From NCBI GenBank assembly GCA_019358945.1, contig JAHHIE010000046.1:1-51727 (forward strand): 51,727 nt of DNA, in the 5' to 3' direction. Every line of letters begins with the position of its first letter. Positions within the stretch are counted from its first letter, which is position 1. Source of the DNA: Stenomitos rutilans HA7619-LM2. GTDB taxonomy: Bacteria > Cyanobacteriota > Cyanobacteriia > Leptolyngbyales > Leptolyngbyaceae. The position numbers and the translations under genes were made by a program. The notes beneath the pieces were generated by a model. The model had not been told where the DNA came from and did no database searches. It worked only from the letters and a program-made list of their open reading frames with translations. Below are positions 1-51,727 of the stretch, one piece after another.

Positions 1-5
1 TTCAA

Positions 6-54
6 TTCTCCTGATAGCTCGAAAGCACATTCGCTTTCAGACAGGAGAATTTTT
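6..54 (+). terminator. Intrinsic terminator for a gene left of the window
   Basis: An outer arm TTCTCCTG (6-13) pairs with CAGGAGAA (42-49). An inner arm GAAAGC (21-26) pairs with GCTTTC (33-38). The stem is followed by five T residues (50-54). This is the form of a rho-independent terminator read on the + strand, so a rightward gene probably ends just outside the window. No coding sequence for it is visible here. Confidence 0.6.
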
Positions 55-73
55 CTGCTATTGCTGCACCCAG

Positions 74-436
74 TCAAACGTTTGAGAGTCTCCCCGGCAA
101 AGCCGGGGGCTTACCCGATTTAGTTAGCGGCTGCTTACCATTAGGATTTCCCGCAGCTCGACGAAGTGCAGATTCGTCAAATAAGAACCAAGCCTCCTGC
201 ATACGAACAGGAATAACGCAAACAACTGGTGGCACAAGTTTTGTTTGAGCGGCTTCCGACACAACACTGTGGATCTCTGCAACCCGCTTCTCAAGAAGTT
301 CTCTTTCGGCATCACGATGTACAAATAAATTTGACTTGCCTACTCCGTTAGTGCCCGCAACACAGGTAAAAGGTCCGAAACGGATATCGACATCAACAAG
401 GTTTTTGAAGCCGGAAACTTTCAACCGAGTGAGCAT
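74..436 (-). pseudogene. Decayed fusion of an AAA (RecF/SMC-like) ATPase start and a DUF4276-like fragment
   Basis: The 120-residue frame starts like an overcoming-lysogenization/RecF-like ATPase: residues 1-38 include a Walker A motif GTNGVGKSN. Straight after the Walker A it changes to a sequence resembling the middle of DUF4276/TOPRIM-like partner proteins (HRDAERE, then a stretch with EAWFLFDE). In intact loci these belong to two adjacent genes, so the frame looks like the product of an internal deletion that joined them, removing nearly all of the ATPase. The C-terminus runs into a GC-rich hairpin (92-108, arms CCCCGGC and GCCGGGG), which suggests a second truncation there. The ATPase cannot work without Walker B. 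An alternative is a short functional fusion, which I think unlikely. Family assignment is from memory of motifs. Confidence 0.6.
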
Positions 437-473
437 GATGTTTCTTTCGGGCTTAAAGCGAATACATACAACT

Positions 474-1346
474 TTACTGTCCCAAGTAGGCTTCTAGCAC
501 CTGGGCGTTGGTTTGAATTTCGGTGGGCGTACCAACAGCGAGGTTGCGTCCTTCGGCAAGTACCCAAACTCGATCGCACAGAGACATAATCACATCCATG
601 TTGTGCTCAATGATGAGAAAGGTGAGTCCCCCGCGGTTCCAGGCGAGGATGCGATCGCAAATCTGGTTAATCAAGGTGGGGTTCACGCCAGCGGCAGGTT
701 CATCCAGCAAAATCAGCTTGGGTTGGCTCATCAGCGCTCGTCCCATTTCCAACAATTTGCGCTGACCACCCGATAAGGCACCCGCGTATTCATGAGCCAT
801 ATGCACCAGCCCGATCGACTCCAGGATAGTCATGGCACGATCGCGCTGCTCACGTTCTTCCGCCGCAATTTGCTTCTGCTTAAACCAGGTGAGCCAAAAA
901 TTTTCGCCCGTTTGATGTTGGGTTGCCAGCAACATGTTTTCCAGCACAGACAGGCGGGAAAGAACGCGTGCCACTTGAAAGGTGCGGATCATGCCTTGTT
1001 GAGCAATCTGGTGCGATTGCAGTTGGTGAATGGGTTCGCCATCAAACAGCACCCGTCCTCGATCGGCGTGGATGAAGTTGGCAAGCAGGTTAAATAGTGT
1101 TGTTTTACCAGCACCATTGGGGCCAATGAGTCCTGTAATGCTGCCTTTAGCCACATCGATCGACACCTCATCGACCGCTACCAGTCCGCCAAAACTTTTG
1201 ATCAACCCACTCGCAGCCAGCAGTGGCAGTTGCAGCTTAGCAGGACGATCGATCTCCTCCACATCCGCCAAAATATCGGCCAGATCTTCGCTGTCAGGAT
1301 GGGTGACGTGGTCTAGAGGGTCTACGGCATGGGATTCATCGACCAA
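474..1346 (-). CDS. livG: Branched-chain/neutral amino acid ABC transporter, ATP-binding protein (LivG/NatA type)
   Basis: Cytoplasmic ATPase that would power uptake of neutral or branched-chain amino acids. It has Walker A GPNGAGKTT, the LivG-type Q-loop region (MIRTFQVARV), signature LSGGQRK, Walker B LILLDEP, the A-G-V-N-P segment typical of LivG, and the switch His in IIEHNMD. The N-terminus carries about 40 extra acidic residues before the usual LivG start. The frame opens with TTG and has no in-frame ATG ahead of the ABC fold, so the start is uncertain. It overlaps the end of the upstream permease gene by 11 bases, which points to coupled translation. The periplasmic binding protein, second permease and second ATPase are not in the window, as is common for scattered cyanobacterial N-I (Nat) systems. 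Confidence 0.88.
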   Translation of the reverse strand: MVDESHAVDPLDHVTHPDSEDLADILADVEEIDRPAKLQLPLLAASGLIKSFGGLVAVDEVSIDVAKGSITGLIGPNGAGKTTLFNLLANFIHADRGRVLFDGEPIHQLQSHQIAQQGMIRTFQVARVLSRLSVLENMLLATQHQTGENFWLTWFKQKQIAAEEREQRDRAMTILESIGLVHMAHEYAGALSGGQRKLLEMGRALMSQPKLILLDEPAAGVNPTLINQICDRILAWNRGGLTFLIIEHNMDVIMSLCDRVWVLAEGRNLAVGTPTEIQTNAQVLEAYLGQ

Positions 1347-2526
1347 GAGACAGTTCCTCCTTTTTGCCTAAAATGCCTTGCGGACGTGCCATCATCAGCA
1401 CAATCAGCAGCAGGCCGATAATCATAATCCGAAAGGCACCCGCTCTGCCCTCGTCGAGCTGCGGCGGAATGATTGGGACGATCGCGTGGAGTGCAGGCGC
1501 GATCGCAGGCAGCAAAAACCGTGTGACCGAGTTGTACGCCCAAAAAATCGCGGCTCCTAGCAGGGTGCCAGCGTTATTGCCAGCCCCGCCCAGCACGACG
1601 ATCGTCCAGGCTTGAAAGGTAATTAAGGGAATGAACGCATCGGGATTAATAAAGCTCAACTGCCAGGCGTAGAATCCCCCCGCAATGCCCGCGATCGCGC
1701 CACCCAACATCAGCGATTGCAGCTTATACCAGAAGACGTTTTTACCAAGCGCTTTCGCCACATCTTCATCTTCACGAATGGCCTTTAAGACTCTACCCCA
1801 GGGCGATCGTACCAGCGCCTCCAACCGCCAGTAGACCAGCGCCAGCACCGTCACCAGCACCAGCATTAGTCCCGCTTTATAAGAATAGTTGTAAAGAGAA
1901 ACGGCACCAGCCCAGTAGAGCAGCAGCCCCAAAAGGGCAGACGCAATCCCCAGGGTTAGTTTACCGATTTGCCCTGGTTGGGTGCCCTCACGAGTGTCCT
2001 GTTGCCCAAGACGATCGATCCGCTTCCACGTCCAGCGCCACAATTGCCAGCCAGCCAACGCAAAAATGACCGTCCAGATGCCAATCATGCCAATTTTGCT
2101 GATCAACGTTGGTCGGGTTAGAGTCTCCAGTGGTAGAGGATAGCTGTAAAGGCCGCGTGCACCCTGCGTCAGCCATTCCTCGTTGAGGGCAACCAGGCGA
2201 ATGACCTCCGATACGCCGATGGTAACGATCGCCAAATAATCTTCCCGCAACCGCAGTGTGGAGAGTCCAATCAGCAAGCCCAAACTAGCCGACAGTAAAG
2301 CTCCAACCAATACTGCCACTATGAGCGGCACGCCCTTCAGACTCAACAGCACCGTCGCATAGGCCCCTACCGTCATAAAGGCAATGTGCCCAAAATTAAT
2401 CAGCCCGGTGAAGCCCCACTGCAAATTTAAGCCCAGACTAAACAGGGCAAAGGTTCCCGTGAAAATGATGAGTGAAACCAGATAACCGGGTGTAAAAAAC
2501 AGCAGAATGCCGCTGAAATCGAGCAT
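1336..2526 (-). CDS. livM: Branched-chain/neutral amino acid ABC transporter permease (LivM/NatC type)
   Basis: Inner-membrane permease of about 397 residues with eight or more hydrophobic segments. The LivM hallmark is the stretch around residues 30-55 (GLNLQWGFTGLINFGHIAF). The cytoplasmic loop that contacts the ATPase (GRVLKAIREDEDVAKALGKN) is present, and so is the conserved VVLGGAGNNAGTLLGA segment near residue 315. The ATG at 2526 is preferred over an in-frame GTG two codons upstream. A roughly 60-residue insertion around residues 145-205 (containing DRLGQQDTREG) separates the usual LivM transmembrane pairs and is typical of longer cyanobacterial forms. It is the first gene of a two-gene unit with LivG, which overlaps its 3' end. 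Confidence 0.88.
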   Translation of the reverse strand: MLDFSGILLFFTPGYLVSLIIFTGTFALFSLGLNLQWGFTGLINFGHIAFMTVGAYATVLLSLKGVPLIVAVLVGALLSASLGLLIGLSTLRLREDYLAIVTIGVSEVIRLVALNEEWLTQGARGLYSYPLPLETLTRPTLISKIGMIGIWTVIFALAGWQLWRWTWKRIDRLGQQDTREGTQPGQIGKLTLGIASALLGLLLYWAGAVSLYNYSYKAGLMLVLVTVLALVYWRLEALVRSPWGRVLKAIREDEDVAKALGKNVFWYKLQSLMLGGAIAGIAGGFYAWQLSFINPDAFIPLITFQAWTIVVLGGAGNNAGTLLGAAIFWAYNSVTRFLLPAIAPALHAIVPIIPPQLDEGRAGAFRIMIIGLLLIVLMMARPQGILGKKEELSLGR

Positions 2527-2616
2527 AAGCACTGTGATTAAAGGACAAGTCGATCGTCATCCTACCAGGCAAGTTGAACCGATAGCGACACATTTTATAC
2601 GAGCAGCAGGGGGTGG

Positions 2617-2701
2617 GAGTGGGGAGTAGGGAGTAGGGAAAATTTAAAATACACCTCTCTCCTCTCTCTTCCAACTCAAAACTCATAACTCATAACTTTT
2701 T
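2617..2701. repeat. Low-complexity dispersed repeat, copy 1
   Basis: G-rich (GGAGTAGGGAGTAGGG) then C/T-rich and A-rich tracts (CTCTCTCCTCTCTCTTCC, AACTCATAACTCATAAC). The reverse complement closely matches 7693-7776, including the segment TTTTGAGTTGGAAGAGAGAG and the following AATTTTCCCTACTCC. This is a short intergenic dispersed repeat, not a gene. It lies between the divergent livM and pgi. Confidence 0.75.
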
Positions 2702-2807
2702 CACCCCTCATCCCTCCCTTTGTTATTTCTTTCCAAAACCTAACACTCCTGGTCTCATGCCCGGATACACTGAGCAGTGACGAACGTTAAGAGGCGTGAA
2801 CCCTGCT

Positions 2808-4394
2808 ATGGATGCTGCTGCACTCTGGCAACGTTACCAAGACTGGCTTTATTATCACGAAGGTTTAGGACTGTATGTGGATGTCAGCCGGATGCGGTTT
2901 GACGATGCCTTTGTGGCGACCATGCAGCCCAAGTTTGAGCAAGCTTTCAAAGACATGGCGGCATTGGAAGGAGGCGCGATCGCCAACCCAGATGAAAACC
3001 GGATGGTGGGGCACTACTGGCTGCGTGACCCTGATCTGGCACCCACACCAGCCCTCAAGCAGGAAATCAGCGAGGCGCTCGATCAGCTAGAAGCCTTTGC
3101 CAGCAAAATTCATGCGGGTGAGCTTCGACCACCCCAGGCGACGAAATTCACGGATATTCTCTCGATCGGCATTGGCGGATCGGCATTGGGGCCAGAATTT
3201 GTTGCCGCCGCGCTCGCACCTGTCGCTCCACCGCTGGCGATTCACTTTTTTGACAACACTGATCCAGATGGCTTTGACCATGTCTTTGCTCAGTTGGGCG
3301 ATCGGCTCAACAGCACCCTGGTGGTGGTGATCACCAAATCTGGCGGCACACCCGAAACCCGCAACGGCATGATCGAGGCCAAAAAAGCCTTTGCCGACAA
3401 GGGCCTGGATTTTGCCCGACAAGCCGTTGCCATCACCATGCCCGATAGCAAGATGGATCAATTGGCGCGATCTGAAGGTTGGCTGGCAACCTTTCCCATG
3501 TTTGACTGGGTGGGTGGGCGCACCTCAGAACTATCGGCGGTGGGACTACTCGACGCGGTACTGCAAGGCATCGACATCCGCAGCATGCTGGCAGGTGCCA
3601 AAGAGATGGACGCGGCTACTCGCGCTCCTCAGTTGAAGACAAATCCGGCGGCGTTGCTGGCCCTAGCCTGGTATTTTGCAGGCAACGGCAAGGGCGAAAA
3701 AGATATGGTGGTGCTGCCCTACAAAGACAGCCTGCTGCTCTTTAGCCGCTACCTTCAGCAGTTAGTCATGGAGTCGTTAGGCAAAGAAACCGATCTGGAC
3801 GGCAAGACAGTCTATCAAGGCATCGCTGTTTACGGCAATAAAGGCTCAACCGACCAACACGCCTACGTTCAGCAATTGCGCGAAGGCGTACCAAACTTCT
3901 TTTTGACCTTTATTGAAGTGCTGAAAGATCGGGACAGCTCCTCGGCTGAAGTCGAACCTGGCGTGACGGCTGGAGATTATCTCTCTGGGCTACTCCAGGG
4001 CACGCGGCAGGCACTTTATGAAAATCAACGCGATTCCATCACCGTCACCCTGCCTGAAGTGACCCCAAGGCACATCGGAGCCTTAATCGCGCTCTATGAA
4101 AGGGCGGTAGGGTTCTATGGTTTTCTGGTCAACATCAACGCCTACCATCAACCAGGTGTCGAAGCAGGTAAGAAGGCTGCTGCCGCTATTTTAGATCTGC
4201 AAACGAAAGTCGTTGACGCATTGAAGCAGGAAGGTACAGCGCTGTCTCTCACAGCTTTAGCTGAAACCGTTGGTGCACCTGATCAAGCTGAGACGATTTA
4301 CAAGATAGTACGACACTTGTCTGCGAATCAGCGTGGTGTTTTGCTGGAAGGCAATTCAGGTGATCTCTCTAGCGTGAAGGCAAGGTTGGAATAA
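2808..4394 (+). CDS. pgi: Glucose-6-phosphate isomerase
   Basis: Interconverts glucose 6-phosphate and fructose 6-phosphate in glycolysis, gluconeogenesis and the reductive and oxidative pentose phosphate cycles. The protein of about 528 residues shows the phosphate-binding segment [12 protein letters not shown], the sugar isomerase (SIS) segment [15 protein letters not shown] and the [13 protein letters not shown] signature. Length and sequence fit the cyanobacterial PGI type. The frame can open at a GTG at 2796, but the purine-rich AAGAGG (2789-2794) sits only one base from it. The ATG at 2808 gives the N-terminus usual in cyanobacteria ([19 protein letters not shown]), though its spacing to AAGAGG is long (13 bases). 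It is divergent from the amino acid transporter genes. Confidence 0.95.
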
Positions 4395-4761
4395 CCTAGT
4401 AGTCTGTCAGGAATGAAAGAGGGGAGTGGCAGTGGATGGGTGAATGAGTTGGCGGGAACGATTACCCATTCACAACACTGCTTACAGTCAGGGGATCCCC
4501 TATGAGTAGATGGGTGGATGCGTTGTCGGCAACTTATCCACTCATTTACCCCTCTACCCCTCCACTTAAAGCTGACACTCCACTCACTGCAAGGGCAGAA
4601 CCATTAGGCAATTGCCCCCAAAGGCAACCCCACTATGGACGATCGCTCCGCACTGATCCACAGAACCTTTGAAAGCCGCTATATTTTAACTTTGACCCCG
4701 CAACTCTTTAATTTTTTAAAATCGCTCATCACAAGGCTTAGACAACGCTAGCAGCTTCTGT
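4395..4761. other. Intergenic region with imperfect low-complexity repeats
   Basis: No gene is seen. The stretch 4420-4570 has repeated short words (GTGGATGGGTGAATGAG, then GTAGATGGGTGGATG, and their complements CCCATTCAC and CCACTCATTTACCC). These give several imperfect inverted and direct repeats. It resembles the other simple repeats in this window. The part near 4680-4760 should hold the promoter of the response regulator gene, but no clear -35/-10 pair was recognised. Confidence 0.5.
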
Positions 4762-5478
4762 ATGCCTCTCACAATCCTTGTTGCTGATGATGACTTGGGA
4801 ACGCGGCTGTCGATCGGGGATTACCTGAAAGCGATCGGCTACCTGGTTGTCTCGGCTGAAAACGGTCAGGAAGCGCTCAAGCGGGTGGAAGAATATCAGC
4901 CGCATCTTGTGATCACCGACATCACCATGCCGCAGATGGACGGCTACGAGTTGGTCAGTCGCATTCGCCAACACCCTAACTTACGGCTGTTGCCTGTTGT
5001 GTTTCTTACAGCGCGTAATGATACCCAAGAGCGCATTCGAGGTTACCAGGCAGGCTGCGATGTCTACCTATCTAAACCCTTTGAGCTGCAAGAGTTAGGG
5101 GCAGTGGTGCGAAATCTGCTGGAACGGCTGCAAATTCTTGAACGGGAGTGGCGCTTTGCCAGAGGTGATGCCAGTCGTTTCAATGATGCGAACCAGACAG
5201 AACCCGTGCGATCGCCATTAACCGCTAGTGAAGACAAGCAGGCAGCAGCACAAAACGCGGCTGTAGCCGTCGCAGTGGCGGCACTTAACCTGACCCAGCG
5301 CGAACGCGAAGTGCTAAAAGTGCTCTCAGACGGACACTCAAATGTCCAAATTGGCGAACATCTGCACCTCAGCCCCCGTACCGTCGAAAAATATGTGAGT
5401 AGCCTGCTCCGCAAAACAGATACCAACAATCGAGCCGAACTCGTCCGCTTTGCGATGGAGCATCACTTGGTGAAATGA
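4762..5478 (+). CDS. rre1: NarL/LuxR-family response regulator, Rre1/Ycf29 type
   Basis: Cytoplasmic DNA-binding response regulator of 238 residues. The receiver domain is at about 4-120: acidic pocket ADDD near residues 8-10, probable phospho-Asp in the DITMPQMDGYE segment (D53), Thr of FLTARN (about 83), and Lys of LSKPFEL (about 105). A linker rich in Ala and Gln follows, then a LuxR-type helix-turn-helix at about 172-235 (TQREREVL, LSPRTVEKYVSSLLRKT). The C-terminal TDTNNRAELVRFAMEHHLV matches the Ycf29/Rre1 group known from cyanobacteria and red algal plastids. In those organisms Rre1 is a partner of Hik2 and Hik34 in redox and stress responses. A Hik2-like kinase is encoded at 26761-28299. 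It is monocistronic and convergent with the protease gene. The family is certain; the orthology is likely. Confidence 0.85.
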   Translation: MPLTILVADDDLGTRLSIGDYLKAIGYLVVSAENGQEALKRVEEYQPHLVITDITMPQMDGYELVSRIRQHPNLRLLPVVFLTARNDTQERIRGYQAGCDVYLSKPFELQELGAVVRNLLERLQILEREWRFARGDASRFNDANQTEPVRSPLTASEDKQAAAQNAAVAVAVAALNLTQREREVLKVLSDGHSNVQIGEHLHLSPRTVEKYVSSLLRKTDTNNRAELVRFAMEHHLVK

Positions 5479-5483
5479 ATGCT

Positions 5484-5519
5484 GTCAGCAGGGACGTGAC
5501 ATGTCACGTCCTTACTGAC
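5484..5519. terminator. Perfect palindrome between convergent genes, likely bidirectional terminator or dispersed repeat
   Basis: The 20-base palindrome at 5492-5511 (GGACGTGACA and its complement) is flanked by outer arms GTCAG (5484-5488) and CTGAC (5515-5519). It lies five bases after the response regulator stop and nine bases before the protease stop on the other strand. There is no T tract. It resembles the dispersed palindromes with an AGACGT...ACGTCT core seen in many cyanobacteria, and a degraded relative appears near 42160. Confidence 0.6.
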
Positions 5520-5528
5520 GAAACGACC

Positions 5529-7646
5529 TCAAACGCCCAGCGTCAACGACCAGTTATTCAGCGTTCCTGTGTCGCCCTCGGCAGCATCAACTACACGCAG
5601 TTTCCAGCTTCCTTGCGCGGATTGATTGAGGAAGCGTCTAAGTAAGGTGGTGGTTTGCAGGGTGTACGTGGTCTGTAAGCGAGTGCTGCGTCCCAGGTTG
5701 CGGCTCTGGAGCAACACGGTTTGATTTGCAGGAGAGGTCAGGCTGATTTGCAGATCACCAAGAAAACTGTGGTCGATCGTCACACTCACTTGAAGTGATC
5801 GCACAGTGCCAGCATCCGTAATTTGAATCGTGCTGGTTGCCCCCTGAGGGTTATTGTCAGGGATGGGGAGACTCGTCGTACTCTGTTGCTGAATCTGGCG
5901 AGAGGGCGCGATCGCGGTCATCGCCTGTCGTTGAACAGCCGCCTGCACAGCTTTGGCTGCATTTACCTTGCCATAGCCAAACCAATCACTCCGTCCGCCT
6001 GCCTCGTAGGTGCCTTTGCGAAAGCCAAACTGGGGATCAGGACTGGGATCCACAATTTTGTCTGCCGTTTGCTGGAGGAGTTGCTTGACCTCTGCTGCCG
6101 TCAAGTCAGGGTTGGCGGAAAGCACCAGCGCGGCCACTCCTGCCACTAAAGGACACGCGCTGGATGTTCCACCAAAGTCGATCGCAATATTATCCGCAGA
6201 GTAGCCTGCTGCACCCACGCGATCGGTTGTCACAATGCCCAACCCTGGCAGCGCACCTGTTACTTGAGGTGGCGTAAACACGTACCCCGTATCCTGAAGC
6301 CCAATACCCGGTGGCGCGTTGTTGCTGGGCGCACAGACTGAAACTTCTGCTCCCCAATTGCTATAAGCCGCTTTTTTATTAAGACTGGTAGACGCTGCAA
6401 CGGTAATGACATCTGGATGGACTGTAAAGCCCCCTAGCCAAGAGGTTGGACCACTCAGCACGTTGTTAGGCCAGCCGCGTTCATCAACTGTGCCATTGGT
6501 AGGGCGGTTTGCATTGCCAGCAGCGAAGACTATCACACAACCCTTGCCGTTGCGTCCCGCGGTAGCAGCCTGCGTCAGCGCGGCCCGTTGGCGCAAGGAA
6601 AGCGGAAAATACACAGAGGCTGGCCCCCAGCTACAGGAAATGACCGCTGCACCTTTCGTAACGGCCCAACCAAACAAATCCTCGATCGTCTGATCATCCA
6701 AAAAGCCTGTAGTGCGAATGGGCATGAGGGCACAACCAGGAGCCACGCCGATCGCGCCTACCCCGTTCTCTTCGGCAGTGGCAACCCCTGCACAAGAGGT
6801 GCCATGATTATCATCTGGATCGCCCGGTAACGGCAAAAAATCATTCTCTTTAAAGTCGCGGGGGGCAACAATTTTGCCAATGCCCTGAAAATCTGGATGC
6901 GTTAAATCGACCGAATCATCCATGATGGCGATCGTCACCGAGCGAATACCCCGCGTCAGATCCCACGCTTGCTCAGCCGAAACGTGAGAATTGAGTGCTA
7001 GATTCGGGCCGCCGTTGTGATTCAGATGCCATTGTTTGGGATAGATCGGGTCACGGGGACGATAGTGAGGTTGGGTACGTACAACAATATTTGGTTCAGC
7101 CGTCAGCACCTCCGATCGCTGCATCAAGCGATTCGCAATTTTGAGCGGATTTTCTTGTGCGCTGGCCGTCGTCGCGAACACAAACGTATTGGGTACACCT
7201 GTAAGCGGCTTGACCTGCTGTAGCCCCATTGAGGCAGTGATTTCAGCGATCGTCTCTGCCGTCACCGCAGGCGCAAACTGAATCGTAATCTGATCAGTCA
7301 AATAAATCCGCGAGCCTGGATCATCCTTCAGTTGATACACATGACTGGCATAATTGACCTCGTTGGCCTCCCGCATTTGCTGCATCACCGCGTCACGCTG
7401 CGCTGGATCAACTACAATTTCGGTGAGTTTGGCAGGTGAACGTTCCGTACTGAGAGTTGCAGGCAAAGGATTGACCAATTGCGCGATCGCGGCTTTATCT
7501 GTTGCATTCACCGTAAAGCGATCGTCTACCTTTTCAAGCAACAGCTCTTCACCACCACGCTGCAACACCTTACTGATGCTTGACTCAGGCATCCCCGCGC
7601 CCTGAAATCCCGGTTGCGTCGCACTGGTTGGCGTTTGGTCAGTCAT
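5529..7646 (-). CDS. Subtilisin-like (S8) serine protease with C-terminal P domain, PrcA-like
   Basis: Serine protease of 705 residues. The catalytic triad is visible: Asp243 (IMDDSVD), His281 (DNHGTSCAG) and Ser495 (GGTSSACP), with the oxyanion Asn378 (AAGNAN). The first 200 residues form a long N-terminal part with a fervidolysin-like propeptide segment (LTAEPNIV near 181). After the protease domain comes a proprotein-convertase P (homo B) domain at about 600-705 (HSFLGDLQISLTSP, GSWKLRVVD, LNNWSLTL). This layout fits the calcium-dependent proteases of filamentous cyanobacteria (PrcA), a name I give as a resemblance only. No signal peptide is visible, so it is either cytoplasmic or exported by another route. 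It is a single gene, convergent with the response regulator gene. Confidence 0.9.
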   Translation of the reverse strand: MTDQTPTSATQPGFQGAGMPESSISKVLQRGGEELLLEKVDDRFTVNATDKAAIAQLVNPLPATLSTERSPAKLTEIVVDPAQRDAVMQQMREANEVNYASHVYQLKDDPGSRIYLTDQITIQFAPAVTAETIAEITASMGLQQVKPLTGVPNTFVFATTASAQENPLKIANRLMQRSEVLTAEPNIVVRTQPHYRPRDPIYPKQWHLNHNGGPNLALNSHVSAEQAWDLTRGIRSVTIAIMDDSVDLTHPDFQGIGKIVAPRDFKENDFLPLPGDPDDNHGTSCAGVATAEENGVGAIGVAPGCALMPIRTTGFLDDQTIEDLFGWAVTKGAAVISCSWGPASVYFPLSLRQRAALTQAATAGRNGKGCVIVFAAGNANRPTNGTVDERGWPNNVLSGPTSWLGGFTVHPDVITVAASTSLNKKAAYSNWGAEVSVCAPSNNAPPGIGLQDTGYVFTPPQVTGALPGLGIVTTDRVGAAGYSADNIAIDFGGTSSACPLVAGVAALVLSANPDLTAAEVKQLLQQTADKIVDPSPDPQFGFRKGTYEAGGRSDWFGYGKVNAAKAVQAAVQRQAMTAIAPSRQIQQQSTTSLPIPDNNPQGATSTIQITDAGTVRSLQVSVTIDHSFLGDLQISLTSPANQTVLLQSRNLGRSTRLQTTYTLQTTTLLRRFLNQSAQGSWKLRVVDAAEGDTGTLNNWSLTLGV

Positions 7647-7692
7647 CGAAACACCTCATTGAGAAGAAGGGAATGGGGAGTGAGGAGCGAGA

Positions 7693-7833
7693 AGTTTTGA
7701 GTTTTGAGTGACGAGTTTTGAGTTGGAAGAGAGAGGTGAGAGGTGTAAGAGTTTTGAATTTTCCCTACTCCCCACTCTCTCTGCTTCCCCTGCCCCCTCT
7801 GCCTCCCCTGCCCCCTCTGCCTTCTGTCCACCC
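7693..7833. repeat. Low-complexity dispersed repeat, copy 2, with CCCCTGCC tandem repeat
   Basis: 7693-7776 matches the reverse complement of 2617-2701 closely (TTTTGAGTTGGAAGAGAGAG followed by AATTTTCCCTACTCCCC). The following 7777-7833 is a tandem run of CCCCTGCCCCCTCTGCCT-like words. Together they fill most of the space between the protease start and the next gene. Confidence 0.75.
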
Positions 7834-7944
7834 GTCGCCCAACACTACTCAAGCGTAGAGTCACTCCGCAATGGTAATATACCTTCAGTTTTGGTAGAGT
7901 TGTGTTTCTTCTGTTTTCTGCAATTTTAAAGCTAGAGCTGTCTC

Positions 7945-8559
7945 ATGGAATCCTTTGGAACTCTTCGTCTCCTCCGCACCGCAGGGATTGTTTCCCTGTC
8001 ACTCCTGACGGCTTCTGTGCTGCTGAAGCCTGCAAATGGTTTTGCTCAAACCTTGCCAGCAAGCCCCAACCGGGCACAACCGATCGACCCCAACGATCCA
8101 AACGTTCTGAAACCCACTGACCAGGATGCAGGGCTGCTCAGCCAGCAGGGCGGCAAGCGCTTGATGGACGAAGCCGATAAGGCCGTCTCTGCCCAGAATT
8201 ACCCAACAGCGATTAAGAAGCTTCAAGAAGCGCGTCAAGTGTTCAACCAGTTGTCTAACTTCTATCAAGACCTGGCAGGCAGTTTCTCTGGTATTGATAA
8301 CCGCATCGCTGATACCCAACGGCGCAAGGCGCTCGAAGCGGCGGAAATGCGTGACCAGGCGACTTATCAATTGGCACTGGTGCATCGTGCCCAGAATCAG
8401 TCTGAACTCGCCGTGCCGCTACTGGTGCAAATTATCCGAAGCCAACAGCCCACTCGAAGCTTAGGACAAAAAGCCTATCAGCAGTTGCTTGAGCTAGGCT
8501 TTGTGGATGCGCCGTATCCTCGTCCACGCGCAGATGCACCCAGTGCAGCACCTCGCTAA
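7945..8559 (+). CDS. Exported helical protein of unknown function
   Basis: A 204-residue protein with an N-terminal signal peptide: a basic start (RLLR), a hydrophobic core at about 12-28, and a likely cleavage near residues 32-35 (ANGFAQ). The mature part has a Pro- and Asp-rich stretch (about 38-62). It continues with long amphipathic helices that resemble TPR-like repeats: 75-100 contains DKAVSAQNYPTAIKKLQEAR, and 140-175 contains YQLALVHRAQNQSELAVPLL. The end is Pro/Ala-rich. I recognise the general form of conserved cyanobacterial periplasmic proteins but know no function. It stands alone ahead of bolA. Confidence 0.75.
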   Translation: MESFGTLRLLRTAGIVSLSLLTASVLLKPANGFAQTLPASPNRAQPIDPNDPNVLKPTDQDAGLLSQQGGKRLMDEADKAVSAQNYPTAIKKLQEARQVFNQLSNFYQDLAGSFSGIDNRIADTQRRKALEAAEMRDQATYQLALVHRAQNQSELAVPLLVQIIRSQQPTRSLGQKAYQQLLELGFVDAPYPRPRADAPSAAPR

Positions 8560-8724
8560 AAGGGATGTTTGCCCTTTCCTGAAAGTAGCGCTACCGAGCA
8601 TGAGCGTTGGGATGGGTGGCAGGCGATCGCGCCCGTGAGCCTCGGTCAATAGAGTCATGAGGCTCTGGTTGAAGCTGAACGCTAAACTAGAGTGAGGAAC
8701 GTAAGCAGTGATCAAGGAGCGCCC

Positions 8725-8979
8725 ATGATTAGCCCCGACCAGGTTGAAGCCATGATCAAGGCAGACTTGCCCGATGCTCAGGTGCAGGTGTTGACCAATG
8801 ATGGTGAGCATTACGAAGTCATCGTAGTATCGTCGCAATTTGATGGCAAACGCTTGGTGCAGCAACATCAATTAGTAAACAAGGCCGTCCAGCAGTATTT
8901 GCTCAGTGGGGCTATTCATGCGATGGCGATCAAAACTTACACCCCTCACGATTGGGCGATCGCCAGTCAAGCCGTTTGA
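8725..8979 (+). CDS. bolA: BolA-family protein
   Basis: An 84-residue BolA/IbaG-like protein. Residues 1-12 form the first helix (ISPDQVEAMIKA). The body has the BolA strand-helix pattern with EVIVVSSQFDGKRLVQQHQLV, including the class-typical F-x-G-x-x-x-V-x-x-H-x-x-V segment whose His can take part in Fe-S ligation with glutaredoxins. A longer frame from 8692 exists, but AAGGAG at 8714-8719 is five bases from the ATG at 8725, which decides the start. The next gene, 63 bases on, is a CGFS glutaredoxin. This is the known partner, and the pair acts in Fe-S cluster handling and iron sensing in many bacteria and plastids. Confidence 0.92.
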   Translation: MISPDQVEAMIKADLPDAQVQVLTNDGEHYEVIVVSSQFDGKRLVQQHQLVNKAVQQYLLSGAIHAMAIKTYTPHDWAIASQAV

Positions 8980-9042
8980 AGGGTGACAGTGATCGATTCG
9001 TGTTGATTTCGTCCTTTTGTACACATCTCATCTATCAAAACT

Positions 9043-9366
9043 ATGACTCCCGAAACCCAAGAGCGCCTCGAAACGCTGATCAACCAAAACAAAATCATGG
9101 TCTTCATGAAAGGCAACAAGCTCATGCCTCAATGCGGCTTTTCAAATAACGTTGTGCAAATTCTGAATACGCTGGGCGTGCCCTTTGAAACCGTCGATGT
9201 TCTTGCCGATTCTGATATCCGCCAGGGCATTAAAGAATACTCTAGTTGGCCCACCATTCCCCAGGTCTATATTGATGGGCAATTTGTCGGTGGTTCCGAT
9301 ATTTTGATCGAGCTTTACCAAAAAGGCGAACTACAAGAAATGGTCGAAGTTGCAATGGCTTCATAG
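9043..9366 (+). CDS. grxD: Monothiol CGFS glutaredoxin (Grx4/GrxD family)
   Basis: A 107-residue single-domain monothiol glutaredoxin. The active site is C31-G-F-S, preceded by the family signature FMKGN. The cis-Pro segment PTIPQVYIDG and the GG-S-D of VGGSDIL bind glutathione. CGFS glutaredoxins carry a glutathione-ligated [2Fe-2S] cluster and pass it to acceptors or to BolA partners, which agrees with bolA directly upstream on the same strand. The two genes are probably co-transcribed and are followed by a long hairpin at 9412-9451. Confidence 0.95.
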   Translation: MTPETQERLETLINQNKIMVFMKGNKLMPQCGFSNNVVQILNTLGVPFETVDVLADSDIRQGIKEYSSWPTIPQVYIDGQFVGGSDILIELYQKGELQEMVEVAMAS

Positions 9367-9411
9367 CATTTGATTTGCAACGCTTTCATGCAGAGCAAGA
9401 AATTTGAATCA

Positions 9412-9451
9412 ACACAAAAGGTTGGGTCAGCTTTGATCCAGCCTTTTGTGT
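9412..9451 (+). terminator. Long hairpin after bolA-grxD
   Basis: Arms 9412-9428 (ACACAAAAGGTTGGGTC) and 9435-9451 (GATCCAGCCTTTTGTGT) pair over 17 positions, two of them G-U, with a six-base loop. There is no T tract after the stem, although the descending arm holds TTTTGTGT. It most likely ends or protects the bolA-grxD transcript. Confidence 0.6.
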
Positions 9452-9770
9452 CTGCGAGTTTGTAAATCTCAACTTAATCTACCGGGTATTGACTCCAGGG
9501 CTATTTCATTCTGCTGGTAGAACGCTGGTAACGGATGGCAAACGGATGAAACAGATGTCTTCATGCGCTATTCACAGATCATTTCTCCGCTTAAGCCGCT
9601 ACAAATCCGTTGCCAATTAATACGCGCTCACTAGAATGAAACAGCCCTGCTACTGACTCTCGTATAGTGATGCCTTGAGAGCCATGACTTCTTCGAATAT
9701 GGAGCTGTTAGGCTTAAAAAACCTTTGGGAATCATGGATATATCTAAGCTGAGTTGAAGGCTCACCACAT
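9452..9770. other. Intergenic region without recognised features
   Basis: No gene with family support is seen. A leftward frame over 9650-9922 has no recognisable features. Short repeated words (AACGGATGGCAAACGGATGA near 9529-9548) are present. Nothing else stands out. Confidence 0.4.
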
Positions 9771-9956
9771 ATGTCTAAGGGTTCCGTCCAATTTGTTTTT
9801 GTCATCTTAATTCTTTTGGTTTGGATACCACTAGCTCTAAAAACTGGGCTACCCAGAATCTCTGTCGTATTCGCGGGTCTACTAGTTGGTGGTTGCGCTT
9901 CATTATTAGCCAGCATTTTCAACTGGAATTGGTTTTTTGATGAGAAACCTGCTTGA
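9771..9956 (+). CDS. Small membrane protein, unknown
   Basis: A 61-residue protein with two hydrophobic segments, about 6-24 (VQFVFVILILLVWIPLAL) and 29-50 (RISVVFAGLLVGGCASLLAS), and a short charged tail. It resembles no family I know. The hydrophobic pattern and the following small membrane ORF 12 bases downstream support coding. The overlapping leftward frame is hydrophilic and less convincing. Confidence 0.45.
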   Translation: MSKGSVQFVFVILILLVWIPLALKTGLPRISVVFAGLLVGGCASLLASIFNWNWFFDEKPA

Positions 9957-9968
9957 TCGTTTGTTAAG

Positions 9969-10115
9969 ATGCTTGGACGTAAAGGAGCTAGAATTTTTTA
10001 CTTCATCTTTGGAAGCTTTACTACATCCATTGGTGTTTGGATTGTCATTAGCCCCATGTCATTTTTGATTTATTCGCTTTATTTTTGGATGAAGTTAACT
10101 CATCAAATCAAATAG
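9969..10115 (+). CDS. Very small membrane protein (48 residues), unknown
   Basis: ATG at 9969 opens 48 codons ending in TAG at 10113-10115. The protein starts with a basic stretch (MLGRKGAR). Two hydrophobic segments follow (IFYFIFGSFTTSIGVWIVIS and SFLIYSLYFW), and it ends with KLTHQIK, so it looks like a two-helix membrane peptide. It starts 12 bases after the stop of the previous small membrane protein, so the two are probably translated from one message. No family is recognised. The reading is direct but the gene call is inference. Confidence 0.4.
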   Translation: MLGRKGARIFYFIFGSFTTSIGVWIVISPMSFLIYSLYFWMKLTHQIK

Positions 10116-10181
10116 TCATCGTAGGATGAGCTGGTAAAAGCGTAACGTCTGCTGTCACTATTGCGACAGCTTCAGCTAGCC

Positions 10182-10595
10182 ATGATGAAACAGAAACCTC
10201 CATTCCGGTTCGATCGCTTTATCCACCTGTATATTGGTGGATTCGTGCTGCTGATGTTTGGGTGGACGTATGGCAAATGGAAATTTCTTTCGACGCTCTA
10301 TGCTTCTGAGTTCTATCCTGCTATCAAACAAGCTTCTGATCATGGATGCTTAATCGGTTATGCAAAAACGATCAAAGTAATTGATTATAGTCAGAATGCT
10401 GCCGTGATTTGGTTTAAGGACAAGAGTGGAAATACCTGGTTCGGCAAACCCTGGCGATCGCTCAAGTACCCTAATTGGCAGTTTGTAAAAATCAGTTCTG
10501 AGAAGATAGAAGGCTCTTCAGGTAAATACTGTGATGTTGAAATCATCAATAGTCAAACAGGCGGCTCTGCTGACGGACACTTTTGGTATAACTAA
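10182..10595 (+). CDS. Hypothetical protein with one N-terminal membrane segment
   Basis: A 137-residue protein if started at ATG 10182; a TTG at 10161 would add seven residues. One membrane helix lies at about 15-33 (IHLYIGGFVLLMFGWTYG). The remaining hydrophilic part contains GCLIGYAKTIKVIDYSQN and VIWFKDKSGNTWFGKPW. It looks like a small domain on the far side of the membrane. Two Cys residues (in DHGCLIG and KYCDVE) could form a disulfide. Function unknown. It is the third small membrane-associated gene in a row on this strand. Confidence 0.6.
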   Translation: MMKQKPPFRFDRFIHLYIGGFVLLMFGWTYGKWKFLSTLYASEFYPAIKQASDHGCLIGYAKTIKVIDYSQNAAVIWFKDKSGNTWFGKPWRSLKYPNWQFVKISSEKIEGSSGKYCDVEIINSQTGGSADGHFWYN

Positions 10596-10636
10596 GGGCT
10601 TCAAGTTAAGCTTCTTGAGCTTGTAAGGGCGATCGC

Positions 10637-11488
10637 TCAATTCTTAATTCCCGTCGTAGCGATACCGCGAATAAATTGACGCTGACCCAGCAGAAAGAGC
10701 AGCATTACTGGCACAGTGGCAATCACAACCGCTGCCATCAACAATGACCAGTTATTCGTAAACTGCTCCTGAAAAGATGCCAGAGCAAGCTGAACGGTGC
10801 GGAGTTCTGGTCGTGTGGTAAACACCAGCGGCTTAAACAGATCGTTCCATTCGCCAATAAAGGTAAACAGAAAGAGGGTAATCAATGCTGGACGCGCCAG
10901 CGGTAGCATAATGCGCCAGAGAATCTGGAAGCGGGTTGCGCCATCGATCGCGGCAGCTTCTTCCAGTTCCACCGGGATCGTTTGAAAGTACTGTCGCAGC
11001 AGAAAAATGCCAAAGCCGTTGGCGATCGTCGGCAAGATCAACGCACCATAGGTATTGATCAGATGTCCCCACTTCAACACCAGAAAAATGGGAATCACCA
11101 ACATCTGAAACGGAATCACCAGCGTGGCTAGAATGAGCAACAAAAGTGCCTGCTTGCCGCGAAAGGAGAATCGTGCCAGAGCGTATCCGGCTAGCGCGGA
11201 GGTCAGAATCTGCCCACCCGTGACTAGCAGCGCCACCAGCGTCGAATTGGCAAAGGCCAGCAGAAAGTCGCCTTGAAGCCATGCCTGTTGGTAGTTCTGC
11301 CACGTCCAATTAGAATCATGCCCTGTTTGTGCATTCATTGGGACAAACGAGGTCACAGCCACAATGCCTAGTGGCAACAGCACTACAACCGCACCTGCTA
11401 CCAGTAAAGCCAGAGTTGCGATCGCCGATACATCATCTACCCTCTTCACAGGCACCACCGACAGTTGCTGATTATTCTTTTGGGGCAT
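10637..11488 (-). CDS. Carbohydrate-type ABC transporter permease (MalG family)
   Basis: A 283-residue inner-membrane permease with six predicted helices. The first is at about 22-45 (ATLALLVAGAVVVLLPLG). The EAA loop that docks on the ATPase is complete near residues 185-205 (EEAAAIDGATRFQILWRI, then LPLARPAL). The MalG/UgpE-type GEWNDLFKPLVF segment is also present. This subunit normally pairs with a MalF-like permease, a solute-binding protein and a MalK-like ATPase. None is next to it here, so it is an orphan within this window. The substrate cannot be told; sugars, glucosylglycerol or glycerol phosphate are possible by family. The start ATG at 11488 lies in a divergent intergenic region with ado. 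Confidence 0.88.
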   Translation of the reverse strand: MPQKNNQQLSVVPVKRVDDVSAIATLALLVAGAVVVLLPLGIVAVTSFVPMNAQTGHDSNWTWQNYQQAWLQGDFLLAFANSTLVALLVTGGQILTSALAGYALARFSFRGKQALLLLILATLVIPFQMLVIPIFLVLKWGHLINTYGALILPTIANGFGIFLLRQYFQTIPVELEEAAAIDGATRFQILWRIMLPLARPALITLFLFTFIGEWNDLFKPLVFTTRPELRTVQLALASFQEQFTNNWSLLMAAVVIATVPVMLLFLLGQRQFIRGIATTGIKN

Positions 11489-11834
11489 GATCTACCACAG
11501 TCAACGTAAGCACGTTTTCTTCAGGAGAGAAGACGATTGACAAAAGGAGCAGGAGGGGAACAAGCAAGACTGTTCTAAGAACAGTGGCATTGGGCAATCT
11601 TTTATCGTGCCCTTTGCCTCAGCCTAAGACCTAAAGGCATGTAGCAAGGATTCTACCGTATGCTTTCTACAAGCGGGAACCGAATCTTGGGTCAATTGGT
11701 CGATCCCCTACAGGAAAGAGCTAAAGTGATATAGGCACGAATCTAACCGTTTCGTCGCATTGCATCAAATTTCTTACCTTAATCGTCCCAACGCCGAGCA
11801 GTATCGGCTGCATTTTTGAGGAGACAATCGACCT
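11489..11834. promoter_or_regulatory. Divergent control region between the permease and ado, with a 15-bp palindrome
   Basis: The region holds the starts of two divergent genes. A perfect palindrome CTGTTCTAAGAACAG (11570-11584, seven-base arms around one A) lies 81 bases from the permease start and is a candidate operator. GAGGAG at 11818-11823 serves as the ribosome binding site for ado. No firm -35/-10 pair was assigned. Confidence 0.4.
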
Positions 11835-12530
11835 ATGCCGCAGCTTGAGGCTAGTGCAGCAATTGATTTTTACAGTGAACCTTACAAAGACGCTTACAGC
11901 CGCATCAACGCGATCGTGATCGAAGGCGAACAGGAAGCCAACGAAAACTACATCCGGCTTGCTGAATTACTTCCAGATTACAGTGAGCAATTGCTGAGTC
12001 TGGCAAAAATGGAGCATCGCCACAAGAAAGGCTTTGAAGCCTGTGGACGCAACCTTAAGGTGACGCCTGATTTGGAGTTTGCCCGCGAGTTCTTCTCCAA
12101 ACTGCATGAAAACTTTCAGATTGCTGCGGCTCAAAGCAACATCGTGACCTGCCTGTTGATTCAGTCACTCATTATTGAATGCTTTGCGATCGCCGCCTAC
12201 AACATCTACATTCCCGTCGCGGATGACTTTGCTCGTAAAATTACGGAAGGGGTCGTCAAGGACGAGTATAGCCACCTTAACTTTGGCGAAGAGTGGTTAA
12301 AAGCCAATTTCGAAACCGCCAAAGCTGAGCTAGAAACGGCAAACCGTCAGAACTTACCTTTGGTCTGGCAAATGTTGAACCAGGTAGAAAATGACGCTCA
12401 GGTTCTTGGCATGGAGAAAGAGTCGCTCATCGAAGATTTTATGATTCAATACGGCGAAGCATTAGAAAATATTGGCTTCAGTACACGTGAGATCATGCGC
12501 ATGTCTGCCCTGGGTCTTTCCGCCGCGTAA
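11835..12530 (+). CDS. ado: Aldehyde-deformylating oxygenase (alkane synthase)
   Basis: Converts fatty aldehydes to odd-chain alkanes or alkenes plus formate, using O2 and reducing power from ferredoxin. The 231-residue protein is a ferritin-like four-helix di-metal enzyme. All six expected metal ligands are present: Glu32, Glu60, His63, Glu115, Glu144 and His147 ([26 protein letters not shown]). Length and residue numbering match the Synechococcus enzyme. The acyl-ACP reductase that makes its aldehyde substrate follows on the same strand after 336 bases. Together they supply membrane alkanes typical of cyanobacteria. Confidence 0.97.
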
Positions 12531-12866
12531 CAGTGCCTTAAGCGGTAGCCTGATCGGATTGTCTTCATTGCCCGTGTCCAGCCAAACGTACTTGGAAACT
12601 CTCTGTTCATGCACGTTTAGCCGTACCAAGCACTGCTGCCAGCCAAGCTCACGATGGTTCCAACCTCAAGCAATATCAGGAGTTGACGGCGATCGCTGCC
12701 AGCTCCTCTTAGTGCAGGCAATTGCTAGAAAGCTAAATATTTCAGCACTAACATCCAATTTGCGCTCAAATTGGTATTTTTGGGCACTATCTATCAGTAC
12801 TCTTTGAAGTTTGCTCATCAATAAAGCCGTTTTCATCAAAATTCTCTAAGTTTTGCAGAGTCGTTC
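12531..12866. other. Spacer between ado and aar
   Basis: No gene is supported here. A rightward frame overlapping the ado end (12472-12807) is compositionally unlike a protein. The spacer is long enough for a separate aar promoter, which agrees with separate transcription of these genes in some cyanobacteria, but no promoter was identified. Confidence 0.4.
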
Positions 12867-13886
12867 ATGTTTGGTTTAATTGGTCATCTCACGAGTCTAG
12901 AACACGCTCAAGCCGTTGCCAAAGAATTGGGGTACCCAGAGTACGCCGATCAAGGGCTTGATTTTTGGTGCAGTGCCCCGCCGCAAATTGTTGATACGAT
13001 CAAAGTCACGAGCATTACAGGCCAGACGATCGAAGGTCGCTACGTCGAATCTTGCTTTCTCCCTGAAATGTTGGCGGCCCGCCGCATCAAAGCTGCCACG
13101 CGCAAAATTATTAACGCGATGGCACACGCGCAAAAACACGGCATTAACATTACAGCGTTGGGCGGATTCTCCTCAATTATCTTTGAAAACTTCAACTTGC
13201 AGCAGATTCGGCAAGTCCGGAACGTCATGCTGGAGTTTGAGCGCTTTACAACGGGGAATACGCACACAGCCTATATCATCTGCCGTCAGGTTGAGCAGGC
13301 ATCACAGGCGCTGGGGATTAACCTCTCTACAGCTACCGTTGCGGTCTGTGGTGCAACAGGCGATATTGGGAGCGCCGTCTGCCGCTGGCTCAACGCTCGT
13401 ACTGATGTGGCTGAGCTCTTGCTTATTGCCCGTAACCAGGAGCGTCTGCAAGAACTACAGGATGAACTCGGTCGCGGCAAAATTCTCGATCTGCAAGAAG
13501 CATTGCCACAGGCAGATGTTATTGTCTGGGTTGCCAGTATGCCCAAAGGGGTGGAGATTGATCCAGCCACCTTAAAACAGCCGTGTTTACTCATCGATGG
13601 CGGCTACCCCAAAAACCTAGCAACCAAAGTGCAGCGATCGGGCATTCATGTCCTCAATGGTGGCATTGTCGAGCATTCTCTTGATATTGACTGGCGCATC
13701 ATGAAGATTGTCAACATGGATATTCCAGCCCGCCAGCTTTTTGCCTGTTTTGCCGAATCCATGCTGCTCGAATTTGAAAAGTGGCATACAAATTTCTCTT
13801 GGGGAAGAAACCACATTACGGTAGAAAAAATGGAGCAAATTGGCGAAGTTTCCGTCAAGCATGGCTTTAGACCATTGCTGGTTTAA
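12867..13886 (+). CDS. aar: Long-chain acyl-[acyl carrier protein] reductase
   Basis: Reduces acyl-ACP to fatty aldehyde with NADPH, the first step of alkane synthesis. The 339-residue protein has the N-terminal acyl-handling region. A Rossmann fold follows with GATGDIGSA at 162-170. The catalytic Cys294 lies in LFACFAES, the thioester-forming residue at the same number as in the Synechococcus enzyme. The conserved ending [20 protein letters not shown] is present. The ado gene upstream uses the product. Confidence 0.96.
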
Positions 13887-14071
13887 AGCCATGCTCACCC
13901 TTTAAAGCTCTTCTTTAGTCAGTTAAGACGTGTTTCACCCTTGCCCAGTTTAGAACCGTTCAAGGATTAACTGCGATAAAGCGTTTTCATGACTCTAGTA
14001 TTTGAACGATTGCTCAGGTGCCTTGCTTGACTTAGAAGAGCAAATAGAGAAGCCATCATCAACATGACTGG

Positions 14072-14161
14072 ATTAGCGATAGCTAGTGGCTCCTTAGAGT
14101 CGCTAATTTTATCTTGCGAGTAAAACCTACCGCTTTGAATGCAGACCTTGGAGCCACTAGC
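14072..14161. repeat. Nested inverted repeats after aar; possible terminator
   Basis: Two structures overlap. ATTAGCGA (14072-14079) pairs with TCGCTAAT (14100-14107), followed by TTTTA; this could end the aar transcript. GCTAGTGGCTCC (14082-14093) is repeated inverted as GGAGCCACTAGC (14150-14161), with 56 bases between them, ending just ahead of the acetyltransferase stop. The two pairings exclude each other in part. The rest of 13887-14165 shows nothing. Confidence 0.5.
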
Positions 14162-14165
14162 ACCA

Positions 14166-14756
14166 CTACGAAAAGCGGCTCAAGCGCTTGTGTAAAAGCA
14201 ATTTCCGAGGTTGCCCCAAAAACCAGCACTGCCAAAAGGAACTCTCTTGCTGCGTCTGATAACCAGCTTTAGCGTACAGTTGTCTAGCTTGATGGTTATC
14301 TTCCAAAACATGCAAATAAAGATCCTCAAAGCCTAAATCTAGTGCCACACGTTCACAGGCATGCAAAAGCTTCTGCGCCACACCTTGCCGACGGACATCT
14401 AACCGCACAGCCAAGTTTGAAAGGTAAGGATAGGGAAGGCTATGAAATTGGAACGGGTTTGTTGAACGAAGAGAAATTTCAACCGTTCCTGCTAAATCTG
14501 GCTTATCACGCGACGGCACAAACACAAACGCAACCAGACAAACATAGTTCGATGGTAAGGACGATCGCAGGCGGTAGCGCAGATCTTCATACACACCCAA
14601 GCGAAGAATTGGTAGAAACCAACGCATCATGCCAGCGCGAGGGTAAAAGCTATCAGCAAGAACCTCAACAAGTTCCGCCAGATCATTCACTTGTGCAGGG
14701 CGGACAGAGATGTGTAACGGGTTAAAAGACACTCCGTAAGAGGGCTGATTAAGCAC
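14166..14756 (-). CDS. GNAT-family N-acetyltransferase
   Basis: A 196-residue acetyl-CoA-dependent transferase. The fold is clear from the RxxGxA/G acetyl-CoA loop (DVRRQGVAQKLL, near 125-136). It is preceded by the LSNLAVRLD strand and followed by LGFEDLYLHVLEDNHQARQLYAKAGYQ, the usual GNAT C-terminal strand-helix. The N-terminal ISVRPAQVNDLAELVEVLADSF is also typical. The substrate is unknown. The start is a GTG at 14756. It lies downstream of psbB-psbT on the same strand but is separated from psbT by 215 bases holding a perfect hairpin, so it is probably a separate unit. Confidence 0.88.
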   Translation of the reverse strand: MLNQPSYGVSFNPLHISVRPAQVNDLAELVEVLADSFYPRAGMMRWFLPILRLGVYEDLRYRLRSSLPSNYVCLVAFVFVPSRDKPDLAGTVEISLRSTNPFQFHSLPYPYLSNLAVRLDVRRQGVAQKLLHACERVALDLGFEDLYLHVLEDNHQARQLYAKAGYQTQQESSFWQCWFLGQPRKLLLHKRLSRFS

Positions 14757-14870
14757 AAACGTAACTCGACAATCGTAAAACCGAAGGCATTACCTTCGCA
14801 CTGCAGTCAAGTGAGAAGCACAAGGCATCGAAACGCCTATCATTTGAGACCGTATAGCATGCTCTTCTAC

Positions 14871-14923
14871 GATACACGTGACACTTGATACCTTTGTTCA
14901 AGGTATCAAGTGTCACGTGTATC
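14871..14923. repeat. Perfect 24-bp stem hairpin between psbT and the acetyltransferase gene
   Basis: Left arm 14871-14894 and right arm 14900-14923 are exact reverse complements over 24 bases around a five-base loop (TGTTC). The left arm begins GATACACGTGACACTTGATA. It starts 48 bases past the psbT stop on the minus strand. No T tract follows on either strand. The likely role is 3'-end formation or stabilisation of the psbB-psbT message, or a recent inverted duplication. Confidence 0.8.
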
Positions 14924-14971
14924 AACGCTGAATTCAATGTGGCTCCAAAACCGCAAACAATTCAGCGTGAA

Positions 14972-15067
14972 TCACTTACCAATGCGGGGCGGTTCCCGAA
15001 AGGCGATCGCAAAGAAGAGAACGCCGATCGCCAATGTCAAAATCAAAATGTAAGCAACGCTTTCCAT
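14972..15067 (-). CDS. psbT: Photosystem II protein T
   Basis: A 31-residue single-helix photosystem II subunit: a short lumenal start (MESVAY), one hydrophobic helix ([17 protein letters not shown]), and the invariant ending REPPRIGK. PsbT sits at the dimer interface near the QA/QB region. It was read directly from the minus strand: ATG at 15067, stop TGA at 14972-14974. GGGAGA lies six bases upstream of the ATG. It follows psbB by 138 bases on the same strand, the usual psbB-psbT arrangement, so co-transcription is likely. Confidence 0.96.
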
Positions 15068-15205
15068 CGAAAATCTCCCAACCATTTACTAAGAGTTAGC
15101 GGCCATTCAACCAGAAAAGGGGCGTACAACTGTTGCCAACTATCAGCCATGCTAACGTTCAGCAGATGAGTTGCACGGCCCCTTTAGAAAAGTCACACCA
15201 AAGGC

Positions 15206-16738
15206 TCAGACAGCTTCTTTACGGCGAGTGGACTTATCACCCACCTTCTGGAAGAAGCCCCACTCGACCTGCTCCTCAGAGAGATCCGGATCAACACCTG
15301 CAAACACATCCCGGAAGATGGTACGAGTGCCGTGCCAAATATGACCGAAGAAGAAGAGGAGAGCAAAGACCGCATGGCCGAAGGTGAACCAACCACGTGG
15401 GCTTGTGCGGAACACCCCATCAGAATTAAGGGTTTCGCGATCAAACTCAAACGGTTCACCCAACTGATTCGCGCGCGCATAACGCTTCACTGTTGCTGGA
15501 TCCTTGAACGTTTGACCATCCAGTTCGCCACCGTAGAAGCTTACCGTCACGCCATTCTGTTCAAAACTGTACTTCGACTCTGCCTTTCGGAATGGAATGT
15601 CTGCCCGGACAATGCCATCCTTATCAGTCAAGACAACCGGGAAGTTCTCAAAGAAGTTGGGTAGGCGGCGAACTGACAGTTCTCGACCTTCGCCATCTTT
15701 GAACACTGGATGTCCCAACCAGGTTTGAGCAATACCGTCACCCTTGTTCATCTGGCCTGTACGGAACAACCCCCCTTTTGCAGGGCTGTTACCGACATAG
15801 TCGTAAAACGCTAGCTTCTCAGGGATGCCTGAATAGGCATCTGACAAACTGGCACCGCTAGCCAAACTGGTCTGAACACGGCGCTCAATTTCTTGTTTGA
15901 AGAACTGACTATCCCACTGATACCGGGTTGGGCCAAACAGTTCGATCGGGGTAGTTGCACTACCAAACCACATCGTACCAGCCACAATAAAGGCCGCAAA
16001 AAACACGGCTGCAATACTGCTGGACAAAACCGTTTCAATATTTCCCATCCGCAACGCTTTGTACAATCGCTCCGGTGGGCGGACACTGAGATGGAACAGC
16101 CCCGCGATAATACCCACAATTCCCGCTGCAATGTGGTGTGCGACCACCCCACCAGGATTAAAGGGATTGAATCCTGCTGGCCCCCATTCAGGCGCTACAG
16201 GCTGAACGCTGCCAGTCAAACCATATGGATCTGAGACCCACATGCCAGGGCCAAACAAACCAGTAAGGTGGAAGGCACCAAAGCCAAAGCACAGTAGACC
16301 GGACAGGAACAAATGAATGCCAAACATCTTTGGCAAATCCAGCGCTGGTTCACCAGTACGAGGATCTCTAAAAAGTTCCAAATCCCAGTAGACCCAATGC
16401 CAGCAAGCCGCCAAAAACAACAGACCCGAAAGAATGATGTGGGCAGCCGCGACACCCTCAAAAGACCAGAAACCGGGGTTAACACCCGTTTCGCCAGTGA
16501 TGCTCCAGCCGCTCCAGGAACCAGTAACACCCAGACGCGCCATAAACGGCAAGACAAACATCCCCTGCCGCCAGATCGGATTTAAGACTGGATCACTAGG
16601 GTCAAAGATTGCCAATTCATAAAGCGCCATCGATCCCGCCCATCCTGCTACAAGCGCAGTGTGCATTAGATGTGTCGCAATCAGCCGTCCGGGATCATTG
16701 ATAAGGACAGTATGTACTCGATACCAGGGTAGTCCCAT
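15206..16738 (-). CDS. psbB: Photosystem II CP47 chlorophyll a-binding core antenna
   Basis: A 510-residue intrinsic antenna of photosystem II with six transmembrane helices, many chlorophyll-ligand His residues, and a large lumenal loop between helices 5 and 6 (about 260-450). The N-terminus [18 protein letters not shown] is the family start. A near-perfect Shine-Dalgarno AAGGAGGAG (complement of 16747-16755) lies eight bases upstream of the ATG, which fits very high expression. Its 3' neighbour is psbT on the same strand. Upstream, a [2Fe-2S] ferredoxin gene is divergent. Confidence 0.98.
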
Positions 16739-17278
16739 TGACTACGCTCCTCCTTGTGAATAGCTCTAGTTCAACGTATTCCTAAACATTTTATTAAAGC
16801 GCCGGACATTGGTAAATGTACCAGGTCTGAGGCTACTTCAACCTCGCACTCCCCAATCTGGTCTTTAGTTTGGCCTTCTAACAAAGCCGAATCGCAAGCT
16901 ACCAGCTAGGTTTACGAAAATGAAAGCGTATAAAGAAGTGTAACCAGTGTCCGAACCGATTGCAAGCAATCAAGAGCCTCTAAGTAAAGTTGCGAGGAAA
17001 GCGAACGAATTCTTGTAAACTTATGTAACGTCATAGTAGTTGACGATCACAAGTCAAATCATGAGAACAGTTGCGTCACTACTTAGCAAGAGCCAACCCG
17101 CTAAAACAGGCTTTTCTTCTCAAAAAAGATTGTAGGCACAGCTTTTAAGCAACTTAGAGATAAGTTTCTCCTGCTTGACTTCTCAGCAGGTGCGAGAATC
17201 AAATAGATGCAAAATATGGGCGATCGCCGAACGAAACTAGCCGTTCACCACGCAGTTGCTCTCACAAAGGAATCGTTG
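16739..17278. promoter_or_regulatory. Divergent control region of psbB and the ferredoxin gene
   Basis: This 540-base region must hold the psbB promoter (leftward) and the ferredoxin promoter (rightward). It includes the psbB ribosome binding site (16747-16755) and the ferredoxin site AAAGGA (17267-17272). Several A/T-rich stretches near 16780-16800 and 17010-17040 could be promoter elements, but none is clear enough to assign. Confidence 0.5.
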
Positions 17279-17581
17279 ATGACCACTATTAAGTTTTTAA
17301 AAGAAGATCGAGAAATCGTCGTAGCTGATGGCGCAAACTTGAGACTCAAAGCCATCGAAAATCGCATCGACATCTATACTCTGGTGGGGAAAATGACCAA
17401 CTGCGGAGGTTATGGTCAATGTGGAACTTGCATCGTTGAAGTGGTCGATGGCATGGAAAACCTCTCTCCTCCAACTGAAACAGAAGAAAGAAAACTGAAA
17501 AAGAAACCCAGTACTTACCGTTTGGCATGCCAAACCCTAGTAAACGGTGCCGTAACGATCAAAACCAAGCCTTCTAAGTAG
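17279..17581 (+). CDS. [2Fe-2S] ferredoxin-like protein next to psbB
   Basis: A 100-residue soluble electron carrier with a 2Fe-2S fold. The cluster ligands are Cys42, Cys48, Cys51 (C-x5-C-x2-C in [11 protein letters not shown]) and Cys84 (RLACQT). This spacing differs from the plant-type photosynthetic ferredoxin (C-x4-C-x2-C), so it is probably not the main PetF. The basic C-terminus (KTKPSK) and KKK stretch are unusual for an acidic ferredoxin. A frame from 17207 is longer, but AAAGGA at 17267-17272 and the family N-terminus favour ATG 17279. Its place beside psbB suggests a role linked to photosystem II, which is inference. Confidence 0.9.
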
Positions 17582-17754
17582 GGTTGATGTGGTATTGGCA
17601 ACTTCAAATAGCCCTGAATGAGTAAAGATTGGTGCAAAATGGCAACCTATAGAAAGCAGCAACAGAACTTAACAAATGTTCACTTTCTATGAGGCGAACT
17701 CGCAATGGTATTCTAAGGTGTATTGAAGCAGCGCTAGTTAATTAGGCAAGTCTT

Positions 17755-17871
17755 ATGCAAGTCAACGATCTTGGGTTTATTGCAAGCATCCTTTTTGTGT
17801 TGGTTCCATCTGTATTTCTGCTTATCCTTTACATTCAGACGGCAAGCAGCAATGCCAACAAAGATTCTTAA
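17755..17871 (+). CDS. psbM: Photosystem II protein M
   Basis: A 38-residue single-helix photosystem II subunit. The start [18 protein letters not shown] and the following helix are the PsbM signature; the C-terminus (ASSNANKDS) is the usual variable cytoplasmic tail. PsbM lies at the dimer interface. It was read directly: ATG 17755, stop TAA 17869-17871. It is followed by a strong intrinsic terminator at 17903-17932, so it forms the end of a transcript. The ferredoxin gene lies 173 bases upstream on the same strand. Confidence 0.96.
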
Positions 17872-17902
17872 GAGAGTAGTTCAGTATGGTTGATACGTTG
17901 AG

Positions 17903-17932
17903 GCGCTAGAGGCATTTGCCTCTAGCGCTTTT
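17903..17932 (+). terminator. Strong intrinsic terminator after psbM
   Basis: A 12-bp perfect stem, GCGCTAGAGGCA (17903-17914) and TGCCTCTAGCGC (17917-17928), with a two-base central loop (a larger loop if the A-T pair opens), followed by TTTT. It lies 31 bases after the psbM stop and is one of the clearest terminators in the window. Confidence 0.88.
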
Positions 17933-18095
17933 AGAGATCGAAGTCGTGAGTTTCTTTCCAATGTCACCCAGGGCTTTCCATGTTCCAAAGCGACCTATTA
18001 GTCAAGGGTAATGACATTCCGTGCGATCGTCCTCATAATACTCGCTGTAGAGAAGACGGTCAGGAGCAAAAACAAGCGCTTCCAGCAGATGCGTT

Positions 18096-18473
18096 CTAAT
18101 CAAGAGACTCAGTCGTATTGGGTGGATCCAAGCGGGTAAAAACTGATGTAACGTCTCCATCTGGTAGGTCTTGAAATTTAGTCAGCAACGATCGCAGTTT
18201 CATCCGGTGAATATAGGGCCAGCCTCCAGACGCTTCAATATCCTTCAGCAGACTATATAGCCCTTGACGGCTATCAGGCAAAGATTCTTGAAACAGGCTG
18301 TCGCGAATCTCCTGATGTAAGCCTTCCAAGGTTCTCAGTAGTGAAAGTAGCGCTAGATTATTGCCCTCTCGGCTGTGAGCCAAGCTCCAAACGGCATCAC
18401 TAACAGCCTTTAGCTTCGATTCAAATTCCAGTTGCTCTGCATCAAATCGATCGTGATTGCTCTTTAAGCTCAT
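18096..18473 (-). CDS. Conserved hypothetical protein
   Basis: A 125-residue, mostly helical soluble protein, rich in Leu, Ser, Glu and Asp. The pattern of residues 15-65 (EFESKLKAVSDAVWSLAHSR, then LALLSLLRTLEGLHQEIRDS) suggests a helical bundle. No signal peptide, membrane segment or catalytic motif is visible, and I know no function. It is divergent from psbO and converges on psbM. Good codon structure and a clear start at ATG 18473 support a real gene. Confidence 0.65.
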   Translation of the reverse strand: MSLKSNHDRFDAEQLEFESKLKAVSDAVWSLAHSREGNNLALLSLLRTLEGLHQEIRDSLFQESLPDSRQGLYSLLKDIEASGGWPYIHRMKLRSLLTKFQDLPDGDVTSVFTRLDPPNTTESLD

Positions 18474-18917
18474 GCAATAGATACCTGTGAAGACCGTCAG
18501 ACCATTTAGCTAAACAATTAACTTAAGTTTGGCTCCTAGCACACTTAAGCGCATTGGCGAAAAGCCATCCTGCAACATCATGCCTTTTACTTGGCACAAC
18601 TGTCATGATCAACGCCAATTTTGTTGTGCAAGTCAAAGTAAAGGCTACATTGCCATGTAAAATGCAGGATGAAACCTTTGTTAAATCATTCCGGGGACAT
18701 GAGAACTTAGTCAAGTGTAGGCATGGTTCAATTTGTCTCTTCGAGAATTGAGCGTTGTCTCAGGCGGTTAACGTCTGAGTTTCAGTTGAGTGCGCCTACT
18801 CATTGTCCTTTTTATTTAAGGGCCACTCCTAACTATCTCAATTCGTGAAGACCATTGAAACCCGGCTCTGGATTGCAGTGGCAAAAAAATATTTACGTCG
18901 ATATTATTGAGGTTTTC
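18474..18917. promoter_or_regulatory. Divergent region upstream of psbO
   Basis: The region should carry the psbO promoter and that of the leftward hypothetical gene. Open frames on both strands (18523-18751) have no protein-like composition. GAGG at 18909-18912 is the psbO ribosome binding site. No other element was recognised. Confidence 0.4.
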
Positions 18918-19748
18918 ATGAGGTACCGCGCTCTAACCGTTGCACTTCTGGCACTTTGCTTCAGCTTACTGACTGTTTTTTCTACAAGCCCAGCCCTTGC
19001 GAAGGAAGCCTTGACCTACGACCAAATTCGAGGAACAGGTCTGGCAAACAATTGCCCTCAATTGGAGGAAACGTCTCGTGGGTCGATTCCACTCGATTCT
19101 TCTAAGTCTTACTCTTTAACCTCTCTTTGCTTGCAGCCCACTAGCTTTTTGGTGAAAGAAGAATCTGCAAACAAGCGACAAAAGGCAGAGTTTGTCTCTG
19201 CCAAACTAATGACCCGCTACACGTCCTCGATCGAGTCGGTAGAGGGCAAGCTAAACGTCAATTCTGACGGCAGTCTCACCTTCGTTGAGCAAGATGGTAT
19301 TGATTTTCAAGCAGTCACTGTTCAGCTTCCTGGTGGTGAGCGCGTGCCGTTCCTCTTTACGATTAAGAGCCTGGTTGCTACAACCCAACCTGGCTCAAGC
19401 AGCATCAGCACGTCAACTGATTTTGAAGGGACCTTTAAAGTGCCTTCCTACCGCACCTCAAACTTTCTTGACCCCAAAGGTCGTGGCTTAACCGCGGGTT
19501 ACGATAATGCAGTTGCACTTCCAGGGCAAGCAGACGATGAGGAGTTAGCCAAGGAAAACACCAAGCGCTTTCAGCTTGACAAAGGTCAGATTTCGTTGCA
19601 GGTAGCCAAAGTGGACAACGTGACAGGCGAAATTGCTGGCACGTTTGAAAGCGAGCAGCCTTCGGAAACTGACATGGGTTCCAAACAGGCCAGTGACGTG
19701 AAGATTCGTGGCATTTTCTATGCGCGAGTTGAGCCTGCGGCAGCATAA
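18918..19748 (+). CDS. psbO: Photosystem II manganese-stabilizing protein
   Basis: Extrinsic lumenal 33-kDa protein that stabilises the oxygen-evolving Mn4CaO5 cluster. The 276-residue precursor has a signal peptide ending in SPALA near residue 31, and the mature protein starts KEALTYDQIRGTGLANNCP. Two Cys residues (NNCPQL and TSLCLQP) form the conserved disulfide. The DFEGTFKVPSYR and LDPKGRGL segments are family signatures. A longer frame from 18855 exists, but GAGG five bases from ATG 18918 and the normal signal peptide fix the start. It is followed by a probable structured RNA. Confidence 0.97.
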   Translation: MRYRALTVALLALCFSLLTVFSTSPALAKEALTYDQIRGTGLANNCPQLEETSRGSIPLDSSKSYSLTSLCLQPTSFLVKEESANKRQKAEFVSAKLMTRYTSSIESVEGKLNVNSDGSLTFVEQDGIDFQAVTVQLPGGERVPFLFTIKSLVATTQPGSSSISTSTDFEGTFKVPSYRTSNFLDPKGRGLTAGYDNAVALPGQADDEELAKENTKRFQLDKGQISLQVAKVDNVTGEIAGTFESEQPSETDMGSKQASDVKIRGIFYARVEPAAA

Positions 19749-19880
19749 GTTACTGTAACCAAACCTGCGATACTTCTAGGTAAAGGTGCTGGTCAGTTTT
19801 TGGAACCTTCACAAACCTCCACGCTTAGCAATCGCCCAGTGCGATCGTGGTTTTGAAGGCTGAAAGATAGGTCACTGATC

Positions 19881-20169
19881 GACTGACAGAGTTCCTAAGA
19901 GGTTGATTGCTGCGTTGTTCGCCAGCCCGTGATTAAAATCCGGGCTAACGGCATCAAACCCGCTAAGGCGAGTTGCACAACTCTTCCAGTCCTCTACCCT
20001 TCGGGAAGGCAACACTTACAGAGGACTTCATTCGATTAGCCCGCACTTCCAGTGCAGAGTAGGCAAGCGATCGTTGAAAGATCTGTCAGTCAACCGGGGC
20101 GATTAGACTTTATTTCTCACCATACATGGCATCTAAATTAGTTTGAGGGGGCGTAATGCCCCCTTTTTT
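19881..20169 (+). ncRNA. Candidate structured non-coding RNA downstream of psbO
   Basis: Nested complementary arms can be seen without any protein-coding frame. A closing stem pairs GACTGACAGA (19881-19890) with TCTGTCAGTC (20082-20091). CGGGCTAA (19941-19948) pairs with TTAGCCCG (20036-20043) and competes with an upstream AGCCCG (19924-19929). AGTCCTCT (19988-19995) pairs with AGAGGACT (20020-20027). Local hairpins lie at 19970-19983 (GAGTT/AACTC) and 20043-20055 (GCACT/AGTGC). The series ends in a strong terminator (20147-20169). A 6S RNA is one hypothesis, given the closing stem and size; I could not confirm it. It may also be a psbO 3' element. Confidence 0.45.
20147..20169 (+). terminator. 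Intrinsic terminator of the psbO / structured RNA transcript
   Basis: GGGGGC (20147-20152) and GCCCCC (20158-20163) form a six-base GC stem with loop GTAAT, followed by six T residues (20164-20169). It works only on the + strand. Confidence 0.88.
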
Positions 20170-20772
20170 GTGCTTTCATTGTTTCACCAAAGGTCTTCTA
20201 TACCCGTTAATGCAACGACTTTCAGTTGCTATCCTCAGTCGGATTTCTCTTTCCATCACTGTCAAGATTCATTTAGATACTGATTTAGATATTCACTCGT
20301 TACTCAGGTATTTAGCAACCATTAGTTTTTGCTTCCGCGCATGTCCGTAGAGTTAATGGGGTCTATAATACGTTTCTGAAGGAGTTATCCAATCGTCTTA
20401 AAGCTTACTGGGGAAAATGTACTCTCCAACCATGAGTGGAAACTCGTCTTTTAATGAGGTTAGTCTTGCTTCCAGATCAGTAAAAATGCCGTTGTGCTTG
20501 AGCTACAGAAACGAATAGGGTTGATTTGCAACGGTAGGACATTAGCACAGAGCTGAGGTTACATCGAAAGCGCTGAATTTAACTGAATGCTGAATTTGAC
20601 CCAGTATTAGTACTGCTTGATGCAAAGCATTGTTCCTTCTAGCCGAGTTGCCAGTCACTTAAAACACACTCTGCCCTCAAAGCGTGTTTTGTTCAGCTTG
20701 CCCTGCTGAGCGTCGATCGAGGCTGCGTTTGAATCGTCCTGATGTCACTTGCTCTACCGACTGAAATTCGTC
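20170..20772. other. Intergenic region upstream of sigF
   Basis: No gene was found in these 600 bases. A 64-codon frame at 20156-20350 overlaps the terminator and is not credible. ACACACTCTGCCCTCAAAGC and AGCGTGTTT near 20666-20692 could form a weak hairpin. The sigF promoter should lie here but was not resolved. Confidence 0.4.
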
Positions 20773-21549
20773 ATGCTTACGACAGCTAACTGTGAATTGA
20801 AAAGCGAGAGCTTGCAACTGCTGCGAGCCTATCAACAATCGCCATGTCTACAGGTTCGTAATCAATTAGTTGAGCTTAATTTTGGGTTAGTCAGAAAAGA
20901 AGCACACCACTGGCTGCATCAGTGTACTGAGTGCTACGAAGATTTGCTTCAGGTTGGTTCGATCGGCTTAATCCGCGCGATCGAACGCTTCGACCTCTCC
21001 AAAGGGCACGCCTTTAGTTCGTTTGCCATTCCTTACATTCGGGGCGAAATTCAGCACTATCTGCGCGACAAAAGCCCGTCTGTGCGCATTCCTCGCCGCT
21101 GGCAAGCACTTGAGCGTCAAGCGGCTTCAGCCGTGCGTGATTTGCAAGTTAAGCTTAAGCGCCAGCCGCTGGATTCAGAAATCGCAGCCGCGATCGACAT
21201 CGAGTTGGCAGAGTGGCAAGAAATTAAGTTGGCCTGCCGCAATCGGTCTCTGCTCAGCTTAGATGCGCCGATTCGCGAAGAAGAAGACGGAGCCTCATCG
21301 CTGGGTGATTTGGTGCCAGATACCCAGTATCGCAGCTTTCAGCTAGCGCAAGAAGACCAGCTTCGATTGCAACAGTCATTGGTGCAATTGGAAAATCGGA
21401 CTCGTGAAATTTTGGAGTTTGTTTTTCTTCACGACTTAACCCAAAAAGAGACGGCTGATCGCCTTGGAATCAGCGCTGTAACCGTTTCACGTCGAGTTAA
21501 AAAAGGTTTAGAGTCGCTTCAGAAGTTGATGGTCGGGTCGGACGACTAA
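20773..21549 (+). CDS. sigF: Group 3 alternative sigma factor, SigF type
   Basis: A 258-residue sigma factor of the SigF/SigB group. Region 2 is at about 30-100: LVELNFGLVRKEAHHW, then YEDLLQVGSIGLIRAIERFD, the core-binding helix, then FSSFAIPYIRGEIQHYLRD. Region 3 is at about 105-165. Region 4 is at about 195-255, with the helix-turn-helix TQKETADRLGISAVTVSRRV. In other cyanobacteria SigF controls pili, motility and some stress genes. The frame can start at TTG 20749, but ATG 20773 gives the normal N-terminus. No anti-sigma factor gene lies beside it. Confidence 0.9.
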   Translation: MLTTANCELKSESLQLLRAYQQSPCLQVRNQLVELNFGLVRKEAHHWLHQCTECYEDLLQVGSIGLIRAIERFDLSKGHAFSSFAIPYIRGEIQHYLRDKSPSVRIPRRWQALERQAASAVRDLQVKLKRQPLDSEIAAAIDIELAEWQEIKLACRNRSLLSLDAPIREEEDGASSLGDLVPDTQYRSFQLAQEDQLRLQQSLVQLENRTREILEFVFLHDLTQKETADRLGISAVTVSRRVKKGLESLQKLMVGSDD

Positions 21550-21686
21550 AGCGTCAGGGTTATGAGATCAGTCGCTGGGCTACGGATGGCGGCAGTGTTT
21601 TATGGAGCCTGTCGCCGTTTCATAAAAACAGGCTCACATTCTTTAGTTTAAGGATACAGACGTTTGAGCATACACCAGCGCCGATG

Positions 21687-24600
21687 CTAAGGTGCTTGTG
21701 GGAGGGTAAACCAAAAGGCTGCACCGTCTCCAGGGGCGCTAACAGCACCAATTTGTCCTCCGTGGGCCGTGATGATTTGACGGCAGAGATAAAGCCCCAA
21801 GCCAATACCCGTTGAACGGCGGGCACGGGGGCCGCGAGCATAGCGTTCAAAGAGAGAATCGCACTCGTCAGGAGTCATGCCGACACCATCGTCCTGAACG
21901 TTGCAGCGAATCAAGTCATCCTCAATGGTGGCCGTTATCGTGAGATGCAGTCCTGGTGGATTGTGTTTGAGGGCATTGGTAAGAAGGTTTTCAAAGACGC
22001 GCCGTATAAGAGCTGGATCAGCCGTTACAGGCGGTAGGTCGAGGGATACTTGATTGATTAACGTTGCCTGGTTTTCCACTAGCAGAGGGTCAAGGTCGTC
22101 TGCGATCGTCTGCACCAGATGATGCAGTGATAGCTTCTCGCAGTGTAGATGAATACCCCATGCTTCGCTAGAGTGGGCTTCTAAGAGGGAATTGATCATA
22201 CTGAGCTGGCGATCGCTGCTTTGTACCATGCGTTCTAAGACAGAGCGAGAGAGCGTGACCGCATCACCTGCCTTCTGCTCTAGGTTTTTGAGCACCATCA
22301 TCGTACCCATGATGGGTGTGCGCAGATCATGAGACACTGCATTCAAGAAGTCGTCTTTGGTTTGACTCAGTTCTTGAAGTTCCTGCATGTTTTGTTGTAG
22401 TTGAGCCGTGCGTTCCTGTACCTGCTGTTCCAGACTAGCCGCCAGCGTTTGCACTTGCTGGTACAGTTCGGCTTGCTGAACGGCGATCGCGACTTGCACC
22501 GCCAGTTGCTCTAATAGCTGAATCTCAAAGGTCGTCCAGTGGCGCGGCTGGTCGCACTGATTGGCAACCAGGACACCGAAGAAGTCATCGCCCAGGATGA
22601 TGGGAACGCCAATGCTGGCTTTGATGTGGCAGCGCGTGTAGTAATTGGACAACAAGGGTGGCAGTTTAGCACTGGTTGTATCGTCAATGGCCTGCACTTG
22701 CCCTTGAGCAAAGAGCGCCCGAATTTCACGTAGATACAGGTCATCCACAATCCAGGTGAGGATTGACCCCCACTCTGGGGCGGCAGACTCTGCAACGATT
22801 TTGCCCTGCCATGCCGCATCGATTTGACCGATAAAGACTCGATCGACCTTCAAGAATTGTCGAACTTCCGCGACGGTCGTCGTGAGAATTTGATCCAGGT
22901 TAAGCGATCTTCGGATACGCAGAGCAATTAACCCCAGAAGGCGATCGCGCTCGGCATTGGCTTGGAGTTGGGCAATTGATCGCTTACGTTGCGTGATATC
23001 TCGCACGATGGCTAAGACTTCATCCTTACCACTAACGACCAGACGGGCTTCGTAATCACGCCATTCATCTCGATTGAGCAGTTGATACTCAAAAATTTGA
23101 ATCTCACCTGTTTCCAGCGTGCGCTCAATGTAGGTCATTCGCTGCTTAGCGGTTTCAGGCGGCAACACTTCATAAACAGTTTTGCCAATCATATCGCTTG
23201 ATGAGAGTATCAAATCGTTCTCCTGATCGGCTTTACAGTCTAAGTACACCCCATCGCGGCGAATGCGGAACATCATGTCAGGAATAGCATTGAGAAACGC
23301 CAGGTTGCGCTCTTCGGTGATTTGGAGGGCTTCTTCTGTACGTTTGCGATCGGTAATATCGGTAGTAACCGTAAGCACACAGGAAACGCCGTGTAAGCGA
23401 ACAATTTCTGCTGACATAAGCGCAACGCCGATTTCACCAGACTTGCGGCGAAACTTCATTTCTAAGTCGCGCACTGAGCCAGTTCCCTGGAGGATTTGCA
23501 GCATTTTAGTACGGGCCGCTAGATCGACCCAAACGTTCAGATCTGCAATTGTAAGGCCGACGACTTCCTCCTTTTGATAGCCCGTCACCTGTAAAAAGCT
23601 ATCGTTGACATCAATGACGCGAACGAGAGGGGCAGGCTCTAACGTGGTGAGAACCATTGCTGTAGGGCTACAGCGAAAGACGATGGAAAATTTCTCCTCT
23701 GATTCGCGGAGAGCTTGCTCCGATCGCTTCCGCTCGGTGATATCCAGGATGTAGCCTTCGTAATGGGTCAAATCGCCCTGTTCGTCATAGATCAGGCTAC
23801 AAAAGTCATATACCCAGCGCGCGTCTCCGTCTGCCTTCACAATGCGGTAGTCTTGCTCGATCGCGGTCTGTTTTGCCGCACGGCCTGCGTCAACTTCCGC
23901 AGCCACTCTTGCAACATCGTCAGGGTAAATAATATCGCCGTAGAGCAGTCCACCGTCGATAAAATCTTCTGGTTGATAGCCAAACTGCTTGATATTGGCT
24001 GAGACATATTCCACTGGAAAGCCAGGTTGCGCTAACCAGCGAAAGACGACAACCGATCCTTCTGCAAAGAGGCGGCGTTCGCGATCGCTGGCTTGCTCTG
24101 CCTTTTTGCGGGCTGTGACATCAGTAAGAACAGCCAGGGAGCGAATAATAGTTCCTTCGGCATCTCGTTCGGCGATCGCGGACAGCAGAACGTCCATAAG
24201 CTCGCCATTCTGCTTTACAAACTGGTAGGGCACATCGGTACACAAGCCCGTTCTAAAGTAGTCGGGCAGCACAACCGTTTCGGCATAATGACGGGAGGCT
24301 GGAGTCATCAGCTCTACAGATTTGCGCCCTAACACGTCGCTGCGTGTGTAGCCCAGTGACGACAACCAATAGTCGCTGACGCTGATCAAACAGCCGTGCT
24401 GATCGATCGAGTGGAGCATTACGGGAGTGTTGTTGTAGAGCGATCGGTAGCGATATTCCCGCTCGCGCAACGCTTCTTCTGTGCGCTTACGGTCAGTGAT
24501 GTCGCGTTCAATGCCCAAGACTTCAGATTCACTGCTAACGACGAGGCGGACTTCATAGGCCCGCAGTTCGCCTTCCTCAGTTTCCCAGGCGTTGGGAAGC

Positions 24601-25031
24601 TCGTATTCCAGAGTTTGTAGCGCACCAGAATCAAGGGTACGGGCGATCGTCTCCAAACAGCGTTGAGCCAGATCGTCTGGTAAAAACTCTCGCAGATTTG
24701 TGCCCACGATCGTTTCACGACTAAACCCATGCGCTGCATCTTCAGGCGTTCCCTTAAAGTCCAGACTATCGCCGTTGCGGTTGACTAGAAAGACGCGATC
24801 GGGCAACGCCTGCAAAATCGCCTTATACCAAATTTGAGGGGGCTGGGGGGCTGACTGAGCAAGCGGGGGCAAATAGTTAGCCAGAATGCCCTGAAGCCGC
24901 TCAAACGCTGCCTCATCTCGACAGCATTCTCGTATTGCCTGTAGGTCAGCCGTATCAAGCATCATCGCCAATTCCTGCAAGTAACGCTGTCGCTCGTTGC
25001 TTCTGGTGTTTCTACCGCGTCGCACTCTCAT
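21687..25031 (-). CDS. Multi-PAS, GAF sensor histidine kinase
   Basis: A soluble kinase of about 1114 residues without membrane segments. It has about five PAS/PAC repeats between residues 55 and 700, each ending in a DITDRKR- or DVTARKK-type motif. A GAF domain follows at about 715-865 (FLKVDRVFIGQI, GVPIILGDDFFGVLVANQC), then a coiled-coil linker. The HisKA box SHDLRTPIMG lies near 890, and the HATPase domain has NLLTNALKHNP, DDGVGM and GIGLGLYLCRQI. The first and fifth PAS units are near duplicates (KTPEDAAHG/PDMMFRIRRDG and TLDSGALQTLEYEL/TLETGEIQIFEYQL), a sign of internal duplication. A TTG at 25052 would add seven residues; ATG 25031 was chosen. No response regulator lies beside it. 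Confidence 0.92.
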   Translation of the reverse strand: MRVRRGRNTRSNERQRYLQELAMMLDTADLQAIRECCRDEAAFERLQGILANYLPPLAQSAPQPPQIWYKAILQALPDRVFLVNRNGDSLDFKGTPEDAAHGFSRETIVGTNLREFLPDDLAQRCLETIARTLDSGALQTLEYELPNAWETEEGELRAYEVRLVVSSESEVLGIERDITDRKRTEEALREREYRYRSLYNNTPVMLHSIDQHGCLISVSDYWLSSLGYTRSDVLGRKSVELMTPASRHYAETVVLPDYFRTGLCTDVPYQFVKQNGELMDVLLSAIAERDAEGTIIRSLAVLTDVTARKKAEQASDRERRLFAEGSVVVFRWLAQPGFPVEYVSANIKQFGYQPEDFIDGGLLYGDIIYPDDVARVAAEVDAGRAAKQTAIEQDYRIVKADGDARWVYDFCSLIYDEQGDLTHYEGYILDITERKRSEQALRESEEKFSIVFRCSPTAMVLTTLEPAPLVRVIDVNDSFLQVTGYQKEEVVGLTIADLNVWVDLAARTKMLQILQGTGSVRDLEMKFRRKSGEIGVALMSAEIVRLHGVSCVLTVTTDITDRKRTEEALQITEERNLAFLNAIPDMMFRIRRDGVYLDCKADQENDLILSSSDMIGKTVYEVLPPETAKQRMTYIERTLETGEIQIFEYQLLNRDEWRDYEARLVVSGKDEVLAIVRDITQRKRSIAQLQANAERDRLLGLIALRIRRSLNLDQILTTTVAEVRQFLKVDRVFIGQIDAAWQGKIVAESAAPEWGSILTWIVDDLYLREIRALFAQGQVQAIDDTTSAKLPPLLSNYYTRCHIKASIGVPIILGDDFFGVLVANQCDQPRHWTTFEIQLLEQLAVQVAIAVQQAELYQQVQTLAASLEQQVQERTAQLQQNMQELQELSQTKDDFLNAVSHDLRTPIMGTMMVLKNLEQKAGDAVTLSRSVLERMVQSSDRQLSMINSLLEAHSSEAWGIHLHCEKLSLHHLVQTIADDLDPLLVENQATLINQVSLDLPPVTADPALIRRVFENLLTNALKHNPPGLHLTITATIEDDLIRCNVQDDGVGMTPDECDSLFERYARGPRARRSTGIGLGLYLCRQIITAHGGQIGAVSAPGDGAAFWFTLPQAP

Positions 25032-25426
25032 CTTCCTGGCAAAATTTATCAACAGCCATTTTCATAAGGAAGAATTTAAGCTGCTTACCTCTGAACAATC
25101 ACATCCCAAGCAACGCTTGGCGTGGAGATGCTTGTTTGCCCCTTCAATGCAACGCTAGAGAAAATAAGCGTGCGTTTAGCCAAAGAGCGGGTATCATCAC
25201 GGTCAACTTTATGTCTCAGCTCTTTGTCCATTAATGCAACTAAGTGCATAACCCATTCGTCTCCACTGTTAGCAGGAGGAGAAAAGCAAGCGATCGTGCT
25301 AACTAAAATCAAGCCTTTTAGGCTAAAAAGTAGAGTTTTTGGCTGAATTTCCTTCCAGGAACCTTCAGTCTTTTTCAAGGTCTGTAAATTTAACGCATCA
25401 TCAATGTATCTTTGGAGAACTTTCCC
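25032..25426. promoter_or_regulatory. Divergent region between the PAS kinase and the SLH protein
   Basis: About 395 bases with no credible gene; frames on both strands overlap one another. AGCCTTTTAGGCT (25310-25322) is a small palindrome. GGAG (25414-25417) is the ribosome binding site for the SLH protein gene. No promoter was assigned. Confidence 0.4.
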
Positions 25427-26653
25427 ATGTCTTATGCCAACGCGTGGAAATCTGGAACAGCCGTTTTGGTTGCTCTTGGTATGACGACGGGAACCGTTGC
25501 CCCCCTCTTCATGACGGCTCCTGCCTCAGCGCAAACCACCTTTCCAGATGTACCGTCCAGCTATTGGGCCAGCAGCTTTATTCAAGAGCTTGTAAATCGG
25601 CAGATCATCGCTGGCTTTCCAGATGGCTCCTTTCGCCCTGAAGAACCCGTGACTCGTGCGCAGTTTGCCTCGATTATCCGTAAAGCGTTCAATAAAACGC
25701 CGATTCGCAACCCTGTTCAGTTCACCGATATTCCGGCTGGCTTCTGGGCTGCCGATGCGATTCAGGCTGCGTATACCACCGGCTTTTTGGCAGGCTATCC
25801 TGGCAATACCTTCCGACCTGATGAGAATATTCCTCGCGCTCAAGTCTTGGTGTCGCTGGCAAATGGCTTGAACTACACGGCTAACGGACCTGTAGATAGC
25901 GCATTGGGTGTGTACAACGATGCTGCCAGTATTCCTGACTATGCGCGATCGAGCATTGCAGCCGCCACACAAAAGCAAATTGTGGTGAACTATCCCGATG
26001 TTAAAACCTTAAACCCTAATCAGACGGCAACCCGTGCTGAAGTGGCGGCGTTTGTTTACCAAGCCCTGGTAAGTGCAGGACAAGCGCCTGCGATTACGTC
26101 GCCGTATATTGTTGGCGCGGTGCCTCAAGGTGTCCGCATCCCAGCGGGTACAGCGCTACCTGTGCGCTACGAACGAGCAGACAAGATTCTGCTGGCGAAG
26201 AATGAACCGAACCCTGTGCCCGTCACGCTCAAAGTGGCACAAAATATTGTAGATGCTCAAGGAACTGTGTTGATTCCTGCAAACAGCGACGTGGTTGGAC
26301 AATTGCAAGTGACGCAGGGTGGTGCTCAATTTGTTGCCAGTCAGATTGTGCTGCCAAACGGCACGCAGCTACCTGTGAGCGCCAATTCTGAACTCATTAC
26401 CAAAACGGAAACAGTGTCGAAGGGCGCTAACGTGGGCAGGATTGTTGCAGGTACGGTGGTGGGAGCTGGAGCGGCGGCTGGCATTGCTGGAGTGACGGGC
26501 GATCGCGTTATTAAAGCTGAAGAGGTACTCCCAGGTGCCGCAGTGGGTGCGCTAGCAGGATTCTTCCTTGGCAAAGACAAAGTGGATTTGATTGCCATCA
26601 ATCCCAACACCGACTTGAACCTGACGCTCACCTCAGATCTGGTCATTCGCTAA
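25427..26653 (+). CDS. S-layer homology (SLH) domain protein with glycine-rich C-terminal segments
   Basis: An exported protein of about 408 residues. The signal peptide ends near TAPASAQ (residue 35). Three SLH repeats follow at about 37-95 (FPDVPSSYWASSFIQELV, GFPDGSFRPEEPVTRAQF), 100-160 and 165-220; these bind pyruvylated cell-wall polymer or peptidoglycan. The second half is a beta-rich domain (about 240-330). Two small-residue stretches, GTVVGAGAAAGIAG and PGAAVGALAGFFLG, look like glycine-zipper membrane segments rather than an OprB-type porin barrel. An upstream TTG at 25412 was rejected because GGAG lies nine bases before ATG 25427. It probably anchors the outer layers to the wall. 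Confidence 0.88.
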   Translation: MSYANAWKSGTAVLVALGMTTGTVAPLFMTAPASAQTTFPDVPSSYWASSFIQELVNRQIIAGFPDGSFRPEEPVTRAQFASIIRKAFNKTPIRNPVQFTDIPAGFWAADAIQAAYTTGFLAGYPGNTFRPDENIPRAQVLVSLANGLNYTANGPVDSALGVYNDAASIPDYARSSIAAATQKQIVVNYPDVKTLNPNQTATRAEVAAFVYQALVSAGQAPAITSPYIVGAVPQGVRIPAGTALPVRYERADKILLAKNEPNPVPVTLKVAQNIVDAQGTVLIPANSDVVGQLQVTQGGAQFVASQIVLPNGTQLPVSANSELITKTETVSKGANVGRIVAGTVVGAGAAAGIAGVTGDRVIKAEEVLPGAAVGALAGFFLGKDKVDLIAINPNTDLNLTLTSDLVIR

Positions 26654-26760
26654 CGCTATCACGGCGAGTTCTCAAAGCCTGTAAGTTTGTAGACCAAGCA
26701 GTACAATGACGGACATGAGACTTGAGACAGAGAGCTGCCTGCTTAGGCATTTCATCTGCC

Positions 26761-28299
26761 TCAGTCCACTGTCTGCTGTTCAGAATCGCGCTGATTTTCA
26801 ACATTGCTTCGTTGGGCAACTGCCAATCGCACCAAAACAGTTGTACCAGGACCGTTGTCAGCGATCGTCTTCGTTACTTGTTGTATCAGAGGGTTTGGTT
26901 GCGCTGGGCTAATCACCTCAATTTCGCCATGCATTTGTGTGACCAGTACCTGCGCGATCGAAAGCCCTAACCCACTACCAGGAATACTCGTCTGAGCTTG
27001 CACGCCTCGATAGCGCCGCTCAAAAAGATGGAGTAGATCTTGGTGTGGAATACCAGGACCAGTATCTGTGATGGCAATTTCTACACAAGGCGATTTGACT
27101 GCGGCATAGGCACCTGTGATCGCTCCCCTACGAGCCTGAATGAGAACAGCTCCGCCAGCCGGAGTGTACTTCAGCGCATTGTCTAGCACATTGCTTAATA
27201 CCTCCCACAGCCCATGCACGTTTGCCTGAACAGGAGGCAACGCCTCAGAAACTTCCATGAGCAGCGTCAGGAAGCGATCGTTCGCAATCGCTCGGGTCGA
27301 AGCCAACAATGGTTCTAGCACAGCAGCCAAATCACATGGCTCCACTATCAGAGCCTGACCGGATAGCAAACCTGGGGCAGGTAACAAAAGAGGAACCTGT
27401 GCTTTTTGCCCTCCTGTCGCGTTTGTTTGCTCAGCATCATCTTCAATGCGATCGTCGATGGCAGGAGGCAACGCTAAGGGCGTTTTGATAGCGTCTGTTT
27501 CAGCAACAGCCGTCTCAAGTTGCTGAGCGAGGTCACGTAGGCGAGCCGTTTCGCGCACAAGGCTGGCAGCCATCTCCCGATTTGCATCCCCCGGTAATAA
27601 TCGTTTGAAAATCAGTTTTCCAAACGTCTGGAGAGCTGTAAGCGAGTTACGAAACTGATGCAGCAGATTATCAACTAAGTCGTGCTGCTGCTTTTGCAGT
27701 AGCTGCCGCTGGTGACGATCTTGCTTTAACCATTGGTAGCGCTGGTCTAACACACACGCGATCGCAAGCGTGTCTGCAATCTGATGAATTTGCGCCTGCT
27801 CCCACTCCGTCCAGGGGCGATCGTTCCGTTCGGTCACTAGCAGCCCCAGCACAGCATCTTCATGCATGAGCGGCAAAACGACACGGCGCTCAGCAACGAG
27901 CGTTGTCCGCTCAGAATTACCTGCATTAGAACGGCTAGCGCGATCTACATTCGTATCAAGGTAATCTGCCGCAGACTCAACCGCATGCGCTGGCAAACTT
28001 GACGAAGCGACTTCTGGAAGCTGCTTCATTTGAGAGGGGTTAGACTGAGCATCCGCCAGCAAGCGAAGCGATGATGCTGGCATCGCGATCGTAGCCATCA
28101 GCGATCGCGATGTTCCCCTCGCTTGCCAATCTACAGCCGATTCTGGATAAGCCATGACAGGAATCAATTGAGTATCTGCGCCTTCTACCAGTTCTTCTGT
28201 TAAGTACACAACGCTTAATGAAGCACCTAACGCTTGCGTCAGGAGAACAATCTGCGCCCGGCAAAGGGCAATAAATTCTGCACTAGTCAGCATCAACAT
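26761..28299 (-). CDS. GAF-type sensor histidine kinase, Hik2/CSK-like
   Basis: A soluble kinase of 512 residues. The N-terminal GAF-like sensor starts EFIALCRAQIVLLTQALGAS and has a Cys at residue 13. The phospho-acceptor segment is LLHQFRNSLTALQTFGKLI, the variant H-box (H-Q-x-R-N-x-L-T-A-L) typical of Hik2 in cyanobacteria and the chloroplast sensor kinase CSK of plants. The HATPase domain has VLDNALKYTPAG, DTGPGI and GSGLGLSIAQVL. A linker of about 50 variable residues (about 285-335) is inserted in the catalytic part. In other cyanobacteria Hik2 responds to plastoquinone redox state and salt, and phosphorylates Rre1, whose likely homologue is at 4762-5478. Naming it a Hik2 homologue is by motif. 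Confidence 0.85.
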   Translation of the reverse strand: MLMLTSAEFIALCRAQIVLLTQALGASLSVVYLTEELVEGADTQLIPVMAYPESAVDWQARGTSRSLMATIAMPASSLRLLADAQSNPSQMKQLPEVASSSLPAHAVESAADYLDTNVDRASRSNAGNSERTTLVAERRVVLPLMHEDAVLGLLVTERNDRPWTEWEQAQIHQIADTLAIACVLDQRYQWLKQDRHQRQLLQKQQHDLVDNLLHQFRNSLTALQTFGKLIFKRLLPGDANREMAASLVRETARLRDLAQQLETAVAETDAIKTPLALPPAIDDRIEDDAEQTNATGGQKAQVPLLLPAPGLLSGQALIVEPCDLAAVLEPLLASTRAIANDRFLTLLMEVSEALPPVQANVHGLWEVLSNVLDNALKYTPAGGAVLIQARRGAITGAYAAVKSPCVEIAITDTGPGIPHQDLLHLFERRYRGVQAQTSIPGSGLGLSIAQVLVTQMHGEIEVISPAQPNPLIQQVTKTIADNGPGTTVLVRLAVAQRSNVENQRDSEQQTVD

Positions 28300-28726
28300 G
28301 AAACGGCGTTAGAATGCAACGTGCCAGCACTCTTCTTTGAATCTGTTTTCAAGCATAGCTCGGTTACTCGCGCTAAGAGACTCATCTAACACGGCTCTCA
28401 AAAACCTCACTCAAAACCTTTACTTCCGCCTTCCATCCGTGTTGTCGAACTCCACCCAAGCCTTTTACTTCTGGCGTCGGCTCCTTAAAATGTCACGAGA
28501 ATCGCTTTGAAGAGCGGCTTTGTCTGCCTCTTTGCTTATGTTAGGTAAGGCGCATCAGGCTGTCGTAGAACCCTGGCACAAAGTCATCTTAATTTGTGTC
28601 CAAGGGAAGATTTAATCTTTGTATCAATGGGTTAAAACAAGTTGAAATTTCGGTCTCGAATCGATATACTTGCGTCGTCTTTGTAACTATCACTACACTT
28701 GATCGACAACAAAGGGGGTAACGGGA
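28300..28726. other. Intergenic region without recognised features
   Basis: This is a divergent control region between the Hik2-like kinase and the DUF3155 gene. AAAGGGGG (28711-28718) is the likely ribosome binding site of the latter. Nothing else was recognised. Confidence 0.4.
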
Positions 28727-29044
28727 TTGGCTAGGAGACGCAAGCGGAAAAGCCGACGGCGGCAGGAAGGCCGGAGAATTTTGGAGAATGTGCCTCAATT
28801 TAGCATTGAATGCGGAGAGGACAAACCAGTTACAGCAGCCCGTAAATTCATTCATTCAGAAGGCATTGCACCGCCAGCCCTACTGCTGGTTAAGCGCAAT
28901 GAGCATACCACAGATCGATACTTCTGGGCAGAGAAGGGGCTGTTTGGAGCGCAATATGTTGAAGAAAACCACTTTCTATTTCCTAGCTTAAAACTGTCGG
29001 ATGACGAAGCTGATGAGCTTCCAGTCGTTGCTCAGGCTCGATAA
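28727..29044 (+). CDS. DUF3155 family protein
   Basis: A 105-residue protein restricted, as far as I know, to cyanobacteria. The first 18 residues are extremely basic (MARRRKRKSRRRQEGRR). They are followed by a compact conserved domain with KPVTAARKFIHSEGI, PPALLLVKRNEHTTDRYFWA and GLFGAQYVEENHFLFPSL. The basic tail suggests nucleic-acid or ribosome binding, which is inference. The start is TTG: AAAGGGGG lies eight bases upstream, and the family N-terminus begins exactly here. A terminator follows at 29130-29168. Confidence 0.85.
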   Translation: MARRRKRKSRRRQEGRRILENVPQFSIECGEDKPVTAARKFIHSEGIAPPALLLVKRNEHTTDRYFWAEKGLFGAQYVEENHFLFPSLKLSDDEADELPVVAQAR

Positions 29045-29129
29045 ATGCTAGGTCATAATTCTGATAGCTGGTAATGGGCGTTTGGATGGGCCGCATCACT
29101 CAAGACCTCAATCCCGGCAACCTCAAAAT

Positions 29130-29168
29130 AACCCTCATCTGAACGCATTCGGGTGGGGGTTGTTTTTT
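29130..29168 (+). terminator. Intrinsic terminator after the DUF3155 gene
   Basis: AACCCTCATC (29130-29139) pairs with GGTGGGGGTT (29152-29161), counting two G-U pairs, with a 12-base loop. The stem is followed by G and six T residues (29163-29168). Confidence 0.75.
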
Positions 29169-29287
29169 AGCAACGGCACTTGAGAGAAGCCTATGGCACT
29201 AAAGCGCACGCAAAAGAATGACCCAGAACCGTCAGCAGTATTCTTACAAGAACAAACGAGGCGTGTTCTTTGATCGGTCAGTCACAC

Positions 29288-29818
29288 CTACAGGGGCTTA
29301 AGGGAAAGATTGCGTTGAAGTTCCGCTAACTCATCTCGATGCGCCGTTACCGTAACAACACTCAACAAGCCTGCGTCAGACGTACTTGACCCTTCCACCT
29401 GAAGCAAGATTTTCTCAGGACGAGCCGCCTTGCGCCAGTAAAATACGCCTGCGATCGGTGCCAGCACAGTCAACCCCAACCACTCTATCGAAGCAGAGGG
29501 AACCAGAATGATCAGCATTAGGGCCAGACAGAGTAAACCAATCACCGCTAGCAACGTCAAAAAGATCGCCATCACCATACTAGGGCGGACAAACCCTTCA
29601 AACGTCGCCTTGAGTTCTGCTGCATCTGCGGCTGTCAGTCGATAAGCTCGCTGGGTAAAGTAGTCTTGAAGCTGATCTAACAGCGAAACCTCAGATTGGT
29701 CGGATGCTAACCTGACCACTTCAATCCGATCTTTGACTGATGCTCGAATAAAGAACACCAAACCGATCGCCAGCAAAACCGTCAGTACAAAGGTTGACGG
29801 TAAAACAGAAGCACTCAT
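29288..29818 (-). CDS. Cofactor assembly of complex C (cytochrome b6f) subunit B-like membrane protein
   Basis: A 176-residue membrane protein. The N-terminal helix is at about 7-24 (PSTFVLTVLLAIGLVFFI). A soluble segment follows (YFTQRAYRLTAADAAELKATFEGFVRPS), then two helices at about 80-130 and a C-terminal domain (RPEKILLQVEG, VTVTAHRDELAELQ). I believe this is the family annotated in cyanobacteria as cofactor assembly of complex C subunit B, related to chloroplast CCB proteins that attach heme c-n to cytochrome b6. This is recognition from memory and not certain. It is alone on this strand, convergent with the DUF3155 gene. Confidence 0.7.
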   Translation of the reverse strand: MSASVLPSTFVLTVLLAIGLVFFIRASVKDRIEVVRLASDQSEVSLLDQLQDYFTQRAYRLTAADAAELKATFEGFVRPSMVMAIFLTLLAVIGLLCLALMLIILVPSASIEWLGLTVLAPIAGVFYWRKAARPEKILLQVEGSSTSDAGLLSVVTVTAHRDELAELQRNLSLKPL

Positions 29819-29946
29819 GATGGGATCTCTTGACCTTAATTGGAACGTTGGCCTTAGAACAGTTGCTTAGCAAATAAGGCACCTATTCAGTCTATGTCGT
29901 TTCATTCCCCCTCAACTGCTGATTGTCTGTGCAACAAAAGCCACGC

Positions 29947-29978
29947 AAAAGAGGGGAGCGCTAGCAGCTACTCCCCTC
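29947..29978 (-). terminator. Intrinsic terminator for the PadR gene
   Basis: On the minus strand GAGGGGAG (29978-29971) pairs with CTCCCCTC (29958-29951) around a 12-base loop, then TTTT (29950-29947). It lies 130 bases past the PadR-type stop. It explains the hydrophobic-looking leftward frame at 29912-30094, which is not a gene. Confidence 0.72.
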
Positions 29979-30107
29979 AACCGATCAAACAAGAACCCAA
30001 TCAACGATAAAAATCTGAGGTGCCCAAAGCTGAAGCGCCCAAAACTGAAGCGATGAATGCGCGATCGGTCCGCTAGAAGCAGCCGCATAGTCACAGCACA
30101 TTAGACG

Positions 30108-30491
30108 CTAATTGTGACTTGCAGCTAACCCATTTGAGTGAGCCACCGTACTATGATTTCTGACATAGTCGTACCATAACCGCGTGAGGTCTTGTGCCTG
30201 CTGTGCCATTTCCGAGCGGATTTGGTACATACGACGCGGACGGCCCCGACCCTCAACCTTTTTCCAATACCCTTCTACAATCTGCTCATCTTCCAGAAAC
30301 TTTAGCGCGCTGTAAAGCACAGTGTCAGAAAGGCGATACGTTGGGTAGTCGGTTTCCAGCAACTGAATCAGTTCTGTACCATAAGAGTCGCCTCGCGATA
30401 GAACCGCGAGAACATAGCACACTGCCAACTCTTTGTTGAGATAGAACGGTGGGGGGGCTTGAAAAAACTGATAAATATCGTCAAACTTCAT
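30108..30491 (-). CDS. PadR-family transcriptional regulator
   Basis: A small winged-helix regulator of 127 residues from ATG 30491; an ATG three codons upstream is also possible. The PadR domain is clear: ELAVCYVLAVLSRGDSYG, then LIQLLETDYPTYRLSDTVLYSALKFLEDE, the recognition helix region, and the wing KKVEGRGRPRRMYQI. The start MKFDDIYQFF matches a highly conserved cyanobacterial subgroup. The C-terminal helix for dimerisation is short. Target genes are unknown. It may be autoregulated, as is common in the family; the 700-base upstream region would hold the operator. Confidence 0.9.
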   Translation of the reverse strand: MKFDDIYQFFQAPPPFYLNKELAVCYVLAVLSRGDSYGTELIQLLETDYPTYRLSDTVLYSALKFLEDEQIVEGYWKKVEGRGRPRRMYQIRSEMAQQAQDLTRLWYDYVRNHSTVAHSNGLAASHN

Positions 30492-31186
30492 CTTTCCCAT
30501 CCAGACATACGAGTTAGTTCACTTTGGCTGCAAAGAGTTGCAGGATGAACAGAGGACAATATCAACAGACTAGCAACGATACCCTAAGGACGGACATCAT
30601 CCAAAAGCATTAAATTCTTAATCAAAGTAAAAATCATGCTGCTTGGCTGTGTATTCCTTGTAGCAATGAATCGACGAAACAAATGCTTCACTACAACTTG
30701 GCATTTTGGCTAGAGATCGCATCCGTTAAGCTCTAGAATCAGGAATCTTCGTCTTAAAGAGACCTAGAAAGGCTTTCACCCCTAGAATGCCCAAAACGAA
30801 GCTCTATCTTGTAGCAAAGAAGCGATGGAACACACTGAGCGTTTTAGCACATATTCAGCCCAAAGGCTGCAAGCATAGAGAACACAAACTATCAAGGCGA
30901 CATTCTGTGATCGATTACAGGAACTGTGACTGTTATACACCCTGATCGTAGATCAAAACTGGAATATCGTCCGCCGAAAAAGTAATAAGTCGCGTTTTCT
31001 CAAGATACGGTAGGAACAAATAAGGCTCAATTGGCAAGGTGCCAGCTAGAAAAGTGGCCGATCCCCAGTTCAATATTTTACTTTGTACGTAGATATGCCT
31101 TTGAAGGGTGCGGCTTTCCAGTGGCCTCCAGGTGGTAAGACGCTTAGCAGCAGTCGTTGTGTTAGCGTTTAAGGTAGTGGTTGCTG
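30492..31186. other. Intergenic region with a possible gene remnant
   Basis: No intact gene was found in about 695 bases. On the minus strand a frame without a good start runs from the 3' end of the response regulator gene to a stop at 30933-30935. Its last 55 residues look protein-like (for example YVQSKILNWGSATFLAGTLP and EPYLFLPYLEKTRLITFSAD) but match nothing I know. It could be the remnant of a lost gene. The rest shows nothing. Confidence 0.35.
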
Positions 31187-31864
31187 CTATTTGACTAAGC
31201 CTGAACGTAAGGCAACCACTGCGGCCTGCACGCGATCGTCCACGGCGAGTTTGTTCATAATGCCGCGAATGTGCGTTTTGACCGTGTTAGGGCTGAGGTA
31301 CAGAGCTGCCGCAATTTCTGGATTACTGCGGCCTTCGACCATCAGTTGAAGCACCTCTTGCTCTCGATTAGACAGATGACCAATGTTTCCAGTCGGTGCG
31401 GGTGGTTTGAGGTGCTCGATGACGCGACGAGCAATTTGTGGGTCTAAATAAGTTGCGCCTTCTTGCGCCGCGGCGATCGCGGCCAGTAGCCGCTCAATAT
31501 TCGTACCCTTGATGCAATAAGCATCCGCACCACTCGATAGCGCTGCAATCACCTCGGTCTCCGTTGTGTGTGAGGTCAGCATCACCACATGCGCAGACGG
31601 TAACGCCGCTTTGATCTGCTGCGTTGCGGCAATCCCATCTAAACGCGGCAGGCCAATGTCCATCACAATGACATCTGGTTTCAATTTCAACGCGGCCTCT
31701 ACGCCCAGATAACCGTCGCTGGCCTGACCAACTACAGTGAGTTGAGGATAGTCCTCCAAGCACTGCTCTAGCCCTAGCTGCATCATGGGGTCATCTTCGA
31801 CAATGAGAATGCGCAAAGGCGGAAGGTCTGATGCGGGGCTTTTTGACTGAGTTTCTTCAAGCAT
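31187..31864 (-). CDS. NarL/FixJ-family response regulator
   Basis: A 225-residue DNA-binding response regulator. The receiver domain is at about 18-135: acidic pair in VEDDPMM, phospho-Asp in VIVMDIGLPRLDG (near residue 69), Thr/Ser in MLTSHT, and the switch Lys in YCIKGTN. The LuxR helix-turn-helix is at about 160-222 (LSNREQEVLQLMVEGRSNPEIAAALYLSPNTVKTHI). Unlike the 4762 regulator it has the normal NarL layout with no long linker. No kinase is directly beside it, so it is an orphan. The nearest candidates are the kinases at 26761 and 36458. The target is unknown. Confidence 0.9.
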   Translation of the reverse strand: MLEETQSKSPASDLPPLRILIVEDDPMMQLGLEQCLEDYPQLTVVGQASDGYLGVEAALKLKPDVIVMDIGLPRLDGIAATQQIKAALPSAHVVMLTSHTTETEVIAALSSGADAYCIKGTNIERLLAAIAAAQEGATYLDPQIARRVIEHLKPPAPTGNIGHLSNREQEVLQLMVEGRSNPEIAAALYLSPNTVKTHIRGIMNKLAVDDRVQAAVVALRSGLVK

Positions 31865-32243
31865 AAAAACAACTCTAATGTTAGTGAGCTAGGCGTTCGT
31901 GTGTACTGGCTAAAGGTAGGACATCAATGGAGGCGCAACCAAACGCCTGAGTGAGTAGGGTAACCAACCAGTAACCGTCAGTGGTAGCCGAATGATTGCT
32001 AAACAGGTTTAATTCTAAGAAAGTTTAAACGCTTATGGGACGCAGTGCCTTGCTCATGCAATGCCCAAGCGCTTTTTGCTACTTGCATTCTAGGGTTAGG
32101 CGAGCGTTTGGCGCTACAAAGCAACCACAAAGATAGGGGAAACAGCTTTGCGATCGCGTCTAAGTCCCAATTGGGTCTAGCGTGTAGCCTGATGCCGCCT
32201 TACCGTGCGAGACTAATAACACCATGCTTTTTGGCATCTGCAT
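31865..32243. other. Intergenic region without recognised features
   Basis: Divergent space between the NarL-type regulator and the DUF3611 gene. An overlapping rightward frame (32045-32320) is out of phase with the real gene and not credible. No repeats or terminators were noticed. Confidence 0.4.
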
Positions 32244-32816
32244 ATGTTCGGCAAGTCAAGTTCCACACCAGCCACGCTAAAGGAAATTGCTCAAACCTTT
32301 CGTATGACCGGATGGGTTAGCCTTTGGATACAGCTAGTGCTCACTGTCGTTTCGAGCATTATTCTCATTTTTGCGGGTGCCTTGAGCCGTTCTGGTGGCG
32401 CAAATCAGAATAGCCCTACAACTGGCATTGGCGTACTTGTCACGATTTTTGGGATCGTGGTGCTGATTTTTAACATGTACTGGGCGCTGTTCCGCTATAT
32501 TCCGATCGGGCGTAAGCTAGATGGTGTTGCGGCGAATCGTCCTCGCAAATCAGAAACTGTACAAGTTTTACGTACCGGGCTAATTGCGAGCCTGATTGGC
32601 ATCTTGCTCTCACTGCTAGGTGCTGAGGCAACCGTAGGCTTGCTGGCAGCAAAGGCGTTTAACCAGGGAATTGGCGGCTTTGTGAACACCGATCCGTCAA
32701 AGTTCATCCAGCCATTGGACATTCTGGTCGTTCAGGCAAGCATTAACGTGATCTTGGCGCAGTTTTTTGGCATTGCAGCCTCACTTTGGTTGTTGAACCG
32801 CATGAGTAAGCAGTAG
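32244..32816 (+). CDS. DUF3611 (Tic21/PIC1-related) membrane protein
   Basis: A 190-residue membrane protein with four hydrophobic segments: about 24-50, 62-85 (GIGVLVTIFGIVVLIFNMYW), 110-135 and 158-185. The N-terminus PATLKEIAQTFRMTGWVSLWIQLVL is the family hallmark. Plant relatives (TIC21/PIC1) are in the chloroplast inner envelope and are linked to iron or protein import; the role in cyanobacteria is not settled. It is monocistronic, with low-complexity DNA after the stop (32820-32850). Confidence 0.85.
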   Translation: MFGKSSSTPATLKEIAQTFRMTGWVSLWIQLVLTVVSSIILIFAGALSRSGGANQNSPTTGIGVLVTIFGIVVLIFNMYWALFRYIPIGRKLDGVAANRPRKSETVQVLRTGLIASLIGILLSLLGAEATVGLLAAKAFNQGIGGFVNTDPSKFIQPLDILVVQASINVILAQFFGIAASLWLLNRMSKQ

Positions 32817-32951
32817 AGAAGCAGTGAGGAGAGAGGCGTGAAGAGAGTTTTGAGTAGCGCTGTGCGCCGACAAGCTAGAGAGGTTTGAGGTGATTAAGCG
32901 GTCAGCTATCAGCTTCTTTCTAGCAACCAACCCCTTAAAATCAGCAACTAT

Positions 32952-33158
32952 CTATCCTTCTAGCCAATCGAAGATTTGCTCAAGCTGCTCTAGAGAAACG
33001 AAGCCATACTGCCAAAGAATCATTGGCAGTGGGCCGGGATCTTGCTCACTGTGGCGTAGCGCCATTGCGATCGCTGTGGTGGAGAGCGCAAGTTCTTTCT
33101 GTAAAAAGTTAATGAGCTGAAGATTGCTGCGATCGGATTGCACGGCTGGACTTTTCAC
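32952..33158 (-). CDS. DUF2949 family small protein
   Basis: A 68-residue soluble protein of a cyanobacteria-specific family: NLQLINFLQKELALSTTAIA, then PLPMILWQYGFVSLEQLEQI and the ending FDWLEG. Length and pattern fit the whole family domain. The start is a GTG at 33158. Function unknown. It is convergent with the DUF3611 gene and divergent from clpB. Confidence 0.8.
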   Translation of the reverse strand: MKSPAVQSDRSNLQLINFLQKELALSTTAIAMALRHSEQDPGPLPMILWQYGFVSLEQLEQIFDWLEG

Positions 33159-33725
33159 CCCTGAATGTTGAGTCGATAGAGCAGATACTAAAACGTTAGC
33201 AACAAGGTTGACCTCTATAGTACAAGAAGACTATCCCAAAGAAGACTAATTGTTCCAAGAACACTACAGCGTGGCGCTATGCTACTGTTTGCGAACCAGA
33301 ATGGCATCACCTACGTGGGTCACCCAAGAGAGTGATCTTGTATGGTTGCAATCGTGATTGTACGTATTTGCCACTCACTTAAACCATAAACTTCAGCAAA
33401 TGAACGGAGACTTTTGCTGACTAAAATGGTGTACTGTGCGATCGCCCACAGCCTTGGCGTGAAAAGCAGCAAAAAAGAACTGGCAACCCTACATCTAGAG
33501 CATGAACTGATTGTAAAGATTTATCGAATGCAGTTTAAAAGTAGCGTTGCAAGTTATTACGACAGAGCAACAAAGCCCTTGTTGCTGCCAACGGACAAAG
33601 GGATAGCACGACCAGCTTTTCGGCAATACTCATCAGCAGTGGCGTGAACACCGATCCTATCGATCGCGCGGACTTCTCTACAATGGCGATATTAACGTAA
33701 GCTGAAACGCTATATCGAGGGGACT
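33159..33725. promoter_or_regulatory. Region upstream of clpB
   Basis: About 567 bases. A 77-residue frame at 33414-33647 has no recognisable features and is left out. GAGGGG (33718-33723) just ahead of ATG 33726 is the clpB ribosome binding site, close to the start. No CIRCE-type inverted repeat was seen, so heat control, if any, must act through another element. Confidence 0.45.
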
Positions 33726-36347
33726 ATGCAGCCAACAAACCCCAATCAATTTACCGAAAAGGCCTGGGAGGCGATCGCGCGCACGCAAGAAGTTGTAAAA
33801 CAGGCTCAGCAGCAGCAAATTGAATCAGAGCACTTGATGAAAGCGCTGCTAGAGCAGGATGGACTCACCAGCAGTATCTTCAACAAGCTGGGCGTGAATG
33901 TCAGGCAGGTTAGCGATCGGACGGATGACTTTATCCGCAAGCAGCCTAAAGTGTCTGGTAGTGGCACGTCAATTTATTTGGGACGCAGCCTGGATACCTT
34001 GCTCGATCGCGCCGATAATTACCGCAAGCAGCTAGGCGATGAGTATATTTCAGTCGAGCATCTTTTACTGGGCTACGCTCATGACGATCGCTTTGGTAAA
34101 GGGCTGTTCACGGAATTTAGATTAGATGAAACCAAGCTTAGAAATGCCATCGACCAGATTCGAGGAAGTCAAAAGGTGACAGACCAAAACCCGGAAGGCA
34201 AGTACGAGTCGTTAGAAAAGTATGGGCGTGATTTGACGCAGTTTGCCCGTGACGGCAAGCTTGACCCTGTGATTGGGCGCGATGACGAGATTCGCCGCAC
34301 GATCCAGATTTTATCGCGTCGCACTAAAAATAACCCTGTGCTGATTGGTGAACCTGGCGTGGGTAAGACGGCGATCGCGGAAGGGTTGGCACAGCGTATT
34401 GTCAGCGGTGATGTGCCGGAATCTCTGCGCGATCGCAAACTGATTGCCCTGGATATGGGTGCACTTATTGCCGGAGCCAAATATCGGGGTGAGTTTGAAG
34501 AACGCTTAAAGGCTGTCCTCAAAGAAGTGACCGAATCGCGAGGACAACTCATTCTCTTTATTGACGAAATTCACACCGTTGTGGGTGCGGGTGCTACACA
34601 AGGCGCAATGGATGCAGGCAACTTGCTCAAGCCCATGCTAGCTCGTGGTGAACTGCGCTGTATTGGTGCCACAACGTTGGATGAGTATCGTAAGTACATC
34701 GAAAAAGATGCTGCACTGGAACGACGCTTCCAGCAAGTGTATGTCGATCAGCCCAGCGTGGCAGATTCGATCTCAATTCTGCGTGGCTTGCGAGAGCGTT
34801 ATGAACTCCATCATGGGGTCAATATTTCAGATAATGCGTTAATTGCCGCTGCGACACTCTCCGCACGCTACATTGCCGATCGCTTCTTGCCCGACAAGGC
34901 GATCGATTTAATCGACGAAGCAGCTGCCAAGCTCAAAATGGAGAAAACCTCCAAGCCCGAAGAACTGGATGAAGTCGATCGTAAGATTCTTCAGCTTGAG
35001 ATGGAGCGGCTGTCGTTGCAGAAAGAAACGGATGCAGCCTCGCGCGATCGTCTGGAACGGCTCGATCGTGAGCTGGCTGATTTGAAAGAACGGCAGAGCG
35101 CTCTCAACGCTCAATGGCAGGCTGAGAAAGGCGTGATGGATCAGATCCAGACATTGAAAGAGGAAATGGATCAAATTAGCATTCAAATTCAGCAGGCAGA
35201 GCGCGACTACGACCTCAACCGTGCAGCCGAACTCAAGTACGGTAAGCTCGCGGATCTCAATCGTCAGCTTCAAGAAGCAGAAGCCAAGCTCTCTTCAACC
35301 CAGTCCAGCGGCAAGTCGTTGCTGCAAAAGGAAGTGACCGAAGCTGACATCGCCGAAATCATTTCTAAGTGGACGGGTATTCCTATCAGCAAGCTGGTGG
35401 AATCGGAGATGCAAAAGCTCCTACATCTGGAAGACGATTTACACAAGCGGGTTATTGGTCAGCAAGAAGCGGTGACGGCTGTGGCGGACGCTATTCAGCG
35501 ATCGCGTGCAGGCTTGGCTGATCCTAACCGTCCGACTGCCAGCTTTATCTTCCTGGGGCCAACGGGTGTAGGTAAAACGGAACTGGCAAAAGCCCTTGCC
35601 GCTTACCTGTTTGACACCGAAGAAGCAATGGTACGCATTGACATGTCTGAGTACATGGAGAAGCACACGGTTTCACGCTTAATCGGCGCACCTCCAGGTT
35701 ACGTAGGCTACGACGAGGGCGGACAGTTAACCGAAGCCATTCGCCGCCGCCCCTATGCCGTTATTCTGTTTGATGAAATCGAGAAGGCACACCCAGATGT
35801 GTTTAACGTCATGCTGCAAATTCTCGACGACGGACGTGTGACCGATGCTCAGGGACATACGGTGGACTTCAAAAACTCCGTCATCATCATGACCAGCAAT
35901 ATCGGTTCGCAGTTCATTCTCGATATTTCTGGAGACGACAATCGCTACGACGAGATGCGATCGCGCGTGATGGACGCTATGCGCACCAGCTTCCGACCCG
36001 AATTTCTCAACCGCATTGATGAGATCATCATCTTCCACGCGTTGCAGAAATCAGAGCTACGCCAGATTGTCAAGCTCCAAACCCTACGGTTAGGAGAGCG
36101 ACTGGCCGATCGCAAAATGTCGCTCAAACTCTCCGATAGCGCGCTAGACTTCCTCGCCGAGGTGGGTTACGACCCTGTCTTTGGTGCCCGTCCGTTGAAG
36201 CGTGCCATTCAGCGTGAACTCGAAACACAAATTGCGAAAGCGATTCTGCGGGGCGAATTCACCAACGGTGACACTATTTTTGTAGACGTGGAGAACGAAC
36301 GGCTGGCCTTCAAGCGCCTTTCACCAGAGGTGCTGACGGCGAAATAG
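33726..36347 (+). CDS. clpB: ATP-dependent disaggregase ClpB
   Basis: A hexameric AAA+ chaperone of 873 residues that, with DnaK, dissolves heat-induced aggregates. It has an N-domain (about 1-145) and nucleotide-binding domain 1 with Walker [14 protein letters not shown] and Walker [10 protein letters not shown]. The coiled-coil middle domain (about 405-530; [19 protein letters not shown]) separates ClpB from ClpC. Nucleotide-binding domain 2 has Walker [13 protein letters not shown] and Walker [10 protein letters not shown]. The GYVGYDEGG pore loop is intact. The ClpP-binding tripeptide of ClpA/C/X is not seen, as expected for a disaggregase. Cyanobacteria usually have two clpB genes; which one this is cannot be told. 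Confidence 0.96.
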
Positions 36348-36354
36348 AGAAAGG

Positions 36355-36430
36355 GGGGCGGAGAATTGGGAGTAGGGAGAGTTTTGAGTTTTGAGTTGCT
36401 TCTGACTCCTGGCTCCTGACGCCCCCTTTC
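36355..36430. repeat. Low-complexity dispersed repeat after clpB
   Basis: Contains GGGAGTAGGGAGAG, TTTTGAGTTTTGAGTTG and CTGACTCCTGGCTCCTGACG. The words match those at 2617-2701 and 7693-7776, so this is a third, partial copy of the same intergenic repeat family. It fills the space between the convergent clpB and kinase genes. Confidence 0.7.
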
Positions 36431-36457
36431 CATCTCAATTCACAGCTTACGCCCCGC

Positions 36458-38080
36458 TCACACAGACGTGGTGGATGTATCAAGGCGTTCAACTGGCAGC
36501 ACGATCGCAAAGCAGGTCTGTAATGAGGTACTGGTCACCTGAATCGACCCATTTAAACGCTCGACCAATTTCTTTACAAGGGTTAATCCCAGCCCTGTGC
36601 CGCCCTGCCGCCACCGATCGACGCTGGGAATCCGGTAAAACTGGTCAAAAATCCGAGGCAGTTCGGCAATTGGAATTTCAACCCCAGAGTTGCAAACCTC
36701 AATTTGCAGCATAGGAGCAGTCGTTGGCAGACATTCGAGAAGATGCACAGTGACGTTAATATGCTCTCCGCTCGGCGTATATTTGACTGCATTGTTGAGT
36801 AATTCTGACATCACACGATTCAGGCTGGAGGCATCTGTCATGATCGGCGGCAATGTTGGCTCAAGGCTAACGTGCAATTGCTGCTGTTGGTTGAACACAC
36901 GTTCCTGAAAGTTGGTAGCCAAATTAGGCAGCCAGGTTTGCAAATAGATAGTGGAGATGTCGATCGCGTAGGCATCTGCATTGAGGCGTTGTAAATCTAG
37001 TAAGTCATTGATGAGGCTGGTTTGCCGCTCACACTGGTCGTTCAAAATCTGCAAGTAGCGAATCGTTGAATTTGTGTCTAAATCATTGGTCAAGGCAGCG
37101 TGCTCAGCTCGGCTCAAGGTGACTTCCAACATCCGAACGGCCATTTTAATGTTGGTTAATGGTGTACGCAGCTCATGGGAAACCGTATTCAGAAAGTCAT
37201 CCTTCAGTTGGTTGAGTCTTTGGAGTTCGACCATCTGGTCTTCAAGCTGGTGTGATCGCTCGATCGCCCGATTACGCTCTTCTGCTTGCCGTCGTTCGGT
37301 GACATCACGGAAGACTAGCACAACACCCGTAACATTGCCTGAGTCATTGTGAAAGGGTGCCGCACTATCCGAGATCGGCACGTCTCGACCATTCTTAGAA
37401 CAGAGCAACGTATTGTCTGGAAGGTAGACTAATTGACCTGTTTGCAGCGCCTCATGGATGGGATTTGGAAGCGGCACTCGCGTTTCTTCATGGATAGGGC
37501 AAAAGATTTCGGCACTCTCCTTACCGATCGCCTCTTCTTGTCTCCAACCTGTTAACGCTTCGGCAGCGCCATTAAGAAAGCGCACGCGGCTCGATGCATC
37601 AGTCACAATCACGCCATCACCGATCGCTTTGAGGATACTGGAAAGCCATTGTTCGCGCTCTTGCAAATCCCTTTCCAGGCGAAACCGTTGCAGCGCTGTT
37701 TCAATCGCCACGTAAAGTTCCTGCTCTTCAATGGGTTTCAGCACGTAGCCAAACGGCTCTGTTGCCTTAGCGCGTTCCATCGTGCTGCGATCGGAATGCC
37801 CCGTCGAGTACACCACTGGAATGCGGAGGTGAGTCCAGATAGCCGCAGCCGCCTGTACGCCATCCATGTCACCTTTCAGCCGAATGTCCATCAAGACCAG
37901 ATCGGGTCGCACAGTGGTCGCTGTGGCAACAGCCGCTTCACCCGAAACGACGATCGCAGGCACAGCATAGCCCAAATTTTCTAGACAGTCTTTAATATCA
38001 GCAGCGATGACGCTCTCGTCTTCCACGACAAGAATGTGTACTTTTCTCGTCGCTACAGGCTCGGATGCCGTTCCTTGCAT
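36458..38080 (-). CDS. Receiver-PAS hybrid histidine kinase, coupled to the ethylene-receptor-like kinase
   Basis: A soluble 540-residue kinase whose receiver domain comes first. REC is at about 13-130: EDES acidic residues, phospho-Asp in DLVLMDIRLKGDMDG, switch Lys in VLKPIEEQE. PAS is at about 142-265 (GDGVIVTDASSRVRFLNGAAEALTGW), then a short coiled coil. The HisKA box SHELRTPLTNIKM lies near 300, and the HATPase domain near 415-535 has ELLNNAVKYTPSG, NSGVEI and GTGLGLTLVKKL. The G1 box reads CNSGVEI instead of the usual D-x-G-x-G-I, losing the usual nucleotide-contacting Asp (Asn-Ser here). The ATG at 38080 overlaps the upstream stop as TAATG, so translation is coupled. The receiver is probably fed by the upstream kinase. 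Confidence 0.92.
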   Translation of the reverse strand: MQGTASEPVATRKVHILVVEDESVIAADIKDCLENLGYAVPAIVVSGEAAVATATTVRPDLVLMDIRLKGDMDGVQAAAAIWTHLRIPVVYSTGHSDRSTMERAKATEPFGYVLKPIEEQELYVAIETALQRFRLERDLQEREQWLSSILKAIGDGVIVTDASSRVRFLNGAAEALTGWRQEEAIGKESAEIFCPIHEETRVPLPNPIHEALQTGQLVYLPDNTLLCSKNGRDVPISDSAAPFHNDSGNVTGVVLVFRDVTERRQAEERNRAIERSHQLEDQMVELQRLNQLKDDFLNTVSHELRTPLTNIKMAVRMLEVTLSRAEHAALTNDLDTNSTIRYLQILNDQCERQTSLINDLLDLQRLNADAYAIDISTIYLQTWLPNLATNFQERVFNQQQQLHVSLEPTLPPIMTDASSLNRVMSELLNNAVKYTPSGEHINVTVHLLECLPTTAPMLQIEVCNSGVEIPIAELPRIFDQFYRIPSVDRWRQGGTGLGLTLVKKLVERLNGSIQVTSTSLQTCFAIVLPVERLDTSTTSV

Positions 38081-39945
38081 TACGCCTCACTCCCTGCGAA
38101 CGTAATCTCAAAGGCCGTACCGCGATCGCGGTGCATGATCAGAGTGCCCTCTAACTGTTGAACCAGATCATGCACAAGCTTTAAACCCAGTGAATCTGGT
38201 TTGCTGTACTCAGTCGTCTCTGGCATACCAATGCCGTTATCGCTGATGGTAAGCGCTAACTGGCGATCGCCCTTAACAGAGAGGTTGATCACAATTTCGC
38301 CAGTTTTCTCTGCTGGAAATGCATACTTCAGCGAGTTAGAAACCAACTCATTGATGATGAGACCGCAGGGAATAGCGGTATCAATATCAAGTGATACAGG
38401 CTCAACGTTGGTTTTGAGGGAAATGGCGTTCGCGCTAGTGTTGTAAGAGCCAAATAAACTGATTGCTAGATTAGGAATATACTGGCTTAAATCGATTTTG
38501 GCTAAATCATCAGAACGATAGAGTTTCTCGTGGATGAGGGCGATCGACTTAATGCGGTTTTGGCTTTCTAGCAGGATGTCTGCGGCTTGCTGATCTTTAA
38601 CGCGCCGATGCTGTAGCCGCAGCAAACTATACACAATTTGCAAATTATTTTTGACTCGATGATGAATTTCTTTAAGCAAGACATTTTTTTCGTTGAGTGA
38701 GGCTTGTAACTGTTCTTCTGCTTGACGCAATGCTTCCAATTGTTTGGCGGCTGTGATATCAACTGCAACACCCAAAATTTGCTGCGGCGAGCCATTTTGA
38801 TGCCGTGCAAACAGAGTTTCCTGGCATTGGAAATAATGCCACTCACCATTACAATTTTTTACGCGAAATTCGGTGCTGAGAATATCACCATCGTTCACGG
38901 TATCCCACCGCTTAATATTGATTTGCCTCTGCAAAAAATCGTCTGGGTGCATGACGGTTTGCAAGAAATCTGGCTGCATCGACTGGATTTCATCCAGGGT
39001 ATACCCAAGGTGTTCACCAATTTCATGATTGACGTAGATCTTGTCTTGCTTGACCAAATCAGTAACGTAAATGACGGCTGGGCTGGTATCGGCAATTTTT
39101 TGAGCAAACCGCTGACTTTGTTGCAGGGCAACTTCTGCCTGTTTTAGCTCGGTTACATCACGACCAACGGATTGAAATTCGACGAATTGACCTGCTTCAT
39201 CAAACAGCATCCGGTTGTTCCACTGCGTCCAACGCACTTGTCCTTCCACGACAACTCGATTTTCGCTTACGGCGATCGGATGCTCTCGATTCATCATCTG
39301 GAGGGTGTGATCAATCTTCTTATAATCCTCTGTAAAGATGAGGGGCTTATAAGAAGCCCCAATCGCCTCTTCTCGCGATCGCCCAAAGTAGCGGCAGTAG
39401 GCTTCGTTTACAAAGGTCAGCGTACCGTCTAGTTGAAAGCGTGCAATCAGTTCAGTCTGGTCTTCGACGATCGCGCGGTAGCGGGCTTCGCTCTCACGCA
39501 GGGCCGCTTCAATCTGTTTCCGCTCAGCGATTTCATGCTGTAACTCTTGGTTCGCGGTTTCTAACTGAGCGTGGCTGGGCAAGGAAAGCGCTTTAGGCAA
39601 CAGGGGCACCAATTCCAAAGCGGTCAGCAAAGAAACCGCAGCCGTAGCTGCTTTGACCGCACCTGATAGCCAATAGGCAGGATGCCAGAGCGTCCAAATT
39701 TCGAGAAGATGCGTGGTGCCACAGGCGATGATAAACGTGCCAAACAGCAGAAAGATCCAGCCAAACGGCAGGTCTTGGCGCTTACGCACAAAGTAGAAGA
39801 GCGCGGGCGGAATGGAGTAATAGGCGATCGCAATCACCGCATCCGCAAAGATGTGTAGCCCGACTAACTCTGGTTTCCAAAGGTAGCAGTGGCCGTGCGG
39901 AATGAATGATCCGGCACTAAAGAACGTTTGGATAGCATCCAACAT
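38080..39945 (-). CDS. Ethylene-receptor-like (ETR1/SynEtr1) PAS histidine kinase
   Basis: A membrane kinase of 621 residues. The three N-terminal helices match the plant ETR1 ethylene-binding domain with a constant offset of ten: Asp35 (ETR1 D25), Tyr42 (Y32), Pro46, and the copper ligands Cys75 and His79 (C65, H69) in IACGTTHLLEIW. Two PAS/PAC units follow at about 150-270 and 275-400. The transmitter is of the HisKA_2 type (IHHRVKNNLQIVYSLLRLQHR). The ATPase domain has NELVSNSLKYAFP and DNGIGMP. No GAF/CBCR domain is present, unlike Synechocystis SynEtr1. Binding of ethylene through Cu(I) is strongly suggested by the ligands but not shown. The REC-PAS kinase overlaps its stop. Confidence 0.92.
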   Translation of the reverse strand: MLDAIQTFFSAGSFIPHGHCYLWKPELVGLHIFADAVIAIAYYSIPPALFYFVRKRQDLPFGWIFLLFGTFIIACGTTHLLEIWTLWHPAYWLSGAVKAATAAVSLLTALELVPLLPKALSLPSHAQLETANQELQHEIAERKQIEAALRESEARYRAIVEDQTELIARFQLDGTLTFVNEAYCRYFGRSREEAIGASYKPLIFTEDYKKIDHTLQMMNREHPIAVSENRVVVEGQVRWTQWNNRMLFDEAGQFVEFQSVGRDVTELKQAEVALQQSQRFAQKIADTSPAVIYVTDLVKQDKIYVNHEIGEHLGYTLDEIQSMQPDFLQTVMHPDDFLQRQINIKRWDTVNDGDILSTEFRVKNCNGEWHYFQCQETLFARHQNGSPQQILGVAVDITAAKQLEALRQAEEQLQASLNEKNVLLKEIHHRVKNNLQIVYSLLRLQHRRVKDQQAADILLESQNRIKSIALIHEKLYRSDDLAKIDLSQYIPNLAISLFGSYNTSANAISLKTNVEPVSLDIDTAIPCGLIINELVSNSLKYAFPAEKTGEIVINLSVKGDRQLALTISDNGIGMPETTEYSKPDSLGLKLVHDLVQQLEGTLIMHRDRGTAFEITFAGSEA

Positions 39946-40334
39946 ATTGCTGCTCTTGTTAGGTCAATCATCAAACTAAGCTGTCCCAAAACTAAGCCAT
40001 CCCAAACTGAGCCGTCTTAACGATTCTTTGGCCGCAGAAATCGCTTAAAGAACTCAAAACTGACGTAAAAGTGTACAAACTTCAGTCATTTGGCGCTAGT
40101 GAAGCTGCCATTTCTTATTATTGCTCGGTGAAGCAAAATATAACCGACTGCCCCTTTACTTTCCCTCGTTGAACTTCTCTCTTTGGGCTTCTCTATAGTC
40201 AGCAAGCAGACGGTTTACAATCTTGACGAGTGGCTAGACCTCTAGACCCAAACCTCCAGACATTGCGGCGATCGATTGTTCCAAAAACGGTAATTCTAGT
40301 GGTGCAACAAGCAGAGCTTCAGGAAACCTCATCG
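39946..40334. promoter_or_regulatory. Divergent region between the ethylene-receptor-like kinase and the ABC exporter
   Basis: Three imperfect direct repeats of about 15-16 bases (AAACTAAGCTGTCCC, AAACTAAGCCATCCC, AAACTGAGCCGTCTT) lie at 39973-40018, about 30 bases upstream of the kinase start. They could be regulator sites. The region 40200-40334 holds a possible upstream extension of the exporter frame. No promoter was assigned. Confidence 0.4.
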
Positions 40335-42089
40335 ATGCTGCCAATCTGGCGGGTGATGAAAAGTTTGAGCACGTATATCTGGACAGCGCTCGGCGCACTG
40401 ATGAGCTTGTTACTGCTAACGGTAGCAAGTGCCGTCACGCCTCAACTGTTCCGCTGGGGTATCGACGAGGGCATCGCAAAACGAGATTTACAGGTTGTGC
40501 TATACAGCGCTGGCTGGCTGGTGGTGGCTGCGATCGGACGTGGCTTGTTCAACTTTGGGCAAAGCTACTGGGCAGAAGCCGCCTCACAGGGCGTGGCCTA
40601 TGATCTACGCAACAAGATTTTTAGTCAGATTCAAAACCTCAGCTTTAGCTATCACGATCAGTCGCAAACCTCTCAACTGCTGACCCGTGTTACAAGCGAT
40701 ATTGAACAAATTCGCGCCTTTTTGAGTACCAGCTTGATCCAGGTGATTAATTCGGTCGTGACGCTGGTGGCGATCGCGGTTATTCTCCTGGTCATGAACT
40801 GGAAGCTGGCGCTGATCACGCTGACCGTGGTGCCAATGGCTGGCTGGCTGCTAGCAAATTTTCTCACTCGCAACGGAGCGCTCTTTAAGCAAGTGCAAGA
40901 GCAATTGGGCGACCTCAACGCCGTTTTGCAAGAGAATCTGCTCGGCATTCGCGTGGTCAAAGCTTTTGTGCGTGAAACTGCCGAAAACACCCGCTATACC
41001 GCGATGAATGATGCCCTGGTGCGGGGAAACATGAAAACCATTCGCGCTATTCGCAACACGTTTCCCTTCATCTTTTTGTTAAGCAATTTGGTGACGCTGG
41101 CCGTGTTTGGTTACGGAGGTGCCGAGGTTATCGGGGGACAGTTTTCGATTGGCGAACTGGTGGCATTCAACTCCTACCTGCTGTTGATTTTGCAGCCGAT
41201 TCTGCTGATTGGCTTTGCCGCACCCGCGATCGCCCAAGCAGCCGCTTCCGCCGAGCGGGTGTACGAAGTCGTGGATGCCGAAGTTGAAATTCGCGATCGT
41301 CCCAACGCCGTCCCTTTTGAAACCTGCGGCGGCAGAATCACGTTTGAAAATGTGTCCTTTCGCTACCCTGGTGCCACCACCGAAGCGTTAAAAGAAGTCT
41401 CCTTTGAAACCCGTCCGAATGAACTCATTGCCGTGCTGGGCATGACGGCTTCGGGCAAAAGCACGATCATGAACCTCATTCCTCGCTTTTATGATGCCAC
41501 GGCTGGGGCCATTCGCATTGATGGTCGGGATGTACGGGACTTCACGTTGAAGAGTTTGCGATCGCACATTGGCATTGTGTTTCAAGAAACCACACTCTTC
41601 TCTGGCACCCTACGGGAAAACATTGCTTATGCCAAACCGGACGCTTCAATGAATCAAATCATTGAAGTGGCAAAAGCCGCTCAAATGCACGACTTCATCA
41701 TGAGCTTACCCGATGGGTACGACACCATTGTGGGTGAACGGGGTGTGGGCTTATCCGGTGGGCAAAAACAACGGCTGGCGATCGCGCGTACTCTCCTTAC
41801 CGACTACAACATCCTGATTCTGGACGATAGTACCTCGGCTGTAGATGCCCAAACCGCCGCTCAAATTCAAGCCGCGTTGGATGACCTGATGCGTCAACGC
41901 ACCTGCACCTCGTTTGTGGTTGCCCAGCGCATTAGCACCGTGAAAAACGCCGATCGTATTTTTCTAATGGATAAAGGTCGGCTAGTGGCGCAAGGCACCC
42001 ATCAGGAATTGATGGCAAGCAGTCCGCTGTATGGAGCCATTCTGGAATCACAGGTGAAGCGAGCACCAGAAGCAGCACTCCTTGGTTGA
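40335..42089 (+). CDS. ABC exporter half-transporter (fused permease and ATPase)
   Basis: A type I (MsbA/LmrA-like) ABC exporter of 584 residues from ATG 40335; the frame can extend to a GTG at 40230, but the extra 35 residues are not family-like and AGGA lies ten bases ahead of this ATG. Six transmembrane helices occupy about 1-300 and the ATPase about 340-570. It has Walker A (TASGKST), Q-loop VFQETTLFSG, signature VGLSGGQKQR and Walker B LILDDSTSAVD. The residue after the Walker B Asp is Asp rather than the catalytic Glu, as in the degenerate subunit of heterodimeric exporters. The H-loop His is replaced too (VAQRISTV). It may need an active partner. Substrate unknown. Confidence 0.92.
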   Translation: MLPIWRVMKSLSTYIWTALGALMSLLLLTVASAVTPQLFRWGIDEGIAKRDLQVVLYSAGWLVVAAIGRGLFNFGQSYWAEAASQGVAYDLRNKIFSQIQNLSFSYHDQSQTSQLLTRVTSDIEQIRAFLSTSLIQVINSVVTLVAIAVILLVMNWKLALITLTVVPMAGWLLANFLTRNGALFKQVQEQLGDLNAVLQENLLGIRVVKAFVRETAENTRYTAMNDALVRGNMKTIRAIRNTFPFIFLLSNLVTLAVFGYGGAEVIGGQFSIGELVAFNSYLLLILQPILLIGFAAPAIAQAAASAERVYEVVDAEVEIRDRPNAVPFETCGGRITFENVSFRYPGATTEALKEVSFETRPNELIAVLGMTASGKSTIMNLIPRFYDATAGAIRIDGRDVRDFTLKSLRSHIGIVFQETTLFSGTLRENIAYAKPDASMNQIIEVAKAAQMHDFIMSLPDGYDTIVGERGVGLSGGQKQRLAIARTLLTDYNILILDDSTSAVDAQTAAQIQAALDDLMRQRTCTSFVVAQRISTVKNADRIFLMDKGRLVAQGTHQELMASSPLYGAILESQVKRAPEAALLG

Positions 42090-42206
42090 CATAGGTATCA
42101 GTGCTGCATAGAAGAGAGGGAGATAGCAAAGGAAGAGAGCGTCAGCTTTTGAGCTTTGTAGAGACTCGACATGTCACAAACGCGAAGCATCTCTATGGAA
42201 GATCGT

Positions 42207-42582
42207 TTGAGTTTTGAGCCTGAAGGGAAAGCTTTGAACTCGAAGTGTCGAGCTTTGCACTTGGAACGCCAAGCTTTGCACTCGGAAAGTGGCGTTTGAA
42301 GGTTGAAATATCGAGCCTGGAACTCGAAGTGTCGAGCTTTGAACTCGGAATGCCGAGCTTTGCACTTGAAGTGTCGAGCTTTGCACTTGGAACGCCGAGC
42401 TTTGCACTCGGAAGGTGGCGTTTGAAGGTTGAAGTATCGAGCCTGGAACTTAAAGTGTCGAGCTCTGAACTCGAAACATCCAGTTTGCAGCTCGACTAGT
42501 AGGGCTTGGAACTCAAAAAGTAAAAGGTTGAGCCTGAAGGGTTGAGCTTACAAGTCAAAGGATCGAGCTTAGAGTTTTACCG
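42207..42582. repeat. 21-bp tandem minisatellite, about 18 units, in two 126-bp higher-order blocks
   Basis: From 42248 the sequence divides into 21-base units, typical forms TCGAGCTTTGCACTTGGAAC and CCGAGCTTTGCACTCGGAAG. Units run 42248-42268, 42269-42289 and so on to about 42562. Degenerate units lie at 42207-42247 and 42563-42582. Six units (126 bases) are repeated as a block: 42248-42373 and 42374-42499, with few differences. The unit length is a multiple of three, so both strands stay open and give spurious seven-residue repeat proteins. Some flanking units contain TTTTGAGTTTTGAG-like words of the dispersed repeats. Confidence 0.92.
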
Positions 42583-42684
42583 TTTACCAATTGCTTGGTT
42601 ATAACCAACAACTATTTTCGTACTGCTTCATCAAATCGTTAAACTAATTGAGTGCGCTGTCGTTGCCTCGAATTTCTTGCTGCC

Positions 42685-43914
42685 ATGCTCAACTTTAGTC
42701 AACTGCTTACTGAGCGAGCCGATACCATTCTCAATGTGTGGATCGAGGCTGTAGCCCGCGATCGTCATTTGAAGAGTGATGACACCCTTTCTCCAACAGC
42801 CATCAGAGATCACTTGCCAATGGTGCTATCAGCGCTGGCAACGGTGCTGTCACGCAGTCAAGACGATGACCTTCAGTTGCTAGTAGATGCCAGTTTGCAG
42901 CACGGCGCGCTTCGTGCCCAGCAAGGATTTGACCCGGTAGAGATTGCGCGAGAATATCGGCTCTTGCGACGGGCAACTTTTGAGACGCTAGAGAGTGACT
43001 TAATCAGTGAAGCGCCCGTTGAGGTGTACCGCGCCATGCGCCTCATTGACATGGTGATTGACGAAGCGATCGCGCAGTGCTTCAAAAGTTACGTCGGCGA
43101 GCGCATGCAGGAACTAGAGAAGTTGCAGCATCAGTTAACCATGACGGGGCAAGAAATGGATCGGCTGGTGCGTGCCAATCAAGATGGCCTGTCATTGCTG
43201 ACTGATGAACTCAACGTGCGTCTCAACACGATCGTCGGTTTTTCAGAACTGTTTCTCCGCCAGCAGCAACAAGAAACGACCACGCCACAAGATTCAGCGC
43301 CGAAAATCAATCATATTGAGCGGGTGCTGCGAAACGGACGCTATCTGCTGCACCTCATTAACGATTTAAACGAGCTTTCTCGTTATGAAGCTGGCAAGCT
43401 CAAACTGCATTTGATCAAAACGGATGTCCGCGCGATCGTGCAAGAGATCGTTACGGTGATGACCCCCACGATCGCCGACAAAGGCTTACAGGTCAACGTT
43501 GATTGCACTACGGCTCCTGACAGCATCCTGACCGATCCCTTGCGCCTGCATCAAATTATCACCAACCTGTTGCACAACGCCATCCGCTACACAAACGCTG
43601 GTTCCATTCGGCTACACGCTCAAGCCTTACCTGAGCAGCGCTGGTCAATCACCGTCACCGATACAGGCATTGGCATTGCACCAGAAGAGCAAGCTCAGAT
43701 TTTTGAACCTCGGTTTCAACTGGAAACCAGCGATCAATCCCGCGATTTCGATAACAAAGGATTGGGCTTAGCGATCGCCTCACGACTCGTTAAACTACTC
43801 CAGGGAGCCATTGAAGTAACCTCTACGATCAGCGTTGGTTCTACGTTTACCGTGACCTTTCCCGTTACCGTCACCTTGCCAGCGACCCAGGAGCCAGAGG
43901 GCACGATCGAGTAG
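42685..43914 (+). CDS. RsbRD-N/histidine-kinase-like protein lacking the phospho-acceptor His
   Basis: A 409-residue soluble protein from ATG 42685 (GTG 42652 is possible). Residues 1-150 resemble the RsbRD N-terminal helical sensor domain (LLTERADTILNVWIEA, ALRAQQGFDPVEIAREYRLLR). A coiled coil follows, then a DHp-like helix: SLLTDELNVRLNTIVGFSEL aligns with the usual S-H-E-L-R-T-P-L-N-x-I-x-G, putting Asp174 where the His should be. The ATPase part looks intact: NLLHNAIRYTNAG, DTGIGIAPEEQAQIF and NKGLGLAIASRLV. It therefore may bind ATP but cannot autophosphorylate in the normal way. It could act as a partner-switching regulator, an ATP sensor or an inhibitor of another kinase. It starts about 100 bases after the 21-bp minisatellite. 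Confidence 0.88.
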   Translation: MLNFSQLLTERADTILNVWIEAVARDRHLKSDDTLSPTAIRDHLPMVLSALATVLSRSQDDDLQLLVDASLQHGALRAQQGFDPVEIAREYRLLRRATFETLESDLISEAPVEVYRAMRLIDMVIDEAIAQCFKSYVGERMQELEKLQHQLTMTGQEMDRLVRANQDGLSLLTDELNVRLNTIVGFSELFLRQQQQETTTPQDSAPKINHIERVLRNGRYLLHLINDLNELSRYEAGKLKLHLIKTDVRAIVQEIVTVMTPTIADKGLQVNVDCTTAPDSILTDPLRLHQIITNLLHNAIRYTNAGSIRLHAQALPEQRWSITVTDTGIGIAPEEQAQIFEPRFQLETSDQSRDFDNKGLGLAIASRLVKLLQGAIEVTSTISVGSTFTVTFPVTVTLPATQEPEGTIE

Positions 43915-43975
43915 CTCCACGCTTCAACCCAAGATGTTGGTATGCTGAGATTTGCACCGCTTCTTCATCAATACC

Positions 43976-46135
43976 ATGCCCGCACTTAGTACGTCTGCCC
44001 CTCTTGCCTTTCCCCTCGCTGCGGTTGTGGGACAAGAAGCCATCAAACTGGCGTTGCTTTTAGCAGCCGTCGATCCAGGCTTGGGGGGCGTGGTCATTGC
44101 AGGGCGGCGCGGTACCGCAAAATCGGTGATGGCACGCGCGCTGCATGCACTTTTACCCCCGATCGAAATTATCGAAGGCTCTCTCAACAGCGATCCGCTG
44201 CACCCCGAAGATTGGGATGACGAGACTATAGAAAGGATAAGGGAGGAGAGCGGAGGGATGAAGCCGCCACAAAATGACCTGGAATCTTCATCCCCCATCC
44301 CTTATCCCTCATCCCTCCCCACCACCATCATTCCCGCCCCTTTTGTCCAAATTCCCCTGGGCATTACCGAAGATCGCCTTCTGGGGTCGGTGGATGTGAG
44401 CCAGTCGATTAAGCGGGGTGAGACGGTGTTTCAGCCGGGATTGCTAGCAGAAGCTCATCGCGGCGTGCTTTATATTGATGAAATTAATCTGCTGGACGAC
44501 CAGGCAGCCAATCTCTTGCTGACCGTGCTGACGGATGAACGCAACCAGATCGAGCGCGAGGGCATTAGCTTTCAGCATCCCTGCAAACCACTGCTAGTCG
44601 CGACTTACAACCCAGAAGAAGGTACCTTACGGGAGCATTTGCTAGACCGCATTGCGATCGCCCTGTCTGCTGATATGGTGCTCGGTTTGGACGATCGGGT
44701 GCTGGCCGTTGAGCAAGCCACCCGTTACGCCGACTCGCCACAGGACTTTCTAACTCAGTACACAGACGACATCGACGCGCTCAAAACGCAGATTGTACTG
44801 GCGCGAGAATGGCTCAAAGACGTGCAAATCACTTCAGAGCAGGTGAGGTATCTGGTCAACGAAGCGCTTCGGGGCGGTGTACAGGGGCATCGATCAGAAT
44901 TATTTGCCGTGCGCGTTGCGAAAGCCCATGCCGCTCTAGATGGTCGTACCGATGTCACAGCAGACGATTTGCGCCGTGCGGTTGAACTGGTCGTTGTGCC
45001 GCGATCGACCATTGTACAAACACCTCCCGAAGAAGCTCCCCCACCGCCCCCACCCCCTCAAACTCAGCAAGAGGACGAGGAGAACGAACAAGAACAGGAC
45101 GATCGTGATGAAGATGACGATCAAGAGGAACAAGAGCAAGAACCCCCTGCCATTCCCGAAGAATTTATCTTCGACCCAGAAGGCGTCATTCTCGATCCAT
45201 CCGTGCTCTACTTCGCTCAGATGGCCTCCCGTCAGGGCAAATCTGGTAGCCGCACCATTATTTTCTCGGACGATCGTGGTCGTTATGTGAAGCCCATGCT
45301 GCCCAAAGGCAAAGCACGCCGTATCGCCGTTGATGCCACACTGCGGGCGGCGGCTCCGTATCAGAAAGGACGACGGGCGAGGGGAGGAGCGGCAGAAGGC
45401 AGAAGGCAGGAGGCAGAAGGCAGAAGGCAGGCTTCCCCACACCCTACACCCCACACCCCACACCCTGTCCCCCGTAAACGCGTCTTCGTCGAACAAGCAG
45501 ACATTCGTGCCAAACGACTCGCACGCAAAGCGGGTGCTCTTGTGGTCTTCGTTGTGGATGCATCTGGTTCGATGGCGCTGAATCGGATGCAGTCGGCAAA
45601 AGGAGCGGTGCTGCGATTATTAACGGAGGCATATCAGAATCGGGATCAGGTGGCGCTGATTCCGTTTCGAGGCGAACAGGCAGAGATTTTGTTGCCGCCA
45701 ACCCGATCGATCGAAGCAGCCAAACGACGGCTCGATCGCATGCCCTGTGGAGGTGGTTCTCCCTTAGCACACGGGTTGACTCAAGCTGTGCGCGTGGGCA
45801 TGAATGCGAGGCAATCTGGCGATATTGGTCAGGTGGTGCTCGTTGCCATTACCGATGGACGCGGCAATATTCCATTGTCACGATCGCTTGGAGAAACCAT
45901 GCCACCGGATGAAAAACCGGACATTAAAGCTGAACTGCTGGACATTGCCACCAAAATTCGCGCGCTTGGCATACAGCTACTGGTGATTGATACTGAAAAT
46001 AAGTTTATTTCTACGGGCTTTGCAAAAGAGCTAGCACAGCAGGCAGGCGGCAAGTATTACCATTTGCCGAAAGCAAACGACCAGGCGATCGCGGCAATGG
46101 CCCGTGGTGCGATGCGCGACATGGCACGTCCCTAA
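43976..46135 (+). CDS. chlD: Magnesium chelatase subunit D, with two repeat-derived insertions
   Basis: Subunit of the ATP-dependent chelatase that inserts Mg into protoporphyrin IX, the first committed step of chlorophyll synthesis. About 719 residues. An AAA+ domain (Walker A-like [21 protein letters not shown]) is followed by a proline- and acid-rich hinge (about 355-400). A von Willebrand A domain carries the MIDAS motif DASGS near residue 528. Two extra stretches are present relative to usual ChlD (about 670-690 residues): residues 91-120 (44246-44335) and 470-500 (45385-45475). Both are encoded by low-complexity DNA like that between genes here. They fall in linker regions, so the enzyme is probably active. 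ATG 43976 gives the normal N-terminus. ChlH and ChlI are elsewhere. Confidence 0.95.
45385..45475. repeat. In-frame simple-sequence insertion inside chlD
   Basis: GGCAGAA/GGCAGGA seven-base tandem words (about 45390-45432) are followed by ACACCC-type words (about 45438-45472). Both are the kind of short tandem repeats common between cyanobacterial genes. The tract is open in the chlD frame and adds the residues [12 protein letters not shown], then [12 protein letters not shown]. Confidence 0.85.
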
Positions 46136-46509
46136 CGCTCACAAAACACATCACCTAACGCAGGATGAATCGAACACCATTTGCTTCATCCAGTTCCGTC
46201 TCAGCCCAAGGACAACGGCAAAACTCTTCCGCAGGGGGCAGTTTTAAGTTTACGGAATTGTTACATTTCTGTTACATTGTTCAGGCATGCTTTAGAGCTA
46301 GCCGCTATGCAGCCTTGTTGAATCGCAGGTGAAGTTGAAGTACAGTTGCTTTCATTTCGTCCTCTGTTCAACGCTGAAGCTGTAGGGCTTTCTCTTCAGG
46401 TCATGGCGCTTGAGTTATAGGGACTCATCGCTTGCGACGAGCGACGAACCTGGGGTGTCAGCCCTGACGATCAATGTAGCCCTGTAACGACCACCGAAAA
46501 ACTGCCCTC
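46136..46509. promoter_or_regulatory. Upstream region of crtW with a direct repeat
   Basis: The word TGTTACATT occurs twice with an 11-base period (46259-46267 and 46270-46278), one helical turn apart, and could be bound by a regulator on one face of the DNA. The rest of the 374 bases shows no gene. An A/T-rich stretch is not obvious near the start. Confidence 0.4.
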
Positions 46510-47310
46510 ATGTCTACCGCCTTGTCTGCCAGCAACCACTCACTCTCTTTAACCACAACACCAATTACAACGGACCTCAGCCCAGCTCAACCACGCCTGT
46601 TAGGGTTTATCATCGCCAGCTTGATTATGGCAATGTGGGCAGGAAGTTTAACCGCGTTACTCAGGACAGCCCCCAATCAACTGCATCCGCTCTGGACGGT
46701 GCCCGCCATCCTGTGGCAAATGTTCCTGTATACAGGCTTGTTTGTCACTGCTCATGACGCTATGCATGGGGTTGTCGTGCCACAGCATCCCAAACTCAAT
46801 CGCTTTGTCGGTTGGCTGGCATTGGTGCTCTATGGCTTTTTCTCTTACAAGCAGCTATTTAAGGCGCACTGGCAACACCATCACCATCCTGCCAGTCCTT
46901 TAGATCCTGATTATCACAACGGAACGCTCAAAAACCCTGTTGCCTGGTATATTCAGTTTTTGCAGCGTTACTGGAGCTGGCCGCGTTTACTGGCGCTGGT
47001 TGCAGCATTTCACACCACGCATCTCCTCTTGCATGTACCAGAAGCAAATTTACTGCTGTTTTGGGTAGTGCCGTCGTTGCTCAGTTCAGTTCACCTTTTC
47101 TACTTCGGGACATATTTGCCTCATCGTGAGCCAGCAGGCGGATATCAAAATGCTTTTCGTGCTCAGAGCGCGCATCGTCCGCTGTTACTGTCGCTCCTGG
47201 CTTGCTATCACTTTGGCTATCATTGTGAGCATCACGAATATCCACATGTGCCCTGGTGGCAACTGCCCACGATCGCCAAACGCTCTAGACCAAACCTGAT
47301 ACCATCGTAG
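46510..47310 (+). CDS. crtW: Beta-carotene 4-ketolase (CrtW type)
   Basis: A membrane di-iron oxygenase of 266 residues that would add keto groups to beta-ionone rings (to echinenone or canthaxanthin). The three His boxes are present: HDAMH (about 84-88), HWQHHHHP (about 121-128) and HCEHHEYPH (about 238-246). Four hydrophobic segments flank them. The sequence LFYFGTYLPHREPAGGY and the ending YPHVPWWQLP match cyanobacterial CrtW. Plain fatty acid desaturases have different boxes. It lies between chlD and proA; no other carotenoid gene is next to it. Ketocarotenoids help in light protection and can bind orange carotenoid protein. Confidence 0.93.
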   Translation: MSTALSASNHSLSLTTTPITTDLSPAQPRLLGFIIASLIMAMWAGSLTALLRTAPNQLHPLWTVPAILWQMFLYTGLFVTAHDAMHGVVVPQHPKLNRFVGWLALVLYGFFSYKQLFKAHWQHHHHPASPLDPDYHNGTLKNPVAWYIQFLQRYWSWPRLLALVAAFHTTHLLLHVPEANLLLFWVVPSLLSSVHLFYFGTYLPHREPAGGYQNAFRAQSAHRPLLLSLLACYHFGYHCEHHEYPHVPWWQLPTIAKRSRPNLIPS

Positions 47311-47335
47311 CGTGATGGTAGCGATAGACCCTGAG

Positions 47336-48640
47336 CTACAAATCTCTGTGGGTGAAAGGCTTCGCATTCGTGCCTGCATAAGTGGCTACGATTTGCCCAT
47401 CGCCAACCAGTTGGTATTTGTAAGTGACTAAGCCTTCTAACCCAACAGGGCCACGCGGCGGCATTTTTTGGGTGCTGATGCCAACTTCGGCACCCAAGCC
47501 ATAGCGAAACCCATCGGCAAAGCGTGTGGAGCAGTTGTGAAAGACACCAGCAGCATCCACCTGTGCCATGAAGGTTGCAGCGGTCACCGTATTTTCCGTC
47601 GCGATCGCCTCGGTGTGCCGAGAACCGTAGGTGTTGATGTGAGCGATCGCCTCATCCACGTCATCGACAACTTTGATCGCCAGGATTAGATCACTGTATT
47701 CGGTAGACCAATCGGCTTCGGTAGCAACCGCAATGTTAAGAATTTCCCGCGTGCGCTCATCGCCTCGCAGTTCAACATTACGCAGCTGAAGCGCAACAAC
47801 GCCTTCTAGCAGGAACTCAGCGGCGATCGCTTGATGCACTAGCAGCGTTTCGATCGCGTTACAAGCAGCAGGATATTGCGTTTTGGCATCCACGGCGATC
47901 GCCACAGCCTTCTGCACATCCGCATCGTGGTCGATATATAGGTGGCAAATGCCTTCTGCGTGTCCCAATACCGGAATCCGCGTATTGTCCTGCACAAAGC
48001 GCACAAACGTGTTGGAGCCTCTGGGGATGATGAGATCAACGTACTGGTCTAGCTCCAACAGGGCTAGCGTCTCTTCCCGCGTGGTCAGCAGTTGGACAAC
48101 CACTGGGGCAACGTTCGTTTGGGCAAGTCCCTGACGGATCGCTGCTACCAGCGCTTCGCACGATCGCAGTGCTTCCTGCCCCCCTTTGAGAATGACACCA
48201 TTCCCAGACTTGATCGCCAGACTCGCAATCTGCACTACCGCATCGGGGCGGGCTTCAAAAATCACTCCCAGCACACCCAACGGGCAAGTCACCCGCGTCA
48301 AAACAAGCCCTTGATCCAACTCTCGGTGAAGCTGAACTTCACCCACTGGATCAGGCAATTTCGCCACATCCCGAATGCCTGCGATCGCGCTTTGCAACTT
48401 GACTTTATCTAGCTTTAAACGAGCATAGAGCGCGGCTGGAATTGCCTTTTTGGCTGCCTGACAATCAAGTTGGTTGGCAGCAAGAATGTCATCCGTAGCC
48501 GCTTCTAACGACTGAGCAATCGCCTCTAGCGCCTGATTTCTCAGTGCAGTCGGTAGCGCTGCCAAATGACGGGCACTCTCCCGCGTTTGCCGAGCGATCG
48601 TCAGAAGGGAGGACGATGGTGCTGTAATCAATGGAATCAT
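47336..48640 (-). CDS. proA: Gamma-glutamyl phosphate reductase
   Basis: NADPH-dependent enzyme for the second step of proline synthesis from glutamate, acting on gamma-glutamyl phosphate from ProB. The 434-residue protein has the aldehyde-dehydrogenase-like fold, the NADP region ([20 protein letters not shown]), the catalytic Cys in [14 protein letters not shown] and the C-terminal signature [12 protein letters not shown]-like region. The frame may open further upstream at 48712, but ATG 48640 ([19 protein letters not shown]) gives the usual N-terminus. It is convergent with crtW. proB is not in the window. Confidence 0.96.
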
Positions 48641-48752
48641 GGGCAGTCGTCCGGTAAAAGATGGTTGACTAATTTGGGTGCATGACTCTGGATGCCCATC
48701 CCCATTAAACAAACCGATCTACCAAATTTTAAACGCAAGGTTGAAAAAAGAA

Positions 48753-48834
48753 TGCGGATGGCGAGACTCGAACTCGCAAGGACAATGCCACACGCACCTC
48801 AAGCGTGCGCGTATACCAATTCCGCCACATCCGC
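48753..48834 (-). tRNA. tRNA-Leu (anticodon GAG)
   Basis: An 82-nucleotide class II tRNA read on the minus strand. The acceptor stem is GCGGATG/CATCCGC. The D arm includes GGAATTGGTATAC. The anticodon stem CACGC/GCGTG has loop TTGAGGT, giving anticodon GAG, which reads CTC/CTT leucine codons. A long variable arm follows. The T arm GCGAGTTCGAGTCTCGC holds the invariant TTCGAGT core. The discriminator is A and the CCA end is not encoded. Confidence 0.95.
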
Positions 48835-49166
48835 ACAAGCTGGCTTAGAAAAACCAGATTCTTTCGCTTGAACAATGTCCCTAATCTGAACCATCAGCAC
48901 GCTCTAGGCTATAAGCAACTAGGTGTTATGAGCAACTAGATAGCCCGGTTCAAACAGTGCAGCCCTGAGGTTTGGTCTGCTTTAAGACTTCACTAGCATA
49001 GCAAAAAGCGGTCAGAGGTTTGCGCCAGTGATAGAAATTCGCTAAAAGGAGGGTGGGAACTAATCGATCGCCGTTGCCTTCTATCTGAAAGTAGGTATCG
49101 AGCCGCAAAAAACTAGGTACCCTACAGGTGAGTATTTCGCATTCTAGCAAGTCTGGAGTAGTTGCT
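48835..49166. other. Intergenic region between tRNA-Leu and the methyltransferase gene
   Basis: The word AGCAACTAG occurs twice with a 17-base period (48914-48922 and 48931-48939), in the region that should hold the tRNA promoter. The ribosome binding site GGAG (49155-49158) serves the next gene. No gene was found. Confidence 0.4.
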
Positions 49167-50123
49167 GTGACGTTACGGAAAACGATCGCTCTGGGTACAT
49201 TGGGGCTTAGTGTCAGCCTTGGCTTTGCCCTGCTTGGCTTCAGCAGAGGCGCAGTAACGATCGCTCAACTTGCGCCAGCACCAACACCAGCGCCAACAGA
49301 AGATCCGTTGCCGGTGAAGCCAGATGTGCCTTACGTACCTACGCCAGAAGTAGTAGTGACGGAAATGCTGAAACTGGCAGGCGTGACTCCTGAAGATACC
49401 GTGTATGACCTCGGCTCTGGCGATGGACGACTGGTTATTAGTGCCGTCAAAGACTACGGTGCCCGTCGGGGGGTTGGAGTAGAGATTAATCCAGGGTTAG
49501 CGCGCCTGAGCAACGAGAATGCTCAAAAAGCAGGGGTGAGCGATCGCGTTCAGTTTTTGCAACAAGACCTTTTTCAAACGGATTTCCGTGATGCAAGTGT
49601 TGTAACGCTCTATCTACTGCCTGACATTAACTTAAAACTCCGACCCAAGCTGCTGAGTAGCCTGAAACCCGGCACGCGCATTGTTTCTCACTCCTTTACG
49701 ATGGGCGATTGGAAGCCAGACAAAACGGTCACCGTGCCCGGTAATGCGACCGCTTCGGTACCACGGAACCTCTATTACTGGGTAGTACCCTCAAACATTT
49801 CAGGTGATTGGAAGGGGCGGGTAGAGTATGCACCTGGTCGTAGTCAGTCCTATACGCTGCGGTTCACTCAACAGTATCAGCAGGTGAAGGGAGAAGCGAT
49901 CGCGGAGGGCAAAAAGTACACGATCCCAAACATTACGCTCACGGGCGATCGTCTCACCTTTAGCCGCACCGAAACCGTACAAGGACAGCAAGGCGTGATT
50001 CAGTTCAACGGACGCATTGAAGGTGACACGCTCAAAGGAACAGCCGGGGTTAAATGGGGTATCTTAGCGAGAAATTTTCCGATCGTGGCTCAACGTAGCG
50101 GCAATCAGCAAGCTGCGAAGTAA
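49167..50123 (+). CDS. Exported class I SAM-dependent methyltransferase-like protein
   Basis: About 318 residues from GTG 49167, eight bases after GGAG; a GTG at 49128 is possible but has no such site. The N-terminus is a hydrophobic signal (LGLSVSLGFALLGFSRG) ending near TIAQL, then a Pro-rich linker (APAPTPAPTEDPLP). The methyltransferase domain is at about 55-200, with motif I VYDLGSGDGRLVI and the next acidic position GVGVEINPGL. A beta-rich C-terminal domain (about 205-310) is like a lipocalin or other binding barrel. A SAM-binding domain outside the cytoplasm is odd, since SAM is cytosolic. It may be membrane-tethered facing the cytoplasm. The substrate is unknown. Confidence 0.85.
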   Translation: MTLRKTIALGTLGLSVSLGFALLGFSRGAVTIAQLAPAPTPAPTEDPLPVKPDVPYVPTPEVVVTEMLKLAGVTPEDTVYDLGSGDGRLVISAVKDYGARRGVGVEINPGLARLSNENAQKAGVSDRVQFLQQDLFQTDFRDASVVTLYLLPDINLKLRPKLLSSLKPGTRIVSHSFTMGDWKPDKTVTVPGNATASVPRNLYYWVVPSNISGDWKGRVEYAPGRSQSYTLRFTQQYQQVKGEAIAEGKKYTIPNITLTGDRLTFSRTETVQGQQGVIQFNGRIEGDTLKGTAGVKWGILARNFPIVAQRSGNQQAAK

Positions 50124-50216
50124 GCATCGTGGGTTGTGTATAGTGAATAAATCAGTAGAGGAGCAACGGTCACTCTATCGCTTCATTTCCCGGTTCCCTC
50201 ATTTCCCACACCATAC

Positions 50217-51191
50217 ATGGATGGGTTTATTAACCTCAACAAGCCCGCAGGGTTTACGTCTCACGATTGCGTTGCTAAGGTGCGGCGACTGTTGCAGATG
50301 AAGCGCGTGGGGCACGCAGGCACCCTCGATCCGGCGGCGATCGGGGTTTTGCCGATCGCGCTGGGCAAAGCCACTCGCCTGCTCCAATTTCTCCGTCAAG
50401 CTAAAGCTTATCGAGCTACAGTACGGTTAGGCGTCAGCACCAGCACCGATGACTTGGAAGGTGAAACGCTATTGGCTCAACCTGTTACAGGACTTGCTTT
50501 AGCAACGGTTCAAGAGGCGCTTCAGCACTTTCAAGGCACGATCCAACAAATTCCACCCAACTACAGTGCGGTTCAGGTACAGGGAAAGCGTCTGTACGAT
50601 TTAGCACGGGCAGGCGAAGCGATCGTTGCAAAATCTCGTACCGTTCACGTCTTTAGCCTTGAGGTGCTGGACTGGCGACCAGGAGACTTCCCCGAACTGG
50701 ATCTGGCGATCGCCTGTGGGCCGGGTACCTACATTCGGTCGATCGCACGTGACCTGGGCAATGTCTTGAAAACAGGTGGCACGTTAGCAGCCCTCACACG
50801 CACGGCAAGCAGCGGCTTTGAACTGGCAGATAGTGTGACGTTGGAAACCCTGGAAGCCCAGCAAGTGCAAGGTCTTTTCCAACCGATCGAGCCAGTAAAA
50901 GCCTTGCTGCACTTGAGTCAGATTGTGCTTTCAGGGGCGATCGCTCGTCGCTGGTGCCAGGGGCAACGCATTGTCATCCAGCCTGATGCAAACGGTCAGT
51001 GGAAAGAAGAGGACGTAGAAAAACCGGAGGACGATGCAGGAAGACTGCAAATGTATGCGGTGCCACCTCTCCAGCAGCCGCTACGGGTACATCACGAAGA
51101 CGGTCAGCTTCTCGGCATTGGCATACCCACCGATACTGAAGTTGGTATTGTTCTGCTCTCTCAGATGGTCTTTGAGAGTGACTTTAGCTGA
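50217..51191 (+). CDS. truB: tRNA pseudouridine(55) synthase
   Basis: Makes pseudouridine at position 55 in the T loop of tRNAs. The 324-residue protein has the N-terminal FINLNKPAGFTSHD motif and the catalytic Asp in GHAGTLDPAAIGVLPI (family form G-x-x-G-T-L-D-P). YRATVRLGVSTSTDDLEGE and the RNA-binding C-terminal part follow. The C-terminus (about 230-324) is longer than in E. coli and includes an acidic insert (EEDVEKPEDD), probably lineage-specific. ATG 50217 is the family start. It abuts the remnant on the other strand. Confidence 0.95.
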   Translation: MDGFINLNKPAGFTSHDCVAKVRRLLQMKRVGHAGTLDPAAIGVLPIALGKATRLLQFLRQAKAYRATVRLGVSTSTDDLEGETLLAQPVTGLALATVQEALQHFQGTIQQIPPNYSAVQVQGKRLYDLARAGEAIVAKSRTVHVFSLEVLDWRPGDFPELDLAIACGPGTYIRSIARDLGNVLKTGGTLAALTRTASSGFELADSVTLETLEAQQVQGLFQPIEPVKALLHLSQIVLSGAIARRWCQGQRIVIQPDANGQWKEEDVEKPEDDAGRLQMYAVPPLQQPLRVHHEDGQLLGIGIPTDTEVGIVLLSQMVFESDFS

Positions 51192-51642
51192 TTACTTCAG
51201 GCTGTCTAACCAGGCTTCTAGCTCAGCCGAGGTAGAAAAGTTCAGTAGGGCGATCGCCAGTGCTTCTAGCTGCGTCAGGTTTAGTTGCGAGAGACGATCG
51301 CGCAAACCACTGGGTAATTGACCCACTCTTTGCTCTAACAGCAGGAGAACGAGTGAGCGATGTCCTTCCTCTCGTCCTTGTTGGATACCTCGCTCAAAGC
51401 CAATTTCTTCTACGCTCGTGATGTAGGGCACTTTGCGTTCCTCCTCGTAAGCTTTCAACTCAAACCAAAACGCCTGCTTCAACCCTTTTGGCAAAATCAT
51501 AACCCACGGCGTACCGCTTACCAATTTCAGTATCCGGGGCAATTTGCTGAAATTCTTTGTCCAAAAACTCAGACGGTTTTTGCCAGTCGATCGCGCGATG
51601 TAATCCCTCTTTTGTTACTACGGTGGAGGAGAAGAAATTCAA
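51192..51642 (-). pseudogene. Decayed Rpn-family (DUF4351) nuclease gene
   Basis: Two frames together give the two ends of an Rpn/PD-(D/E)XK recombination-promoting nuclease of the DUF4351 type. The N-terminal frame (51642 to about 51460) reads HRAIDWQKPSEFLDKEFQQI, then DTEIGKRYA. The C-terminal frame (51542 to 51192) reads KAYEEERKVPYITSVEEIGF and then the DUF4351 domain (LSQLNLTQLEALAIALLNF). The middle, with the nuclease core, is missing: a deletion with a frame change near 51500. The protein is not expected to work. Such genes are mobile-DNA-associated and often decay. The stop codon abuts that of truB. Confidence 0.8.
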
Positions 51643-51648
51643 GTCCCA

Positions 51649-51727
51649 TCAAGCTGCTTTCAGGTCTGGGATTGGAAGAATCTGGCAGGTATCCATCCAA
51701 TCCATCAACTCATGTAAGGCTCGTTTG
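51649..51727 (-). CDS. Partial coding end, unidentified, truncated by the window edge
   Basis: On the minus strand an open frame enters from the right edge and stops at 51649-51651. The last 25 residues are KRALHELMDWMDTCQILPIP and then DLKAA. It looks protein-like but is too short to name. Its stop is only seven bases before the remnant that follows, so the remnant and this piece may have been joined by a rearrangement. Confidence 0.35.
   Translation of the reverse strand, partial: KRALHELMDWMDTCQILPIPDLKAA

Follow-up and report, generated by a model that had tools for sequence, protein, structure and literature searches.

Two overlapping genes of the cyanobacterium Stenomitos rutilans HA7619-LM2 may be read as one co-translated unit, in which a copper-site ethylene receptor kinase would signal to the receiver (REC) of a second protein and so control it; we give this reading a probability of roughly 0.6. 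The pair lies in a window of 51,727 nucleotides, which is the whole stretch of DNA analysed. Its anatomy, its conservation, the cassette to which it belongs and the co-variation of its halves are drawn from comparison with related proteins and loci.

Results

Layout of the locus

Both open reading frames, their strand and their coordinates were re-derived from the window sequence and agreed with a preliminary description of the locus. All features lie on the minus strand.

38080..39945 (-): ethylene-receptor-like histidine kinase, 621 aa, ETR1_N-PAS-PAS-HisKA_2-HATPase_c
39580..39867 (-): ETR1_N domain, site residues D35, Y42, I45, P46, I72, C75, H79 and K98 (Pfam, model, alignment)
39154..39483 (-): first PAS of the receptor (Pfam)
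38764..39042 (-): second PAS (PAS_3) of the receptor (Pfam)
38443..38670 (-): HisKA_2 dimerisation/phosphoacceptor domain, HHRVKNN at aa 428-434 (Pfam, alignment)
38098..38361 (-): receptor HATPase_c with a canonical G1 box, DNGIG (Pfam, alignment)
38078..38082 (-): TAATG stop/start overlap of the receptor and second genes
36458..38080 (-): second protein, 540 aa, REC-PAS-HisKA-HATPase_c
37703..38035 (-): receiver domain of the second protein, D65 and K115 (Pfam, alignment)
37286..37642 (-): PAS of the second protein (Pfam)
36977..37204 (-): HisKA of the second protein, H302 in SHELRTP (Pfam, alignment)
36488..36835 (-): HATPase_c of the second protein with canonical N and G2 boxes (Pfam, alignment)
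36674..36691 (-): atypical G1 box NSGVEI (aa 464-469) where DxGxG is expected (alignment)

The receptor stop TAA occupies 38080-38082 and the second-gene ATG 38078-38080 (gap -1), which confirms that the second gene starts inside the stop of the first. By eye, the sequence AGGGAGTGAGG immediately 5' of TAATG is Shine-Dalgarno-like. A divergent neighbour gene is conserved in all five other loci of sufficient length. Pfam placed ETR1_N at aa 27-122, PAS at 155-264, PAS_3 at 302-394, HisKA_2 at 426-501 and HATPase_c at 529-616 of the receptor; the second protein begins with a receiver, as previously described (REC, aa 16-126), followed by PAS (147-265), HisKA (293-368) and HATPase_c (416-531). 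Structure models of both proteins are consistent with these calls, and domain placement in them is uninformative because of their pTM values of 0.40 and 0.37. PDB sequence searches yielded generic kinase, PAS and REC relatives.

The pair recurs in the genus and in other families

A survey of the gene pair in other genomes, suggested in the preliminary description, recovered it within and beyond the genus. The survey profiles were built by iteration from the window proteins, so that weak domains may be missed. The receptor/REC-kinase pair is present in 7/7 genomes examined of the genus, in one of which (G036) the receptor runs off the contig. The class-wide survey rests on 30 loci and its counts are lower bounds; ETR1_N places on short contigs or fragments (G022:C226, G013:C33 and G026:C381) were set aside. 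It placed the pair in at least 9 genomes of five other families. Among the matches listed, a REC-PAS protein followed all 11 such receptors in other families, nine of these partners being kinases and two carrying GGDEF with the start of EAL. In a sixth family (two genomes, among the matches listed), the second gene encodes REC-PAS-GGDEF-(EAL).

A generic cassette with exchangeable sensors

We defined a cassette as a REC-first HisKA kinase located within -60 to +150 nt behind a HisKA_2 kinase; the window pair, with its gap of -1, is a HisKA_2 + REC-(PAS)-HisKA cassette of this kind. For HisKA_2 kinases outside the genus, the best 60 of 70 new places from 41 searched genomes were taken and the 10 lowest-scoring left out. 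A REC-HisKA gene lies behind 13/17 HisKA_2 kinases with the ethylene domain (EBD), 51/75 HisKA_2 kinases without it (one at a contig end) and 2/55 EBD-HisKA genes (five at contig ends); in these counts and in the tree below, L067 and L081 are scored as lacking an EBD solely through a receptor split over two ORFs. The pairing is therefore not peculiar to ethylene receptors (13/17 versus 51/75, Fisher p = 0.57). A single origin of the EBD on HisKA_2 kinases was likewise rejected, since a 98-row tree, a quick one with SH-aLRT support only, needs six label changes, of which the starred branches force four. Four EBD-HisKA_2 genes stand without an adjacent REC-HisKA gene: L040 and L135 neighbour a receiver-only gene, and for L041 and L065 a REC-PAS-HisKA gene is found farther away, at +480 and +398.

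The generic cyanobacterial cassettes resemble the window pair in gene order, spacing and domain types; they differ in that their sensors are other than ETR1_N and many partners have no PAS and a canonical G1 box. Judged by domain content, the pair is a widespread, generic HisKA_2 + REC-(PAS)-output cassette with exchangeable front sensor and rear output, on which the ethylene domain is one sensor among many.

The second protein carries an atypical G1 box

The G1 box NSGVEI of the second protein was absent from the preliminary description. In 15/15 aligned partners, N464, G466 and E468 are invariant, as are D65 and K115 of the receiver. All 13 EBD partners of the family have NxGxE, compared with DxGxG in 27/27 aligned partners lacking PAS; the 22 aligned PAS-type partners without an EBD comprise 11 N-type, four D-type and seven with no recognisable G1. 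The change is not a hallmark of the ethylene pair alone: Asn is found at G1 in 51/129 REC-first kinases, and the N/E pair in 7/58 HATPase domains examined from the organism's own genome, the second protein counted. The latter share is biased because the 58 distinct domains, out of 120 matches, come partly from loci chosen by similarity to the second protein. Alignment assigns the Asn/Glu box to a wider kinase clade.

With NSGVEI in place of DxGxG, autophosphorylation of the second protein is questionable, and the protein may be something other than an ordinary kinase. It could instead be a REC-controlled phosphatase or phosphotransfer module with an altered ATP pocket, so that ethylene would set the dephosphorylation rate of a foreign response regulator, an alternative that we regard as rather unlikely. 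Besides the constancy of the box in the EBD partners, this idea draws on the loss of the phospho-His in 5/51 N-type REC-first kinases versus 0/71 D-type ones (Fisher p = 0.011, uncorrected for kinship; the five are of about three kinds, L158/L164, L239/L246 and L081). The HExxT motif, which is associated with phosphatase action, is also intact in the second protein. However, the His, N box and G2 box are retained in 13/13 EBD partners of the family, the N/E pair elsewhere in the genome fits an alternative working pocket equally well, and one other family has D-type partners (L300 and L302).

The receptor retains the ethylene-site residues

The ETR1_N domain scored 143.9 bits against a Pfam cut-off of 27, and the structure model predicts helices at aa 25-55, 62-84 and 91-120, with a pLDDT of about 50-68 over the EBD. 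D35, Y42, C75 and H79, listed in the preliminary description as kept, are all present, together with I45, P46, I72 and K98. That description also had two PAS domains and HisKA_2 replace the light-sensing module of SynEtr1; Pfam bears this out, with two PAS in that region and no GAF match at E <= 0.001. In AtETR1, we take Y32, I35, P36 and I62 to be further residues required for binding. One paper (PMC11819568) gives D25, C65 and H69 of AtETR1 as needed for binding, reports its loss on mutating D25 or C65, and describes ethylene binding by AzoEtr1[1-130]. The EBDs of the receptor and of an A. brasilense Sp7 protein, which we equated with AzoEtr1 from strain, length (525 aa) and domains, share 52% identity. 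Among 28 other aligned EBD-HisKA_2 receptors, a set from which 24 EBD ORFs without HisKA or HisKA_2 by the survey models were excluded, Y42, C75 and K98 are present in all 28 and D35 and H79 in 27; H429 of HisKA_2 is invariant among 13 aligned receptors. These features suggest that the first gene probably encodes a sensor for ethylene gas fused to a kinase.

It is improbable that the membrane domain has ceased to sense ethylene and serves another small ligand, redox or copper sensing, or anchoring in a cassette that otherwise works. A paralogue in the own genome at C50 (L040) has neither D35 nor H79, and in L135 the domain is cut down to roughly its first 54 residues, so that binding loss does occur among EBD-HisKA_2 receptors; yet the window receptor has all site residues inspected, D35, C75 and H79 recur in 27/28 relatives, and its EBD shares 52% identity with that of a proven binder.

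The two halves co-vary

Distances between HisKA_2 domains and between their partner RECs correlated with r = 0.86 over 64 pairs; when partners were shuffled within genomes the mean was 0.28 and the maximum 0.59, and 0/5000 shuffles reached the observed value. For REC-PAS partners alone, r was 0.90 (0/2000 within-genome shuffles). The signal was weak for REC-HisKA pairs without PAS (121/2000), and the test was powerless for the 13 EBD pairs alone (1008/2000), where one genome has two pairs. HisKA_2 and partner REC thus co-vary within genomes. Mere co-expression, in which the REC would take its signal from a different kinase and the receptor would signal to a different regulator, gains something from the 120 HATPase matches and many kinases of the genome and from the receiver-only neighbours of L040 and L135, but this within-genome co-variation, the overlapping frames and an output that is swapped behind one receptor type while REC-PAS stays make it very improbable. 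Within 300 nt behind the 64 pairs no response regulator was found: 52 had no two-component gene at all, 10 had a further REC-HisKA gene and two lay at a contig end.

Discussion

The preliminary description proposed signalling from the ethylene receptor to the REC and on to a second kinase. The order receptor, REC, second protein remains the preferred interpretation, and comparison supports it, but the G1 box makes the ordinary kinase at its end doubtful. Binding of ethylene, phosphotransfer with its direction, and the target are all inferred. Ethylene bound through the copper site of the membrane receptor would alter HisKA_2 activity (autophosphorylation on H429), probably lowering receptor output by analogy with SynEtr1 and AzoEtr1; the phosphoryl group would pass to D65 of the receiver, which would control the second protein's HisKA/ATPase portion through the PAS and a long helix, and this portion would act on a response regulator encoded elsewhere.

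That no system of this form had been described proved only partly right, given the generic cassette (51/75), the AzoEtr1 overlap and BphP1-ExsG transfer. In AzoEtr1-AzoRRetr1, the response-regulator gene start overlaps the receptor stop (PMC11819568). AzoEtr1 shares the ETR1_N-PAS-kinase order and has D35, C75, H79 and K98 at identical numbers, but has one PAS, a classical HisKA and a receiver-only partner; the window pair, HisKA_2 with REC-PAS-HisKA, thus falls outside the AzoEtr1 type. SynEtr1 (Slr1212)-Slr1213 of Synechocystis likewise couples a cyanobacterial ethylene receptor kinase to a response regulator; SynEtr1 doubles as a photoreceptor, and Slr1213, unlike the second protein, is no REC-kinase but a transcriptional activator of the small RNA csiR1 (PMC6682694, PMC11819568). 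Geitlerinema PCC 7105, like S. rutilans, has two ethylene receptors, GeiEtr1 and GeiEtr2, which keep all seven binding residues but contain GAF; the neighbours given are genes for lycopene cyclase, starch phosphorylase and a diguanylate cyclase protein, with no REC-kinase (PMC6682694).

In strain NT-26, the sensor kinase BphP1 acts on ExsG, a REC-kinase from the same gene cluster: it phosphorylates the N-terminal REC, and this inhibits ExsG (PMC3899027). By analogy, this pathway sets a biochemical precedent for transfer from a kinase to a REC-kinase. It differs in its light signal, HWE-type second kinase and REC directly before the kinase core, and its cluster includes the regulator ExsF, whereas the window locus has no final response regulator. 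For Hik16-Hik41-Rre17 of Synechocystis, two histidine kinases were proposed in one pathway, in a scheme called hypothetical (PMC3264485); the likeness rests on this pathway description, and the stimuli there are salt and H2O2 stress.

A bolder extension, which we consider unlikely, is that ethylene perception in these cyanobacteria terminates, behind a HisKA_2 cassette with swappable sensors, in a receiver-controlled histidine kinase of a new class. Its nucleotide pocket would be re-built (Asn/Glu), making it either a kinase that uses nucleotides differently or a phosphatase/phosphotransferase independent of ATP, and in certain lineages receptors of this type would instead drive c-di-GMP turnover through REC-PAS-GGDEF-EAL. 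The bacterial ethylene systems that we found in print are few, with short receptor-to-regulator paths. A cassette of two kinases that carries an ethylene sensor in six or more cyanobacterial families would make multi-step gas signalling tractable to test, and the conserved atypical G1 box poses a testable question on the role of the second "kinase".

Domain organisation and the ethylene site

The architecture given in the preliminary description, an ethylene receptor with two PAS domains and a HisKA_2 transmitter overlapping a receiver-first kinase at TAATG, was borne out by the ORFs and Pfam matches.

38080-39945, minus strand: receptor kinase, 621 aa (ORF; Pfam ETR1_N, PAS, PAS_3, HisKA_2, HATPase_c)
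36458-38080, minus strand: second kinase, 540 aa (ORF; Pfam REC, PAS, HisKA, HATPase_c)

The receptor stop and second-kinase start share one base, and the stretch AGGGAGTGAGG directly 5' of TAATG was judged by eye to resemble a ribosome site. AlphaFold models match Pfam: in the receptor, long helices at 25-55, 62-84 and 91-120 (only modest confidence for the membrane part) precede two PAS domains and the kinase core; in the second kinase, REC and PAS are followed by a long helix that leads into the kinase core.

Alignment confirmed that the ETR1 site residues D35, Y42, C75 and H79 are kept in the receptor, together with I45, P46, I72 and K98. Its ethylene-binding domain (EBD) is 52% identical to that of A. 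brasilense Sp7. According to PMC11819568, AzoEtr1 has D35, C75, H79 and K98 under the same numbering, its first 130 residues bound 14C-ethylene in Pichia, and mutation of D25 or C65 of AtETR1, the matching positions, abolished ethylene binding. D35, C75 and H79 are kept in 27 of 28 other aligned EBD-HisKA_2 receptors. The sole exception is an own-genome paralogue (L040:4252-6498 on G000:C50; 748 aa, EBD-PASs-HisKA_2) with D35N, I72T and H79Y, whose copper/ethylene site is lost; a 135-aa receiver follows at +3 in place of a REC-kinase. Two further loci (L135:5701-8397 in G038, and L154) encode a HisKA_2 kinase whose ethylene domain is reduced to roughly its first 54 residues, and a REC gene of 155 aa follows at -44; here the sensor domain is apparently decaying.

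Pairing with a receiver-first kinase follows the HisKA_2 transmitter

Genes around ETR1_N across the order (all but three places) and around HisKA_2 across the family were classified with home-made profiles, and a REC-first HisKA kinase -60 to +150 nt downstream was scored as a partner. Such a partner lies behind 13 of 17 EBD-HisKA_2 genes (the EBD remnant L135 included) and 51 of 75 HisKA_2 genes without EBD, a comparison in which no difference was found (Fisher p = 0.57), but behind only 2 of 55 EBD-HisKA genes (p = 3e-9 against EBD-HisKA_2; both tests uncorrected for kinship). Pairing therefore tracks the HisKA_2 transmitter, not ethylene. Gaps in EBD pairs range from -52 to +3. Mapped onto the tree of HisKA_2 kinases, presence of the EBD requires 6 changes, at least 4 of them forced by starred branches; Mojavia pulchra, for instance, with EBD, sits among Nostoc/Anabaena relatives lacking EBD but having a REC-PAS-HisKA partner.

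The proposed survey of other genomes found the pair across the genus and in other families. At least one ETR1_N gene occurs in 36 of 42 Leptolyngbyales genomes, with six, of differing architectures, in the own genome, which also gives 120 HATPase_c matches. The pair is present in 7/7 genus genomes examined, the window's included (in one, G036, the receptor extends beyond the contig end). In all five other genus loci long enough to show the neighbour, a divergent ABC exporter gene adjoins the pair, with a ClpB gene on the opposite side in three; exporter and pair might share a control region.

40230-42089, plus strand: ABC exporter gene, divergent from and adjacent to the receptor gene (neighbourhood comparison)

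A class-wide search of 388 genomes with the receptor returned 30 loci, from which all figures are lower bounds. There a REC-PAS gene follows 21/21 EBD-HisKA_2 genes, at least 11 of them outside the window's family: REC-PAS-HisKA in at least nine genomes of five families, and REC-PAS-GGDEF with an EAL start, where the fetched stretch ends, in at least two genomes of a sixth. A GTDB contig scan named Mojavia pulchra (L162) and Nostoc sp. S4 (L169) as carriers. At L067 and L081 the EBD and HisKA_2 portions of the receptor lie in separate ORFs adjoining a REC-PAS-kinase, and at L081 the His of this kinase is missing too; candidate causes are a frameshift, a stop or an error in sequencing.

The second kinase has an atypical G1 box

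The H (SHELRTP), N (LNNAVKY) and G2 (GGTGLGL) boxes of the second kinase are normal; its G1 box departs from the expected DxGxG.

36674-36691, minus strand: atypical G1 box NSGVEI of the second kinase (alignment)

The Asp of the G1 box makes contact with adenine in ATPases of the GHKL type; its replacement therefore places the activity of the second kinase in doubt. NxGxE is found in 13/13 EBD partners of the family, and N464, G466 and E468 are invariant among 15 aligned partners. DxGxG is kept in 27/27 aligned partners without PAS, and 22 PAS-type partners without EBD divide into 11 N-type, 4 D-type and 7 with unrecognisable G1. EBD partners from other families carry NxGxE (L289, L291, L292), NQAEI (L305, L308, L310), NTTAP (L303) or DxGxG (L300, L302). 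Asn-in-G1 kinases (NSGVEI and variants) make up 51 of 129 REC-first kinases; with 7 rows lacking a recognisable G1 set aside, a quick tree of 122 places 48 of the 51 in one clade (SH-aLRT 100). The phospho-His is absent in 5/51 N-type versus 0/71 D-type kinases. Among 58 HATPase domains sampled from the own genome, 7 have an NSGVEI-type G1, the second kinase counted. No paper naming this variant was found among the literature matches listed.

Co-variation, output exchange and precedents

Across 64 pairs, distances between HisKA_2 cores correlate with those between partner RECs (r = 0.86) and partner kinase cores (0.75). Shuffling partners only within genomes gave a mean of 0.28 and a maximum of 0.59, with 0/5000 reaching 0.86. 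The 36 REC-PAS partners alone gave r = 0.90 (0/2000 reach it); the shuffle is weak for 28 REC-HisKA partners (121/2000) and powerless for the 13 EBD pairs (1008/2000). In two genomes of one other family (L295:3325-4806, L296:3319-4800), an EBD-PAS-PAS-HisKA_2 receptor precedes REC-PAS-GGDEF-(EAL start): relative to the window pair, receiver and PAS are retained and the output is changed; a link from ethylene to c-di-GMP is predicted there. The correlations and output swap establish co-inheritance and modularity, and phosphotransfer is not thereby proven.

Published precedents exist. AzoEtr1 is a receptor/REC pair with overlapping genes (PMC11819568), but by domain comparison it combines HisKA with a REC-only partner, in contrast to HisKA_2 with REC-PAS-HisKA in the window; SynEtr1-Slr1213 and GeiEtr1/2 (PMC6682694) are further known receptor systems for comparison. 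According to PMC3899027, D62 of the REC-kinase ExsG is phosphorylated by the sensor kinase BphP1, which inhibits ExsG, and a two-kinase Hik16-Hik41-Rre17 path was proposed in Synechocystis (PMC3264485). Among the open-licence literature matches listed, supplements excluded, no ethylene receptor was found that combines HisKA_2 with a REC-PAS-kinase partner.

Judged from sequence, the suggested route from ethylene receptor to REC to control of a second kinase is mostly sound in mechanism. The remark that no described system of this form was known holds, within the literature matches listed, for the ethylene-sensor variant, but not for the cassette, which is common. The arrangement puts a new sensor on this cassette, and each of its steps has a precedent in print; the aspects most worth following are the output swap and the atypical nature of the second kinase.
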